A stretch of DNA of 64,000 nucleotides, from assembly GCA_025451035.1 (NCBI GenBank), contig JANWLE010000063.1:26836-90835 (forward strand). Reading direction: 5' to 3'. Positions within the stretch are counted from its first letter, which is position 1, and every line of letters starts with the position of its first letter. This stretch comes from Solirubrobacteraceae bacterium (GTDB lineage: Bacteria; Actinomycetota; Thermoleophilia; Solirubrobacterales; Solirubrobacteraceae). Shown here piece by piece: positions 1 through 64,000 of this stretch. The notes beneath the pieces were generated by a model. That model saw only the letters and a list, made by a program, of their open reading frames with translations, made no database searches and was not told where the DNA came from. Made by a program: the position numbers and the translations under genes.

Positions 1-86
1 GCGCCTCGCTTGTCTCGTCTTCTAGTTGGCTTTTGGCGGCCGCGTTGCTTTCCCACTTCAAGACCTCGCTGTGCTGTGTGGCTGAC

Positions 87-557
87 TTAGAACGGAATTT
101 CGTCCTCGCCGGCTCCTGCACCGACCGGTACCGGCTGGAAATCCCGCTCATCTACCGGGACATCACTCTCGATACCACCCCCGTTGCTCGCAAAGCCGCC
201 ACCGCCACCGGTGCCCTCGCGCGAGCCGAGGAATTGGACTGAATCAGCGATGATATCGATTGCGCTGCGTTTCGTGCCGTCTTGTGCCTCCCACTCCCGC
301 CATTCGAGGCGTCCGTCGATGGCCACAGGGCGTCCCTTGGAGAGATAGCGCGCGGCATTCTCGCCCTGCGCACCCCACACCTTGACGTTGAAGTAGTTGG
401 GCTTGTCGACCCATTCGCCGCTGGCGTTGTCCTTGCGACGGGTGTTGCAGGCGATGCGCAGCTCGCACACCGAGGTGCCGCTCGGCAGCGAGCGCAGCTC
501 CGGGTCCGCGGTCAGGTTCCCGGTCATCACGACTCTGTTGATGTTTGTAGCGGCCAT
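87..557 (-). CDS. ssb: Single-stranded DNA-binding protein
   Basis: MAATNINRVVMTGNLTADPELRSLPSGTSVCELRIACNTRRK OB-fold start; acidic C-terminus ending DEIPF. Confidence 0.95.
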   Translation of the reverse strand: MAATNINRVVMTGNLTADPELRSLPSGTSVCELRIACNTRRKDNASGEWVDKPNYFNVKVWGAQGENAARYLSKGRPVAIDGRLEWREWEAQDGTKRSAIDIIADSVQFLGSREGTGGGGGFASNGGGIESDVPVDERDFQPVPVGAGAGEDEIPF

Positions 558-677
558 GACGCTCCTTTCCAGATCTCTTGCGCCTTATTTGACTCTGCCG
601 CCGAGTGTAGAACGGTCGCCGGGCGTCATTTTTGGCGTGGTGACAGGCAATCCGCTTATTGCGCGGTTTTGCTCGCG

Positions 678-698
678 AGCGTCATCCCTGCGGGATGA
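678..698. terminator. Perfect hairpin CGTCATCCC-TGC-GGGATGACG, probable terminator after the hydroxylase gene
   Basis: 9-bp perfect stem, 3-nt loop, just past the stop of the minus-strand gene ending at 708. Confidence 0.5.
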
Positions 699-707
699 CG
701 AATCTCT

Positions 708-1376
708 CTAACCCTTGCTTCGCACTGGCGGCTCGACGGGGCGAGGACGTGGAGATGTGCCGAACACCTCGTCCCAGTAGGGCGCGCTGATCCCGAAGCC
801 ACGCGTGTCGTCCTGGAAGTGGTGGCGCATGTGACGCTCGCGCAGCATCCGGCCCAGGCGTCCCTTCGGGTAGAAGTGATGCACGTAGTAGTGGAGCATG
901 TCGTAGATCAAATAGCCGGTGAAGAAGCCGGCTCCCAGCGCGGCCGCGGGATGGGCTCCAAAGATCTCGTACAGCGTCGCGAGCACCAACGCGCCGAGCG
1001 GCATGCTCACGGCGGGGGGCATCACCAGCCGCAACGGATCGTTGGGGTGCTCGTGGTGGACGCCGTGGATGATCCAGTGCATCCGGGCTCCGAGGCCATC
1101 CTGCGGCTCGAAGTGAAAGATGATGCGGTGCAACCAGTACTCAAACAGCGTCCACAGGCCGTAGCCGCCCGCGAGCAGGCCGACCACCGCGAGCACGTTG
1201 ATGTAGGCGAGCGCCCATACCAGCAACACGACGATCGCCGGTACGAAGATGATCAGCGGCACCGAAGGGTGCACACGCGAAAGCAAGTCGAGCACTCTAG
1301 AGTCGAACATGCGCGGTGACGCGCGCAACACGTCGCTTCTGCTGATGTTTGCCGCCTCGCGCTCGGTGCCGCTCAT
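708..1376 (-). CDS. Fatty acid hydroxylase / sterol desaturase-family membrane protein
   Basis: Histidine clusters HRIIFHFE, HWIIHGVHHEHPND, HYYVHHF, RERHMRHHFQD with TM segments. Confidence 0.9.
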   Translation of the reverse strand: MSGTEREAANISRSDVLRASPRMFDSRVLDLLSRVHPSVPLIIFVPAIVVLLVWALAYINVLAVVGLLAGGYGLWTLFEYWLHRIIFHFEPQDGLGARMHWIIHGVHHEHPNDPLRLVMPPAVSMPLGALVLATLYEIFGAHPAAALGAGFFTGYLIYDMLHYYVHHFYPKGRLGRMLRERHMRHHFQDDTRGFGISAPYWDEVFGTSPRPRPVEPPVRSKG

Positions 1377-1440
1377 GCTTCCCCTTCCATACCCGCTATC
1401 GCGACGATTTTATTACGCAAATCTCTGCTATAGCGAGGAA

Positions 1441-1462
1441 ATGGCCGAGCGACCTCGGCCAT
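1441..1462. terminator. Perfect hairpin ATGGCCGAG-CGAC-CTCGGCCAT, probable terminator downstream of rpsF
   Basis: 9-bp perfect stem, 4-nt loop, followed on the minus strand by TTTCC. Confidence 0.5.
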
Positions 1463-1477
1463 GCGGCAGGCGCGGTC

Positions 1478-1867
1478 CTAGGACTCGGCCAGCGCAGGGG
1501 CCGCGTCGGCCTCGGGGCGAGCCTGGCTTGAGACCTCGCCGCCCTGCATGTGCGGCGCCGGTGGCGTCCCCGGCTTCAGCTTGACGATGCGAAAGCGCAC
1601 GATCCCGTCGGTGATCCGCAGCGTCCGGTCCAGATCGTGCAGCAGCGCGGGGGTGGAGGCGTGGAACTGCAGCAGGTGATACTCAGCGGTGCTCTTGTGC
1701 GCGATCGGGTAGGTCAGCGCCCGGCCGCCCCACTCGTCGTGGCGCAGGAGCTCACCGCGGGCTGAGATCGCATCGCGCGAGTCCGCGACGATCTTCGCTC
1801 GCGTGGACTCCTCTGCACCTTGGTCGAGGAGCAGGACGAGATCGTATGTCGGTGCTGGTGAGCTCAT
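1478..1867 (-). CDS. rpsF: 30S ribosomal protein S6
   Basis: YDLVLLLDQGAEE...GGRALTYPIAHKSTAEYHLLQF...ITDGIVRFRIVKL. Confidence 0.9.
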   Translation of the reverse strand: MSSPAPTYDLVLLLDQGAEESTRAKIVADSRDAISARGELLRHDEWGGRALTYPIAHKSTAEYHLLQFHASTPALLHDLDRTLRITDGIVRFRIVKLKPGTPPAPHMQGGEVSSQARPEADAAPALAES

Positions 1868-1959
1868 CAGAAAACAAACACCCGCGTAAAGACGCGGGGA
1901 GGTGGATCATAACAGCGTGCGGGCGCAGGGTGCGCCGGCGTGAAGCGGCGAGGATCCCT

Positions 1960-3438
1960 TCAGCTGTCCCTCGACTGACCCAGGCCCTTCGCGCGGATGT
2001 CGGCGAGCTGCTCGTCGATCCAGTCGCCGGGGTCCCGTGAGGTCACGATCTCGACGAGTCCCTGGGCGCGACGGCGGCGCTCGGACACCTCCATCGTCAG
2101 TGCGGCATAGATCGAGTCGGCCAGCTCCTGGATGTCGAACGGGTTCACAGAAAGGGCGTACTGGCCCAGCTCCTCGTGCGCGCCGGTGTTCTCCGAGAGG
2201 ATCGAGACGCCCTCTCGCTCGTTGACGATCGGCCCCTCCTTGGCGACGAGGTTCATGCCGTCGAACATGGCATTGACCAGTAGCACGTCATAGTGCTTGT
2301 AGGCGGCCATTGCCTCCTCGAGATCATCCCTGAGCTTCAACTGGATCGGCATCCAATCGGGCGTGCCATGCCTGTGGTTGACGACCGCCACGAGCGCCTC
2401 GATGCGCTCCAGGTACTCGGCGTACTGCGGCACGTCTGTACGCGAGGGCATCATCTGCGCGACGAACGTCACGCGCTCTGAGAACTCGGGGTGCTGGTCG
2501 AGGAACAGGTCGAAGGCCGAGAAGCCGCGCAGCACGTTCTTCGAGAGGTCAGCCCTGTCGACGCGTAGGATCAGAAAGTCCCTGCGGCGCCGCAGAAGCT
2601 CCTTCTCGTAGTCGGCCACGCGTGGCCCCTGAGCCAAGCGCCCCGTGGCCTTGTGGTCGATCGGCAGGGGATATGCCCTGACCCAGATCTCGCGCCCACC
2701 GAAGCGAACGATGCCGCGCTCGAAGTCCACCTCGAGGTCCATCAGGTCTTGGCAGCACTGCAGGAAGTTGCGTCTGTAGGAGCGGGTGTGAAAGCCGACG
2801 ATGTCGTTCGCCAGAAGACCCGTGAAGATCTCCTGGCGAATGTGGGAAGGAAGCACCCGCCAAGAGTCGGACTGGGTCCAGGGAATGTGGACGAAATGAT
2901 GCAAAAAGACGTCCGGACGCGCCCTACGGACGAGATCGGGGAGCGTGTACAGGTGGTAGTCGTGCACCATCACGACCGGCTCGGCCTGGCCCTCGAGCTC
3001 CTCGACGACGGCGCGCGCGAGGTCTTCGTTGACGACGTTGTAGCCGAACTCGAACGCCTCGATCTCCTCGCGGCGGATGTCGGGAGCGTTGGAGAGATCC
3101 CACAGGTAGTGCTGGATGAACCACAGCATCGGGTTGGCGAAAACGTTGTAGAAGCGGTCGTAGGCCTCCGGATTGGATGCCACGAGCCGCACCTGGTACT
3201 CGCCGCCCGCGGGAGAGCGCACTGGGAACGCCCGCCCGTGGTTGCGGCGGGACGCCTCGACATCGTGGTCGGTCATGGCCGACGCGATCCAGAGCGCCTC
3301 CCGGTGGGAGGCCAGGCCCGTGAGGGCGGTGACCAGGCCGCCGGAGCCACGCTGCACTTCGCCGTTGGGCTGGAAGGTCACGGGACCGCGATTAGAGACC
3401 AGCACGAGCGGGGTCCGCTGTGCCGGCGAGCGGCTCAT
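1960..3438 (-). CDS. otsA: Alpha,alpha-trehalose-phosphate synthase (GT20)
   Basis: LVLVSNRGPV, VMVHDYHLYTLP, HHFVHIPWTQSDSWR, NAMFDGMNLVAKEG motifs. Confidence 0.9.
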   Translation of the reverse strand: MSRSPAQRTPLVLVSNRGPVTFQPNGEVQRGSGGLVTALTGLASHREALWIASAMTDHDVEASRRNHGRAFPVRSPAGGEYQVRLVASNPEAYDRFYNVFANPMLWFIQHYLWDLSNAPDIRREEIEAFEFGYNVVNEDLARAVVEELEGQAEPVVMVHDYHLYTLPDLVRRARPDVFLHHFVHIPWTQSDSWRVLPSHIRQEIFTGLLANDIVGFHTRSYRRNFLQCCQDLMDLEVDFERGIVRFGGREIWVRAYPLPIDHKATGRLAQGPRVADYEKELLRRRRDFLILRVDRADLSKNVLRGFSAFDLFLDQHPEFSERVTFVAQMMPSRTDVPQYAEYLERIEALVAVVNHRHGTPDWMPIQLKLRDDLEEAMAAYKHYDVLLVNAMFDGMNLVAKEGPIVNEREGVSILSENTGAHEELGQYALSVNPFDIQELADSIYAALTMEVSERRRRAQGLVEIVTSRDPGDWIDEQLADIRAKGLGQSRDS

Positions 3439-4670
3439 GATTGCTGCAGCTCCCTGAAGATTCGCAGGTAGTCGCGCAGATATCTCGGCGTGAGGAAGTG
3501 GGCCCGCACGTGCTCCTTGCCGCGCCGGCCCAGCATCTTTCCGAGCGCCGGATCCTCCATGATCTCGAGCGTCCGCTTAGCGCAATCCTCGACGTTCGAG
3601 ACGAGGAAGCCCGTGACGCCATCCTCGACCTGCAGCGGGATGCCGCCGACGTTGCCGCCGATGAAAGGCCGCGCCTTCCAGATCGCCTCGGAGACCGTCA
3701 GCCCGAAACCCTCGCGCGTGGACTTCTGGATCACGACATCGGCGTGCGACTGGAAGGCATTGACCTCGATCGCGCCGACGTTGTTGAAGTTGTTGAGGAT
3801 GTGTATGTCTGGGTCGCCTTCGGCATGCGCGATCGTCGCGTTGAAGAAATCCCACCCCTCTGGGTCATCGGAGGCCATCGACCCGACCAGCGCGAGCTGC
3901 ATCGTGGAGATGCTCTCCTTGACGATGCGGTAGGTGTCGATCACTCCCAGCGGGTCCTTCCATGGGTCAAAGCGCGAGACCTGACACATCAGCGGCCGGT
4001 CAATGTCGATCCCGAACTGCCCGCACACGTACGAGGCGTCCTCGGGCGAGAGCGCCATGTTCTTCGGGGTCAGCGGGTCGATTGCGGGCGGGACGATGTG
4101 AACGTGGCCGTTCATCCCTGCAGGCACGTAGTCGGGCGTGTGAAAGAGCGCCTGTGGATAGTCGGCTATGTATGGCAGCAGGCGCTCGATCGTCTGCTGG
4201 TTGGGGGTCGACAGGTCGATGTGGCAGCGCCACAGCCAACCCGCGGCCTTCTCCGGCACCAGCTTGTACAGGGCAGCCGGCTGGGGGTCGTGGATCAAGC
4301 ACACATCCCAGCCGCCCGCGAGCTCGCGGGCGTTCATCTCGTTGTAGCGGCGCCAGGTCTCCCACTGCTCCTCGGTCAAGTCCTGGGGAGCGCCCTGCAG
4401 CGCATTGTGCATCAGCTTGGTCGCGTTGAAGAATTCCTCGCGCCCGTAGATAACCTGCCACTCGCACTCCAGACCCACATCGCGCATCAGCGGGACCAGC
4501 GTGTAGAGGATCTCCGATACGCCGCCCCCAAAGGCCGTGGCGGAGAGATGCACCACGCGGCTGCCCTTCAGCGGCTCGGCGAGCTCACGGATTTCATCTA
4601 TCAGACCACGCCCGCAGATGTGGGTGTAGTCGGCGAGAGTCTTGTGACCTGTCGCGACGGGCTGGAGCAC
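3435..4670 (-). CDS. treT: Trehalose synthase-type glycosyltransferase (TreT-like, GT4)
   Basis: HLSATAFGGGVSEILYTLVPLMRDVGLECEWQVI and STREGFGLTVSEAIWKARPFIGGNVGGIPLQ; 4-bp overlap with otsA. Confidence 0.85.
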   Translation of the reverse strand: MLQPVATGHKTLADYTHICGRGLIDEIRELAEPLKGSRVVHLSATAFGGGVSEILYTLVPLMRDVGLECEWQVIYGREEFFNATKLMHNALQGAPQDLTEEQWETWRRYNEMNARELAGGWDVCLIHDPQPAALYKLVPEKAAGWLWRCHIDLSTPNQQTIERLLPYIADYPQALFHTPDYVPAGMNGHVHIVPPAIDPLTPKNMALSPEDASYVCGQFGIDIDRPLMCQVSRFDPWKDPLGVIDTYRIVKESISTMQLALVGSMASDDPEGWDFFNATIAHAEGDPDIHILNNFNNVGAIEVNAFQSHADVVIQKSTREGFGLTVSEAIWKARPFIGGNVGGIPLQVEDGVTGFLVSNVEDCAKRTLEIMEDPALGKMLGRRGKEHVRAHFLTPRYLRDYLRIFRELQQS

Positions 4671-4795
4671 CGGCGCAAGATACTCAAGCGGACACCGTCA
4701 TGTAAGCACCTTGTTGCCGGCGCGCGGGCGAAGTGCTTTCCGCCGGCTCCATCGGGCCGGCGGCTATGGGCGGGCCGTGCGGTTAAGGTTGGTCT

Positions 4796-6574
4796 TTGCA
4801 GATGTTCAACGGACGCATCTACCGGGTCGCTTTGCTGCCGCTGCTGCTAGCGGTGGTGGTCGCCGGATTCTCCTTCACCGGTCCTCCGGCGCCTGTCAGC
4901 TCGAACCTGGCTCCGGACGCCTTCAACGGGACGCGCGCCGCCGAAGAGCTCATGCGCCTGAGCCGGGAATTCCCTGCGCGCCGTCCGGGTGGCGTCGGGG
5001 ACGAACGCCTCGCGCTACGCATCGAGCGGGAGATCCGGAAGCTGGGGGCCCCAGCCAATGGAGGCTTTCGCGTGTCGGTGCATCGCTTCAACGCGCAGAC
5101 GATCGATGGCCAGCGAACCCTCACGAACGTAGTGGCTGAGCGCCCCGGCTCCACTGGGGCGAGCCCGATCGTGGTCCTTGCCCATCGCGACGCCGCCGGC
5201 GTCGGGGCGCGGGCGGAGCTATCGGGTACAGCGGTGCTGCTCGAGCTGGCGCGGGTGTTCGCGAGCCGCGAGACGCGCCGCACGATCATCCTCGTCTCCA
5301 CCAGCGGAGGCAGCGGAGGGGACGCGGGAGCCGCTGAGTTCGCCGCGGAATCGCCGCGGCCGCTGGACGCGGCCATCGTGCTGGGGGACCTCGCCTCGAG
5401 CCGGACGCACACACCGTTCGTCGTCTCCTACTCCGATGGTTTGGGCAATGCTCCTGCGCGGCTGACCGCCACCGTGCAGAACTCGATCACGCAGGAGATC
5501 GGCGCGCAGCCTGGCACACCCAGCCTCATAGCCCAGTTTGCGCACCTGGCGTTCCCCTTGGCCACCGGCGAGCAGGGACCGCTCAACGCCCAGGGGATTG
5601 CCGCCGTACTGGTGCAGGTCAGCGGCGTACGCGGTCCGTCTGCCCACGCGCAGATCTGCCCTGAGCGCATCGATAACTTCGGTCGCGCCGTGCTCAACGC
5701 GATAGACGCGTTCGACACCGCCCCTGACATCTCCTCGAGCTCTGAAGCGACGCTCGCCTTTCACGGCGAGCTGATCCCGGGCTGGGCGCTGCGCCTGCTC
5801 GCTATCGCCATGATCCTGCCTGTCCTGTTGCTTGCAATCGATGCTTTTGCGCGTGTGCGACGCCGCCGCGAAGCGGTCGCCGGCTGGGCTATGTGGACGT
5901 TGTCTTTGGCCGCTCCGTTTCTGGCGTGCGCGCTGCTGGTTGTGGTTCTGGCAGCGCTGGGACTGGCCGGCGCCAGTCCACCGGAGGCAGTCTCAGCGCA
6001 GGCGCTGTCACTGGGTGCCACGGCGATCGCGAGGATCGCCGTGATCGGGCTCATCTTCTTGTGCGCCTGGTGGGGCCGCTTCAGGCTGATGCGGCATCTG
6101 CCTGCGCTAGGGCGACCAGACACCCCGGCGGCCGGGGTAGCCGTCTTGCTCGTCTTCATCGCAGCGACGCTGTTGGTGTGGCTGGCGAACCCCTTCGCCG
6201 CACTGCTGCTAATCCCCGTGCTGCACCTGCTTGCGCTCATCGCCGATCCTGAGCTGCGTTCCTCACGCCCGGTTGGCTTGGCGCTGCTCGGCCTTGCGCT
6301 GACACCCGCCTGCGGTCTGCTCGCCTTCTATGCGCACGAGCTCGGTCTCGGTCCGCTTGGCGCCGCCTGGACTGTGTTGACGCTCACCGGTGCCCAGCTC
6401 GGACTGTTCGGTGTGATCCTCGCGAGCGTGGTAGCGGGCTGCCTGCTTGGGGTGCTGCTGCTGGCGCTCCAGGGGCGAGCGCATACGCACGTTTCCGGCG
6501 AGAGCGTGGCCGGTGGACGTGTCTACCCCACGAGCCACCCGCTCGACTGGCAGGAGCCGCTGCTGCGCAGCTGA
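4796..6574 (+). CDS. M28-like peptidase-fold protein with multi-TM C-terminus; catalytic motifs degenerate
   Basis: N-terminal M28-like domain (VLAHRDAAG...SGTAVLLELAR...LVSTSGGSGGDAGAAEF) then about 6-8 hydrophobic segments. Confidence 0.7.
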   Translation: MQMFNGRIYRVALLPLLLAVVVAGFSFTGPPAPVSSNLAPDAFNGTRAAEELMRLSREFPARRPGGVGDERLALRIEREIRKLGAPANGGFRVSVHRFNAQTIDGQRTLTNVVAERPGSTGASPIVVLAHRDAAGVGARAELSGTAVLLELARVFASRETRRTIILVSTSGGSGGDAGAAEFAAESPRPLDAAIVLGDLASSRTHTPFVVSYSDGLGNAPARLTATVQNSITQEIGAQPGTPSLIAQFAHLAFPLATGEQGPLNAQGIAAVLVQVSGVRGPSAHAQICPERIDNFGRAVLNAIDAFDTAPDISSSSEATLAFHGELIPGWALRLLAIAMILPVLLLAIDAFARVRRRREAVAGWAMWTLSLAAPFLACALLVVVLAALGLAGASPPEAVSAQALSLGATAIARIAVIGLIFLCAWWGRFRLMRHLPALGRPDTPAAGVAVLLVFIAATLLVWLANPFAALLLIPVLHLLALIADPELRSSRPVGLALLGLALTPACGLLAFYAHELGLGPLGAAWTVLTLTGAQLGLFGVILASVVAGCLLGVLLLALQGRAHTHVSGESVAGGRVYPTSHPLDWQEPLLRS

Positions 6575-6674
6575 AGGACTCAAGCGGCGACAGACGAGAG
6601 CTTCGCTGTGCGTTGTTCAGACCGCCCGGACGTCGGGACTCCAGGCGAAAGGGCCAGCTAGCCAAGTGCAGCAG

Positions 6675-7544
6675 CTAGGCGAGGTGCTCGAAGCCGCGCA
6701 GTGCTTGGCGGGCTCCGTTGTGCCTGAGGACGACCTCCGCCGGGCCCTCGACGATGCGGCCAATCCAGGTCAGATCGGCCCCGCCGGCTACCCGTTTGTA
6801 GGCATGGCTGACACGATCCATGCGCTTGCTGGGCACACAGACACACAGCTCGTAGTCTTCGCCCGCGGTCGCCGCGGCGTTCCAATCGGGAACCCCCATG
6901 CGGGCGGCTGTTCGCTCGGTGGCCTCGTTGGTCGGCAGTCGCTCCAGTTCGAGCTCGACCGTCACTCCCGAGGCCCGCGCGATGTGAAACGCGTCGGTCG
7001 CGATCCCGTCGGAAAGGTCGATCATGGCGTGGCCCCCTGCCTGCGCGAGCGCCCGGCCCTCCTTCAGGCGCGGCAGCGGCCGCAGTGGACGTCCCCCGAG
7101 GCTGCCAGTGACCGCCACCTGATCGCCGGGCCGCGCTCCCTCCCTGCCAAGCAGACGCTGGTCGCGCTCGGCCCACCCCACAACGGTTACGCTCGCCAGC
7201 AGGACGGGCGCGCTAACCACATCGCCGCCGGCGATCGTCGTACCCGTCCGTTCGGCGAGCTGCTCGGCGCCGAGCATTACCTCGAGCGCCTGCTCCTCAC
7301 TGACGTGGCTGGGGACGCCGAGCGCCATGTACGCCTCGCCGGTCTGGGCCCCCATTGCGGCGATGTCCGACAGCGCCCCCGCGAGGGCGCGCCAGCCTAT
7401 GTCCTGGAAGGAGAGGTCTGGATCGTCGAGCGTGAAGTGGACGCCCTCGACCACCATGTCGACGGTCGTCACGCACAGCTTCAGCGCTTTCACGACAGCG
7501 GCGTCGTCGCCAATGGAACGCACGACACGCTCGCCGCGTGGCAC
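6675..7544 (-). CDS. thiL: Thiamine-monophosphate kinase (N-terminus probably extends to 7586, see findings)
   Basis: [58 protein letters not shown]. Confidence 0.92.
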
Positions 7545-7647
7545 GAGCGCGGCCGTGATCGACTCGATCAGCGAAAGCTCGGGAATCTCCCCGCCCTATT
7601 CGCCTGGGCGGCTTGAGCGCCTGATTTGAGGATGTCCGGCCCCGTGC

Positions 7648-7866
7648 TCAGCGGTGCCTGTAAACGATTCGCGCACGGTCCAAGTCGTAGGGGGAGAGCT
7701 CGCAGCGCACGCGATCGCCGGGCAAGATCCGAATCCTGAAGCGGCGCATCTTGCCGGCCACATGCCCGAGTACGACGTGATCGTTGTCTAGCCGGACGCG
7801 GAACATCGCGTTGGGCAGTGCCTCGATCACCTCACCCTCGAATTCGACCTTGTCTTCCTTTGCCAC
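7648..7866 (-). CDS. infA: Translation initiation factor IF-1
   Basis: [62 protein letters not shown]. Confidence 0.93.
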
Positions 7867-7946
7867 CGTTTGCGTCCAATCCGGTCGTCCTCCGCGGCCG
7901 CGGAGGATCCACCATTTGCGATATTCCGCCTAGCAAACTACCAGTG

Positions 7947-10154
7947 TCAGCCTTTGGGAGGGCCCGCCCCTGCGGTTTCGCCAGCCCCACTGCCCCCGCT
8001 GGGAGTGCTTTCTGGGGCTTGCCCGGAGGGGGCTTCGTGCGTGGGTTCAGGGGATTTTTCGTGGCTTGGATGATGGGTCTGTTCGCCCCCGGCTGGTTCC
8101 GGCGCTTCGGTAGCTTCTTTTTTTTCGGCGTGGCGTGCGTGATGTGGATGCTTGCCCTTTTTCGTTTCAGACTTTTCTTCCTGGCTGCTTTCCTGCGCGG
8201 CGGCGCCCGTGCTCGCGTATTTGCCGAAGAACGGCTGATACGAGATTGGTTCGGTTGGCGACGGGAACGACAGGCATTTTTCCCCTTCGGTAACCGCAGC
8301 CATGTAGTCATGCCAAATTTCGGCCGGCAGGTAGCCGCCCTGTTGCGGCTCGCCGTGCACGTCGGTCATCGAAACGCGCTTGTTCGGGTAACCCATCCAC
8401 ACTACCGTCGAATAGTTGGGGGTGTAGCCGTCTAGCCACGCGTCGATCAATTCGCTGGTCGTCCCCGTCTTGGCAGCCGTGGGACAGTTGATCGCCGAGC
8501 GGCCCGCGGTGCCCGACAGGACGTTTTCGTGAAGGATGCTGGTCTCCTCGGAGGTGATGCCGTCAGCCAGCACCTTCACGCGCTGCGGCTTGCCCCAACT
8601 GGAGTCCACTCGACCGCTGGGAAAAATGACCTTTGTGATCGCGATCGGCTTGTTGCGCCAGCCGCCGTCGGCGAGTGTCGCGTACACATCGGCCATTTCC
8701 AGCGGCGTCACGCCGAGGGTCAGTCCGCCTAGCGCCTCCGCGGGGTAGCTGCTCAGGTGGGTGGTTACGCCCAGCTTGTAGGCCATTTGGGTGATCGACT
8801 GCTCGCCGAGGTCCGCGGCGAGCTGCGCATAGACGGTGTTGTCTGAGGCGAGCGTCGCCTGGACGAGGTTTATCGACTTGTTCAGGGATGTTTTCTCGAA
8901 CGTTTCCACGGGCACATTCCACCCCGGGAGCTGCCCGACGGCGATCGTGTGCGAGACGTAGAAGGTGGAGTTCGGGTCGACGCCGCGTGAGAGCGCGTCG
9001 GCGAGGTCGATCGCCTTGAAAGTCGAGCCGGGCTGGCGGTGGCCGTCCGCCGCGAGGTTGTACTGAGACTGGTTGTAGTTCTCCGACTCGGCCATCGCCT
9101 CGATGTAGCCGTTGGCCGGGTTGATCGTCACGATCGCGGCCGCCGGATCTTCGGGCTGGTTGAGGATATTCGCGATCGCGTTGCGTGCCTTGCGCTGCAT
9201 GCTCAGATTGACCGTCGTGTAGACCTTCAACCCACCCTGCTCGACGGTCGCCTTGCCGTAGCGGTGAACGAGCTGTTCGCGCACGTATTCGAAAAAGAAA
9301 TCCTCGCGTCTCTGTGCGTAGTAGTCGCCGTGGTGGACCTCGAGCGGTGCATGCTCGGCTGTTGCTGCCTGGTCCTTGGTGATGTAGTGCAGTTCTGCCA
9401 TCTTTCCCAGCACCTCGTTACGACGGGCGCGTGCCGCGTCGGGATACAGGAAAGGGTTGTATTGCGAGGGCGCCTGCGGCAGGCCGGCGAGCAGGGCCGC
9501 CTGCTGCAAATTCAGCGCCGACGCGGGCTTGTTGAAGAAAATGCGGGAGGCCGCCTGCACGCCGATCGCGGTCTGACCGTTGACGGTGCCATAGGGGACA
9601 CTGTTGAGGTATTCGGTGAGGATCGAGCCCTTGCTGTGTTCTTTGTCGTACTCGAGCGCGAACTTGGCCTCCAAGATCTTCTGTTTGATCGACTTCGTGT
9701 CGCTGCCGAGGTAGAGGTTGCGCACGAGTTGCATCGTGATGGTCGATCCACCCTGTAGCGCTTGGCCGCGGGTCAGGTCCTTTACGGCCGACCGGAAGAC
9801 CGCGGTCAGATCGATACCGTCGTTTTTATAGAAGCGCTGATCCTCGATCGCGACAGTCGCCTCACGCAGGTCTGGGACCATCTGCGACCCCGTGATCGGC
9901 GTGCGCAGCTGGTCGGATTGGATGAAGCCGAGACGTTCACCGTCGGCGGCGAACACTTGCGAGACGGCGCCGCTGACGATCGGGTGAAGAGAGGCCAGGC
10001 TTGGCGCGGACTGCGTGATCGACAAGACGTACGCGACCACGCTGATGACGGCGATCACTCCCGCAGTCGTGACCACGCCGAGGGCGACGAAAAGGATTCG
10101 GGTCGGGCCACCGTGGCTGTGACGGCGCCGACGTTGTCTTGCCTGTCGGGACAT
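7947..10154 (-). CDS. Class A penicillin-binding protein (transglycosylase/transpeptidase) with charged His/Glu/Pro-rich tail
   Basis: TG motif EDQRFYKNDGIDL, QGGSTITMQLVRNLYLG; TP motifs STFK, SDN, KTGTT. Confidence 0.93.
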   Translation of the reverse strand: MSRQARQRRRRHSHGGPTRILFVALGVVTTAGVIAVISVVAYVLSITQSAPSLASLHPIVSGAVSQVFAADGERLGFIQSDQLRTPITGSQMVPDLREATVAIEDQRFYKNDGIDLTAVFRSAVKDLTRGQALQGGSTITMQLVRNLYLGSDTKSIKQKILEAKFALEYDKEHSKGSILTEYLNSVPYGTVNGQTAIGVQAASRIFFNKPASALNLQQAALLAGLPQAPSQYNPFLYPDAARARRNEVLGKMAELHYITKDQAATAEHAPLEVHHGDYYAQRREDFFFEYVREQLVHRYGKATVEQGGLKVYTTVNLSMQRKARNAIANILNQPEDPAAAIVTINPANGYIEAMAESENYNQSQYNLAADGHRQPGSTFKAIDLADALSRGVDPNSTFYVSHTIAVGQLPGWNVPVETFEKTSLNKSINLVQATLASDNTVYAQLAADLGEQSITQMAYKLGVTTHLSSYPAEALGGLTLGVTPLEMADVYATLADGGWRNKPIAITKVIFPSGRVDSSWGKPQRVKVLADGITSEETSILHENVLSGTAGRSAINCPTAAKTGTTSELIDAWLDGYTPNYSTVVWMGYPNKRVSMTDVHGEPQQGGYLPAEIWHDYMAAVTEGEKCLSFPSPTEPISYQPFFGKYASTGAAAQESSQEEKSETKKGKHPHHARHAEKKEATEAPEPAGGEQTHHPSHEKSPEPTHEAPSGQAPESTPSGGSGAGETAGAGPPKG

Positions 10155-10362
10155 CTAGCTAAGGGGAGCGCCGGTCAGGATGGCCTCGGAGCCGACTGCC
10201 CCGCGCGGATGAGGTTGATTCTCTCACAGTAGTAATCATTTGGCGTGGGCCGGCCGCCACCGGCCGATGCGTATTCCACCCGCTCAAGGTACTACCCGTC
10301 TTGAGTGTGATTTCCTGCTCCAGGGTTCTATAAAGAGAAAAAGGGGATGGTGAGCGCACGAG

Positions 10363-11745
10363 ATGAACGCTGAAGGCACCCAGGCGCTGCTCGAGCCTGC
10401 GGCTGAGGCGATACCGGCGCGTCCCCTTCCCGTGCCGGAGCGTCCCTACCTTGAGCGGCTGCGCGCAGACAAGCTGCGGCTAGCGGCACTGCAGGACACC
10501 TTCAGGGCTTTCTGGGTATCGCGAGTGCTTGTGCTCGCCGCCGGCCTGGCCACAGTCCTGATGTTTGGCTCTGGGCCGACGCGGAGGGTGCTCAATCCTC
10601 CCGGTGTGCTGCGCGGGCTGGGCGGCATCGGGGACCTCTTGGCGGCGCCCGTGGCGCGTTGGGACTCGGCGTGGTATCTCGTCATAGCCCACTACGGGTA
10701 TCGCCCCGACCTGGGTGTTTTCACAGCGCCGCGGACAGCCTTCTTCCCGCTCTATCCACTCGGCCTGAGGGGTATCTCGGACCTGGGTGTGCCGCCGGTG
10801 CTCGCGGGAGTGCTGATATCGCTCGGCGCGCTTGCGGCTGCGCTCTACGGCGTGCACCGGTTGACGACGCTCGAGTTCGGCGGCGGAGCCGGGCGAGAGG
10901 CGGCCCGCCTGGCCGTGCTGCTGCTGGCGCTCTCGCCGATGGCGTTCTTCTTCTCGGCGGTGTACTCGGAGTCGCTGTATCTGGCGCTGTCGGTAGCCGT
11001 GTTCTGGTGCGCGCGCAATGGCCGCTGGACGCTGGCCTGCTTGACTGGCGCGCTGGCGACGACGACGCGTAGCGCAGGCGTGCTGCTCGCAGTCCCGATC
11101 CTCTACCTCTACCTGTACGGGCCGCGCGAGGATTGTGCCCCCACCCGGGTGCGCACAAGGTGGTGGCATCCACGCTACTGCCTGAGCGCGGACGTGGCAT
11201 GGCTGGCGCTGCTGCCGCTAGGGCTTGCCCTCTACATGGGCTACCTGGGCTTCTCCGGGGAGAGCCCTCTCGCCCCATTCCACGTGCAGGAAGTATGGGG
11301 GCGACATTTCGCCGGTCCCTTCGGCGGCGCCGTGGACGGTGCCCGCGCCGCCTTCGACGGGGTGCGCCAGCTTCTGTTCGCCCAGCACGGGCGCGTCTAT
11401 TTCGCCGAGACCGTCGGCGACCCGACCGTCGCGGCGTCGCACAACGTGGTGTCGGGGGCGTTCCTGCTCGCCGCGACCGTGATGCTCATAGGGGTCCTGC
11501 GGCGACTTCCACGCGCCTACGGCCTGTATGTGCTGGCTGCGCTGGCGCTACCGTTGTCTTATCCGGTGTCGGCGCAGCCGCTGATGTCGCTACCTCGCTT
11601 CGTGGTCGTCCTGTTCCCGCTGCCAATGTGGCTCGCGCTATGGCTGAGTGAGCATCCACGCCTGCGGCTGCCCACGCTGATGCTAAGCGCGTCGCTGATG
11701 ATGGTGTTCCTCGGTCAATTCGCAACCTGGCACTGGGTGGCGTAG
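10363..11745 (+). CDS. Multi-TM mannosyltransferase-like protein (PIG-V/GT-C type)
   Basis: WDSAWYLVIAHYGY, AFFPLYPLG, many TM helices. Confidence 0.75.
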   Translation: MNAEGTQALLEPAAEAIPARPLPVPERPYLERLRADKLRLAALQDTFRAFWVSRVLVLAAGLATVLMFGSGPTRRVLNPPGVLRGLGGIGDLLAAPVARWDSAWYLVIAHYGYRPDLGVFTAPRTAFFPLYPLGLRGISDLGVPPVLAGVLISLGALAAALYGVHRLTTLEFGGGAGREAARLAVLLLALSPMAFFFSAVYSESLYLALSVAVFWCARNGRWTLACLTGALATTTRSAGVLLAVPILYLYLYGPREDCAPTRVRTRWWHPRYCLSADVAWLALLPLGLALYMGYLGFSGESPLAPFHVQEVWGRHFAGPFGGAVDGARAAFDGVRQLLFAQHGRVYFAETVGDPTVAASHNVVSGAFLLAATVMLIGVLRRLPRAYGLYVLAALALPLSYPVSAQPLMSLPRFVVVLFPLPMWLALWLSEHPRLRLPTLMLSASLMMVFLGQFATWHWVA

Positions 11746-11751
11746 CGGGAC

Positions 11752-12429
11752 ATGCGCGCTGTCCTTTTGGACGGGCTCGGGACGCTACTCGAGCTACTCG
11801 CGCCCTGGCACTCGCTAGAGGAGCGTATGCTCGCCGCTGGGCTTGAGATATCCAGCGAGCAGGCGCGGCGAGCGTTCGCTGCCGAGATCGACTACTACCA
11901 GGACCACCACCTCGAGGGGACAGACGAGAACTCGCTCGCGGATCTACGCGCCCGCTGTGCCAGCGTGCTCCACGGCGCGCTGCCTGCGAGCTTGCGCGAC
12001 GCGCTCTCGTCGCAGGATGCACGTAGGCTGCTACTGGACTGCCTGCGTTTCAGTCCCTACCCGGAGGTCCCGGCCGCGCTTTTGCGGCTGCGCCTCCGCG
12101 GGCGCAGACTGATCGTCGTCAGCAACTGGGATATCTCGCTGCACGAGGTCGTGCGCAACGCTGGCCTCAGTGATCTCCTCGACGGCGTCGTGAGCTCGGC
12201 TGAGGTCGGCCAGGCCAAGCCCGCGGGCGCCGTCTTCAAGCGCGCACTCGCCCTGGCTGGCGTGACACCGGCACAAGCGGTGCATGTCGGCGACTCGCTC
12301 GTCAACGACGTTCAGGGGGCTCTCTCGGTGGGCGTGGCACCCATCCTGCTGTGCCGCTCGAGCGGCGCTCCACGGCAGGTGCCTGCGGGGGTGCCGGTGA
12401 TCAGCTCGCTCACGCAGCTAGACGCCTGA
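11752..12429 (+). CDS. HAD-family hydrolase
   Basis: LDGLGTLLEL, IVVSNWD, AKPAGAVFKRAL, HVGDSLVNDVQGAL; motif I has LDGLG in place of DxDxT. Confidence 0.85.
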   Translation: MRAVLLDGLGTLLELLAPWHSLEERMLAAGLEISSEQARRAFAAEIDYYQDHHLEGTDENSLADLRARCASVLHGALPASLRDALSSQDARRLLLDCLRFSPYPEVPAALLRLRLRGRRLIVVSNWDISLHEVVRNAGLSDLLDGVVSSAEVGQAKPAGAVFKRALALAGVTPAQAVHVGDSLVNDVQGALSVGVAPILLCRSSGAPRQVPAGVPVISSLTQLDA

Positions 12430-12442
12430 GTAAGCTCGAAAC

Positions 12443-13306
12443 GTGGAGCTCGCACCGACATCCCCCGCGCCACCCGCGCTGGCCGGCAATGATTGGCCCG
12501 CGTGGACGGCTCCGGTGGCGCTGGTCGCGGCGTTCGTGTTGAGCGCCGTCGGTGCGGCGGCGGTCGACATTCCCGCCGCGATCCTCGGCGCGAACATCAC
12601 CACCTCGAAACTTCCGCCGGGCCTGGTGTTGGCGGACACGGTCGTGCAGGATCTCGCGTTCGTCGCCGCTGCCGTGCTGTGCGCGCGGTTCGGAGCGCGT
12701 GCCGTACACGCCTGGCAATTCGGGCTGCGGCCCACGCGGCTCAGTTGGCGGCGGGCAGCGCTCGCGGTGCCGGGAGTGTACGTGGCCTTCCTCCTGTTCG
12801 CCCTCGTCTGGTCGGCGGCGGTGGGCTCCTCGACCGAGCAGAACCTGCTGGAAGACCTCGGCACCAACGAAACGACGCTGCTGCTGATCATGAGCGCCCT
12901 CTTGACAACGGTGATCGCGCCCATCTGCGAGGAGCTGCTGTTTCGCGGCTACATCTTCGCGGCGCTGTCCAAATGGAAGGGCTGGCTGGTGGGGGCGGTG
13001 CTGACGGGCGTGCTGTTCGGAGCAGTCCACGCGACCTCCTCGCCCGCGGTGGACCTGGTGCCGCTAGCCGTGCTCGGCTTCTTGCTATGCGTCCTCTACC
13101 GCCAGACCGGCTCGCTGTACCCGTGCATAGCTGCGCATGCCCTCAACAACTCGATCGCCTTCGGGGTGATGGAGCACTGGGATTGGCAGCTAGCGGTGCT
13201 TATCCTCGCCGCCCTATCGACGATCGCCTCGCTTGCCGTCTTGCTGGCGAGAGTCGGAGTGATATCGGTGGTGTCTACGGAGGAGATCATCCCCTCGGGC
13301 TCTTAA
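12443..13306 (+). CDS. CPBP-family intramembrane glutamic endopeptidase
   Basis: ICEELLFRGYIF, FGAVHAT and HALNNSIAF motifs intact. Confidence 0.88.
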   Translation: MELAPTSPAPPALAGNDWPAWTAPVALVAAFVLSAVGAAAVDIPAAILGANITTSKLPPGLVLADTVVQDLAFVAAAVLCARFGARAVHAWQFGLRPTRLSWRRAALAVPGVYVAFLLFALVWSAAVGSSTEQNLLEDLGTNETTLLLIMSALLTTVIAPICEELLFRGYIFAALSKWKGWLVGAVLTGVLFGAVHATSSPAVDLVPLAVLGFLLCVLYRQTGSLYPCIAAHALNNSIAFGVMEHWDWQLAVLILAALSTIASLAVLLARVGVISVVSTEEIIPSGS

Positions 13307-13316
13307 GATCACTCCC

Positions 13317-14234
13317 GTGGTAGCCCAAGCACCCCCAGCTCCCCCCGCTCCCACGGTCCAGCTCCCCCCGCCGAGCGCGGCGATGGCCGTGCGCCAGACG
13401 CACGGCCGCCACCCCTACGCAGTCGTGGGAGAGCGTGTCCTGATCATCGGCAGCGTGTCCACGTACGCCCCGGGGCAGAGAATGCTCGTGACCTTCTACC
13501 AGGATGGGCACAGGGTCTTCGCGCGGAGCGTGCCGCTCGCCGCGGCGCACGGCGGCGGTCGCTTTCGCGCCGGCTACAGCAGCCGACGATCGGGCTTGCT
13601 CGAGGTGAAGGCCGAACACACAGCCACAGCCCAGTTGCCGGCCTTTGCCGCCCAACCGTTGAAGCTGCGCTTCTTTGGCGCGAACCTCAGCGAGGGTGCG
13701 CATGGCCCGGCGGTGTGGGCGCTGCAGTATGGACTGGCGGCACTGCATTACGAGGTGCCCTTCAGCGGCTACTACGACGAAGCGACCGTGCGGGCGGTGA
13801 TCGCCTACCGCAAGGTCACAGGCCAAGCCCGCGTCGGCTCGACGAGCTCACGCATCTTCGGCATGCTGCAGCGCCGCGCGGGCGGCTTTCGCGTCCGCTA
13901 TCCGGGTGACGGCAACCACGTCGAGGCGGACTTGGCCAAGCAGGTGCTGGTGGAGGTGGAACCGCACGGGAAGGTCAGGCGCGTCTACACGATGAGCTCT
14001 GGTAAGCCGTCCACGCCGACTGTCCTCGGCCGCTTCAGGGTGTATGAAAAGACGTCGGGCACGAACGCCGAGGGCATGGTCGACTCCAACTATTTTCTTC
14101 GCGGCTACGCCATTCACGGCTACGCCGAAGTGCCGACATATGCGGCAAGCCACGGCTGTTTGCGCATCCCGATCCCAGACGCGCCGACGGTGTACGCGTG
14201 GGTAAAGGTCGGCTATGCGGTGGACGTCTACTAG
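13317..14234 (+). CDS. L,D-transpeptidase with peptidoglycan-binding-like domain
   Basis: GPAVWALQYGLAALHYEVPFSGYYDEAT (PG-binding) and YAIHGYAEVPTYAASHGCLRIP (YkuD active site). Confidence 0.9.
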   Translation: MVAQAPPAPPAPTVQLPPPSAAMAVRQTHGRHPYAVVGERVLIIGSVSTYAPGQRMLVTFYQDGHRVFARSVPLAAAHGGGRFRAGYSSRRSGLLEVKAEHTATAQLPAFAAQPLKLRFFGANLSEGAHGPAVWALQYGLAALHYEVPFSGYYDEATVRAVIAYRKVTGQARVGSTSSRIFGMLQRRAGGFRVRYPGDGNHVEADLAKQVLVEVEPHGKVRRVYTMSSGKPSTPTVLGRFRVYEKTSGTNAEGMVDSNYFLRGYAIHGYAEVPTYAASHGCLRIPIPDAPTVYAWVKVGYAVDVY

Positions 14235-14578
14235 GTCTTGATGCTCAGCACGCGGGCGAGGAAGCCGAGCCCGAAGCCGTAGATCAGCAGCGCCAGCAGC
14301 GTGTCTGCGCCACGGATGATCCACTGGTTGGTGGTGCCCGAGGTGAAACCAGAGAACGGTGAAGTGAGTCGGCTCGACGCTTCGTCGATCGTCTTGTGCA
14401 AGGTGCTCTCGCGTTTCGCTGCCGGTACTTCGGTGCTCGCGTTCGGCGTCCCGCTGGCCAGTTCCTGCTGCTGTCCCTGGGAAGCGCTGCTGGTCTGACC
14501 CACGACGAAGATCACAAAAGAAGCGATCACGATCAGGCAGATCACGCGTGAGGTGATGCGGAGGACATGGGAGATCAT
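14231..14578 (-). CDS. Small two-TM membrane protein of unknown function
   Basis: N- and C-terminal hydrophobic helices; convergent with the preceding gene, 4-nt overlap of stop codons. Confidence 0.55.
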   Translation of the reverse strand: MISHVLRITSRVICLIVIASFVIFVVGQTSSASQGQQQELASGTPNASTEVPAAKRESTLHKTIDEASSRLTSPFSGFTSGTTNQWIIRGADTLLALLIYGFGLGFLARVLSIKT

Positions 14579-14682
14579 CGGTCGATCACAAATCTAGATC
14601 GGACCGAAACCGCCGGTAGATTAGAGGTGCGTGTATGGGACGTGGACATATGTAGGAAGCGTGGCGAGATCGAGTAATTTCG

Positions 14683-15294
14683 TTGCCCATGAGTGACCCT
14701 TCGCTGTCGTTCCAAACAGCCCTACCCAAGTCGTCCAGCGCGGTCCTCGAGCGTGCCCGCTCGGTGCTGGTGGAGCAGCTTCGCGAACATGCGCTGGTGC
14801 TCGGCGAGGTTACGCTCACCAGCGGCGCCAAAGCCTCCTACTACGTCGACGCCAAGCGAGCGATCCTCAGGCCGGAGGGGTTTGCCGCGCTCGGCGAGCT
14901 CGTCGCCGCGCAGGCGCTGGCATGGGGCGCCAGTGCGGTCGGCGGGATGACGATGGGAGCAGACCCGGTCGCGTGCGCGGCGCTGGCCGGCGGTGCGCAG
15001 GTGAAGGTCTTCTTTGTGCGCAAGGAGGTCAAGCCGCACGGCTTGAGCAGACGCATCGAGGGACCGGTGCTGAGCGAGAACGACCGCTGCCTGGTTGTCG
15101 AGGACGTCGTCACCACGGGCGGCTCGACGATTGACGCGATCGCTGCGCTGAAGGAGGCTGGGCATGAGATCTGCGGGGTGTTGAGCGTGCTCGACCGTCT
15201 TGCGGGCGCCGCGAACTCGATCGAAGCGGCGGCAGGCGCACCGTATCTGGCGCTGAGCACGATCGACGACGTCTACCCGGATCGCCCCGTTTGA
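14683..15294 (+). CDS. pyrE: Orotate phosphoribosyltransferase
   Basis: VTLTSGAKASYYVDAKRAIL, VVEDVVTTGGSTIDAI PRPP loop. Confidence 0.93.
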   Translation: MPMSDPSLSFQTALPKSSSAVLERARSVLVEQLREHALVLGEVTLTSGAKASYYVDAKRAILRPEGFAALGELVAAQALAWGASAVGGMTMGADPVACAALAGGAQVKVFFVRKEVKPHGLSRRIEGPVLSENDRCLVVEDVVTTGGSTIDAIAALKEAGHEICGVLSVLDRLAGAANSIEAAAGAPYLALSTIDDVYPDRPV

Positions 15295-15791
15295 GCGCTC
15301 GTATATCCGAGGTCTCGGTGCGCGACGCGCGCGAGCAGGACATCCCCGTGTTGCTCGAGATGTTGACCGAGTTCGCCGCCTACGAGCACCTCAGCGCCGA
15401 GCTACACGCGACAGCCGAAGGGCTCAGGCGTGGCCTGTTCGGCGAGGACGCGACAGCCGCGGCATTGATCGCCGAACGGGAAGACCAGGTAGCTGGCTAT
15501 GCGATCTACTTCGCGACGTTCTCGACGTTTCTAGCCAGCAGCGCCGTCTGGCTCGAGGATCTGTATGTTCGCCCCGCCCATCGGCGGCACGGCGTTGGCC
15601 GCGGTCTGCTGGCTGCGGTCGCTGCGCAGCTCAGCCAGGGCGACGGCGGGCGACTCGAGTTCTCGGCGCTGGACTGGAACGGGCCCGCGCTCGCGTTCTA
15701 CCGGGGGCTCGGCGCCGCGCCGCTGCGCGAGTGGGTGATCCATCGCGTGCAGGGCCAGGCGCTGAGCGATCTCGCTGCGAGCCCTCGGTAG
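15291..15791 (+). CDS. GNAT-family N-acetyltransferase, TTG start overlapping the pyrE stop
   Basis: VWLEDLYVRPAHRRHGVGRGLL. Confidence 0.9.
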   Translation: MSARISEVSVRDAREQDIPVLLEMLTEFAAYEHLSAELHATAEGLRRGLFGEDATAAALIAEREDQVAGYAIYFATFSTFLASSAVWLEDLYVRPAHRRHGVGRGLLAAVAAQLSQGDGGRLEFSALDWNGPALAFYRGLGAAPLREWVIHRVQGQALSDLAASPR

Positions 15792-15804
15792 CCTTCGTCG
15801 CCTA

Positions 15805-15876
15805 GCCCTCGTAGTCCAATGGATAAGACGGCCGCCTCCTAAGCGGCAAATCCAGGTTCGACTCCTGGCGGGGGCA
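15805..15876 (+). tRNA. tRNA-Arg (CCT)
   Basis: 7-bp acceptor GCCCTCG/CGGGGGC, anticodon loop CTCCTAA, T-arm CCAGGTTCGACTCCTGG; CCA not encoded. Confidence 0.92.
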
Positions 15877-16039
15877 TCGGCCGGCCGTGAAGCCAGTTGC
15901 GCTATTTGTGGCGTCTACCGCCCGTGCGAGCGGGACAGGATAGGGTCGACACCCGGCCTGGCCAATGCCTCCAAACGCGGCGCTAACACGCGGCAATCTC
16001 CCCAGGCCACGCTGGGCTCGAGTCCTGCCAGTGCGCCGC

Positions 16040-16699
16040 TCAGGCGTCCTGCTGACCCTGCTCCTGCGCCTCGTCCTCATACAGTGACTCCCGCGCCAGC
16101 TCCTGGCCTTTACCTGACCACAGCTTGATCTCGAGCAGATCGCCGCGGTAGTCATCGGGTGCGATCAGCGTGAAGCGTTCGTCGAAGAGCTCGCATTGAT
16201 CCACGGTCAGGTCCCCTAGCTCGGCGGTGGCGATCCTGCCACCGGGAAGGAGCGGCCTACCCCACACGAGCGTCATAGCAGCGAGTGCTCCCCCCGCCCC
16301 CCGCCAGCTGCCGATCACCTCGTCGCAGACATCCAGGCGCCACTGCGGGTTGCGCTCGGCCGTCTGCTCGGTGAAATCCACCTTCGTGGTGAAGCCGCTC
16401 GGCTCCGATCCGTCGCGCGCGGGAATGAAGCGCACGTAGCCGAACAACTCGTACCCGTCGGCGGTGATCGCCGTGGCCGGCACATAGGCATGTCCATGCC
16501 AGCTGCGCTCCGGGTAGAAGACGATTTCGCCCACCTCGCCGATGTCCACCCCGTCGGTGTTCAAGGTCTCACAAGCCGCCAAGAGCTCGCTGCGCAGACG
16601 CTCCTGCCAGCGCCCGTAAGGGACACCTTCCTGAGATGGCTCGGCCGCGAAGCGCGGCACCACGCGTGCTTGTGGCGGCACAGAGTTGAGCCTAACGGT
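16040..16699 (-). CDS. Conserved-looking hypothetical protein
   Basis: C-terminal part of track ORF 16040..16900; likely start VRLNSVPPQ near 16699, upstream part overlaps dtd. Confidence 0.6.
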   Translation of the reverse strand, partial: TVRLNSVPPQARVVPRFAAEPSQEGVPYGRWQERLRSELLAACETLNTDGVDIGEVGEIVFYPERSWHGHAYVPATAITADGYELFGYVRFIPARDGSEPSGFTTKVDFTEQTAERNPQWRLDVCDEVIGSWRGAGGALAAMTLVWGRPLLPGGRIATAELGDLTVDQCELFDERFTLIAPDDYRGDLLEIKLWSGKGQELARESLYEDEAQEQGQQDA

Positions 16700-17138
16700 C
16701 AGGCAGCGACGGTGGCTCGCGATGGGCTTCCAGCAGCAAGGTGACCGGCCCGTCTGCCTGCAGGTCGATGCGCATGTGTGCGCCGAACCGCCCCCGCTTG
16801 GCGCCCGTGCGCGTGCAGAAGCGCTCATACAGCGGCTCGGCTCGATCGGGCCTGGCCGCGTCTGTGAAGTTGGGGCGGTTGCCCTGTCGCGTGTCGGCAT
16901 AGAGCGTGAACTGGCTGACGCACAGGATCTCGCGCTCAGACAGAGGCTCGTTCATCCGTCCTTGCGGGTCGGGGAAGACGCGCAGCGCCAGTACCTTCTC
17001 GGCGAGCCGGTCGGCCACGGACTCGTCGTCCTCGTGCGTGATCCCCAGCAGAACCGCAAGTCCTGGCCCGATCGACGCGATCGCAGCCCCGTCGACGCTC
17101 ACGGATGCGCCGCATACCCGTTGCACCAGAGCCCGCAT
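16692..17138 (-). CDS. dtd: D-aminoacyl-tRNA deacylase
   Basis: MRALVQRVCGASVSVDG...LAVLLGITHEDDE...REILCVSQFTLYADTRQGNRPNF. Confidence 0.95.
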   Translation of the reverse strand: MRALVQRVCGASVSVDGAAIASIGPGLAVLLGITHEDDESVADRLAEKVLALRVFPDPQGRMNEPLSEREILCVSQFTLYADTRQGNRPNFTDAARPDRAEPLYERFCTRTGAKRGRFGAHMRIDLQADGPVTLLLEAHREPPSLPDR

Positions 17139-18055
17139 CAGAGCAGGATCATCGCAGGGATCGTGACCACCACGGCGACGACGGTGCTCCACGCGATCGT
17201 CGTTGAGGCCAGGCGCAGGTCAAGCCCGTAGGTGTGGGCGATGATGAGCGTGTTGATCCCGCTGGGCATCGCGGCCTGCAGCAGGTAGGCGCGCGGCAGG
17301 TGCACCGCCAGCGAGCAGACGCCGATGATCGCGGGCAGGAGCGCCATGCGCAGGGCGACGGCGGACGCCAGCGGCGCGCGCTGCTCCGGCGCGAGCCGCA
17401 GAAGGCCGTGTTCGGCGGCGCTTGCGAGGTTGACGCCCAGCACATAGAAACCGAGCACGAGCAGCCCGTAAACGACCACGTGCGCGGCTTGCACGAGCAC
17501 CTCGGGTGCGAGCGTCTGTGGGGCCAGCAGCCCGCCGACCACCGCCAGCAGCGGTGGGTTTCGCAGCAAGAACGCGCGGCCCCGCTCGCGTGCCGTGGCA
17601 CCCACGCGCGTGCCGAACGCGGCCCCCAGTCCGAAGCCGGCGAACAGCAGCATCGGCCCGCCCACCAGCGTGTCGTAGGCGACGGCGGCGGGTAGCTGGC
17701 CGGAGCCGAGCAGCGAGCTCGACAGCGGCAACCCCAGATAGGCGGTGTTGGCGATGATGACCGTGCAGACGAGCGTCGCCGCCGAGGCGGCGGGCAGGCC
17801 AAAGCCGCGGCGCGCGACCAGCCACGCGCTCGAGCCCGCTATCGCCATGGCGAGATAGGCCAGACCGATCCCAACGCCCACGCCGCTCGTCATGTGCAGC
17901 CGTGCGATGTTGAAGAACGACTCGAACGGGACGAGCACGAATAGCATCAGCGTGAGGATCACCCCGCTGGCCCGGCGCGAGGCGTCTCCCGCCCAGTGCT
18001 CGCTCGCTACCCCTGTCGCTGTGCAGGCGATGATCGCGCTGACGATGAGGATCAT
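17138..18055 (-). CDS. AEC-family (auxin efflux carrier) transporter
   Basis: About 10 hydrophobic segments, NTAYLGLPLSSSLLG, MPSGINTLIIAHTYG. Confidence 0.85.
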   Translation of the reverse strand: MILIVSAIIACTATGVASEHWAGDASRRASGVILTLMLFVLVPFESFFNIARLHMTSGVGVGIGLAYLAMAIAGSSAWLVARRGFGLPAASAATLVCTVIIANTAYLGLPLSSSLLGSGQLPAAVAYDTLVGGPMLLFAGFGLGAAFGTRVGATARERGRAFLLRNPPLLAVVGGLLAPQTLAPEVLVQAAHVVVYGLLVLGFYVLGVNLASAAEHGLLRLAPEQRAPLASAVALRMALLPAIIGVCSLAVHLPRAYLLQAAMPSGINTLIIAHTYGLDLRLASTTIAWSTVVAVVVTIPAMILL

Positions 18056-19032
18056 GCCTGGCGCAGCAGCGCCGCGGCGTGCTCGGGTGCGACGATGTTC
18101 AGGCTCACCCCGGTGGACAGCTCGAGGCCCGCCAGATGCGTCAGTCGGGGCAGCACGTCGATGCGCCAACAGAAGTGTTCTGCGCCGCGCGGCGCAGTGC
18201 GTACCCACAGATTCAGCGGTGGGCTGGAACCCAGATGGCGGGCGAGGCGACACAGGCCGTCGTGCAGTAGGGCCGCGCCGGTCGGACCGTCATCCTCGAA
18301 TCGCGCGCGCGGCGCCCGGGGCACGAGCATCAGCTGGAAGGGGAGCCGCGACGCGTACGGCGCTAGCAGCACCGCCTCGTCGTCGATCGCGACGATCCGC
18401 TCGCCGAGGCGGACCTCTTCGGCGACGAGCTCCTCGAGCAGGTTCTGTCCCATTGTGCGGTTGGCGTGGGCGGCGAAGCGCTCACGCTCGCGCGCGACAT
18501 CGGCGGGCACGAAGCCGAGCCCATACAGCTGGGCGTGCGTGTGCGGCAGCGACGCGCCGGCCTCGCGTCGCTCGTTGACGATCAGCTGGACGTACGCGCA
18601 CTCGTTGTGAGAGCGCATCCGTGAGCGCCACACATCAGCCGCGCAGATAACCTGCTCGGCTGGCAGCTCGGCCAGCGAGAGTACGGGCTGCGGCCCGTTG
18701 ATGATCACCTCGTGCGCCCCGCGCGCAGCGAGCGCGCTGAAAAGCTCGGGGCGCGCCTGCGGCTCGGGTGTCGCGCCGTCCGGTTCGAGCGCCGGGTAGA
18801 GGTTGGGCACCACGCGCACCCGCCACCCCGGCGTGTCGCGCTCGCCCGAGGCCTCCCTGAGCGCGTACAGCTCCGGTGGCGTGCGGTTCTCGTGCCCCTC
18901 GGCGAACGGGTCGCGCTCGCGGTCGATCGGCTCGGGCGGCTGGCAGGTGGGCTCCCCGCCAGGGCGGCGGGAGCGCTCGCCGGCGACGATCGTCTTGAGC
19001 CCGCTCAGCGGGTCGAGGCGAATTTCAGGCAC
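18052..19032 (-). CDS. galT: Galactose-1-phosphate uridylyltransferase-like protein
   Basis: IRLDPLSGLKTIVAGERSRRP, GHENRTPPE, GASLPHTHAQLY. Confidence 0.85.
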   Translation of the reverse strand: MPEIRLDPLSGLKTIVAGERSRRPGGEPTCQPPEPIDRERDPFAEGHENRTPPELYALREASGERDTPGWRVRVVPNLYPALEPDGATPEPQARPELFSALAARGAHEVIINGPQPVLSLAELPAEQVICAADVWRSRMRSHNECAYVQLIVNERREAGASLPHTHAQLYGLGFVPADVARERERFAAHANRTMGQNLLEELVAEEVRLGERIVAIDDEAVLLAPYASRLPFQLMLVPRAPRARFEDDGPTGAALLHDGLCRLARHLGSSPPLNLWVRTAPRGAEHFCWRIDVLPRLTHLAGLELSTGVSLNIVAPEHAAALLRQA

Positions 19033-19035
19033 GAG

Positions 19036-19632
19036 TCACTTATCGAGCGCGTAGCGCTCTACATCGGATTCGAGTTTGGCCAGGTTTGGGTAGGGCCCCT
19101 GACGGATGTATTGACGCCCCGCGTGGTCGTAGAAGACGGTCACCGGCATGAAGGAGGAGCCGGTGATGGCTTCGCCCAGCGTCCCGCTCGCATCGTAATA
19201 GCTTGGATAGCTCACCGGGAAGGAGTGTAGGAAGGCCAGCGCGCTCGAGCGCGAGGGGTCGTTTGAGTCGATGCCGATGAACGCCACCCGGCGGCCGAGG
19301 CTAACCGACACGTGCTGGAAGGAGCCGAACTCCGAGCGGCAGGGAGCGCACCACGAGGCCCACTTGTTGATGACTATCGGCATGCCTCGCAGCGATCGCA
19401 GACGCTCGTGCAGCGCCGTGCCGCCACCGTTCAACAGCTCGTCTGCTTGGGCGTGCAGGCGCGCAAGCGCCGGCGGCGAGCCGGCTAGGCGAGCACTCAT
19501 CTGCGCGGGCGTCAGATATGACGGTGCGGTCGTGGCCGGCGGGCGGGAGTCAGCCAACTGTAGCGCCCCGATCGTGACGAGCACGAGGAGCGCAAGCCCG
19601 CCGAGTGCGGTGAACAGTCGCTTTGGTGTCAT
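19036..19632 (-). CDS. TlpA-like thioredoxin-fold lipo/secreted protein
   Basis: VINKWASWCAPCRSEFGSFQHVS. Confidence 0.9.
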   Translation of the reverse strand: MTPKRLFTALGGLALLVLVTIGALQLADSRPPATTAPSYLTPAQMSARLAGSPPALARLHAQADELLNGGGTALHERLRSLRGMPIVINKWASWCAPCRSEFGSFQHVSVSLGRRVAFIGIDSNDPSRSSALAFLHSFPVSYPSYYDASGTLGEAITGSSFMPVTVFYDHAGRQYIRQGPYPNLAKLESDVERYALDK

Positions 19633-19822
19633 CGCTGCAATGGGTGGTGGTTCTCGGGCTGTGTGGCGGGCGCTTCACCGTCGCCTCAACCTGCTATATC
19701 TTGAGCTACATCAAACCGGGTTGCTCTAGCACCCGGCATTTCACCGGTCGAGATACCGGGTTCTCCGCCGAGTCGCGCCAGATCGATTTGGGTCGCGACA
19801 CTGTCTCGAGTCGAAAGCCTTT

Positions 19823-22800
19823 ATGGCCGAGCCTACTTCAGTGGCCGTCGCGGCCGCGCCTCTTCCGAATACCGCCGAAATTGAGCGCGCGGAGAAGTTC
19901 GTGCGCGAGCGCTTCGTGCACGAGGGCGAAGACCCGCAGCTCGCGTTGGCTCCTGGCTCCCCTCGCAGGCGGGCATTGGATCGCGCTTTGGCCGAGATTG
20001 CCGAGGGCGCGAAGCACCCGTCGACGGCCTGGCGGCGTGAGTTCTCGCTGCTGTTGGGGCTCGAGCGGCTGCTCTCCGACGACGAGCCGAAGCTCGCCGA
20101 CGGCACCGTTCTATCCGCCCACCAGGTCGATGCGCTGTCGGGGACGTTGACGGCGCTGCTGGCTGAGTCGCAGCGAACGGCCGAGAACGGGAATGGCAGG
20201 CGCAGCGCCGCGGCGGCCTCGCCCGAGCTGCTGGCTTCCGCGGCGATCCTCGGCCACGACGATGAGCAGCCTACAGTCGCGGCCGAGCAGGAGAACGGCC
20301 ATGGCTCCGTCGCAGAGGAGGTCCTCGACGAGGAGGAGGACGAGCTCCCCGACGAGGACGATGAGGACGAGGAGGATCTAGGGCCCGTGGCACGCGCCGC
20401 GCCCGATGAGGACGATGAGGACGATGAGGACGATGAGGAGCTCATCGAGGAGCTCGAGGAGGAGCCGGAGGAGCCCGAGCTCGAGGAGGAATCGGAGGAG
20501 GAGCCGCGCGACTGGGTGGACGAGGAGGACGAAGAGTCGCTCGCCGAGCAACCGGAGGACCCCAATGCCGCCAAGCGCTTCTGGTTTGAGCATGCGACGG
20601 GCGCTGGCAAGACCGTCGCCGCCCTCGGTTTCGTCGAGGCGTCCCGTACCGGCGGGATTTTGATCCTCACCCACCGACGCAACCTCGTCGACCAGTTCCT
20701 CAGCGAGCTGCAGATGCGCGGCTACCGCAGTCGCATCAGCCGTCCGCTGCTGAAGGGCGAGGACTCCGTCAAGGGCCCTGTCACGGTCGAGACCTACCAG
20801 TGGTTCGTGCGCAACTCCGGCAAGATCTCGAGCGCCTACACGATCGTGATTTGTGATGAGGCCCACACGGCGCTGGGTGAGAAGACAAGCGCCACGATCC
20901 GAGCCTGGACCGGCCCGATCTTCATCGGCATGACCGCCACCGGCGCGCTGATCGCACGCCACGTGACCGACCTCTTCCCGACCCAGACCTCGCGCTTCGA
21001 TCTCGCGCAAGCGGCGCGCCGCGGGGTGATCTCGCCGCTGCGGTGCGTGCGCATCCCTCCCGGCCCGGGCGTGCGCACGATCGCGAAGGTGCCGTTGCGC
21101 CGCGGCGAGGTCGACACCGAGTTCGACCAGGAGATGCTCGCCGAACTGCTCGACCAGCATCCCTTCAATCACGCTGTGGCCGACCTCTACAAGGTCCGTT
21201 TCAACGGCGTGCCCGGGGTCGTCTATGCGGCCGGCGTGCGCCACGCCTACAACCTGGAGGAGGCGTTCGTCGCCGCTGGGCTGAAGGCCAAGGCAGTCTC
21301 GGGTGAGACGCCCAAGCGTAAGCTCGCCGAGATCCTGGCGCGTTACGAGCGTGGTGAGATCGACGTGCTGATCAACGCGCAGCTCTTGGCGGAGGGCTGG
21401 AACAGCCCGCGCGCCACCGTCTGCGTGCATCTAGCGCCGACCGCCTCCAAGCGTATCTACCAGCAGCGTGTGGGGCGCGTGACACGCCGTCACCCCGGCA
21501 AGGAGGCGGGACTCGTCGTCGACTTCGTTCATCCCGCGACCAAGCACGACGACCCCGTCGTCACGCTGCACTCGCTGCTCGACCGCGACGTCTACCGTGG
21601 TGGCGCGATCGTGGTCGGGCCCGTCCGCCGCGGGCGTGGGCGCCGCGTGCGCGTGGAGCGCCGCGTGCTCCCGGTATGCGCCGAGGAGGAGCGCCGCTTT
21701 CAGGTGTTCGAGCGTGAGCTTTGGCGCATCGCGGTCGAGCATCTCGACTACGGCGAGCAACACGTGTGGGCCGCTCTGGCCGGTGCCCGCGTGACCACCA
21801 CGGGTTGGCGCCGAGCGCGTGCGATGCTGCACTTCGACCGCACCGGCGAGCTGAAGGCGCGTTTTTTGATCACCGCCGTGCAGCGCAACAAGAGTTCGCA
21901 GCTGCGTCTGCGAGCGCTGGCGGACATAGCCGCGCTGCGCGACGCGGATACCTTCGACACCGCCATCGACATCGTAGGTGGCTGGTCGCGCGATGAGCGC
22001 CGCGAAGCGGCGAAGATCCTCCTGCACGCCCTGGTCGATCGCCGTATCGGCCGGCGTGACCAGGCGACCGCGTGGATCTGGCGGCTGGCTGAGTACACGC
22101 GCGAGACCCACGAGGAATACGCCGTGCAGCGCTGGCCGGAGACCAAGCGCCTGCTCGGATTGCTGGTGAACTCGGCTGGCGCAGCGCACGCGCGCAACGC
22201 GCGCCGGCTGATCCACGCCGCCCGCAAGCAGGATCGCCGTCTCGCCGCCGCGCTGCTCGCCGCCGCGCTGGCACACACACCGGAGGCCGAGGAGGCGTTG
22301 CGCGGGGCGCGCACCCGGATGGCGCGCAAGCCTCAGGCGCTGGCTCGCGAACTGCTGCGCAACTTCCCCAGACGGCGCGCAAAGGGCTCGCGGCGCAAGC
22401 GCAAGGCAAAGGGCCTCGAAGGCGCCAGGGTCGATGAGACGCTGATCGGAGCGCCGCCAGCTGACGTCGGCGACGCTCCCGCCGAGCCGGCGGAGCAAGT
22501 CACTGCCGTGGAGGGGCGGGCGCCTCAGGGCGAGCGAGTCGGCGAGGAGCCATCCGAGGCGCAGGCTGGCACCAGCTCGCCCGCGGCGGCAAAGCCCGCC
22601 AGGAAGCGTTCGCCGGCGAAAAGGACCGCCGCCAAGCGGGGGACAGCCAAGAAGGACGCGCAGGAGTCCCCGGAGAACAAGCCGCGGGCAAAGAGGTCGC
22701 GTAGAAAGAGCGCCGCCGAGGCGTCGCAGCCCTCTGATGGGGTGCTCGCGGAAGCGCTTTCGAGCGGGCCGCAGGAGCAGGGGCCCGAGCTAGCTCCCGG

Positions 22801-22858
22801 CAGCGGGATCGCACTCGAGCGCAGCGTCACCGACGCGCTCGATCACGCCGCCGAGTAG
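19823..22858 (+). CDS. DEAD/DEAH-box (SF2) helicase with acidic insertion and basic C-terminal tail
   Basis: HATGAGKT, DEAHT, GMTATG, QRVGRVTRRHPGKEAG; D/E tract ahead of Walker A; K/R/A tail. Confidence 0.92.
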   Translation: MAEPTSVAVAAAPLPNTAEIERAEKFVRERFVHEGEDPQLALAPGSPRRRALDRALAEIAEGAKHPSTAWRREFSLLLGLERLLSDDEPKLADGTVLSAHQVDALSGTLTALLAESQRTAENGNGRRSAAAASPELLASAAILGHDDEQPTVAAEQENGHGSVAEEVLDEEEDELPDEDDEDEEDLGPVARAAPDEDDEDDEDDEELIEELEEEPEEPELEEESEEEPRDWVDEEDEESLAEQPEDPNAAKRFWFEHATGAGKTVAALGFVEASRTGGILILTHRRNLVDQFLSELQMRGYRSRISRPLLKGEDSVKGPVTVETYQWFVRNSGKISSAYTIVICDEAHTALGEKTSATIRAWTGPIFIGMTATGALIARHVTDLFPTQTSRFDLAQAARRGVISPLRCVRIPPGPGVRTIAKVPLRRGEVDTEFDQEMLAELLDQHPFNHAVADLYKVRFNGVPGVVYAAGVRHAYNLEEAFVAAGLKAKAVSGETPKRKLAEILARYERGEIDVLINAQLLAEGWNSPRATVCVHLAPTASKRIYQQRVGRVTRRHPGKEAGLVVDFVHPATKHDDPVVTLHSLLDRDVYRGGAIVVGPVRRGRGRRVRVERRVLPVCAEEERRFQVFERELWRIAVEHLDYGEQHVWAALAGARVTTTGWRRARAMLHFDRTGELKARFLITAVQRNKSSQLRLRALADIAALRDADTFDTAIDIVGGWSRDERREAAKILLHALVDRRIGRRDQATAWIWRLAEYTRETHEEYAVQRWPETKRLLGLLVNSAGAAHARNARRLIHAARKQDRRLAAALLAAALAHTPEAEEALRGARTRMARKPQALARELLRNFPRRRAKGSRRKRKAKGLEGARVDETLIGAPPADVGDAPAEPAEQVTAVEGRAPQGERVGEEPSEAQAGTSSPAAAKPARKRSPAKRTAAKRGTAKKDAQESPENKPRAKRSRRKSAAEASQPSDGVLAEALSSGPQEQGPELAPGSGIALERSVTDALDHAAE

Positions 22859-23550
22859 CCCTCCAGAAGATGTACCTCGCCCGCATCTAGCGTGCTGCGC
22901 GTCCCGTCCGAGCGTCTGACGATCAGCCGCCCGGTGCCGTCGATGCCCTCGCCGCGACCCTGTCCCGCGGCCCAGGAGACTTCCCGGCCCCGCAGCGCGT
23001 CGCGCTCGCGCCAGTCAGCGAGGATCGTCTCGGAGGGCTGTCGCAGTCGCCGTTCGAGCTCTAGGAGCAGGCGTTTCAGCGTCGGCTCGATCTGGTCGGT
23101 GGTCAGGCCTAGCGTGGCGGCGCGCTCATGCAGCTCGCCCGGCAGCTGATCGAGGCGGACTGCCACGTTGACGCCGACGCCGAGCACCGCCCACCCATCC
23201 TGAGGGCGGTTTTCGGCGAGTATCCCCGCCAGCTTCAGGAGGCTTGAGCCGCGGCTGACCACGACGTCGTTGGGCCACTTTATGAGCGCCTGCGCGCCCG
23301 CCGTGTCGCACACTGCCACCGCGGCGATGAGCGGCAGCAGCATCGGCGCGTCGCGTATTACGACACTCATCAGCAGCGAGCGGCCGGGCGGCGCGGACCA
23401 GCTGCGGCCCTGCCGTCCCCGTCCAGCGGTCTGCTCGCCGGCGGTGACAAGCGTGCCATGCGGAGCGCCCGCGAGCGCCAGTGCTCGTGCACGGTCGTTG
23501 GTGGAGTCGGTCACACGCAGGTGTACCCGCGGGTGCCCGAGGACGCTCAC
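22843..23550 (-). CDS. birA: Biotin-[acetyl-CoA-carboxylase] ligase
   Basis: TSTNDRAR-like start, TAGRGRQGRSW, IKWPNDVVV, KLAGILAE. Confidence 0.93.
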   Translation of the reverse strand: MSVLGHPRVHLRVTDSTNDRARALALAGAPHGTLVTAGEQTAGRGRQGRSWSAPPGRSLLMSVVIRDAPMLLPLIAAVAVCDTAGAQALIKWPNDVVVSRGSSLLKLAGILAENRPQDGWAVLGVGVNVAVRLDQLPGELHERAATLGLTTDQIEPTLKRLLLELERRLRQPSETILADWRERDALRGREVSWAAGQGRGEGIDGTGRLIVRRSDGTRSTLDAGEVHLLEGYSAA

Positions 23551-24368
23551 CGCGAGCTCACGATCAGCTCCGCGTCGCGGCCCACCCCGAGCGTCTCGGC
23601 GGCTGAGCCGCGATTGACGGCCAGGGCCGCCATCTGCTGAGCATCCTCGTAGAGCAACAGCTCACCCGCGGCGACGTCGGCGAAGGTGCGGGCGTAACGG
23701 GCGGTGTAGGCGCCCGGACCGCAGGTGATGACGAGCTGCTCACCGAGCCGCAAGCCGATCTGCGCCAGCTGCTCGTGCGTGGCGTCGAGGATCAGGTTGC
23801 CGAAGTGGTCGCAGTAGAGCACGTGTGTGCATAGCTGCCGCTGCTCTACCCGCGCATGCGGCAGCTCCAGGCCGCGGAGGTCCTCTAGCGGTAGGGGCTC
23901 GCCGACTTGGGCGAGCGGCACGCCTGACGCCAGCGCGCCGGCGACCGGGGCGAAGATGTCACGCCCGTGGAAACTCGAGGACACCGGCTCGAGCCGCTCG
24001 GGGGAGCGGCCGATGTCGACCGCCTCGACCACGCCGCCAAAGGTCTCGGCGGCGGGTGCCAGCAGGCCGTTATCAGGGCCGACCAGCAGGCGCTCTTCTT
24101 GCGCGACGCGCAGCGCGACGGCGCGGCGCGCATGCTCACCGCGCGCGCCGACGCCGGGGTCCACGACGGCGAGGTGCACGCCGCTCGGCATGTAGCTCAG
24201 CGCGCTGCGTAGCGCCAGCGCGCCGAAGCGGATGTCGTGGCGGGCGATCCCGTGGGTGATGTCGATCACGCGCGCCTGCGGGCATCGGCGGGCGATGACG
24301 CCGCGACAGACCCCGACGAACTCGTCACGGTAGCCGTAGTCGGAGAGAAAGGTGACGAGCGGGCCCAT
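23547..24368 (-). CDS. SAM hydroxide adenosyltransferase (DUF62 family)
   Basis: VTFLSDYGYRDEFVGVCRGVI, VVDPGVG, VGPDNGLL, FHGRDIFAPVAG. Confidence 0.9.
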   Translation of the reverse strand: MGPLVTFLSDYGYRDEFVGVCRGVIARRCPQARVIDITHGIARHDIRFGALALRSALSYMPSGVHLAVVDPGVGARGEHARRAVALRVAQEERLLVGPDNGLLAPAAETFGGVVEAVDIGRSPERLEPVSSSFHGRDIFAPVAGALASGVPLAQVGEPLPLEDLRGLELPHARVEQRQLCTHVLYCDHFGNLILDATHEQLAQIGLRLGEQLVITCGPGAYTARYARTFADVAAGELLLYEDAQQMAALAVNRGSAAETLGVGRDAELIVSSR

Positions 24369-25858
24369 CAGTTTTCGGTGGCATCCGCGAGCAGGGCGGC
24401 GATCAAGCCGTCGATGTCGTGGGGCTCGGCCTCCAGCGTCGGCTCCAGTCCGTGCTCGCGCAGCGTCTGGCTGGTCGCCGGCCCGATCGAGACGAGCCGC
24501 GCGCTCTGCGATGGCGTGCCGTCAATCGCGCGCAGGAAATAGCGGACTGTCGAGGAGGAGGTGAAAGTGATGTAGTCGGCGCTGGCGGCCCGCGCAAGCA
24601 GCTCAGACGGTAGCGCCTGCGCGACCGTCTCATACAACCCGGCTACGTCCACCTCCACGCCGCGGTCGCGCAGAGCCTGTGGCAGCACTTCGCGGCCCTC
24701 GCGGGCCCGGACGACGAGCGCGCGCGTGACAGGCAGCTCACCGAGCGCGTCGACGAGCGACTCCGCTACGAACCGCTCCGGGATCAGGTCGGCTGTGACG
24801 CCGTGCTCGGCCAGCGCACGGGCGGTCCCCGGGCCGATCGCCGCCACGCGCGCTCCCGCGAGCGCACGGGCGTCGCGGCCGCCGGCGGTGAGCGAAGCAA
24901 ACAGCGCGGCAACCGCGTTGGGGCTCATCACGCAAACAAGGTCGTATCCGGATGGGTCGATCGGCTCATGCTCGACGGGACGCGTCTGGATCACCGGCGC
25001 CTCGATCACGTCGGCGCCTAGCTCTCGTAGGCGGCGGGCGAGCTCGCTGGCCTGCGCGCGCGAGCGGGTGACGGCGACGGTGCGTCCGTGTAGAGGTCGC
25101 TGCGTCAGCCAGTCGAGCTCCCGTGAGAGCGCGGCGACCGGCCCCACCACGACGATCGCCGGCGGGTGCACGTCGTGCTCGCGGGCGCGCTCGACGATGT
25201 CTGCGAGCGTACCCGTGAGCGTCCGCTGCGCGGGCATCGTGCCCTGTTCGATGATCGCCACAGGTTCAGTCGGGGCGCGCCCGAAGCTGCTCAGCCTGGA
25301 GGCGATCTCGGCGAGCTGGCGGACCCCCATGAAGAAGACGAGCGTCCCCGGGAAAGCCGCCAGCGCACGCCAGTCCAGCGGCGGCTCGCCGCCGCCAGGC
25401 TCACCGTGCCCGGTCACGAAAGCTACCGCCAGCGAGAGCCCGCGATGGGTGACGGGTATGCCCGCATAGGCGGCCGCAGCGACGCCCGAGGTCACGCCGG
25501 GAACGACCTGGAACGGGATGCCGCCCGCGCGCAGCGCGAGCGCCTCCTCGCCTCCACGGCCGAAAACGAACGGGTCGCCGCCCTTCAGCCGCACGACCAT
25601 CTTGCCTTCGCCGGCGCGACGCACGAGCAAGCTGGCGATCTCCTCCTGGGGCATCGAGTGCGAGCCGGTCTGCTTGCCGACGAATATGAGCTCCGCGCCG
25701 GGCTTGGCGCTGGAGAGCGCCTCGGTGGGGATCAGCCGGTCATACAGGATCACGTCGGCGGACGCGAGGAGCTCGAGCGAGCGGGACGTCAGCAAACCGG
25801 GGTCGCCTGGACCGGCGCCGACGAGGTAGACGCAGCCAGCGTCCTCACGCCGGCTCAA
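24368..25858 (-). CDS. Uroporphyrinogen-III C-methyltransferase / uroporphyrinogen-III synthase fusion; TTG start overlapping the hemC stop
   Basis: CobA VYLVGAGPGDPGLLTSRSLELLASADVILYDRL, MKGGDPFVFGRGGEE-type motif; C-terminal HemD-like domain. Confidence 0.92.
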   Translation of the reverse strand: MSRREDAGCVYLVGAGPGDPGLLTSRSLELLASADVILYDRLIPTEALSSAKPGAELIFVGKQTGSHSMPQEEIASLLVRRAGEGKMVVRLKGGDPFVFGRGGEEALALRAGGIPFQVVPGVTSGVAAAAYAGIPVTHRGLSLAVAFVTGHGEPGGGEPPLDWRALAAFPGTLVFFMGVRQLAEIASRLSSFGRAPTEPVAIIEQGTMPAQRTLTGTLADIVERAREHDVHPPAIVVVGPVAALSRELDWLTQRPLHGRTVAVTRSRAQASELARRLRELGADVIEAPVIQTRPVEHEPIDPSGYDLVCVMSPNAVAALFASLTAGGRDARALAGARVAAIGPGTARALAEHGVTADLIPERFVAESLVDALGELPVTRALVVRAREGREVLPQALRDRGVEVDVAGLYETVAQALPSELLARAASADYITFTSSSTVRYFLRAIDGTPSQSARLVSIGPATSQTLREHGLEPTLEAEPHDIDGLIAALLADATEN

Positions 25859-26739
25859 ACTGCCATCTCCTCCGCCTCTGCCAAGAGCTCGCAGGCGCCG
25901 GCCGCGCGCAACCGCTCGCACAACGCCGCGGCAAGCGAACGCGGGTCGCTGGCGGCGCCCTCGAGCTCGTCTGCGATCCAGTGCGAGCCGTCCGGCAGGC
26001 CCACCCACGCCCGCAGCTGAAGGCGCGCGCCGTCGAGCATGCGCGCGTGGGCCCCGAGCGGCGTGTGGCAGCTCGCCTGCAGCGAGCGCGCAAGCGAACG
26101 CTCCGCCAGCAGGCACGCGAACGTCTCGCTGTCGGTGATCGCCTGCACCGCCGCTCGTGTCGCCTCGTCGTCGGCGCGGCCCTCGAGCGCCAGCGTCCCC
26201 TGTCCGGGGCTCGGCACGAAACGGTCCGCCTCGAGCACAGCGTCGATCTCCTCGCCTCGACCGAGGCGTTCCAAGCCAGCCCCAGCGAGCACGAGCGCAT
26301 CGACCGCGCCTTCGTGCAGCTTGCGAAGGCGGGTATCGACGTTGCCGGTGACGCTCGTCACCTCCAGGTCCTCGCGGATGCTGCGCAGCTGCGCCGCTCG
26401 TCGCAGGCTGCTGGTGCCGACGCGGGCGCCGCTTTGGAGGTCTGCGAGCGTGCCGGCGCCGCAGAGGACGTCCTCGGGGCGCGCACGCCGAGGCGAGCCG
26501 AGCAGCTCCAGGCCGTCGGCCAGCTCGCCCGGCACGTCCTTGGCCGAGTGCACGGCTAGGTCGATCTCACCGGCGCGTAGGCTTTGCTCGAGCTCGAGCA
26601 CCCAGCGTGACTTGTCGGCGCTCGACTGGCCGCGGTCACCCGCCGTGGTCATCGGGACCAGCTCGCCGGTGCCGAGCATCTGTGCGATGAGCTTCGCTTG
26701 GGCCAGCGCGAGCGGACTTGAGCGCGTGCCGATCCGCAT
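25855..26739 (-). CDS. hemC: Porphobilinogen deaminase
   Basis: MRIGTRSSPLALAQ, DLAVHSAKDVPGELADGL, ASCHTPLGAHA. Confidence 0.95.
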   Translation of the reverse strand: MRIGTRSSPLALAQAKLIAQMLGTGELVPMTTAGDRGQSSADKSRWVLELEQSLRAGEIDLAVHSAKDVPGELADGLELLGSPRRARPEDVLCGAGTLADLQSGARVGTSSLRRAAQLRSIREDLEVTSVTGNVDTRLRKLHEGAVDALVLAGAGLERLGRGEEIDAVLEADRFVPSPGQGTLALEGRADDEATRAAVQAITDSETFACLLAERSLARSLQASCHTPLGAHARMLDGARLQLRAWVGLPDGSHWIADELEGAASDPRSLAAALCERLRAAGACELLAEAEEMAV

Positions 26740-28073
26740 CAGCGGCGGCGACGGCCTTCGAGGGAATGGACCTCTGCGAGGTCCGCTCCCTGGTCCCGTG
26801 CCGGCGCGTCGCCCGACAGCCCCCACAGCTCCCGCAGCAGCTCGACGCTGGCGTGACCGTGCTCGCCAGAGAGGCCGCGCAGATGGATCGTGGGCTCGTG
26901 CAGCAGCCGGTTGACGATTGCCCTGGCCAGTGCCTCGATGCGCAGCAGGTCGCGGGGCGAGGCGCTCTCCCAGCGCTCCGAGTTCTCCGCCAGAACCTGC
27001 TCTACGATCGCGTCTGCGTGTTCGCGCAGGGCGGTGATGGTCGGCAGTGTCTCGAGCTGTCCCAGCCAGCGGGCGAAGCGCGTGAGCTCCTCCTCGATGA
27101 TCTCCTGCGCGTGGGGAACGACCGCTGCCCTGCTGTCGAGATTGTGCGCCACGAGCTCCTGCAGGTCGTCGATGTCATACAAGGTTACCCCCGGCAGCTC
27201 GCCGCAGCGAGGCTCGATGTCACGCGGCACCGCGATGTCGATCAACAGCAGCGGCTTGCCTTGACGCTCGGCCACGACGAGTTCGAGCTCCTCATGGCCG
27301 ACGATGTGGTGAGGCGAGGCGGTCGAAGAGACCATGATGTCGGCGCGGATGAGCTGCTCGGGCATCCCGTCCAGGCTGACGACCGTGCCGCCGAAGCGTT
27401 GCGCGAGGCTGAGCGCCCGGTCGGCGCGCCTGTTGGCGACGAAGATCGTCCCCGCTCCTTGCTCCGCCAGCGCACGCGCGGTCAGCTCGCTGGTCTCGCC
27501 GGCGCCGAGGACCATGACGCAGCGATCTTGCAGCGTCCCGAGCACACGGCAGGCGAGGTCCACGGCGACCGAGGGGATGCTCACGCGCGAGGAGCCGATC
27601 TCCGTCTCCGAGCGCACCCGCTTGCCGGTTGTCAGCGCCGCGCTGAACAGACGGTTCGTGAGCGCTCCGGTGTAGCCCACCTTGAGCGCCGCGTCATACG
27701 CTCGCTTGACTTGCCCCTGGATCTCGGCCTCGCCGACGATCATCGACTCTAGTCCCGCCGTGACGCGGAACAGGTGGCGCGCGGCGTCACAGTTGCGCGG
27801 GCTGTAGATCACCTCGGTGAGCTCCGTCGGACGGATCCCGGCGCGGGTGGCGAGCGCGCCGAGAACGTCCGCCTCGGCGCGCACCGGGTCACCCACGACG
27901 AGGTAGACCTCGGTGCGGTTACAGGTGGAGATCGTGACCGCCTCGCGCACGTCGGCTGTCTCCGTGAGCTGCCGGGTGAACTCGAGCGCTTCGGCCGCGC
28001 TCAAGGCCAGCCTTTCACGCAACGCCACGGGCGCGGTCTTGTGGGAGATGCCAAGCACGATCAGCTCGCTCAC
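26739..28073 (-). CDS. hemA: Glutamyl-tRNA reductase
   Basis: LGISHKTAPVALRERLA, TISTCNRTEVY, GLESMIVGEAEIQGQVKRAY. Confidence 0.96.
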   Translation of the reverse strand: MSELIVLGISHKTAPVALRERLALSAAEALEFTRQLTETADVREAVTISTCNRTEVYLVVGDPVRAEADVLGALATRAGIRPTELTEVIYSPRNCDAARHLFRVTAGLESMIVGEAEIQGQVKRAYDAALKVGYTGALTNRLFSAALTTGKRVRSETEIGSSRVSIPSVAVDLACRVLGTLQDRCVMVLGAGETSELTARALAEQGAGTIFVANRRADRALSLAQRFGGTVVSLDGMPEQLIRADIMVSSTASPHHIVGHEELELVVAERQGKPLLLIDIAVPRDIEPRCGELPGVTLYDIDDLQELVAHNLDSRAAVVPHAQEIIEEELTRFARWLGQLETLPTITALREHADAIVEQVLAENSERWESASPRDLLRIEALARAIVNRLLHEPTIHLRGLSGEHGHASVELLRELWGLSGDAPARDQGADLAEVHSLEGRRRR

Positions 28074-28291
28074 GCCACACCCGCCTGCTGCTCGGAGTTG
28101 CTGTGGTCGGTCTCCTGCTCTTGCGCCGGCTCCCCTTGTGCCTCGGTGAGCTTCAACAGCTCGCTGAGGTCGCGTTCGATGTGGCGCAGGCGGATCGCCA
28201 TGATCGAGACATAGATCAAAACCAGCGCGAAGAACACGATGTAGGCGGCCGCGACGTACTCGCCGGCTTCATTGAGCGGGAGTGCAGGCAT
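28070..28291 (-). CDS. CcmD-like small membrane protein
   Basis: MPALPLNEAGEYVAAAYIVFFALVLIYVSIMAIRLRHIERDL: single TM plus charged helix, overlaps ccmC and hemA ends. Confidence 0.7.
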   Translation of the reverse strand: MPALPLNEAGEYVAAAYIVFFALVLIYVSIMAIRLRHIERDLSELLKLTEAQGEPAQEQETDHSNSEQQAGVA

Positions 28292-29091
28292 CAACTTGAC
28301 TCGGACAGGCGGCCCGGGACCGCCTGGGGACGGGGGCTCATCTGCAGCGCCGGGGCGGCAGGCGCCACGAGGCTGGCCACGGCGCTGCGCCCGCCGACGC
28401 CTACCAGGCCGTCTTCGCTGTGCAGGCGCCGGCGCAACGCACGCAGCTGCCCGCGCGTGTGCTTGGCGGTCATCTCGTACTTGCAGAGCGTCACATACAG
28501 AAGCGCGATCGCGGCCAGGCAGACGAGGAAGGTGAACGCCATCTTGAACGGCAGGTTCGACGTCTGTCCCAGGACACGGGGATGCACGTAAGCCGTCGAC
28601 AGTCTCACGGCGATGAAGTTCATCGGCACGAACGCCGCGGCGGTGATCGCGAATACCGCCGCGTAGCGCGACTGTCGCTCGGGGTCTTCGATCGCAAAGC
28701 GCAACGGCTGGTAGATCGCATACAGCAGGAAGATGATCAAGAACGAGACGAGCGTCGGCTCGTCCCACACCCACCAGTGGCCCCACGAGCCCTTCGCCCA
28801 GATCGAGCCTGTGAGCAGCACACCCACGCCGAAAATGAGGCTCATGTGGATCGTGACATATGAGCGCATGTCCCAGCGCGAGTCGCCGGTGCGCAGATAC
28901 CCGATCGCCATCAGTCCGCTCGCCACGAAACCGCACAGCGCGACTATCGCCAGCGGCACGTGGACGTAGAAGATCTTCTGCAGGAAGCCCTGGTCGGCTT
29001 CAAGCGGCGCGAAGAAAAAGACCAAACCGAGCGCGAGGCACAGCGAGGCGGCGGTCGAGAAAGAGAGGGCGCGAAGGCGCCGGCCATACAT
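28291..29091 (-). CDS. ccmC: Heme exporter / cytochrome c maturation protein CcmC
   Basis: KIFYVHVPLA and WGHWWVWDEPTLVSFLI (WWD motif). Confidence 0.9.
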   Translation of the reverse strand: MYGRRLRALSFSTAASLCLALGLVFFFAPLEADQGFLQKIFYVHVPLAIVALCGFVASGLMAIGYLRTGDSRWDMRSYVTIHMSLIFGVGVLLTGSIWAKGSWGHWWVWDEPTLVSFLIIFLLYAIYQPLRFAIEDPERQSRYAAVFAITAAAFVPMNFIAVRLSTAYVHPRVLGQTSNLPFKMAFTFLVCLAAIALLYVTLCKYEMTAKHTRGQLRALRRRLHSEDGLVGVGGRSAVASLVAPAAPALQMSPRPQAVPGRLSESS

Positions 29092-29096
29092 GGCTT

Positions 29097-29828
29097 TCAG
29101 TCCTCCAGGAGGAAGTCGAATACAGCATAGGAGATAAGCCCGAAAACCAAATCATAGAGAGCCAGCATCAACAGCCAGCGGCCGGAGCTGCCCTGCGCGC
29201 CGAACAGCGGCGCACTTGCCCGCGCCGAACCGATCACGACGGGGATGAGCAGCGGCAGGGCGAGCAGCGGGCCCAGCAGGTCACGCGCGCGTGTACGCAC
29301 CGCGATTGCCGCGACGAGCGTGCCGATCACCGCCACGCCCGCGTCCGCCAGCGCCAGCACCGCCAGCAGCGTCGGGAACGCGTGTCCCAGCGACGCGCCC
29401 GCCAGCAGCAAGGCGAAGGCAGGCACCGCCACGAGCTCGAGCACCAGTAGGTAGAGCGCTAGCGCCGACGCCTTCGCCAGCAGTAGTGCCGAGCGGTTGA
29501 CGGGGGCCAGCATGAAGGCGTCGAAGCCGCCTTGATCGGAGTCCGCGACGAACAGCCGGTTGACGCCGAGCATAGCCCCGAGTAGCAGCGTCACCCATAG
29601 GACGCCCGCGGCCTCGTTGCCGGCGAGGCTGTTCTGGTTCAGCGCGAAGTGAAAGACAACGAAGATCGTCACAGCGAACAGCGACATGCCCGGCACCGAC
29701 TCGAGCGTACGCAGCTCTATCAGCAGCTCCTTGCGCAGTAGGGCGGCGACAGTCGCACGCATGCTCGGCGCCGCCCTGCCGCGCACCGCGGCTGGCGCCT
29801 TCACGGGCTCATGGCTAACGGTGCTCAC
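29097..29828 (-). CDS. ccmB: Heme exporter protein CcmB
   Basis: RKELLIELRTLESVPGMSLFAVTIFVVFHFAL, 6 TM. Confidence 0.85.
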   Translation of the reverse strand: MSTVSHEPVKAPAAVRGRAAPSMRATVAALLRKELLIELRTLESVPGMSLFAVTIFVVFHFALNQNSLAGNEAAGVLWVTLLLGAMLGVNRLFVADSDQGGFDAFMLAPVNRSALLLAKASALALYLLVLELVAVPAFALLLAGASLGHAFPTLLAVLALADAGVAVIGTLVAAIAVRTRARDLLGPLLALPLLIPVVIGSARASAPLFGAQGSSGRWLLMLALYDLVFGLISYAVFDFLLED

Positions 29829-30562
29829 CGGTAGAGCTCCCGTATCTGCTCGGGGTCGACCGAGGCGACATTGGCGAGCAGGACCGGGCGCCCGCCGCGT
29901 AGGCCGAGAACCACATCCGCCTCTTGCAAGCCGCCCAGCGGGTCATGGCTCGAGAGCACCCGGGTGCGGCCACAGTCGCGGCCTATCAGCGGCTCGACGA
30001 GCTCACTGGCGGCCGGGTCGAGGTTCGCGCGCGGCTCATCCAGCAACAGCAGCTCAGGATCATGAAGCACGGCCCTGGCGATCGCCACACGCTGCACCAT
30101 TCCTCGCGAGAGGTTGCGCAGCGGCTCCTCGGCGCGGCCGCTGAGCCCGACCCGCTCGAGCATGTCCTGCACGCGGGTGGCTTGCACCCCGTGTAGGCGG
30201 GCGTGGAAGAGCAGATTCTCGCGGGGGCTCAGCTCTCGATACAACAGCGGCTCGTGAGCGAGCAGGCCGATGCGCCCTCGCACCGCGTGGGCGCGCGCGG
30301 GCAGCTCGGCGCCAAGCACCCGTGCGCTGCCCGCGTGTGGACGCAGCAGGGTGGCCAGCAGGCGCAGCAGCGTCGTCTTACCGGCACCGTTGGGGCCGAA
30401 GACGACCAGTGTCTGGCCCGCCTCCAGCGACAGCGACAGCGCGTTGAGCGCCACCCGTTCGCCGTAGCGGCGCTGCAGGCCGTCGAGCTCGATCGCGGGA
30501 GAGCCCGCGCGCTCGCAGGCGGCGTCCGCCTCGGCCGGCTTCTGCGCTGTGTTGGGTGCCAT
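29825..30562 (-). CDS. ccmA: ABC transporter ATP-binding protein, CcmA-like
   Basis: GPNGAGKTTLLRLLATLLRP, LSRGMVQRVAIARA, LLLDEPRANLD. Confidence 0.88.
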   Translation of the reverse strand: MAPNTAQKPAEADAACERAGSPAIELDGLQRRYGERVALNALSLSLEAGQTLVVFGPNGAGKTTLLRLLATLLRPHAGSARVLGAELPARAHAVRGRIGLLAHEPLLYRELSPRENLLFHARLHGVQATRVQDMLERVGLSGRAEEPLRNLSRGMVQRVAIARAVLHDPELLLLDEPRANLDPAASELVEPLIGRDCGRTRVLSSHDPLGGLQEADVVLGLRGGRPVLLANVASVDPEQIRELYR

Positions 30563-30595
30563 CGTGTACCAGCTGTCCTCGAGCAGACGGCCTGC

Positions 30596-31345
30596 CTAGG
30601 CGCTCGCGGCCGCGCGGGATAGCGCCCTTTGACGTTCGGCGATCAGCTCGCGCACCGCGTCCTCGCGGCCGGCGCGCAGCAGCTCGATCGGGTCGGGCTC
30701 GCCGTTGACGATCGACTCGAAGAAGTCCCTGCGCTCGCCGTAGGTAGGCAGTGTCTGCTTGGCCCAGCCGCGTGCTTGGTTGAGGAGCACCGCCAGGCGC
30801 GCATGGTGCTCACCGAACAGCTCGGCGATTTCGTGCTTCATGCGCTTGGCCAGCGCCGGCGAGGCTCCCGCGGTCGAGATCGCGATCGCAAGCGGTCCCG
30901 TGCGCACGATCGCGGGCAGGATGAAGTTGCACAGCGGTGGGACGTCCACGACATTTACAAGCATGTGACGGCGTTCGGCGTCGGCCGACACGCGGATGTT
31001 GGTCTCGGTATCGCTGGTCGCCGCGATCACCAGCAGAGCGCCCTCCAGGTCGGCCGGCCCGCCGTATAGGCGCTTGTGCAGCGAGATCGTCCCCTCGCGC
31101 GCGTAGTGGCGCAAGGCCGGCTCGACCTCCGGCGCGATCACGGTGACCTGCGCGTCGCAGGCCAGAAGGCCCTCGACCTTCTCCAGAGCGACGCGGCCCG
31201 CGCCGATCACCACACAGCGGCGGGCTGTGAGGTTCAGGCAGGCGACGTAGAAGGTGGTCTGGAGCATGCCCTGGACACAGGACTGGTCGCAGATGCCCCT
31301 GCGTAGCTCGCACACGCACGCCTTGCCCACATACGCCTCCGACAT
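30596..31345 (-). CDS. Precorrin-2 dehydrogenase / sirohydrochlorin ferrochelatase-type (siroheme synthase N-domain)
   Basis: [63 protein letters not shown]. Confidence 0.9.
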
Positions 31346-31403
31346 ACACGACAGGTTAGGGGCTCTCGTGCGTGTATTGGCGCCGGGCTAATGCCGTGCG
31401 CGG

Positions 31404-33002
31404 TCAGCCACGCGCCGGCCCGAGCGCGCGCAGCGCGATTCGCGCCAGCGATGGCGCTCCGCGTCGCCACGCCCGCTCACGGTGAAAGTCTCGTCCAGAG
31501 CGCAGCTCGGCGACCGCCTGCGCGGCACGCCTGAGCGTGGGGCCCTGCGGACCCCACCACAGCCCGCCGCGTCCCGGCGGATCGAAGGTGATCAGCTTTT
31601 CCTGCGCGAACGCGCGCAGACCGGCCTGCCCGAGCGTGTGACCGAGGCCGCCCCCGGCCGAAGCGCCCCACGGCCCCTGAGCGATCATCGGCCCCGGCAG
31701 GTGGTCGTTGACCCACACCATGCCGACCTGCAGCTCGCGCGAAATGCGCAGCGCGTGGTAGCGGTCGGCGCTCCACACCGAGGCGCCGAGCGCATAGTCG
31801 CAGTCGTTGGCCAGGGCGATCGCTTCGCTGGCGGAGTCGACGACCGTGACCGCGAGCACGGGCCCGTCGAGCGGCTCGCGCATCACGCGCATCTCGTGCG
31901 TGGCGCCCGCCAGGACGGTGGGCGCGTAGAAAGCGGCCTGGGTGCCCGCCTGCGGGCGTGGCTCGCCGCCGCACAGCACGTGCGCGCCTTGGACGACAGC
32001 GTCCTGTACCAGCTCGTGAACGCGAAGCAAGCGCCGCTCGGACGCGAGCGGCCCGAGCTGCACGCGCTCATCGCGTGGGTCGCCGATCCGCAGCGCGCGG
32101 GTCCTGGCGGTCAATGCGCTCAGGAACTGCTCGGCGATCTCACGTGCGAGATAGATGCGCTCGATCGAGCCGCGCGCCTGCCCGGCCGCGGCGAACCCAG
32201 CCCACACGGCGCCGCTCACCGTCCTTGGCACATGCGCGTCTGCGAGGACGATCATCGCGTCCTTGCCGCCTGTCTCCAGCACCACCTCCTTGTTCTGCGA
32301 GACACATGCGCGGGCGACCGCGCGTCCCACCGCGGGCGAGCCGGTGAACAGGATCTTCTCGACGTCGGCGTCCGCCAGCGCCACGCCGAGCCGCGCGCCG
32401 CCGTGAACGAGCTGCACCAGGCCCTCCGGCAATCCGGCGCGGGCCACCACGCGTGCGATCCGCTCGCCTGCCAGGCTTGCTCTCAGCGCCGGCTTGAAGA
32501 GCACGCCATTGCCCGCCAGCAGCGCACCCGCTATCTGCGCCAATGGCTGGGCGAACGGGGCGCTGCCGGCGCCGATCACCGCCACCACGCCGAGCGGCTC
32601 ATACGCGACCCGCGCGCGCTTTGTCAAAGACATCGAGCGGTGGATCGCGACGCGCCGCTCGCCGAGCTCTCTCGCTCCCGCTTCGGCTATCCAGATCAGC
32701 GTGTCGATCGCGGGAAGCAGCTCCAGCGTCGCGATCTCAGAGCGCGGTCTTGCTTGCTCGCGCGCGAGCGCCTCGGTCAGATCGTCGAACTCGTCGATGA
32801 TGGCCTGCGCCATGCGCCGCATGTAGCGGGCGCGGTCGGCGACGCGCAGCAGCGCCCATAGCGGTTGAACATTCGCGCTGGCGGCAGCGATCTGACCGAT
32901 CTCCTCGGGCGGTGTCTGTGCGAAGTGCCCCAGCTGCTCGCCGCTGACCGGGTCGCGCGAGACGATCGTCCCGACGGCTGAGTTGATCGACAGGGAGCTC
33001 AT
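31404..33002 (-). CDS. Aldehyde dehydrogenase-family protein lacking the catalytic Cys
   Basis: ALDH fold motifs (VLETGGKDAMIV, GSPAVGRAV) but GQARGSIER where GQxC is expected. Confidence 0.85.
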   Translation of the reverse strand: MSSLSINSAVGTIVSRDPVSGEQLGHFAQTPPEEIGQIAAASANVQPLWALLRVADRARYMRRMAQAIIDEFDDLTEALAREQARPRSEIATLELLPAIDTLIWIAEAGARELGERRVAIHRSMSLTKRARVAYEPLGVVAVIGAGSAPFAQPLAQIAGALLAGNGVLFKPALRASLAGERIARVVARAGLPEGLVQLVHGGARLGVALADADVEKILFTGSPAVGRAVARACVSQNKEVVLETGGKDAMIVLADAHVPRTVSGAVWAGFAAAGQARGSIERIYLAREIAEQFLSALTARTRALRIGDPRDERVQLGPLASERRLLRVHELVQDAVVQGAHVLCGGEPRPQAGTQAAFYAPTVLAGATHEMRVMREPLDGPVLAVTVVDSASEAIALANDCDYALGASVWSADRYHALRISRELQVGMVWVNDHLPGPMIAQGPWGASAGGGLGHTLGQAGLRAFAQEKLITFDPPGRGGLWWGPQGPTLRRAAQAVAELRSGRDFHRERAWRRGAPSLARIALRALGPARG

Positions 33003-33032
33003 TGTGTCGATTATGGCTCCTCGCCCGGGCGC

Positions 33033-34331
33033 CTATTCCTCGCCGAGGCCGCGGTCCAAGCGGATCCGCCGCAAGCGGTCCGCCAGCTCTGCCTCGGCCT
33101 CGTCCGGCTGATAGAAACGCTCGTCGATCGCGTCGTCGGGCGCGAGCTGCTGCGCGGAGAGATGCCCGGGATGCCGGTGCGGGTTGTCATATCCCTGTCC
33201 CCGCCCGCCGGAACGCAACTGGACGGGCGGCGGCGAGGCGCCCTGCTCGCGCACGAACGCTCGCGCCGCGCCGATCGCCCGCTTAGCGGCGTCGGACTTC
33301 GGTGCTAGCGCCAGGTAGATCGCCGCCTGCGCCAGCGCGAACTGGCACTCCGGTAGGCCGACGTGGTCGACCGCGGCGGCGCTCGCGGTGGCTACCGTGA
33401 GCGCGCCCGGGTCGGCGTTGCCGATGTCCTCGCTCGCGATGATCACCATCCGCCGGGCAATGAACCGGGGGTCCTCGCCCGCCTCCAGCATCACCGCGAG
33501 GTAGTACAGGGAGGCGTCTGGATCCGAGCCGCGCGTGGCCTTGATCCACGCGGAGATCGTGTCGTAGTGGCTGTCGGCGGCCTTGTCGTAGTGGATTACC
33601 CGCCGTTGCAGCGCGTCTTCGGCCTGTTCGAGCGTCACCCTGTCGTTAGCGGTCTTACAGGCAAGCTCGAGCGCCCCCAGGGCGGTGCGCGCGTCGCCGT
33701 CGCAACGGGCGGCCAGCATCCTGATCGCCTCGTCGTCCACCTCGACTTCGCCGCACTCACCGCGTTCGAGCGCGCGGCGCAAAAGCACCAGGACCTGCTC
33801 CTCCGTCAGCTCGCCGAGCTCATAGGACCGCGTGCGTGACAGCAGCGCGCGGTTGACCTCGAACGAGGGGTTCTCGGTCGTGGCCCCGATCAGCGTGACG
33901 AGCCCCTCCTCGACGGCGGGCAGCAGCGCGTCCTGCTGGGCCTTGTTGAAGCGATGGATCTCATCCAGGAAGAAGATCGTGCCGCGACCGCTGCGGGAAC
34001 GCTCTCTCGCCCGCTCAAGCACGGCGCGCACCTCGGCCCGTCCCGCCTGCACCGCGCTGAGCTCCTCGAACGCGGAAGCGGCGCTCGCGGCGATGATCCG
34101 CGCCAGTGTCGTCTTGCCGCTGCCCGGCGGGCCATGCAGGATCATCGAGTGGGGCTTGCCCTGTTCGATCGCGACACGCAGCGCCGAGCCGGGCGCGAGC
34201 AGATGCTCCTGTCCGACGAACTCCGCGAGTGTGGTTGGCCTGAGTCGCGCGGCTAGCGGTACGGCGGGAGCGTTCTCGCCATGGACCGTCTCCTCAGCCT
34301 CCGGCTGGTCAAACAGAGAGTCCATCCGCAT
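33033..34331 (-). CDS. rarA: Replication-associated recombination protein A (RarA/MgsA AAA+)
   Basis: PLAARLRPTTLAEFVGQEHLLAPG, GPPGSGKTTLA, FFLDEIHRFNKAQQDALLPAVE, IASEDIGNADP; start MDSLFDQPE. Confidence 0.95.
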   Translation of the reverse strand: MRMDSLFDQPEAEETVHGENAPAVPLAARLRPTTLAEFVGQEHLLAPGSALRVAIEQGKPHSMILHGPPGSGKTTLARIIAASAASAFEELSAVQAGRAEVRAVLERARERSRSGRGTIFFLDEIHRFNKAQQDALLPAVEEGLVTLIGATTENPSFEVNRALLSRTRSYELGELTEEQVLVLLRRALERGECGEVEVDDEAIRMLAARCDGDARTALGALELACKTANDRVTLEQAEDALQRRVIHYDKAADSHYDTISAWIKATRGSDPDASLYYLAVMLEAGEDPRFIARRMVIIASEDIGNADPGALTVATASAAAVDHVGLPECQFALAQAAIYLALAPKSDAAKRAIGAARAFVREQGASPPPVQLRSGGRGQGYDNPHRHPGHLSAQQLAPDDAIDERFYQPDEAEAELADRLRRIRLDRGLGEE

Positions 34332-34345
34332 AGTTTGCCCGAGCG

Positions 34346-34627
34346 TCACCCGGACTGCTCGCTTCGATGGCGCAGCCTCCGCCGGGCGACACCCGGCTTG
34401 CGCGGGCAGCGGCGAGAGCCGAGACGAACAAAGCCGTAACGCGGGCGGATATTGGCGATGAAGTACCTGCCGTGGGAGTCCGCTGCCATCAATTCGCGAT
34501 GTACGTTCGCGGGTACTTGGTAGTAGCGGTATATCTCGCCGCTGGCGAACTCGATCTCCAGAAGCTGGCGGGTGGAGTCATAGCCGACGCTGGCAAGGCT
34601 TTCGGATGTAACCGCCGTGCGTCTCAT
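34346..34627 (-). CDS. KTSC-domain protein
   Basis: SESLASVGYDSTRQLLEIEFASGEIYRYYQVPANVHRELMAADSHGRYFIANIRPRYGFVRL. Confidence 0.8.
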   Translation of the reverse strand: MRRTAVTSESLASVGYDSTRQLLEIEFASGEIYRYYQVPANVHRELMAADSHGRYFIANIRPRYGFVRLGSRRCPRKPGVARRRLRHRSEQSG

Positions 34628-34789
34628 TGCTCATGTGATTGGTTCCCGCTTACGGACGGGCTAGCACGGGATCTCAGCCCGCGCGAGCAGAAAGTAGCCC
34701 GACCGGGTTTACTTGCGCTGTCGCAGGGTACTTGCGCACGTAGGTATCACCGGGGTTTTGGGTGAGAGCAGCAGGAGCATCGACCATTG

Positions 34790-34815
34790 GTGGGCTGGCT
34801 GGCGAGCCAGCCCAC
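34790..34815. repeat. Perfect inverted repeat GTGGGCTGGCT-GGCG-AGCCAGCCCAC
   Basis: 11-bp perfect stem, 4-nt loop, in an intergenic region. Confidence 0.6.
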
Positions 34816-35186
34816 GTGTGTGCCCTCAGTCCGGAAGGGGAGGCTCTCATCGCGCCACTCCCCCAAGCTTCTTCTGGCGACTGCGATGACTGAGGTGCCC
34901 GACGCCCGCAAAAGATGCCGCCAGCAGTGCGTCTGGGCTATGCGCGAGCGAATCATGAGGACGCACGCGAATCTGCCCGCCAGCTTCACGCAACGCGAGG
35001 ATCGGCTCATCCTGTCGCCGAAATACCCGCGAGTTACTCACGTGGCCGGCGGCGTGAACGATGGTGGGCAGGAATTGTCCAAATGCCAGGGAATTACTGC
35101 GAGCACGACCGTCGAAAGGCGCCCGTTTTGCGCGCCGGCTTTCCAGGCCAACCAAATCTGCACTCTGTTCCGGAGGAGGGACCCAA

Positions 35187-36824
35187 GTGACTAGGTATCT
35201 ACGATCGATCGGCGCGGTGCTAGTGGCGCTTGTCTTGCCGGTGGTGATGGGTGCATGCGGGAGCTCCTCGAGCGGGCCGACCGTTACCGTGGTCCAAGGC
35301 ACCGCTCCGGACTATCTCGATCCGTCGCAGGGCTACACCACCCAGGCGGCCAACTCGAGCTGGGTCAGCTATCTCGGCCTATACACGTACGCTCACGCGA
35401 GCGCCACCGCCGGCGGACAGGTGATCCCAGCGATCGCCACCGCGCCGCCGAAGGTCACCGGTGGCGGCAAGACGTACACGATCACGATCCGCAAAGGCCT
35501 CAAGTACTCCAATGGAGAAGCCGTCAAGGCGTCTGATTTCCTGTTCACGATCGAGCGAGCGATCAAGCTGAACTGGGGCGGCGCGGCGTATTTCACCGGG
35601 AATATCGCGGGTGCGACCGATTACTCCAAGGGCAAGTCAAACACGATCACCGGCATCAGTGCAAACGACGCGACCGGTCAGATCGTGATCCACCTGACCG
35701 CACCGTATGGGGCGTTCGAGAACGTGCTGGCGTTCCCCAGCGCCGGGCTGCTGCCGTCGACCACGCCGATGACCCCGCAGGACACCAGTCCGCCGTCGGG
35801 GTTCGGGCCGTATGAGATCAAGAACGTAGTGCCCAACCAGGGCTACGACGTCTCGCTGAACCCGAGCTACGCAAGCCAAGCGATCCCGGGTGTCCCCGCC
35901 GGGCACGTAAACATCCACGTGAAGATCGAGACCAACACCACCACCGAGGCGGAGGACGTGCTCAACAACTCCGCAGACGTGTTCGACTGGGGCGACACGG
36001 TCCCGCCGTCGCTGCTGCCGCAGGTGCAGTCACAGGCGGCGTCTCGCTACGCCTCCGAGCCGACAGCGCTCGTGCTGTATTTCTTCATGAACATCAAAGA
36101 GAAGCCGTTCGACAACATCCTGGCGCGCAAGGCCGTGATCATGGCGCTCGACCGCAACGCACTGTCACGCCTGGACAGCGGCAACATCACGCCGGGCTGT
36201 TACTTCTTGCCCCCGACGCTGGTCGGCCACCCCTCCACCCCATGCCCGTACGGGGACCCCTCCAAGTCGCCGAACATCGCGGCTGCCAAGAAGCTCGTCG
36301 CCGAAGCGGGCCTGACCGGCTACCCGGTGACGGTGTGGGGCGAGGAGCGTCAGCCACGTAAGGAATACATTGACAACTATGCGGCGACGCTGAACGAAAT
36401 CGGCTTCAAGGCGACTACGAAGATCATCGCCAGCACGCAGTACTTTCCGACGATCGGCACGTTGAAGTCCCATCCCCAGACCGGTTTCGCCGACTGGCAG
36501 CAGGACTTCCCGAACCCGTTCGACTTCTATCTGCTGGTCGATGGCTCGGGCATCTCGCAGGTCAACAACGAGAACTTCGGAGAGATCAACGACCCGTTCA
36601 TCAACTCCGAAATCAAGGCGCTGACGCCGGTTCTCTCGAGCCAGCTGTCGAGCGTCGCCTCGAGATGGGAAAAGCTCGACGAATACGTCGCCAAGAAGGC
36701 GTACCTCGGTGTCTTCGGCTACGAGAAGGTGCCGAAGTTCACCTCGACCCGCATCAACTTCTCTCAGGCGATCTTCCATCCCGTCTACGGGCTCGACTAC
36801 ACCTCGCTGACGCTGACGAAATAG
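35187..36824 (+). CDS. ABC transporter substrate-binding lipoprotein (peptide/family 5)
   Basis: GTG start after CGGAGGAGGG; lipobox VVMGACGSS; YLDPSQGYTTQAA, GFGPYEIKNVVPNQGY. Confidence 0.92.
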   Translation: MTRYLRSIGAVLVALVLPVVMGACGSSSSGPTVTVVQGTAPDYLDPSQGYTTQAANSSWVSYLGLYTYAHASATAGGQVIPAIATAPPKVTGGGKTYTITIRKGLKYSNGEAVKASDFLFTIERAIKLNWGGAAYFTGNIAGATDYSKGKSNTITGISANDATGQIVIHLTAPYGAFENVLAFPSAGLLPSTTPMTPQDTSPPSGFGPYEIKNVVPNQGYDVSLNPSYASQAIPGVPAGHVNIHVKIETNTTTEAEDVLNNSADVFDWGDTVPPSLLPQVQSQAASRYASEPTALVLYFFMNIKEKPFDNILARKAVIMALDRNALSRLDSGNITPGCYFLPPTLVGHPSTPCPYGDPSKSPNIAAAKKLVAEAGLTGYPVTVWGEERQPRKEYIDNYAATLNEIGFKATTKIIASTQYFPTIGTLKSHPQTGFADWQQDFPNPFDFYLLVDGSGISQVNNENFGEINDPFINSEIKALTPVLSSQLSSVASRWEKLDEYVAKKAYLGVFGYEKVPKFTSTRINFSQAIFHPVYGLDYTSLTLTK

Positions 36825-36830
36825 ACGCAC

Positions 36831-36869
36831 CGCTGTAGACGCGCCCGCTGCGCCGGCGCGTCTACAGCG
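36831..36869. repeat. 15-bp perfect hairpin between binding-protein and permease genes
   Basis: CGCTGTAGACGCGCC-cgctgcgcc-GGCGCGTCTACAGCG. Confidence 0.8.
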
Positions 36870-36880
36870 CTCCAACCCAG

Positions 36881-37918
36881 ATGTCCACCGACCCCGCGCT
36901 AGCGGCAACCGGCACCGAGTTCTCCTCCGATGTGGCGCGGGAGCTGCAGAAAGAGGGCGGCATCGGGCCCTACCGGCTGGCGGCGCGGCGACTCGCGCGC
37001 AACAAGGTTGCGCTCGCGTTCGGCGCGCTGTTTGCGCTGATCGTCGTGATGTGCCTACTAGCGCCGGTGTATGCGCACGACATCGCCCACACCGGCCCCA
37101 ACGACGAGCACATCACCCAGGTGATCAAGGTCGCGGGCAAGCCGACCGACGTGCTTTCGCCCGTCGGCATACCAATCGGCCCGACCTGGCATGGCAGGTT
37201 CTTCCTCGGTGCCGACGGCAGCGGTCGCGACGTCGCAGTGAGGCTGCTCTACGGCGGGCGCAACTCGCTCGAGATCGGTATCGAGGCGACGTTCATAACG
37301 ATCCTGCTGGCGAGCATCCTCGGCATCGTCGGGGCCTACTTCAGGGGCCCGCTGGACGGCCTGATCTCCCGCGCCTTCGACCTGATCTGGGCCTATCCGG
37401 TGTACCTGCTTGGGATCGCGCTCGGCGTCACACTGCAGCTGCAGGGACTCGATCTGGGCGTGTTCAAGATCAAGGGATCCTCGCTGGTCCTGACCGCGCT
37501 GATCATCGGCTTCGTCTTCATTCCCTATGTCGGCAAGCCGATCCGCGGGCAGGTGCTCGTGCTACGCGAGCGTGAGTTCATTGACGCCGCGCGCCAGCAG
37601 GGCCTTGGCAGCCTGCGGATCATGTTCGGCGAGGTGCTGCCGAACGTCGCTTCGACGATCATCGTCTTCATCCCGCTGATACTCGCGAACTCGATCCTCA
37701 CCGAGGCCGGGCTGTCTTACCTCGGCGCCGGCGTACAGGACCCGAACCCGTCGTGGGGGACGATGATCAGCGACGGGATCAGGCTGATTCCCGCTGCCAT
37801 CCACCTCGTACTCGTGCCCGGGCTGATGCTCGTGCTCGCCGTGCTGGGCATCAACGTGTTCGGCGATGGTGTGCGCGACGCGCTCGATCCGCGGGCGAGG
37901 ATCCGGATCGAGCACTGA
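36881..37918 (+). CDS. Peptide ABC transporter permease (DppC/OppC-like)
   Basis: DGSGRDVAVRLLYGGRNSLEIG, EAGLSYLGAGVQDPNPSWGTMI. Confidence 0.92.
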   Translation: MSTDPALAATGTEFSSDVARELQKEGGIGPYRLAARRLARNKVALAFGALFALIVVMCLLAPVYAHDIAHTGPNDEHITQVIKVAGKPTDVLSPVGIPIGPTWHGRFFLGADGSGRDVAVRLLYGGRNSLEIGIEATFITILLASILGIVGAYFRGPLDGLISRAFDLIWAYPVYLLGIALGVTLQLQGLDLGVFKIKGSSLVLTALIIGFVFIPYVGKPIRGQVLVLREREFIDAARQQGLGSLRIMFGEVLPNVASTIIVFIPLILANSILTEAGLSYLGAGVQDPNPSWGTMISDGIRLIPAAIHLVLVPGLMLVLAVLGINVFGDGVRDALDPRARIRIEH

Positions 37919-38862
37919 TGGGACGTTTCGTCGTACGCCGCGTCGCGTCTACCATCGGGGTGCTGATCGCGATCTCGATCTTCACATTCCTGATCTTCCA
38001 GGCGATCCCCAACGGCGACCCGGCGTTGAGACTGGCCGGGCGCACTGCCACACAGACCCAGATCGAAGCTATCCGCCACACCTGGGGTTTCGACAAGCCG
38101 ATCTACATCCAGTACCTGCGGACTATGGAGAAGATCTTCGACGGCAGCGTTGTCTCCTACAACCAGGGCTTCAACGTCGAGGAAGAGATCCGCCGTGACC
38201 TCCCGGTGACCGCGTCGCTGGCGCTCGGCGCCGGGTTCATCTGGCTGGCGCTCGGGATCGTGTTCGGCGCGCTCAGCGCCTGGAGGGCCGGGCGCTGGCT
38301 CGACCGCGGGCTGACCGTGCTCTCGATGATCGGCGTGTCGATGCCCGTGTTCTTCCTCGGCGCGGTGCTCGCCTACTACGTCGGCGACAAGTGGGGGGTG
38401 CTGCCCCCCGGCGACTACGTGAAACTGACAGAAGACCCCTGGGGCTGGCTCGAGCATCTGGTGATGCCGTGGTTCGCGCTGTCGGTGCTGTTCATCGGCG
38501 TCTACTCACGCGTGCTGCGCTCAACCATCCTCGACAACATCAACGACGACTATGTGCGGACCGCTCGCGCGAAGGGTCTGAGCGAGCGCCAGGTGATGAT
38601 CCGCCACGTGCTGCGCAACAGCCTGATCCCGATCATCTCGCTGTGGGGGCTAGATTTCGCGTCGGTGATCGGCGGTGGCGCGATCCTCACCGAGAGCGTC
38701 TTCAACCTGCATGGCGTGGGCCAGTATGCGGCGCAGTCAGTGCAGGCGCTGGACATCCCCTCGGTGCTCGTCATCACGATGTTCGGCGCGTTCACGGTCG
38801 TGCTGTTGAGCGCGATCGTGGATGTCGTGTATGCCGCCCTTGACCCCCGGATCAGGCTATGA
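37918..38862 (+). CDS. Peptide ABC transporter permease (DppB/OppB-like)
   Basis: MGRFVVRRVASTIGVLIAISIFTFLIF, RTARAKGLSERQVMIRHVLRNSLIPII; ATG overlaps the upstream stop. Confidence 0.92.
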   Translation: MGRFVVRRVASTIGVLIAISIFTFLIFQAIPNGDPALRLAGRTATQTQIEAIRHTWGFDKPIYIQYLRTMEKIFDGSVVSYNQGFNVEEEIRRDLPVTASLALGAGFIWLALGIVFGALSAWRAGRWLDRGLTVLSMIGVSMPVFFLGAVLAYYVGDKWGVLPPGDYVKLTEDPWGWLEHLVMPWFALSVLFIGVYSRVLRSTILDNINDDYVRTARAKGLSERQVMIRHVLRNSLIPIISLWGLDFASVIGGGAILTESVFNLHGVGQYAAQSVQALDIPSVLVITMFGAFTVVLLSAIVDVVYAALDPRIRL

Positions 38863-39907
38863 GTGATCCGGAGCGGCTGCTCGAGGTGCGTGACCTGCGC
38901 GTCTGCTTCCAGACCGAGGGGGGTGTGGTGAAGGCCGTCGGCGGTGTCTCGTTCGACGTCGACCGCGGCGAGGTCGTCGCGATCGTAGGCGAGTCCGGGT
39001 CGGGCAAGTCGGTCACGGCGATGACGCTGATGGGTCTCACGCGGTCGGCCAACGCCAGCTTTCAGGGAAGCGCGCGCTTCGAGGGGACCGAGCTCATCGC
39101 TGCGCGCGAGGACCAGTTGCGGCGTATCCGCGGCGCGCGCATCGCGATGATCTTCCAGGACCCGATGAGCTCGCTGAACCCGGTGCAGCGGGTCGGTGAG
39201 CAGATCGTCGAGCAGATCCGCGTGCACGACCACGCGATCTCCAAGCGCGCTGCCGGCGAGCGCGCGATCACGTTGATGGCCCGCGTTGGGATCCCGCAGG
39301 CCCGCGAACGTGCCCGCTCCTACCCGCACGAGTTCTCCGGCGGCATGCGCCAGCGAGCGATGATCGCGATGGCGCTGTCGTGCTCGCCGAGCCTACTGAT
39401 CGCCGACGAGCCGACCACGGCGCTTGACGTGACGATCCAGGCACAGATCATCTCCGAGCTCAAGCAGCTGTGCGAGGAGACCGGCGCCGCGGTGATCCTC
39501 GTCAGTCACGACCTCGGGGTTGTCGCCGACATCGCCGACCGCGTGCTAGTCATGTACGGCGGCAGGATAGTCGAGCAGGCGACACTGGACGAGCTGTTCT
39601 ACGACCCGCAGCACCCATACACCTGGGGCCTGCTGGGTTCGATCGCCCGCCTCGATCGCGACCGCACGCAACGGCTGCCGGCGATCGCCGGCATGCCTCC
39701 GTCGCTGGTGAACCCGCCCGAGGGCTGCCACTTCCGCCCGCGCTGCCCGCACGCCTTCGAGCGCTGCACACAGGTTCCCGGGCTCGACTCGCGCCTGGCG
39801 CAGGGCTCCGGGCACCTCGACCGCTGCTGGCTTTCGCCTGAACAGAAGCGCAAGCTGCGCAGCGTCGAAGGAGTCATTGGGCTGGCAAGCGACGAGACGG
39901 TGATCGC

Positions 39908-39911
<4 letters not shown>
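38859..39911 (+). CDS. Peptide ABC transporter ATP-binding protein (DppD/OppD-like)
   Basis: [47 protein letters not shown], CxxRCP C-terminal motif. Confidence 0.95.
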
Positions 39912-41052
<1,141 letters not shown>

Positions 41053-41056
<4 letters not shown>

Positions 41057-42360
41057 GCGCGCAAGGCGACCTGGCGGCGGAGGCGACGGCGCTGTTGCAG
41101 CGCCTGATCCGCTTCAACACGGTCAACCCGCCCGGCCAGGAGCTCGCCGCGCAAGAGCACCTCGCCGGGCTGCTTTCCGCCGCGGGGTTCCAGTGCGAGC
41201 TCATTGGCGCGGTGCCGGAGCGTCCCAATCTGATCGCCCGCCTGCGCGGTCGCGGCGACGGGCCCACCCTCTGCTATCTCGGGCACATCGACACGGTCCT
41301 GGCCGAGCCCTCGCAATGGACTCGCGATCCGTGGGGCGGCGAGCTCGCCGACGGCTGCGTATGGGGGCGAGGCGCGATCGACATGAAGTCTCAGCTCGCG
41401 GCGGAGGCAGCTGCGGCGATCTCGCTGGCGAGCCGCGGCTGGCGGCCGGCGCAAGGTGAGCTACTGCTGTTGAGCGTCGTCGACGAGGAGACGGGCGGTG
41501 AGCTCGGCGCCGAATGGATCACCAAGACACATCCCGAGAAGGTGCGCTGCGATGTTGTGATCAACGAGGGCGGCGGCGGCGTCTTCGAGTACCGCGGGCG
41601 CCGCTACTACGGGGTCTGCTGCGCCGAGAAGGGCGTGTTTCGCTTCACATTGTCGACCGACGGGGTGGCCGCCCACGCGTCGATGCCGAAGATGGGCGAC
41701 AACGCGCTGCTGAAGATGGCGCCGCTGCTAGCTCGGTTCGCGGAGCGTCAACCGAGCTATTCGCTCACCGCCGAGCCGCGGGCGTTCCTGCGCGGGATCG
41801 GCGAGGACCCGGACAATCCCCTTGTGGCCGTCGAGCGCCTGCGCGATTACGACCCGCGCCTGGTGACGATGTTCGAGCCGATGCTGGGGGTCACCTTCAC
41901 ACCCACCCGGATCAGCGCCTCGGAGAAGATCAACGTGATCCCCTCGCGTGCGCAGCTGAAGGTCGACTGCCGCGTCCCGCCCGGCCTCGGCGAGGCACAG
42001 GTGCGCCAGGGCATCGCCGAGGTTCTCGGGCAAGACGGCTTTCAGGTGCAGTTCACGGAGCGCGTCGTCGGCAATCGCTCGCCGCTGCAGAGTCCACTGA
42101 TGGACGCGATCAGCGGCTGGGTCGGCGAGCGCGACCCGGCGGCTGCGGTCGTGCCGGTGATCCTCCCGGGCTTCACCGACTCGCGGCATTTCCGCGAGGC
42201 GTTCCCCGACTGCGTGGCCTACGGCTTCTTCCCCCAACGACACCAGTCGCTGTTCGACACAGCCCCGCTCGTCCACGGCGCGGATGAGCGCATCGACGTA
42301 CGCGACCTCGGGTTCGCCGCGGAGTTCTTCCGCGACATCGCGGTGCGGCTCCTAGGTTGA
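41053..42360 (+). CDS. M20-family metallopeptidase/deacylase; proposed CTG start at 41053 (track starts at TTG 41095)
   Basis: LCYLGHIDTVLAE, DGCVWGRGAIDMKSQLAA, VVDEETGGELGAEW. Confidence 0.9.
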
Positions 42361-42432
42361 GAAACGCGGGGGCTGGACTCTGGAGGCGCAAAGCCCCATA
42401 ATGCATCGCTCACTGGAGCCAAGGAGGGTGAC

Positions 42433-44001
42433 ATGGATCAAGTCGCGGTGACCATACTCGGCACGTCTATCGCGCAAGACATACAGAACTGGGCCTACAA
42501 CTGGTCGAGCGTGGCGATGATGCTGTTCTTCGCCGTGCTCATCTTTCTGATGTGGCGCACGCTGAAGGTGATGCCACGTGTCAAGCCGCAGCAGATCAAG
42601 CCGGCGTCCAACCAGTCGGTCTCATTCGAGGACATTGCGGGTGTCGACGAGGCGAAGGCCGAGTTGCGCGAGATCGTCGAGTTCCTGCGTGACCCGCGTG
42701 AGTTTCAAAAGATGGGCGCGAAGGTGCCGAAGGGGATCCTCCTGCACGGACCGCCCGGGACCGGCAAGACTCTGCTCGCGAAGGCCGTGGCCCACGAATC
42801 CGGGGCGCAGTTCTTCGCGCAGTCGGCGGCCGCATTCGTCGAGATGTTCGCGGGTCTCGGAGCGGCCCGCATCCGTCGCCTGTTCGCGATCGCGCGCAAG
42901 CACGAGCCGGCGATCATCTTCATCGACGAGCTCGACGCGGTCGGTGGGCGCCGCGGCTCAGACTTCTCAGGCGAGAAGGATCAGACACTCAATCAGCTGC
43001 TGGTCGAGATGGACGGCTTTAACACCAGCGGGCGGCTGGTGGTGATCGCCGCCTCCAACCTGCTCGATAAGCTCGATCCGGCGCTGCTGCGCCCTGGCCG
43101 CTTTGACCGGCAGGTGTTCGTCGCGCCACCCGACGTCAAGGGACGCCAGGGGGTGCTGGCGGTGCATACCCGCAACAAGCCGCTCGGCGACGTCGACCTC
43201 GGGCTCGTCGCTCAGCAGACCAGCGGTCTCACCGGCGCTGACCTCGCCAACATATGCAACGAGGCGGCGATTTTCGCCGCTCGGCGTAAGGCTCCCTGCA
43301 TCGGCACCGAGGACTTCGATAGCGCCCTCGAGCGCGTGATCGCGGGCGTGCAGTCCCGGCGCGTGCTCAACGATCACGAGAAGCGCGTCGTCGCCTTTCA
43401 CGAGGCGGGTCACGCTCTCTGCGGGGAGCTGCTGCCGTCGGTCGACCGCGTGCACAGGATCTCGATCGTGCCGCGCGGGCGCGCGCTCGGCTACACACTG
43501 AACCTGCCCGACGAGGACCGTTACCTGAAGACGCGCGAGGAGCTGATCGACTATATGACCGTGCTGCTCGGCGGCCGCGTGGCCGAGCAGCACGTGTTCG
43601 GTCAGGTGACGACCGGTGCTTCGGATGACCTCAAGCGGGTCGCCGACATCTCGCACTCGATGGTCCACGACTACGCGATGGGCACCGCCGGCGTCGGGCG
43701 TGTCCCCGACGGCGACGTGCGTCTCTCGGAGCGCACTTTGCGGATCCGCGACGAGGAGCGACAGGACCTGATCGAGGAGGCCCGGCGGGCGGCGCAGAGA
43801 ATGATCGTCAGTCACCGCGCCGAGCTCGACGCGCTCGCCGCCGAGCTGCTCGAGCACGAGGTGCTCGACCGCGACGCGATTGAGCGCATCATGGATGGGG
43901 TGCCGCGCATGGAACGCGCGCCCGGGGTCGGGTTGCGTGTTGTGGCGGCCGCGACGGCGCTCGACGCCACCGCGGGCGAGAGCGAGTCGCCACGTATATA
44001 G
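42433..44001 (+). CDS. FtsH-like AAA+ zinc metalloprotease with a short single-TM N-terminus
   Basis: [43 protein letters not shown]. Confidence 0.93.
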
Positions 44002-44011
44002 ACTGAGCTCC

Positions 44012-44425
44012 GTGTTCAGTCGAATCGATCACATAGGTGTCGCGGTCGCCGAGCTCGACCAGGCGCTCGCGCTCTACCGCGACACCTACCAGCTGAACGT
44101 GGCTCACCGCGAGATCGTCCACGAGCAAGGTGTCGAGGCGGTGCTGCTGGATATCGGCGAGGGGCACGTCGAGCTGCTGGCGCCGCTCGGCGCGGACACC
44201 CCGGTCGGTAAGTTCCTCGCCAAGAAGGGCCCGGGACTGCACCACGTCGCCTATCAGGTCACCGATATCGAGGGCACGCTCGCCACGCTCGCCGCGACCG
44301 GCGTCGAGCTGATCGACACCGCGCCCCGCACGGGTATACGCAACTCTCGCGTCGCGTTCTTGCACCCACGCTCCAGCGGCGGAGTGTTGACGGAGATAGT
44401 GCAACCAGCAGGCGAGGCACACTGA
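44012..44425 (+). CDS. mce: Methylmalonyl-CoA epimerase
   Basis: RIDHIGVAVAELDQALALYRD, GPGLHHVAYQVTDI, HPRSSGGVLTEIVQ; GTG start at 44012. Confidence 0.93.
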   Translation: MFSRIDHIGVAVAELDQALALYRDTYQLNVAHREIVHEQGVEAVLLDIGEGHVELLAPLGADTPVGKFLAKKGPGLHHVAYQVTDIEGTLATLAATGVELIDTAPRTGIRNSRVAFLHPRSSGGVLTEIVQPAGEAH

Positions 44426-44643
44426 TGGCCCAGACAGCTAGAAGGATCAGCATTGGCTTCCAGGGTGGGCAGGTCCTCTCGCTGCGGGTCAGCGACGAGC
44501 AGCTGAAGTCTCTGCGCCAAGCGCTCGGCTCGACGGGCTGGCACGAGCTCGACAGCGAGGACGGGCCGGTGCGTCTCGATGTCGCCCAGGTTGTCTACGT
44601 GCGCGCGGAGAGCGATGAGCTGCGTGTCGGCTTTGGCGCCTGA
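44425..44643 (+). CDS. Small hypothetical protein coupled to mce
   Basis: 72 aa, start overlaps the mce stop (TGATG). Confidence 0.65.
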   Translation: MAQTARRISIGFQGGQVLSLRVSDEQLKSLRQALGSTGWHELDSEDGPVRLDVAQVVYVRAESDELRVGFGA

Positions 44644-44691
44644 GCTGCCCAAGGACAAAGCGCTCCCAGCGGCGCGAGCGTCCCTGGCGTC

Positions 44692-45228
44692 ATGTCCCGC
44701 CTGAACGGCGGATGGGCGCTTGACGCGTTGCGGGGTGCAGACACTGCGCTGCTGCGGCTGGCGCGCACGCGCGGGCACGCGCGGGCGGCGGAGCGGGCGA
44801 TCGCCGGCTTCTCCCGCATCGGTGAGCACGGTGCGGTATGGCTCGCGATCGGCGCCGCTGGCTACCTCACACACCGTCCCGCGCGCGCGCGTTGGCGACG
44901 GGCCACGTTCGCCGTCGCCGGTGCCTACGCAGCGAACACGGCGCTGAAGCTGGCCTTTCGCCGCCGCCGCCCGCTCCTGAATGGTTTGCCGGCGCTCGTC
45001 GGCACGCCAACCCAGCTCAGCTTCCCTAGCGCTCACGCGGCGACATCGTTCGCGGGCGCGCTCGCGTTCGCTCGCGTCGGCGTCCCCGGCGGCGTCGCCT
45101 ACCCGTTGGCCGTCAGCCTGTCGCTCTCGCGTATCTATCTCGGCGTGCATTACCCCTCCGATGTGGCCGGCGGCGCGCTGCTAGGCAGTACAGTCGCCCT
45201 CCTATGCGCGCCGCCTGGCGCGCGCTAG
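44692..45228 (+). CDS. PAP2-family phosphatase
   Basis: KLAFRRRRP, SFPSAHAATSFAGAL, LSRIYLGVHYPSDVAGG. Confidence 0.92.
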   Translation: MSRLNGGWALDALRGADTALLRLARTRGHARAAERAIAGFSRIGEHGAVWLAIGAAGYLTHRPARARWRRATFAVAGAYAANTALKLAFRRRRPLLNGLPALVGTPTQLSFPSAHAATSFAGALAFARVGVPGGVAYPLAVSLSLSRIYLGVHYPSDVAGGALLGSTVALLCAPPGAR

Positions 45229-45252
45229 CAGACGGGAGACGTCCGGGTGAGC

Positions 45253-46332
45253 ATGAAGATCGGGATCGTAGGCATGCCAAACGCGGGCAAGTCCTCGCTC
45301 TTCAACGCGCTGACGAAGGCTGGCGCTGACGCCGCGAACTACCCTTTCACGACGATCGAGCCGAACATCGCGGTGGTGCCCGTGACGGACGAGCGCCTCG
45401 TCAAGGTCGCCGAGACGGTGGGCGCCTCTGAGATCGTCTGGGACACGATCGACTTTCACGACATCGCCGGGCTCGTCGCCGGCGCACACCAGGGCGAGGG
45501 TCTCGGTAACCGCTTCCTCGCGAACATCCGCGAGACGGACGCGATCCTCCACGTGGTGCGCACCCACCGCGACGAGAGCGTCGTGCACCCGGAGGGCCGC
45601 GTCGATCCGCTCGCCGACATCGAGACGATCGAGACCGAGCTCGCGCTAGCCGATCTCGAGCAGGCCGAACGGCGCGTGAGCCGAGTAGCCAGGCAGGCCA
45701 AGGGCTCAGACCGCGGGGCGATCGCCGAGGAGAAGTGGCTGGGGGAAGTGATCCAGGCGCTGCAGGCGGGTAAGCCGGTGCGCGCGGTGCCGCCGCCACC
45801 GGACGCCCCGTACGCGGCCCGCGAACTCGGCGCTCTGACCGCCAAGCCCGTCCTGTTCGTCGCGAACGTAGACGAGGGATCCGAGCAGGTTCCGGCCGAC
45901 ATCGCGCAGTACGCGCAGGCACAGGGAGCGCGGGCGGTAGCGATCTCCTCGCGCATCGAGGCGGAGCTCGCCGAGCTCGAGGCCGAAGACGCGAGCGCTA
46001 TGCGCGGAGAGCTCGGTGTCAGCGAGTCTGGCCTAGAGCGCGTAGTGCGCGAGGCGTTCGCACTGTTGCATCTGATCGCGTTCTTCACCGCCGGGGAGGG
46101 CAAGCCCGCGCAGTCGTGGCATTTGCGTTGCGGGCTGACGGCGTGGCACGCTGCCGGTGAGATCCACAGCGATATCCAGAAGGGATTCGTCCGCGCCGAG
46201 GTGATCGGCTGGCGCGAGCTCGTCGAGTGCGGTGGCTATGCCGGAGCGCGCGAGCGCGGCGAGCTCCGCCTCGAGGGACGCGATTACGTGATGCGCGACG
46301 GTGATGTGATCACGGTGAAGTTCACGCCATAG
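45253..46332 (+). CDS. ychF: Ribosome-binding ATPase YchF
   Basis: MKIGIVGMPNAGKSSLFNALTKAGADAANYPFTTIEPN, TGS-like C-terminus. Confidence 0.96.
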   Translation: MKIGIVGMPNAGKSSLFNALTKAGADAANYPFTTIEPNIAVVPVTDERLVKVAETVGASEIVWDTIDFHDIAGLVAGAHQGEGLGNRFLANIRETDAILHVVRTHRDESVVHPEGRVDPLADIETIETELALADLEQAERRVSRVARQAKGSDRGAIAEEKWLGEVIQALQAGKPVRAVPPPPDAPYAARELGALTAKPVLFVANVDEGSEQVPADIAQYAQAQGARAVAISSRIEAELAELEAEDASAMRGELGVSESGLERVVREAFALLHLIAFFTAGEGKPAQSWHLRCGLTAWHAAGEIHSDIQKGFVRAEVIGWRELVECGGYAGARERGELRLEGRDYVMRDGDVITVKFTP

Positions 46333-47167
46333 CCAGACGCTGCGCGAGGCGCTTCATGCCAAACTCGTCGGCGGCGAGCGCTCCGGCGGCGAAGTTCGTG
46401 GATCGGTCGGCTGGACGCTCGACAGCGATGCGCACGAGCGTGGCGATCCGCTTGAAGGCGACCAGCTGCTCTGCGTTCTCGCGCAGGGCGCCGGCCACGC
46501 GGGGTCGTAGCTCAGGATCCCCGTCCGCCGCGGCTGCCAGCAGCCGCTCGAGCCCACCGTAGCGGCCCAGCAGCACGGCGGCCGTCTTGGCGCCCACCCC
46601 CGGTGCTCCCGGCAGGCCATCGGACGGGTCGCCCCGCAACGCGATGAAGTCAGGCACGAGCTTCGGGGTCACGCCGTAGCGCTCCAGCACGTCGGCAGGC
46701 CCGAGCTCGACTGCGGCTCCGTCGCGACGCAGCTCGAGGATCTTCACCGCGTCTGTGACCGCCTGGAACATGTCGCGGTCGCCGCTCAACAGCAGCGCCA
46801 GGCCGCCGGCATCTGTCTCAGCGCCCGCGTAGGAGAACATCACGTCGTCGGCCTCGAGCTCCTCGCTGCCCGCCACTGTCCAGCCGAAGCGCCCCAGCAG
46901 CTCGCCAGCGCGAGCCCACTGCTGCGCGAGCTCAGCTGGCATCGGCTCGCGGTGGGCGTGATAGGGCGCGTAGAGGTTCACGCGGTAGACGGCCTGCTCG
47001 GCGCCGAAGCAGGCCACCACGGCCCGTGGCGAGCACGCCTGGATCGCTGACACCAGCGCGTTGACTGTACCCAGCAGCGCGTTGACAGGTCGAGCCCGCT
47101 CGTCGCTTATCGATTTCGGCAGCGCAAAGAACGCGCGGTACAAAAGCCAAGGGACGTCGGCGATCAA
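46322..47167 (-). CDS. 5'-3' exonuclease (PolI N-domain like)
   Basis: YRAFFALPKSISDE, EELEADDVMFSYA, GDRDMFQ, GDPSDGLPGAPGVGAKTAAVLL. Confidence 0.9.
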   Translation of the reverse strand: MIADVPWLLYRAFFALPKSISDERARPVNALLGTVNALVSAIQACSPRAVVACFGAEQAVYRVNLYAPYHAHREPMPAELAQQWARAGELLGRFGWTVAGSEELEADDVMFSYAGAETDAGGLALLLSGDRDMFQAVTDAVKILELRRDGAAVELGPADVLERYGVTPKLVPDFIALRGDPSDGLPGAPGVGAKTAAVLLGRYGGLERLLAAAADGDPELRPRVAGALRENAEQLVAFKRIATLVRIAVERPADRSTNFAAGALAADEFGMKRLAQRLAMA

Positions 47168-47229
47168 GAGCGGGCGGTCGATCGTCTAAGCGTATGCGCC
47201 CGTGCCGGCGGACGTGGCGTGCGGGTCCG

Positions 47230-48531
47230 CTACGGCGCGCCCACGCCGCCGCTAGCAGCGGGCTGCGCCGTAGCGGCTTCTTCGCTTCCTGGCGCAGGCG
47301 TGCCACTCGCAGACGGTTGGCTCTGGTCGGGCTCCTGCAGTGAGCCGTGCGAGTCGTGGACACTGAAGTAGGCCCACGTATCGTTCAGCGATAGGCGCGC
47401 GGCGAGTTCGGGTCCGCTCACGAGCGTATGCCCCTGCGAACCCAGCACATACGCGGTGAGTATGCGGGGCGAGTAGCCGCGCTTGAGCACTTCGATGCCC
47501 TCGAGGGCGCCGCGTACCAGCCCCGTCAGGCGAGCCTGGGCGGAAGCGAAGCTCATCGTCACTGTCCACTTGTGCAGCGGGCCTTGGTCGAACGGGTCGG
47601 GCACGCCGCGCAGCCATGGCTCGGCGCCCGATCCCGTGAACGCATACTGCACGCTCTCGGTCCTCCCACCCGAGCTCGCGAAGAAATAGGTGATCGCCGG
47701 GCGCCCGCGGAAGGTGACTACCTGCCCGGCGGTCGTGGCCGTCGCGGTGTTGCTGCGAGGCGTCTCGCCCGCCACGCCGCGATACATCTGCGAGCGCGTG
47801 TCGCAGTAGACGTCGAACTCGCCGGCGGGCCCAGCGTCGGCAGTGATGGCGTAGGTGCGGGTAGCGACCGCCTGGGCCTGCAGCGCCGCAAGCGGCCATT
47901 CGGCCGGCATCTCCTCAGCGACGGTGCCCCGTACATAGTCCTCCAGAGAGAGCGCGTTGACCACGTTCATGCCACCGTGAAGTGCAGGCGCCAAGCTCAG
48001 CGAGCCGCGGTAGGACCCGTTCGTCAGGCCGTTTTCGGCGGTGCCCTTGAGCGTCACGGCGCCGGCGCCGCTGACGCTCAGCAGGCCGGCTGCTATCCGC
48101 ACACCCGCCCCGGCGAGCCTCACACCGTGGCTCGTGCTGACGACGGTGTAGGTGACGGCGGGGTTCAAGGCGTGCCCGTTGGCACTGTCGGCGCCGGAAA
48201 AGGAGGCGCTCCTGCGGTTGCCGGCGAGCAGCACCCGGACGTTCGCGGACGGCGTCGCCCGCCCCAGCACGGTGCCGGTGTAGTAGTGCGCGAGGATCGC
48301 CGTGTAGGAGTAGCCGTGTTGGGCGAAGCCAAGCGCGCCCTCCTGGCTCATGCCAACGCCGTGCCCGTCGCCCGCGCCGTTGATCACAAGCGTCTGCGAG
48401 CCTCCCCTGGAATGTGAACGGGCGGCCGCCACCGGTGTGCACGTCGCGCCGAAAGCCACGGTTGCGCACACCGCGAGTGTCCTCGCGAGCGTCGCGGGTA
48501 CTGAAGTGTGTCGGTGGTAACTTGGCCTCAT
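47230..48531 (-). CDS. SpoIID/LytB-domain protein
   Basis: GDGHGVGMSQEGALGFAQHGYSYTAILAHYYTGT, LEDYVRGTVAEEMPAEWPLAALQAQAVATRTYA. Confidence 0.92.
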   Translation of the reverse strand: MRPSYHRHTSVPATLARTLAVCATVAFGATCTPVAAARSHSRGGSQTLVINGAGDGHGVGMSQEGALGFAQHGYSYTAILAHYYTGTVLGRATPSANVRVLLAGNRRSASFSGADSANGHALNPAVTYTVVSTSHGVRLAGAGVRIAAGLLSVSGAGAVTLKGTAENGLTNGSYRGSLSLAPALHGGMNVVNALSLEDYVRGTVAEEMPAEWPLAALQAQAVATRTYAITADAGPAGEFDVYCDTRSQMYRGVAGETPRSNTATATTAGQVVTFRGRPAITYFFASSGGRTESVQYAFTGSGAEPWLRGVPDPFDQGPLHKWTVTMSFASAQARLTGLVRGALEGIEVLKRGYSPRILTAYVLGSQGHTLVSGPELAARLSLNDTWAYFSVHDSHGSLQEPDQSQPSASGTPAPGSEEAATAQPAASGGVGAP

Positions 48532-48736
48532 GCTGGCATCCGTGCTCACAGAGATCGACTGTGTCGTGGCGCTTCCCACGCAGGAAGCGCTATGCGAGTT
48601 GATTCGGACCGTCGACCCTGATCCATGAGCGATCCACGGTGAGGTGGCCACAAGCACTGTCTTTTGTCTCCCCGGTCGATGGGTGATCAAACGCAGCGCA
48701 ACAGAACATGCTTGAGCGCAGGAAGGTGAATGGCAA

Positions 48737-50203
48737 ATGAGCGAGCCCAACGAGGAGCAGACGGTCCTACAGTCAGTCCCGACGGGGCTCTTCATTGCGG
48801 GGAGGTGGCGAGCTGCGGCGGCAGCCCAGACTTTCACCGTCGAGGACCCGGCGACCCAGCAGCCGCTGCTAGAGGTCGCCGACGCGCGCGTGGATGACGC
48901 GCTCGAGGCACTAGCCGCTGCCTGGGAGGCACAGTCGCGGTGGGCGGCGCATCCGCCGCGTGAGCGCGGCGAGATCCTGCGGCGAGCCTACGAGCAGCTG
49001 ATAGCCCGCCAAGACGAGCTGGCGCTCTTGATGACGCTCGAGATGGGCAAGGCTCTCTCAGAGTCAAAGGCTGAGATCACGTACGCAGCCGAGTTCTTTC
49101 GCTGGTTCTCGGAGGAGGCCGTCCGCATACACGGTCGCTACATGACGAACGCCACCGGTAGTGGGCGCGTCATCACGATGCGCCAGCCGGTCGGGCCGTG
49201 CGTGTTCGTGACCCCGTGGAACTTCCCTGCGGCGATGGGGGCGCGCAAGATAGCTCCGGCGATCGCTGCCGGTTGCACGATGGTCGTCAAGCCCGCGCAC
49301 CAGACGCCGCTGTCGATGCTCGCGCTAGCCCAAATCCTCGAGCGCTGCGGGCTGCCCGCCGGCGTGTTGAACGTCATCACTTCGAGTCGCTCAGGCGAGG
49401 TCATCGAACCGCTGCTCAAAGACGGCCGTACCCGCAAGCTGTCTTTCACCGGCTCGACGCAGGTCGGGCGCAAGCTGATCGAACAGTCGGCGAGCAAGGT
49501 GCTGCGCGTGTCGATGGAGTTGGGCGGCAACGCGCCGTTCCTTGTGTTCGCGGACGCGGACCTCGACGCGGCGGTCGACGGCGCGATGGTTGCAAAGATG
49601 CGCAACGTCGGCGAGGCGTGCACCGCCGCGAACCGCTTTTACGTGCATGAGTCGCTCGCGCCGCAGTTCGCCGCTCAGCTCGCGCAGCGCATGCGCGAGC
49701 TGAAGGTCGGCCGCGGCACCGAACCGGATACCCAGGTCGGCCCGCTGATCGACGGCAGTCAGCGCGGCAAGGTGCAGGAGCTCCTTCAGGATGCGCTTGA
49801 CGCCGGCGCGAAGGTGCTCACTGGTGGCAACGCGATGCGTGGAGCGGGCTATTTCTTCGAGCCAACGGTGTTGAGCGAGGTTCCTCCCGGCGCACGCATG
49901 CTGGCCGAGGAGATCTTCGGTCCGGTCGCGCCGGTAGCTACCTTCAGCTCCGAGGAGCAGGCGCTAGAGGCGGCTAACTCGAGCGAGTACGGGCTCGTCG
50001 CGTACCTCTACACGCGTGACTTGGCCCGCGCGTTTCGTGTCGCGGAGGGTCTCGAGACCGGGATGGTCGGCGTCAACCAGGGCATGGTCTCAAACGCCGC
50101 TGCCCCGTTCGGCGGGGTCAAGCAGTCCGGCTTTGGCCGCGAGGGCGGCTTCGAGGGCATCGACGAGTATCTGCAGACGAAGTACGTCGCGCTCGCCCTC
50201 TGA
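48737..50203 (+). CDS. NAD(P)-dependent succinate-semialdehyde/aldehyde dehydrogenase
   Basis: GSTQVGRKLI, LELGGN-like MELGGNAPFLVF, NVGEACTAANRFYVH with catalytic Cys. Confidence 0.93.
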   Translation: MSEPNEEQTVLQSVPTGLFIAGRWRAAAAAQTFTVEDPATQQPLLEVADARVDDALEALAAAWEAQSRWAAHPPRERGEILRRAYEQLIARQDELALLMTLEMGKALSESKAEITYAAEFFRWFSEEAVRIHGRYMTNATGSGRVITMRQPVGPCVFVTPWNFPAAMGARKIAPAIAAGCTMVVKPAHQTPLSMLALAQILERCGLPAGVLNVITSSRSGEVIEPLLKDGRTRKLSFTGSTQVGRKLIEQSASKVLRVSMELGGNAPFLVFADADLDAAVDGAMVAKMRNVGEACTAANRFYVHESLAPQFAAQLAQRMRELKVGRGTEPDTQVGPLIDGSQRGKVQELLQDALDAGAKVLTGGNAMRGAGYFFEPTVLSEVPPGARMLAEEIFGPVAPVATFSSEEQALEAANSSEYGLVAYLYTRDLARAFRVAEGLETGMVGVNQGMVSNAAAPFGGVKQSGFGREGGFEGIDEYLQTKYVALAL

Positions 50204-50640
50204 GCCCGGCGCGAGCAGCCAGCGGCGCTAGAACATTTGTCTAGGGACCTTGGACGTTGTCAAGCGCGCCGAGACTCGAGCCGAGCGAGAAACCCGCAGG
50301 CATGGGCGGGGCTCCCGGGTGCGCCGATAGCTCCCCGGGCGCCGGGTCTGTAGCCGCGCGCTGGAAGTCTTTGAGCGAAGAAAGAGACCGAGTGGACACA
50401 GCTGCGAAATCCCGAAATCGCACGCTTGACCCGGCGCGGCCCGGGCGCGATCTCGCTCGCTCGCTCGCTCACGGGTCGGCCCGCCGTCGCGCGCGGCGCG
50501 CCAACGGCACCCACCGCCGGGGCCCGCTCGCTTCGCCCGTGAGGGCGAACGGCGCGAGCCGCAGCACGGCTCGCCGCCGCGGCGCAGCACGGCGTGCCGT
50601 AGGCTGGACGGCAGGACTCTTCGCCTTGCCGGTAAACACG

Positions 50641-52149
50641 ATGAGTGTGACGGACAGACCACAGCGCGATGCGCGACCCGCCCAAAGCGTGCGGTGGGCG
50701 ATCAGCGCCGTCCTGGCTGCAGCCGGTGCGCTGGCGCTCGCGTTTGCCTCCGCTGCGCTGGCGCTAGTGGCCGGTGGTTTGTTGCTGGCCGCCGCGGCGC
50801 TCATCGCCGGCTTGACGGTCGGCGCTGAGCGGCGCCAGAAGCTCGAAGATGAGATCCATGCGCGCTCGAGTGAGCTCGGCAGGGCGCTATCGGAGCTCGA
50901 GGTCGCTCAGGCCGAGACGGTACGCCGGCTCTCGATGGCCGTCGAGTTCCGTGACGAGGACACCGGCGCTCACATCGAGCGCATAGGGCGCTTCTCGACG
51001 ATGCTCGCGCAGCGGATTGGGATGGATGAGGAGTACTGCGCGCGGCTCGGCCACGCGGCGCCGCTGCACGACGTCGGAAAGGTCGCCATACCCGACGCGA
51101 TCCTCCTCAAGCCGGGGCCGTTGACGCCAGACGAGCGCGCGATTGTGGAGACCCACACCGAGGAGGGCCATCGACTGCTCAGCGGCTCGTCCTCATCGAT
51201 CCTCGACCTCGCCGCGACGATCGCGCTGAGCCATCACGAGAAGTGGGACGGCTCGGGCTATCCACGGGGGATGGCGGGCGAGTCGATCCCGATCGAGGGA
51301 CGGATCGTCGCGATTGCCGACGTTTTCGACGCGCTCACCAGCGACCGCGTGTACCGCAAAGCGTTCTCTGTCGAGCAGGCGGTAGAGATGATGCTCGCCC
51401 AGCGTGGCCGCCACTTTGACCCAGTCCTGCTGGACGCCTTCATGGAAGTCCTCGACACAGCCGGCCCGGACGCGCGCGGGTCAGCGACGCACGACTCTAC
51501 GGCACTGGTTCAAAGCGTTCTCGACAGCTATGTGCAGGCGATCAAGCAAGGCGACGCAGAGACGGCAGAGGGAGCGATCATGCGCGCGATCGAGGACGGC
51601 GTCGAACCGCTCGCCCTGCACAGCGAGGTGTTCGCGCCGGCGCTCAGCCGGATCGAGAGCCTCGCGCTGACCGGCGAGATGGACAGCGACGGCGAACGCC
51701 TCGCGATCGGCATCACGCGGCGCATCCTGGCGAGCCTCTACAGGTACATGCTGGGGGCCACCGAACGCAACCGCGAGCGGATTCTGCTTGGCGCCGCCGA
51801 AGGCGAAAGGCCCGCGCTTGAACTGCAGATGGTCCACGATCAACTAGCGCTTGCCGGCTACCAAACAACGATCGCCCCGACGCTCACGCTAGCCGACCTC
51901 ACCGCGGCGGTAAACAGCGACTCGCCCGACGCCGTCGTGCTTGCGATCAACGGCGATGTAGGCGCGGTGGAGCCGGCGTTGCGCGAGCTGCGCGACGGTG
52001 GCCACGAGACGCCTGTGGTGTTGTGGGCGGGAAACAGAGCCGCGCCAAAGCTCCCGAGCGACCTGACGGCCACCAAGACCCTCGATAGGATCGAGCGCTC
52101 GGTGCCAGCGGTCGAAGATCTGCTCGCGCGCGTTCACGCTGTCAGCTGA
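50641..52149 (+). CDS. Membrane HD-GYP protein fused to a degenerate B12-binding-like C-terminal domain
   Basis: HDVGK, HHEKWDGSGYP; C-terminus resembles CarH/LitR cobalamin domain. ATG at 50641 begins MSVTDRPQRDARP. Confidence 0.88.
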   Translation: MSVTDRPQRDARPAQSVRWAISAVLAAAGALALAFASAALALVAGGLLLAAAALIAGLTVGAERRQKLEDEIHARSSELGRALSELEVAQAETVRRLSMAVEFRDEDTGAHIERIGRFSTMLAQRIGMDEEYCARLGHAAPLHDVGKVAIPDAILLKPGPLTPDERAIVETHTEEGHRLLSGSSSSILDLAATIALSHHEKWDGSGYPRGMAGESIPIEGRIVAIADVFDALTSDRVYRKAFSVEQAVEMMLAQRGRHFDPVLLDAFMEVLDTAGPDARGSATHDSTALVQSVLDSYVQAIKQGDAETAEGAIMRAIEDGVEPLALHSEVFAPALSRIESLALTGEMDSDGERLAIGITRRILASLYRYMLGATERNRERILLGAAEGERPALELQMVHDQLALAGYQTTIAPTLTLADLTAAVNSDSPDAVVLAINGDVGAVEPALRELRDGGHETPVVLWAGNRAAPKLPSDLTATKTLDRIERSVPAVEDLLARVHAVS

Positions 52150-52191
52150 CTGCGCCAGGGCGGTCAGAGCCAGCCGCGGTAGCGATCCTCT

Positions 52192-53202
52192 ATGCTCGCG
52201 GCGTGCTTTTTGGAGGCTGAAACGATCGGATCTAAAGACATGGCTTCAGGTGAAGGTCAGGACCAGCGCAGCGCGATAGTGACCGGGGGCGCAGGCTTCA
52301 TCGGCTCGCACCTGGTCGACGCGCTGCTCGCAGACGGATACCGCGTAGAGGTCGTGGATGACCTCTCCGCCGGAGACCGATCGCGCGTCTCACCGCAGGC
52401 GCGTCTAACCGAGCTCGACATCGTCGACCGCGACGCCCTCGTGGCGCTCGTCGAGGAAATCGGCCCGCACGTGATCTACCACCTTGCCGCGCAGGCCAGT
52501 GTCACCGCCTCGGTGCGCGACCCGTCCCGTGATTGCGCCGTCAACGTCCAGGGCACCCTGAACGTGGTGGATGTCGCGACGCGCCTTGGCGTGCCGGTGG
52601 TGTTTACCTCAACCGGAGGGGCGCTATATGGTGACGACGTTCCAATACCGACCGGCGAGGAGCAGATCCCGGCGCCCCTAGCGCCCTACGGCGCGTCGAA
52701 GTGGGCGGCCGAGGCGTACGTGAAGACGTGGTCTCTGTTTTCAGGTGTTCCGCACACGGTATGCCGGCTCGGCAACGTGTACGGGCCGCGCCAGAGCCCG
52801 CACGGCGAGGCGGGCGTTGTCTCGATCTTCTCCCACCACCTGTACGTCGGGAGCTCGCCTAAGGTCTATGGTCACGGCGAGCCGACGCGTGACTACGTGT
52901 ATGTAGGCGACGTCGTGCGTGCGCTGATAGCCGCGACGGGCCGCCGCGGCACCTTCAACATCGCCACAGGCGTCGAGACGGACGTGATGAGCGTCTGGCG
53001 TGAGCTGCGCGACGCGGCGGGCACGGACGTCCAGCCTGAGCTAGCCGATCTGCGTCCGGGGGAGCTGCGCCGCAGCTGCCTGGACGTGTCGCTCGCCGCC
53101 AGCGAGCTGGGCTGGCGGGCGGAGGTCGCCTTGGCAGACGGGCTGGTCGAGACCTATAAGGCGCTGGTCGACGAGTTTCGCTCCAAGGAGTCCCAGGCCT
53201 AA
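52192..53202 (+). CDS. NAD-dependent epimerase/dehydratase (UDP-glucose 4-epimerase-like)
   Basis: VTGGAGFIGSHLVDALLADGY, YHLAAQASVTASVRDP, YGASKWAAE; start may be ATG 52240. Confidence 0.9.
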   Translation: MLAACFLEAETIGSKDMASGEGQDQRSAIVTGGAGFIGSHLVDALLADGYRVEVVDDLSAGDRSRVSPQARLTELDIVDRDALVALVEEIGPHVIYHLAAQASVTASVRDPSRDCAVNVQGTLNVVDVATRLGVPVVFTSTGGALYGDDVPIPTGEEQIPAPLAPYGASKWAAEAYVKTWSLFSGVPHTVCRLGNVYGPRQSPHGEAGVVSIFSHHLYVGSSPKVYGHGEPTRDYVYVGDVVRALIAATGRRGTFNIATGVETDVMSVWRELRDAAGTDVQPELADLRPGELRRSCLDVSLAASELGWRAEVALADGLVETYKALVDEFRSKESQA

Positions 53203-53285
53203 CACCACGCGGGAGGCCGTCTCGGCCGGCTGCAACGACGTGTGCACTGGTCGCAAGCCCGCGCCCATGCGCCGAGGAAAGGTGT

Positions 53286-54245
53286 ATGAGGTATGCCACC
53301 AGGGCAACCCTGCTCGGTGCGTTGACTACAGCGGCCCTTCCGTTCTACGCCGCCGCGGCGGCGGGGAGCCTGGAGTCCTCCGGTGGTGTGCGCGCGCCGG
53401 CAGCGCCGCTCGCGGGAGGCGTTGAATACGGAAGCGTTTCGCCGCGCGTACCCGTGCTCGAAGGCTTCTCGGTGCGGAGGACGGTCACCGATGGTCACCT
53501 GCCGAGGATCACGCTCCGCTTCGACGAGACCGGTGTCAGAACAGTCGCCGCGACACTGGCGATCACTCCCGTCGGCGCACGCACGCCGGTGCTGAAGCTG
53601 CGCATGGGCTGGATTCACACCGGCCGCGTGGTGTCGGTGCGCTGGCCCCGGCACGCCGTGCTCAAGCCAGGCACCTACAGCGTGTCGCTGAGCGCCCACG
53701 ATCACTCAAACGAGGCGTTTTTGCCAAACGCGCGCGTCTCTACCGCCGCGAGCTTCACGGTCACGCCACCCCCTGCGCCGAAGCCACCGCCACCGCCAAC
53801 GCCGCCGCCGACGGTGCAGGGAGCGGTCTTCCCGCTGCAAGGCCCACATAGCTTCGGCGGCCCGGAAAACCGTTTCGGGGCGCCGCGCACCGGGCACATA
53901 CACCAGGGTCAAGACGTGCTGGCGGCAGAAGGAACCCCGGTCGTCGCGCCCGTCGCAGGGACCATCCTGACCGCCGACTATCAGGCCGGTGGGGCCGGCT
54001 ACTACGTAGTCGAGCACACCGCTGAGGGCTTCGATTTCATGTTCGCCCACTGCCAGCAGAACTCTGTCGCGGTAAGCACCGGAGAGGCGGTCAGCGCCGC
54101 GCAGCTCTTGTGCAAGGTGGGGCAGACCGGTGACGCCGAAGGGCCTCATTTGCACTTCGAGATGTGGGTCGGCGGCTGGCAGGCCAGCTCGGGTCATCCG
54201 ATCGATCCGCTCCCGTACCTGCAGGAATGCGAAGGCGCGCACTGA
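53286..54245 (+). CDS. Secreted M23-family peptidase with Pro-rich linker
   Basis: HIHQGQDVLAAEGTPVVAPVAGTI, GPHLHFEMW. Confidence 0.9.
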   Translation: MRYATRATLLGALTTAALPFYAAAAAGSLESSGGVRAPAAPLAGGVEYGSVSPRVPVLEGFSVRRTVTDGHLPRITLRFDETGVRTVAATLAITPVGARTPVLKLRMGWIHTGRVVSVRWPRHAVLKPGTYSVSLSAHDHSNEAFLPNARVSTAASFTVTPPPAPKPPPPPTPPPTVQGAVFPLQGPHSFGGPENRFGAPRTGHIHQGQDVLAAEGTPVVAPVAGTILTADYQAGGAGYYVVEHTAEGFDFMFAHCQQNSVAVSTGEAVSAAQLLCKVGQTGDAEGPHLHFEMWVGGWQASSGHPIDPLPYLQECEGAH

Positions 54246-54294
54246 CACGAGCAGCAAACCTGGGCTGGCAGGAGGCGCTAGCATCAAGCGCTGC

Positions 54295-54367
54295 GGCGAG
54301 ATAGCTCAGTTGGTAGAGCACACGACTGAAAATCGTGGTGTCCTCGGTTCGATTCCGAGTCTCGCCA
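54295..54367 (+). tRNA. tRNA-Phe (GAA)
   Basis: GGCGAGA/TCTCGCC acceptor, anticodon loop CTGAAAA, T-arm CTCGGTTCGATTCCGAG. Confidence 0.94.
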
Positions 54368-54924
54368 TCAACCAAACCCCGCAACAACTCGCGCGTGTGG
54401 TTCGAGCAAGCTGGCCAGCGGCGCTAGGTGGTGAGCTTGCTGTCACCGCGCCGCTCACGCGCTCAGCTCGATGTCCGTCGCGTAGGTCGAGAACCACCTC
54501 TGCACGGCCACGACTACCGCCACTGACGCTGCCGGTCGCGGCTATCTGAGCAAGCCGCGTCGTAGCTGGCGCCCGATCTGCGTGTTGGCTTGCGGCATCG
54601 TTCCCGATGGCCCGCAACCCGCACCTCATGGTCGCCGGTCTAGGCTGATTCTAGCGACGCACGAGCCGGTGTCGGCGCGGGCGCAGTTACCTGATACTGG
54701 CGGGCCACTCGTTGCGCGAAGGCGGATGCCCGACGGAGGGGTAGGGGGCCGCCGGGCACCGCTAGGGCCGAAGGTACGATGCGACCGTCCGAGAGTACCT
54801 CTTCGACCGAGGCCCGCACAAGTGACTACCGTGCAAGCACCGAAAGTTTTGTTCGGTGGGCCACTAACAGGACAGTGAGCTCGTTGTTTCTCGCCCCAAG
54901 CCCAGCGGCCGTACGTACAACGTC

Positions 54925-55734
54925 TCAGTGATGCCGGCGCTTGCGTACAGCGCAGCGCGCCGCCGTGCTCGCCTTGGCGTAGCTGGAGTCTGTGAAGGTG
55001 AACTCGGCCGAGAAGGGGAAGCCACGGCGTGGGCATGTCGGGGGCAACAGGATGCCTGTCGGCCTGTACGCGAGCGTCTGACCAGAGATCTTTTCGTAGT
55101 AGAGCACTTTGCGCGGGCCGAGCGTCGCACGCAAATTGATCACCGACACATACGGCCCGCCCGGTAGCGTCGTCACGAGCGGGACACCGATGCTGACAAG
55201 TCCTCCGAAGGGAGAGGAGGCCGGCAGCAGCAGGCCCGCGAACACCGTGCTAGTAACTACGGGCGTCGTGCCTTCGGCGTAGAACAACAGCGCCAGGTGT
55301 CCTTCAGCGTCTGGCGCTCGCAGGATCGTGATCGTCGCGTTCTCGGTAATCACGGTCGTGCCGATCACCACGCCTGTGAGCACGATCCCGTAACCCATTA
55401 CCGCGTTGCTGGGACAGCCGGCAGGGCCCGCCTTTTCCAGGGTCGCGGCGCTGCACGTGGCGAGCCCCAGCCCGCTCAGGGCGATCCCGAGATTGTTTGG
55501 ATAGCGCAGCTGTATCGACGTCAGCGGCGGCGGAACCTGCCCGGCCGGAGCAGAGAAGGAGAAGCCGAATTCAAGCGTCGTCCGGCTGCCCAGCTTGTTG
55601 GGGACGAACGTAGCCGACAGTTTGGCTGTGGTCTGGCCCTGTGCGGCAGTGCAAAAGTGCCCAGCGAACGCCATCGCTGTCACAAGGACCGCCGGCAAGA
55701 GGCATGCGCCGCGCACGGCTTGGTTTCCGCGCAC
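54925..55734 (-). CDS. Secreted hypothetical protein
   Basis: Signal peptide-like N-terminus, LRYPNNLGIALSGLGLATCSAATLEKAGPAGCPSNAVMGYG. Confidence 0.75.
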   Translation of the reverse strand: MRGNQAVRGACLLPAVLVTAMAFAGHFCTAAQGQTTAKLSATFVPNKLGSRTTLEFGFSFSAPAGQVPPPLTSIQLRYPNNLGIALSGLGLATCSAATLEKAGPAGCPSNAVMGYGIVLTGVVIGTTVITENATITILRAPDAEGHLALLFYAEGTTPVVTSTVFAGLLLPASSPFGGLVSIGVPLVTTLPGGPYVSVINLRATLGPRKVLYYEKISGQTLAYRPTGILLPPTCPRRGFPFSAEFTFTDSSYAKASTAARCAVRKRRHH

Positions 55735-55735
55735 G

Positions 55736-56236
55736 TCAGTAGAGGAGTGTCCCCGCCGTCTGGATCACGAGCGAGTAGTTATTGCGGTTGAACGTGCCGT
55801 ACAGTTGGGCGCGCCCGTGCGCATGCCTGTATCGGCCCGTTCCACCGGTGGCCACGAGTGAGCCGGCAAAGCTTTCGTATACGCCTGAGCCATGCGGGGT
55901 CGCCGAGCCGTGGCCTCTGATTGTGCCGCCCCGAATATAGATCGTGAACGTTCCGCTTATCGTCGCGCCGACGTTCACGTCTGCGCGCATCCTTCCGGGT
56001 AGAGTGCCGCTCGCCGAGCCGGTCTCATAGAGCATCGAGCCGGAAGTGTGGATGTAATGCAGGTGAGCGGTATCGGTCGCCTTCAGCGTGCGCGCTGCAG
56101 AGCGCGCGACAGGGCCACTGCCCGCGCCGTATGCGGACGTGACCGCACCGGTAGCGACGGCAGCCAATCCCAGCCACGACAGCGTCGCGGCGCAAGCCGC
56201 TGCCAATCGCCGGTGCGGATTGTGTGTTGTGATCAC
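55736..56236 (-). CDS. Secreted hypothetical protein (Gly/Thr-rich beta-type)
   Basis: Signal peptide-like N-terminus followed by a Gly/Ser/Thr-rich region. Confidence 0.65.
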   Translation of the reverse strand: MITTHNPHRRLAAACAATLSWLGLAAVATGAVTSAYGAGSGPVARSAARTLKATDTAHLHYIHTSGSMLYETGSASGTLPGRMRADVNVGATISGTFTIYIRGGTIRGHGSATPHGSGVYESFAGSLVATGGTGRYRHAHGRAQLYGTFNRNNYSLVIQTAGTLLY

Positions 56237-56404
56237 GTTCCCCTCGTATCCCTTGCTTTTGCTATAGCACTTGATGGCGTGTAGAGGTGCGGTTGGCCGC
56301 CGCAGGCGTTTGGCTGTGCGGCCGGTTCGCGTGACAGCGCCGGGGGGTTGTGATGAGGTGCTCGACAGCGTCGCGGTGGATCGTGGCGTGGCGCAGAACG
56401 GCGG

Positions 56405-57598
56405 TCATGCTTGGGCCTCAAGGTCGGGTGCGCCGAGCTGGCTGATTCTCTTGGCGATTCGCCAGCAGCGCATCAACGCCAGCGTCGGTGCGATCACTGG
56501 GCCAAGCCCAGAACCCACCCGGCTGGCGACTGAGTTCGGTCGCTCGCTCGCGGAACTTGGTGCTGACCCGTAGTAGGCGATCACGCCGACCATGGTCATG
56601 AGGTGGTGTGCGCCGTCGACTGTCGTCTGCGCTCGTGTGGCGACCGATTGCACGAGCTTTCGTAGCCGCAGCTCGAGTAGCTGCTGATCGCCCCCGTAGT
56701 AGTCCAGGTACCCTCGCTGCCCGGCTTGAGTGTCCTCGGGGCGGTCCACGACGCTATCGAGCATCGTCAACGCGCCGATGTACAGGTAGAGATCGGCAAT
56801 CGCGCCTGCCTGCTCAACGGTCGTTTGCGGTCTCGAGGCGGCGGCGATGAGGGCGTGGACAGCCAGGATTGATCCCGCCGCGCCCGCCAAGAACTCCTGC
56901 CAGCCAAGCCCGCTGCCGGCGGGTTGGCTCAGCGCCCATTGCTGTGCCTGGCCTGCGCCGAGGGTCACCGCCGCGTGATTTCGGGTCTGGGCCTGCGCGC
57001 ACAGCTGCGCGCTGGCGAGCGCCGATTGCGCGACGGCTGCTCTACCTGGCAATCGTTCAAACGACGCGTATACAGCGCCGACCAGCGACTGCAGATAGCC
57101 GCCGTCTGCGCTCGGGCGCCCCACTGGGTAGTAGGTGCGCGGCGAAGCCGCTGGCGACAGGCAGTCGCGCAGCGCTTCGAACAGGCGCTCACCGTCGCGC
57201 AGCGGATCTATCAGGGGCTGCTCGCCGAGGATGTCAAGGTAGTCATAGAGGACCTGCAGAGCGACGATCGCGTCGATAACATCGCGGCGCGCTACACGCG
57301 GTGCGAGCGTAGCCAGCGTCGTGGCGGCCTGAACGTTGAAGTGCTCGCCGCGCAGCTTGGTCAGTGCCAGCCCGCGTAGCTCTGGGTCTGGGATCGCGCC
57401 AGCCGCGTCTTCCCATCGCTGCAACTGCAGGCGCACGCGTGGCTTGACTAGCGGCCAGTAGCGGAGGTTCGCGCGGATGAGCGCAGCGTTCGCCGTGAGT
57501 ATCATCCGCGCGCGTGTAGCCCGCCGCGCGCGTTCTCGCGGCACGCTCTCTCCGAGGTGCCCGGGCGGCTCTAGCGTGATGGAAAGCGATCTACTCAT
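56405..57598 (-). CDS. DUF2600/YtpB-like protein (terpene-synthase-like family)
   Basis: WEDAAGAIPDPELRGLALTKLRGEHFNVQAATTLATLAP; Asp motifs LYDYLDILGE and LTMLDSVVDRPEDTQAG. Confidence 0.75.
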   Translation of the reverse strand: MSRSLSITLEPPGHLGESVPRERARRATRARMILTANAALIRANLRYWPLVKPRVRLQLQRWEDAAGAIPDPELRGLALTKLRGEHFNVQAATTLATLAPRVARRDVIDAIVALQVLYDYLDILGEQPLIDPLRDGERLFEALRDCLSPAASPRTYYPVGRPSADGGYLQSLVGAVYASFERLPGRAAVAQSALASAQLCAQAQTRNHAAVTLGAGQAQQWALSQPAGSGLGWQEFLAGAAGSILAVHALIAAASRPQTTVEQAGAIADLYLYIGALTMLDSVVDRPEDTQAGQRGYLDYYGGDQQLLELRLRKLVQSVATRAQTTVDGAHHLMTMVGVIAYYGSAPSSASERPNSVASRVGSGLGPVIAPTLALMRCWRIAKRISQLGAPDLEAQA

Positions 57599-60185
57599 TC
57601 AAGGCCAGGGCGGGAGAGACACGTGACGCACGCCAGCCGGGCACGGCCACGACTGCCATTACTGCGACGATCATGAGGGTGAACACCTCGATCGGTCTAA
57701 AGCTCGCGCCGAGGCGAGCTACGGGGAAGCCCGTGACGTGCGCGAGATAACCATCGATCACGAGCTGGCCGTAGATGCCTGCCACTGCGCCTGTCAGGCA
57801 GCCCGCGCTCAACATCAAGGTCGACTCGAGCATAAGCACTCGCCGCAGCCGGTGCGAGCGTACGCCGGACAGTCGCAGCCCTGCGAGCGATACGCGGCGC
57901 TGCCAGATCGCCGAGGTCAGCGCCGCAGACATCGCGAGGATCGCGGCTACCAGCAACAGCGTGGAGATGTCTCCGAGCTGGCTGAGTCCTGCGCTCGTCA
58001 GGGCGGTGATGTTTTCTTCGCGTGTCTGCGCGCTGGAGACTTCAAGCCCTGAGTTCGGGCCGAGCGTCTGCGCGATCTCTTGGCGCACCACGGTGCTATT
58101 GGCGTCAGGTTGCAGTTGCACTGCTAGCGCGGTTGGCGCGCTCGAGCTCCACAGCCGGCTGTAGTCGCCTGCGCTCATGAAGAGCACGCCAGGACTCCAG
58201 GCTAGGTTCGTTGTCGTGGCGGCGATCTTGAAGGTGGCGTTGCCTCCTGGCGTCGGCACCGTCAGCATGCCGCCGACGCCTGTGTGGTGTTCTTCTGCGA
58301 TCTGCTGGGAGACGGCGACCCAGCCCGATTCACGCAGGAGGCTGATCGCCCTTGCCGGGTTGCCGCTGACGATTTGGCTTTTGAGCACTTCACGATTGGC
58401 CCCGGGTGGTCGTGCGATTACCCACACTCGTCGGTTGCCGAGTTGCAGGAATCCGCCAGCGAAGGACGCCACGCTGGCTACGCCGGGTACTCGACCTATC
58501 CGCGAGGTGTAGTTGTCCGCGCGGAAATCGAGCGTGGCTTGATTGTCGCCAGGGTTTGTAACCCAAATAGCCGCGTCGGCGCAATAGCTGCGGGTGAAGC
58601 TAGCTATTCCTCGCAGCAGGTCTTCGCGCGAGCCGCCCAAGGCAACGCTGCCGAACAGCGCTACCGCGCCGGTGGCTGCAAGCGCAAGCGAGCGCAACGT
58701 CGCGCTCCTCAGCGCGGTCAGCGCCACGGGCAGTGTCGTCAGGCCCTGGTAGCGCCTAGCCACGGCGCGCGCGGTGCCTAGCACGCCCGCGAGTACGAGA
58801 GGCACGACCAAAACGGTTCCCAGCGCCAAGAGGCCGCACGCAAGCAGCGCGCGAGAAGGGACCAGGATAAACAGGACCATGGTGATTGCGATCAAGGCGA
58901 GCGCCACGATCGACAGCCTTCGTTGTGCGGGCGTGCTGAGAGTGTTGCCGGGCACGCCTTCCTCCAGATAAATCGCATCGAGCGTGTGTCCCCGCCGCAG
59001 GTCGAGCAGGGGCACAGCTGCAGCCAGGCAGGTCGCGAGCACGCCTCCCGCGAACGACAGGATCAGCGGTTGAGTGCCTATCACGGTCCCGCTGCCGAGC
59101 GTGAACGCCTCGTCCAGATAGGCGGAGGACTCGTGGAATACGCCGTGAGACAGGGCGTATCCCCCGACGAGGCCGATCAGGGACGCGGCGATGCCGAGAG
59201 CAATCGTCTGGGACAGGAACATCTGCACGATTGCGCTGCGCTTGGTGCCGATCAGACGCAGATCGGCGATCGCCTGACGTCGCTCGGGGACGGTCAACAG
59301 CAGCGCGTTGAAGGCGAATAGGAAGCCCAGCAGCGTGCTGATCGCGGCAAAAAAAGCGCTCGCCTGGTCGCTCGGCCGGAGCGCTTGACGCAGCAGGCCG
59401 AGGTCGGCGTCGGCCGTTTGAACTGTGAAATGTTGGCCGGCAACCGATTCAAGCTCCTTGCGCACGTTTGCGTGCGTCGCGGGATCTGTCTGCACCAGGA
59501 TGCGTGTGATGCGCCCATCCAAGCGGGCCAGATGCTGCAGGCGGTCCAGCGGCATAACGGCGACCGGCGCTGCCGACAGCGCGCCAAAGGCTTCGCGGCC
59601 AAGCACAGCGACAACCTTCATGCGGGTGGCGATGCCGCGCAGCTCGAGCGTGACGTCGGAGGTCTCGTTCACCGTCTGCGAGACGCTGCTCGCGGGAGTG
59701 GTTATGCCGAGCTGGCGCGCCGTGGTGGTGCTCAACCCGATTCCCCCCGGGCCGTTCCCGCCGGGCGAGAGTGTCGCGATTGGGAGCGTGTGTGCGAGCC
59801 CATCGAGGACGACTAGGCTGGTGTCGGTGCCGGCTAGATTCACGGTGAGGCGACGGCCGTGAGGGCCTACCAGGGTCGCTGTCTGTTCCAGTAGAGGACC
59901 GGCCTGCTTGACCCCCTGCAGGTGTTCGACTCGGGTCAGTAGAGCTTCGGGCAGCCCGTAGGTGTCGCGGGCGCGTAGCTGCAGCGTCGCCGGACCGATC
60001 ACGGTCTGCACGACTTCTCGCGCCGAGCCGGTGATACTGCCACTGACGACGGTGGTGGCGAACACGAGCGCGACGGCCACGGCGACACCAACGCCAGCCA
60101 ACAGCTCCTGCACCGCGTGCGCGCGTAGCCGGCGGCTGTACAGGTAGATCAGTGCGTACGGCCGCATGAACGTTCTGGCTCGCAA
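57591..60185 (-). CDS. ABC transporter permease, FtsX-like, 864 aa
   Basis: Two FtsX-like TM blocks (AFFAAISTLLGFLFAFNALLLTVPERRQAIADLRLIGTKR; SAALTSAIWQRRVSLAGLRLSGVRSHRLRRVL). Confidence 0.88.
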   Translation of the reverse strand: MRARTFMRPYALIYLYSRRLRAHAVQELLAGVGVAVAVALVFATTVVSGSITGSAREVVQTVIGPATLQLRARDTYGLPEALLTRVEHLQGVKQAGPLLEQTATLVGPHGRRLTVNLAGTDTSLVVLDGLAHTLPIATLSPGGNGPGGIGLSTTTARQLGITTPASSVSQTVNETSDVTLELRGIATRMKVVAVLGREAFGALSAAPVAVMPLDRLQHLARLDGRITRILVQTDPATHANVRKELESVAGQHFTVQTADADLGLLRQALRPSDQASAFFAAISTLLGFLFAFNALLLTVPERRQAIADLRLIGTKRSAIVQMFLSQTIALGIAASLIGLVGGYALSHGVFHESSAYLDEAFTLGSGTVIGTQPLILSFAGGVLATCLAAAVPLLDLRRGHTLDAIYLEEGVPGNTLSTPAQRRLSIVALALIAITMVLFILVPSRALLACGLLALGTVLVVPLVLAGVLGTARAVARRYQGLTTLPVALTALRSATLRSLALAATGAVALFGSVALGGSREDLLRGIASFTRSYCADAAIWVTNPGDNQATLDFRADNYTSRIGRVPGVASVASFAGGFLQLGNRRVWVIARPPGANREVLKSQIVSGNPARAISLLRESGWVAVSQQIAEEHHTGVGGMLTVPTPGGNATFKIAATTTNLAWSPGVLFMSAGDYSRLWSSSAPTALAVQLQPDANSTVVRQEIAQTLGPNSGLEVSSAQTREENITALTSAGLSQLGDISTLLLVAAILAMSAALTSAIWQRRVSLAGLRLSGVRSHRLRRVLMLESTLMLSAGCLTGAVAGIYGQLVIDGYLAHVTGFPVARLGASFRPIEVFTLMIVAVMAVVAVPGWRASRVSPALALNE

Positions 60186-60189
60186 CGGC

Positions 60190-60942
60190 TCAGTCTGTCC
60201 CAGTGCTCGTCACCCCCGTGGCGCTCGGTAGCTCAGACGGCGCAGCGCCCTGAAGCTGGTGTCGCACAGTGTGCTCCACAAGCTTGCCGTCGCGTAGCGC
60301 GCAGCGTCTATCGGCTCCGGCTGCTGCGTCTGCGTCGTGAGTGACCAGCAGAACACTCGCGCCGGTCTCGCGCGCAATGTTGTGGAGGAGGTTGACCACA
60401 TGTCTGCTTCTTGCGCTGTCTAGGTTGCCGGTTGGCTCATCGGCGAGAATCAACTGCGGATCGGCTACCAGCGCGCGCGCGATCGCGACGCGCTGGCGCT
60501 CTCCGCCGGACAGCTCCGCGGGCGTGTGCTTGAGCCGATCGCCGAGGCCGACGCGCTCTAGCCAACTCGCCGCCTGCCTGCAGGCCTCGCGCATACCCAC
60601 CCCGCCCAGCAGCAGCTTCATCGAGGCGTTCTCGACGGCCGAGACACGAGGCATTAGGTGCGGGTTCTGGTAGATGAATCCGATGTTTCGTCGCAGGTGC
60701 TCCGAAGCATCCTGCTCGGACAGGGAGGACACCTCTCGTCCCTGGTAGCGGATTACGCCGCGCTCGGGTTTCAGTAGAGCCGCGATGAGCAGCAGTAGCG
60801 TTGTCTTGCCGGACCCGCTCGGCCCGTGCAGGGCGACCATTTCGCCCTTGTTGACCGTCAAGCTCACTCCATCGACGGCCCTGACGTTCTCGCCAGGGCC
60901 TCGATAGTGCTTGACGACATGGTCAAGCTCAAGTGTGACCAA
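60190..60942 (-). CDS. ABC transporter ATP-binding protein (MacB/LolD-like)
   Basis: GPSGSGKTTLLLLIAAL, LSGGERQRVAIARAL, LILADEPTGNLDS, LLVTHD. Confidence 0.95.
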   Translation of the reverse strand: MVTLELDHVVKHYRGPGENVRAVDGVSLTVNKGEMVALHGPSGSGKTTLLLLIAALLKPERGVIRYQGREVSSLSEQDASEHLRRNIGFIYQNPHLMPRVSAVENASMKLLLGGVGMREACRQAASWLERVGLGDRLKHTPAELSGGERQRVAIARALVADPQLILADEPTGNLDSARSRHVVNLLHNIARETGASVLLVTHDADAAAGADRRCALRDGKLVEHTVRHQLQGAAPSELPSATGVTSTGTD

Positions 60943-60996
60943 GGCGATTCTCCAGATCGTTTTGGGGTGTGAGCGGGGTTGGGGAGCGCCGCTCCA

Positions 60997-61698
60997 TCAG
61001 GCCGGGCGACGCAACGGCACTACCGATGCCAACTCGGGCGCGAGACTGCCATGCAGCTCACCATCGCTTAGCGACAACGCCCGGTCAGCGCCAGCAAGCG
61101 CCGTCGTCTCGCCTGTGCTCATGAGGACCGCGATGTGTTCGTCGGCGAGCGAACGCACCAAGAGCAGGATCTCGTCGCGGTCGAGCAGGTCCACCCCCTT
61201 TGTCGGCTCATCTATGACCAACAGGGATGGCTGCAACGTGAGTGCGCGCGCGATCATCACGCGCACCGACTCAGCGGCATCGAGCTCGTGGGCCCGCATT
61301 ACCCCGCAATGCTCTGCGCTCGTGCGCTCCAACGCGGTCCATGCGCGCTGCTTAGCCTTGCTTCTCCTGACGCCCCGCGCTAGCTGCGTGACTATCAGCT
61401 GCTCGAGCAGCGCGCCTTCCTGGCTGCCGCGAAAAGACTGCCAGCAGTAACCGATCTTTCCCCCGAGCAGGTCCGCCGAACGGGTCGAGAGATTGCGTCC
61501 TTCAAACCGCACCATCCCGTTATCCGGCGCGTCGATGCCGGCTGCGATCCGGAGCAGTGTCGATCGGCCGGAACGGCGTCGCCCCCATACGGCGACGAGC
61601 TCGCCTGTGTGTATCTCAAGCGAAGCGTTGTGCAACACGACGTGCTCGCTCGAGTCGCCGTAGCGCTTGCTGACACGGTCGAGCTCAAGCAGGCTCAT
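60997..61698 (-). CDS. Degenerate ABC ATP-binding protein
   Basis: Walker A GRRRSGRST, signature LDAAES, Walker B LLVIDEPTKGVD, H-loop position STGE. Confidence 0.88.
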   Translation of the reverse strand: MSLLELDRVSKRYGDSSEHVVLHNASLEIHTGELVAVWGRRRSGRSTLLRIAAGIDAPDNGMVRFEGRNLSTRSADLLGGKIGYCWQSFRGSQEGALLEQLIVTQLARGVRRSKAKQRAWTALERTSAEHCGVMRAHELDAAESVRVMIARALTLQPSLLVIDEPTKGVDLLDRDEILLLVRSLADEHIAVLMSTGETTALAGADRALSLSDGELHGSLAPELASVVPLRRPA

Positions 61699-62288
61699 CG
61701 TCGTCCGTTGCGCCCTTCCAAGAGGGCCTTGAACTCTCGGCGGGCGTACTCAATCCACGGCAACTTCGCTTCCATGGCCAGTCGCTCGTCCTCGGACGCG
61801 AGCCTACTGGCCACGTTTGCCGCGGCCTCGGGCGCCTTGGCATCCGCTGAATGCGGAGGCGTCTTGACCGCGCTCTCGAGGCAAAGCTGCTCGTAGCGGT
61901 CGATGACCGCCAAAGCGGCCTGTGGATCGAGAGCCGCGAGTTCACGCGCGAACAGACGCGTGCGCCTACGATCCTCGCTGACTTGCGCGATCAACCGATC
62001 TTGATAGCGGCGCACACCCTCGTCGGTAGCCCTGTAGTGCAGCTTCGGCTGCCGCACAGCACTGCCCTGAGCTGCGCTTGTCACGACCTCTTCGATCAGG
62101 CCGCGGCGCACCAATGCGTCCAGTGCGTTGTAAATCTGCGAAGCGCTGCTCAGGGTGAGCAGCTCCCCGTAGGTTCGTTCAAATCGCTGCACGAGCTCGT
62201 AGCCGTAGCTGGGCCGCTCGATCATCAGCCCCAAGAGCGCCCAGTTGACCGGAGAACGCATCTCGGCAGCACTCCCCACCCTAATCAT
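61695..62288 (-). CDS. PadR-family transcriptional regulator
   Basis: RSPVNWALLGLMIERPSYGYELVQRFERTYGELLTLSSASQIYNALDALVRRGLIEEV wHTH; start MIRVGSAAEM at 62288. Confidence 0.88.
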   Translation of the reverse strand: MIRVGSAAEMRSPVNWALLGLMIERPSYGYELVQRFERTYGELLTLSSASQIYNALDALVRRGLIEEVVTSAAQGSAVRQPKLHYRATDEGVRRYQDRLIAQVSEDRRRTRLFARELAALDPQAALAVIDRYEQLCLESAVKTPPHSADAKAPEAAANVASRLASEDERLAMEAKLPWIEYARREFKALLEGRNGRR

Positions 62289-62343
62289 GCTCCCCTCCCA
62301 TCTTGTCGCCAAGCGTACAAAAGACGCAAGAACATTCACAAGA

Positions 62344-62355
62344 TAGAACCTTCTA
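62344..62355. promoter_or_regulatory. Repeated palindromic element, copy 1 (TAGAACCTTCTA), in the padR upstream region
   Basis: Shared context ATTCACAAGATAGAACCTTCTA. Confidence 0.7.
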
Positions 62356-62703
62356 GTAAATAGAGCAAGCCCTGTCCCGGCCAGCTGTGCGGATGCTCTC
62401 CTGCGGGTTCTCCTAGCTGACGCCGTCGCTCGCGAAGGCCCGCTGCGTGCAGCTATCTGGCGCGCGGGTCTCACGAGGGGCATATCCCTCGCGGTCAATC
62501 CGGGGTCTAGATTATTAGGAGGGGGCAGTAAGGAGCAACTGCTCGCCCAACGCTAAGACTTGCAGGCGACGGGGCATGGCGATATGCGCTGGCACGCGCG
62601 GAGTAAGTGCTAGAGTGAAAACGCGCCGACGCCAAACAGTCGGTGATGACTAGCAGGGCGTGACACCAGCAGGAAGAGGGGGCTACGGTGTCGCTGGGTA
62701 CTC

Positions 62704-62727
62704 GCAAAGTAGAACCTTCTAGTTTGC
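62704..62727. promoter_or_regulatory. Repeated palindromic element, copy 2, extended palindrome GCAAA-G-TAGAA-CC-TTCTA-G-TTTGC
   Basis: Core TAGAACCTTCTA at 62710-62721; context ACTCGCAAAG conserved with the other copies. Confidence 0.7.
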
Positions 62728-62817
62728 GGATTGTCACGTACGACCTAAGTGACGATCATCTGCGCGCGCAGGTGTGAAGGTCGTCGGGCGGGGTCACGGG
62801 TCTTATTGTGGTCATGA

Positions 62818-63111
62818 CAAGCTTGGAAGGTCGATTTCAAGCTTGCCCGCTAAGCAAAAGCTTCGCGGGTCCGATGGCTTCGAAGGCCGGCGTAACAGCA
62901 GTTTTTGTTTTTAGACGATTTGAGTCACGCACTCTCAGCTTTGAGAGTGCGGGCACCCTCCCTCGTTACGTCCCAACGCGCGATGGACGGGTACCGACTC
63001 AACCTTGAGCACTCCTCACCTACCTCTCCGGCAGTGCTCAAGGAGGCTGAGATCGCATAGCGATATCTAGCCTCAGAGGTGCCGCGCCCTCCCACACGGG
63101 CGCGGCACCTC
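62818..63111. ncRNA. Candidate structured non-coding region A (hairpin array); strand undetermined
   Basis: Hairpins 62846-62869, 62928-62951 (10-bp stem), 63003-63043 (11-bp stem, 19-nt pyrimidine-rich loop), 63043-63074 (imperfect), 63076-63111 (14-bp stem GAGGTGCCGCGCCC/GGGCGCGGCACCTC). Confidence 0.4.
62860..62874 (+). repeat. 15-nt direct repeat GCTTCGCGGGTCCGA, copy 1
   Basis: Exact match to 63649-63663; both copies form the 3' arm of a hairpin. Confidence 0.7.
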
Positions 63112-63374
63112 CCCTCTACGTGACGACGAGGGCCGCGTCAGTCCTAACCGCCCGGTTCCTCTCGCGCGCCTACGAGTCGCGTGATACAAAGAAAGCTGGC
63201 AGAGATAACCGTTACACGCTACGATAAAACGCCAAGGCTTATCGACAACGAGTCAATAAGCCGTTTGCTCCCTGCCCGCCGCCAACATGGGCTCGTAAAG
63301 TTATGCAGGTCCCGACCAGGGCGGAGTCATCGTGGAGCGGGCACGCAGTGCAAGGGCCCGGACTACTCACAAAC

Positions 63375-63386
63375 TAGAACCTTCTA
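63375..63386. promoter_or_regulatory. Repeated palindromic element, copy 3 (TAGAACCTTCTA)
   Basis: Context ACTCACAAACTAGAACCTTCTA. Confidence 0.7.
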
Positions 63387-63611
63387 CGTTCGGGATTGAT
63401 ATGCCGGGCCCCCGGCAGGATTATCTCTCCAGCATGAGTTGGGGAGAGGTTACGGGGGTGCTGGTGACGTACCCGAGGCGCTCGTGTCTCGTGGCTGCGC
63501 ACCGCACAGGTTCCTCTTCCTGAGAGACAAAAGCCGGAGAGGATATTTAGGGTTATAGCCTGTGAGCAGGCATACCGGGTGCTCAGCTGCGGTGGTAACA
63601 CTGTGGTTGGG

Positions 63612-63810
63612 GGCGAAGCCTTCGGCTTCGCCTGTCCGCGAAGCTCGCGCTTCGCGGGTCCGAGATTTTCAAGGGCGTCGCCGATAGGCACGCCGTGGTA
63701 ACTGTTGTACTCCAGCCGCGTCGAAGAGAGCGGCGGGGAGGTATAGAACAAGGAGGGATCTCAGCGAGATCCTGTGCTCACTTTTTGTGCCGGACGCGAT
63801 AGCGTCCGGC
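63612..63810. ncRNA. Candidate structured non-coding region B (hairpin array); strand undetermined
   Basis: Perfect 9-bp hairpins 63612-63632, 63636-63657, 63789-63810 and a 7-bp hairpin 63756-63772. Confidence 0.4.
63649..63663 (+). repeat. 15-nt direct repeat GCTTCGCGGGTCCGA, copy 2
   Basis: Exact match to 62860-62874. Confidence 0.7.
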
Positions 63811-64000
63811 GGTGCAGTTATGGTAACTATCAGAGTTTTTGCTCAGCCATCCCGAAGTGGTTAGGCGTGAGCTTGTGAGACGAGCAGGAAGTCTTGGATG
63901 ACGCCCTGTGGTGACTTCAATATTTATTGTTTCTAAGGCTGGATGCCTGATCTTTCAATTTTTCAATCTTTCTGTTTCTTTTTCCTGACACATTGCAATC

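What the first reader, a model, noticed from the sequence alone, without database searches (positions are those of the whole stretch)
62335..63386. Three copies of a conserved ~22-nt element, AYTCRCAARnTAGAACCTTCTA, one in the padR promoter region
Seen: TAGAACCTTCTA (perfect inverted repeat TAGAA-CC-TTCTA) at 62344, 62710 and 63375. All have the same asymmetric flank: ATTCACAAGA, ACTCGCAAAG, ACTCACAAAC. Copy 2 extends to a 24-bp palindrome GCAAAG-TAGAACCTTCTA-GTTTGC. Copy 1 is about 55 bp upstream of the padR start. Inference: it is the operator/promoter of the PadR protein, and the other two copies drive transcripts in an ORF-free region. On the minus strand each copy reads TTGyGA next to the palindrome, which could be a -35.
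Basis: partly seen in the sequence, partly recalled or inferred. Interest (0 to 1): 0.75.

Follow-up and report, generated by a model that had tools for sequence, protein, structure and literature searches.

The report
PadR operators before two structured RNAs
The three repeats are very probably binding sites for the PadR regulator encoded next to them: one controls its own ABC-transporter operon, and the other two sit just upstream of predicted promoters for what look like two unknown, strongly folded non-coding RNAs.

Summary
TAGAACCTTCTA occurs at 62344, 62710 and 63375 with the stated flanks. TAGAANNTTCTA occurs nowhere else in the 2.87-Mb genome.

A weight matrix built only from these copies finds sites upstream of padR homologues in sister Solirubrobacterales genomes (16 of 46; Fisher p = 7e-8), chiefly for the nearest PadRs. 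One sister padR operator reads TACTCACAAACTAGAAGTTTATAGTTTGTGAATAGTC, so the "asymmetric flank" is the outer arm of a ~36-40-bp operator. The minus-strand -35 reading fails for copies 2 and 3: no -10 follows there, and relatives keep the arm whatever the distance to the -10.

Copies 2 and 3 each lie 9 bp upstream of a plus-strand sigma70-like promoter. Each precedes an ORF-free block of extreme RNA folding (z about -8.8 and -7.1; adjoining spacers near 0). The second block has a clear paralogue elsewhere in the genome, with conserved linkers and 16 of 37 hand-placed pairs changed on both sides. No Rfam family matches.

Best reading: a PadR autoregulates its ABC-transporter operon and also controls two structured RNA genes of an undescribed, so far single-species family. 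Binding, sign of control and RNA function are untested.

The parts
62334..62366 (-). Operator copy 1 (core 62344-62355), in the padR promoter; padR-proximal arm CTTGTGAATGT
   Evidence: homologous operators upstream of padR in sister genomes
62312..62341 (-). Possible padR promoter: TTGTGA (62336-62341), 18-nt spacer, TACGCT (62312-62317)
   Evidence: the TACGCT-type -10 (TAnnCT) recurs in padR promoters of relatives; weak on its own
61698..62288 (-). padR gene, 196 aa, PadR-1 size; ATG start with GGGAGGGGAGC ribosome-binding site
   Evidence: PF03551 E=6.9e-12; 22 of 24 genus genomes hold homologues
57591..61698 (-). Two ABC ATPases (60997-61698, 60190-60942) and an FtsX-type permease (57591-60185) in one apparent operon with padR
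   Evidence: the same padR-ATPase-ATPase order in the relative's locus L126
62699..62733 (+). Operator copy 2 (core 62710-62721), both arms present
62731..62759 (+). Promoter-like TTGTCA-17-GATCAT, 9 bp downstream of the copy 2 core
   Evidence: same offset as copy 3
62760..63115 (+). Candidate structured RNA 1 (about 350 nt), ending in a 14-bp G+C-rich hairpin 63076-63111 without a T run
   Evidence: z=-8.8, MFE structure; hairpin I9; R1 domain 62832-62912, 22.6 bits
63364..63398 (+). Operator copy 3 (core 63375-63386), left arm complete, right arm weak
63396..63424 (+). Promoter-like TTGATA-17-GATTAT, 9 bp downstream of the copy 3 core
63425..63850 (+). Candidate structured RNA 2 (at least 425 nt; may run on towards the contig end)
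   Evidence: z=-7.1; homologous to the RNA at G000:C25 10179-10390 with compensatory changes
63612..63810 (+). Conserved domain of RNA 2: hairpins H1-H6 with linkers GGGTCYGAGATTYTC and GTGGTAACTGTTGT

Best explanation
The element is the operator of the adjacent PadR-1-type regulator: a palindrome of about 36-40 bp with core TAGAA-NN-TTCTA and outer arms CTAYTCRCAA / TTGYGARTAG. Copy 1 controls the padR-ABC ATPase-ABC ATPase-FtsX operon (autoregulation). Copies 2 and 3 place two plus-strand, sigma70-like promoters under the same PadR. These promoters transcribe two ORF-free, highly structured RNAs, of which the second and probably the first share a domain with a third RNA on another contig. 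When the PadR ligand (probably a substrate of the transporter) changes its DNA binding, transporter and RNAs would respond together. Shown by sequence comparison: operator identity and its link with padR promoters; position of promoters and folded blocks; RNA-level conservation between RNA 2 and its paralogue. Inferred: PadR binding, transcription, direction of control (repression is the default for PadR; activation is not excluded), ligand, and RNA function.
For: The motif is found only here in the genome. The arm-plus-core pattern, at most 1 mismatch, has 7 hits in 24 genus genomes: 3 here, 2 (both strands of one site) and 1 at padR promoters, and 1 elsewhere; control 1. The matrix made from copies 1-3 alone is significant at 16 of 46 padR upstream regions, Fisher p=6.7e-8, mostly among PadRs at least 50% identical. 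In 22 loci of up to 10 kb the sites found lie almost only 100-300 bp upstream of padR; this second matrix was trained partly on such sites. The G019 operator half CTACTCACAAACTAGAA-like arm and core match copy 3. Two promoters at the same offset. Structured blocks begin at copies 2 and 3, with z about 0 in the flanking spacers. The RNA paralogue has its own TTGACA-16-TATAGA promoter and 16 double compensatory changes.
Against: No binding or expression data. No sister genome has the RNAs or extra operators before RNAs, so the regulon extension rests on one species. Copies 2 and 3 present the strong arm leftwards, opposite to its orientation in padR promoters relative to transcription. The RNA paralogue on C25 lacks the operator, so PadR control is not intrinsic to the RNA family. 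The -10 hexamers GATCAT/GATTAT are poor matches. RNA 1 is only weakly linked to RNA 2 (22.6 bits, a level that chance matches reach elsewhere). Compensatory counts use hand-placed helices from two sequences.
Confidence: 0.65

Rival explanations
1. The sites are PadR operators, but copies 2 and 3 only serve the padR operon: they are auxiliary upstream operators for cooperative binding or DNA looping, and the folded blocks are not transcribed from them.
For: All three copies have the same orientation with the strong arm towards padR; a sister genome (L108) carries two or three operator-like sites in a row upstream of padR.
Against: Copies 2 and 3 lie 366 and 1031 bp from copy 1, far for such sites; each has a plus-strand promoter at an identical 9-bp offset and a folded block that starts right there.
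Confidence: 0.17
2. The sites bind PadR as an activator placed at helical phase upstream of the promoters, so PadR switches on transporter and RNAs rather than repressing them (a variant of the best explanation that differs in the sign of control).
For: In padR promoters where a TAnnCT -10 is seen, its distance from the operator centre is 32 (window), 38, 40, 42 (four loci) and 52 bp, partly in steps of a helical turn; copies 2 and 3 sit at 38 bp.
Against: Spacings were read post hoc and the -10 calls are unaided; a 36-40-bp site also overlaps the -35 of copies 2 and 3 and would block it; LmrR, a characterised PadR protein that controls a transporter, is a repressor (PMC5428041).
Confidence: 0.25
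3. The region is a mobile or repeated DNA element (MITE-like or telomere-like palindromes) whose DNA hairpins mimic RNA structure; the three motifs are element parts.
For: Both RNA-bearing loci lie at contig ends, as repeats often do; no relative holds them.
Against: Stems change by paired substitutions while loops and linkers stay, the signature of RNA selection; the C25 copy has its own strong promoter and no motif; no match in phages or plasmids.
Confidence: 0.08
4. Chance recurrence of an AT-rich 12-mer.
For: None found.
Confidence: 0.01

Closest known systems
PadR-family autoregulated transporter operons (LmrR-lmrCD, LftR-lieAB)
   Same: PadR-type winged-helix regulator tied to a drug transporter, with inverted-repeat operator sites in promoters of its own gene and the transporter (PMC5428041, PMC6457526).
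   Different: Those are PadR-2 proteins; here the protein is PadR-1 sized, the operator core is TAGAA-NN-TTCTA with outer CACAA/TTGTG arms (~36-40 bp) instead of ATGT-N8-ACAT, and two more operators precede structured RNAs.
PadR consensus operator ATGT/ACAT
   Same: Dyad-symmetric site in promoters bound by PadR proteins (PMC3506622).
   Different: No ATGT-(N)8-ACAT in any copy; paralogues in this genus use varied cores (TAGAA, AAGAAC, TTAAAAC) on one long-palindrome plan.
Large ornate bacterial ncRNAs (GOLLD, ROOL, OLE; PMC12286853)
   Same: Hundreds of nucleotides, ORF-free, many stable hairpins with conserved linkers.
   Different: No Rfam match at E<=1 in the region; found in a single genome.

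Membership tests
PadR-family transcriptional regulator (padR gene) | PF03551 winged-helix domain above the curated cutoff | tested here: met
   45.6 bits against a cutoff of 27; PDB sequence matches to 8jxk, 1xma and the PadR-family regulator 9qbd
PadR-family transcriptional regulator (padR gene) | Conserved tyrosines of the wHTH (signature per PMC6457526) | tested here: inconclusive
   Two tyrosines (Y17 and Y42 of alignment A7) are invariant among homologues; their equivalence to Y20/Y42 of Bacillus PadR was not aligned here
PadR operator | Recurrent dyad-symmetric site in promoters of padR orthologues | tested here: met
PadR operator | Canonical ATGT-(N)8-10-ACAT | tested here: not met
   absent from all three copies by inspection; so a different operator type
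PadR operator | Direct binding by the protein | not testable with these tools
   needs EMSA or DAP-seq
Known structured RNA family | Match to a curated Rfam covariance model | tested here: not met
   no match for 61500-64000 at E<=1; only two tRNAs in the window at gathering scores
Structured non-coding RNA | Folding energy below shuffled sequence and compensatory base changes | tested here: met
   z -8.8 and -7.1; for RNA 2, 16 double changes among 37 hand-placed pairs in two sequences, none broken
Structured non-coding RNA | Transcript exists | not testable with these tools
   needs RNA-seq or Northern blot

The most novel reading that the evidence does not exclude
A PadR-type drug- or stress-sensing regulator controls, through a new long operator type, two members of an undescribed family of large structured RNAs alongside its ABC transporter, giving the RNAs a physiological signal and so a way to find their function.
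Probability: 0.45. Interest if true: 0.68.

Novelty: new variant of a known kind. Interest (0 to 1): 0.5.

Why it matters
A regulator with its own transporter operon is ordinary. Two extra operators, each placed before a predicted promoter and an unknown structured RNA, are not. If confirmed, the RNAs would be an undescribed class with a known regulator and probably a small-molecule inducer, which makes their function open to direct test. The genus also offers a natural series of PadR paralogues whose recognition helices and operator cores appear to vary together, useful for working out how PadR proteins choose their sites.

Tried and rejected
Minus-strand -35 reading for copies 2 and 3: no -10 found there. 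Coding ORFs in the 62.5-63.8 kb region: no Pfam match. Rfam at permissive E-value for the region and the C25 paralogue: nothing credible. The RNA region in phages or plasmids: none. RNA model R1 in sets of 201 relatives, 146 family and 399 class genomes (overlapping sets): only this genome; the best outside hit (G343, 27.6 bits) lies inside a 776-aa ORF and is rejected. R1 in 22 padR loci: none. Best 36-bp palindrome per padR promoter: significant in only a few, so the matrix test was used instead. The first genome-contig scan with the single protein found nothing; the alignment scan worked. A row for the own-genome PadR paralogue in alignment A6 was in the wrong frame and was dropped (A7).

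Full report
Observation. TAGAANNTTCTA occurs three times in the 2,871,784-base assembly, all within 1.05 kb. The window's last base is the last base of its contig, so the region downstream of copy 3 is cut short.

The padR link. padR (61698-62288, minus) encodes 196 aa with a PadR domain, followed by two ABC ATPases and an FtsX permease. In the genus, 22 of 24 genomes hold homologues, many with several paralogues. Named relatives are mostly Solirubrobacterales MAGs. Upstream of many of these padR genes lie AT-rich palindromes. In G019 the site is GACTATTCACAAACTATAAACTTCTAGTTTGTGAGTACC, in G008 GATCTAGAAGTTTCTAGATTGTGAGTAG. Read on the other strand, the G019 operator begins TACTCACAAACTAGAA, the same 16 bases as in copy 3. 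One paralogue (L112) has a near-perfect 40-bp palindrome ACTGTTGCAAGAGTTACAACGCTGTAAGTCTTGCAACAGT.

Tests of the link. The pattern TCACAANNTANAANNTTNTA with one mismatch finds, in 24 genomes, the three window copies, the G019 operator on both strands, the G008 operator and one site away from padR. A weight matrix from the three window copies alone reaches p<0.05 upstream of 16 of 46 padR homologues (Fisher p=6.7e-8; Wilcoxon p=6e-5), mostly those with PadR at least 50% identical. A wider matrix, trained partly on the sites so found, scanned over 22 loci of up to 10 kb, finds its sites almost only 100-300 bp upstream of padR. Recognition helices and cores appear to vary together: SS(P/A)SQ(I/V)Y with TAGAA, SSRSQIY with AAGAACGTTC, SN(I/V)GH(I/V)Y with TTAAAACGTT; this is an observation on few groups, not a test.

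What the flank is. In most near relatives the GTGA arm lies on the padR side, but the -10-like TAnnCT lies 38 to 52 bp from the operator centre. A -35 would have to keep 16-19 bp to the -10, so the arm belongs to the operator. Only at copy 1 does TTGTGA also stand 18 bp from a -10 (TACGCT). On the minus strand of copies 2 and 3 there is no TAnnnT at usable distance.

Copies 2 and 3. The scan of 2.1 kb finds two sigma70-like sites against 0.4 expected. Both are on the plus strand and both begin 9 bp after the core (TTGTCA-17-GATCAT at 62731; TTGATA-17-GATTAT at 63396). The two are not independent, because the flanks of copies 2 and 3 are themselves similar. Folding z-scores are -8.8 for 62760-63130 and -7.1 for 63425-63850 on the plus strand, slightly weaker on the minus strand (-7.3 and -5.8), and close to 0 for the spacers 62360-62690 and 63131-63363. 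So two units of operator, promoter and folded RNA follow each other.

The RNAs. BLAST with the region finds a paralogue at G000:C25 10183-10271 (77%, E=7e-10), about 330 bases after a TTGACA-16-TATAGA promoter, divergent from three TetR genes. The two share six hairpins in one order, linked by GGGTCYGAGATTYTC and GTGGTAACTGTTGT. Of 37 hand-placed pairs 16 differ on both sides and none is broken; the helices were chosen by eye, which favours a low broken count. A covariance model of 96 columns recovers a weaker copy in RNA 1 (62832-62912, 22.6 bits); chance matches elsewhere reach the same score, so this link rests on context. The model finds no convincing member in sets of 201, 146 and 399 genomes, and Rfam has no match.

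Mechanism. LmrR, a PadR protein, represses its transporter operon and its own gene and is released by drugs (PMC5428041); LftR also regulates a transporter (PMC6457526). By analogy, PadR here would hold down its own operon and the two RNA promoters. The operator arm reaches the -35 of copies 2 and 3, which fits repression. The partly helical spacing of operator and -10 (32, 38, 40, 42, 52) also allows activation; the sign is open. The known PadR operator ATGT-N8-ACAT (PMC3506622) is not present, so this is a different operator type.

Verdict. The finding is real and its main inference (PadR operator) is well supported by comparison; the minus-strand promoter idea is not, except perhaps at copy 1. 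The unusual part is the pairing of two further operators with two unknown structured RNAs, supported by anatomy but without expression data.

Noticed in passing
L091 1501 (G007:C270:19520): A sister genome has the arm-plus-core operator (GGCTATTCACAACCTAGAAGCTTCTAGG) with no padR nearby, between an NHL-repeat protein gene and a small ORF without a Pfam match: regulon members outside the padR operon may exist.
   Followed up: partly
G000:C42:25292-25831 (L048, L120): A second padR paralogue of the same genome has a different operator core, AACAAGCCAAGGCTTAAAACGTTTTAACTCTTGTTATAG, and a different recognition helix.
   Followed up: partly
L011 4823-5754 (G000:C25): The RNA paralogue, with a near-consensus promoter, is divergent from three consecutive TetR-family genes; both RNA loci lie at contig ends.
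   Followed up: partly
L126 position 1575 (-3426 from padR): A second operator-like site AAATGTGAAGGTTCTAAATGTGAGTAGT in the G019 relative lies 3.4 kb from its padR.
   Followed up: no
window 56405-57598: DUF2600 gene directly downstream of the FtsX permease, overlapping it by 8 bases; possibly part of the padR operon.
   Followed up: no
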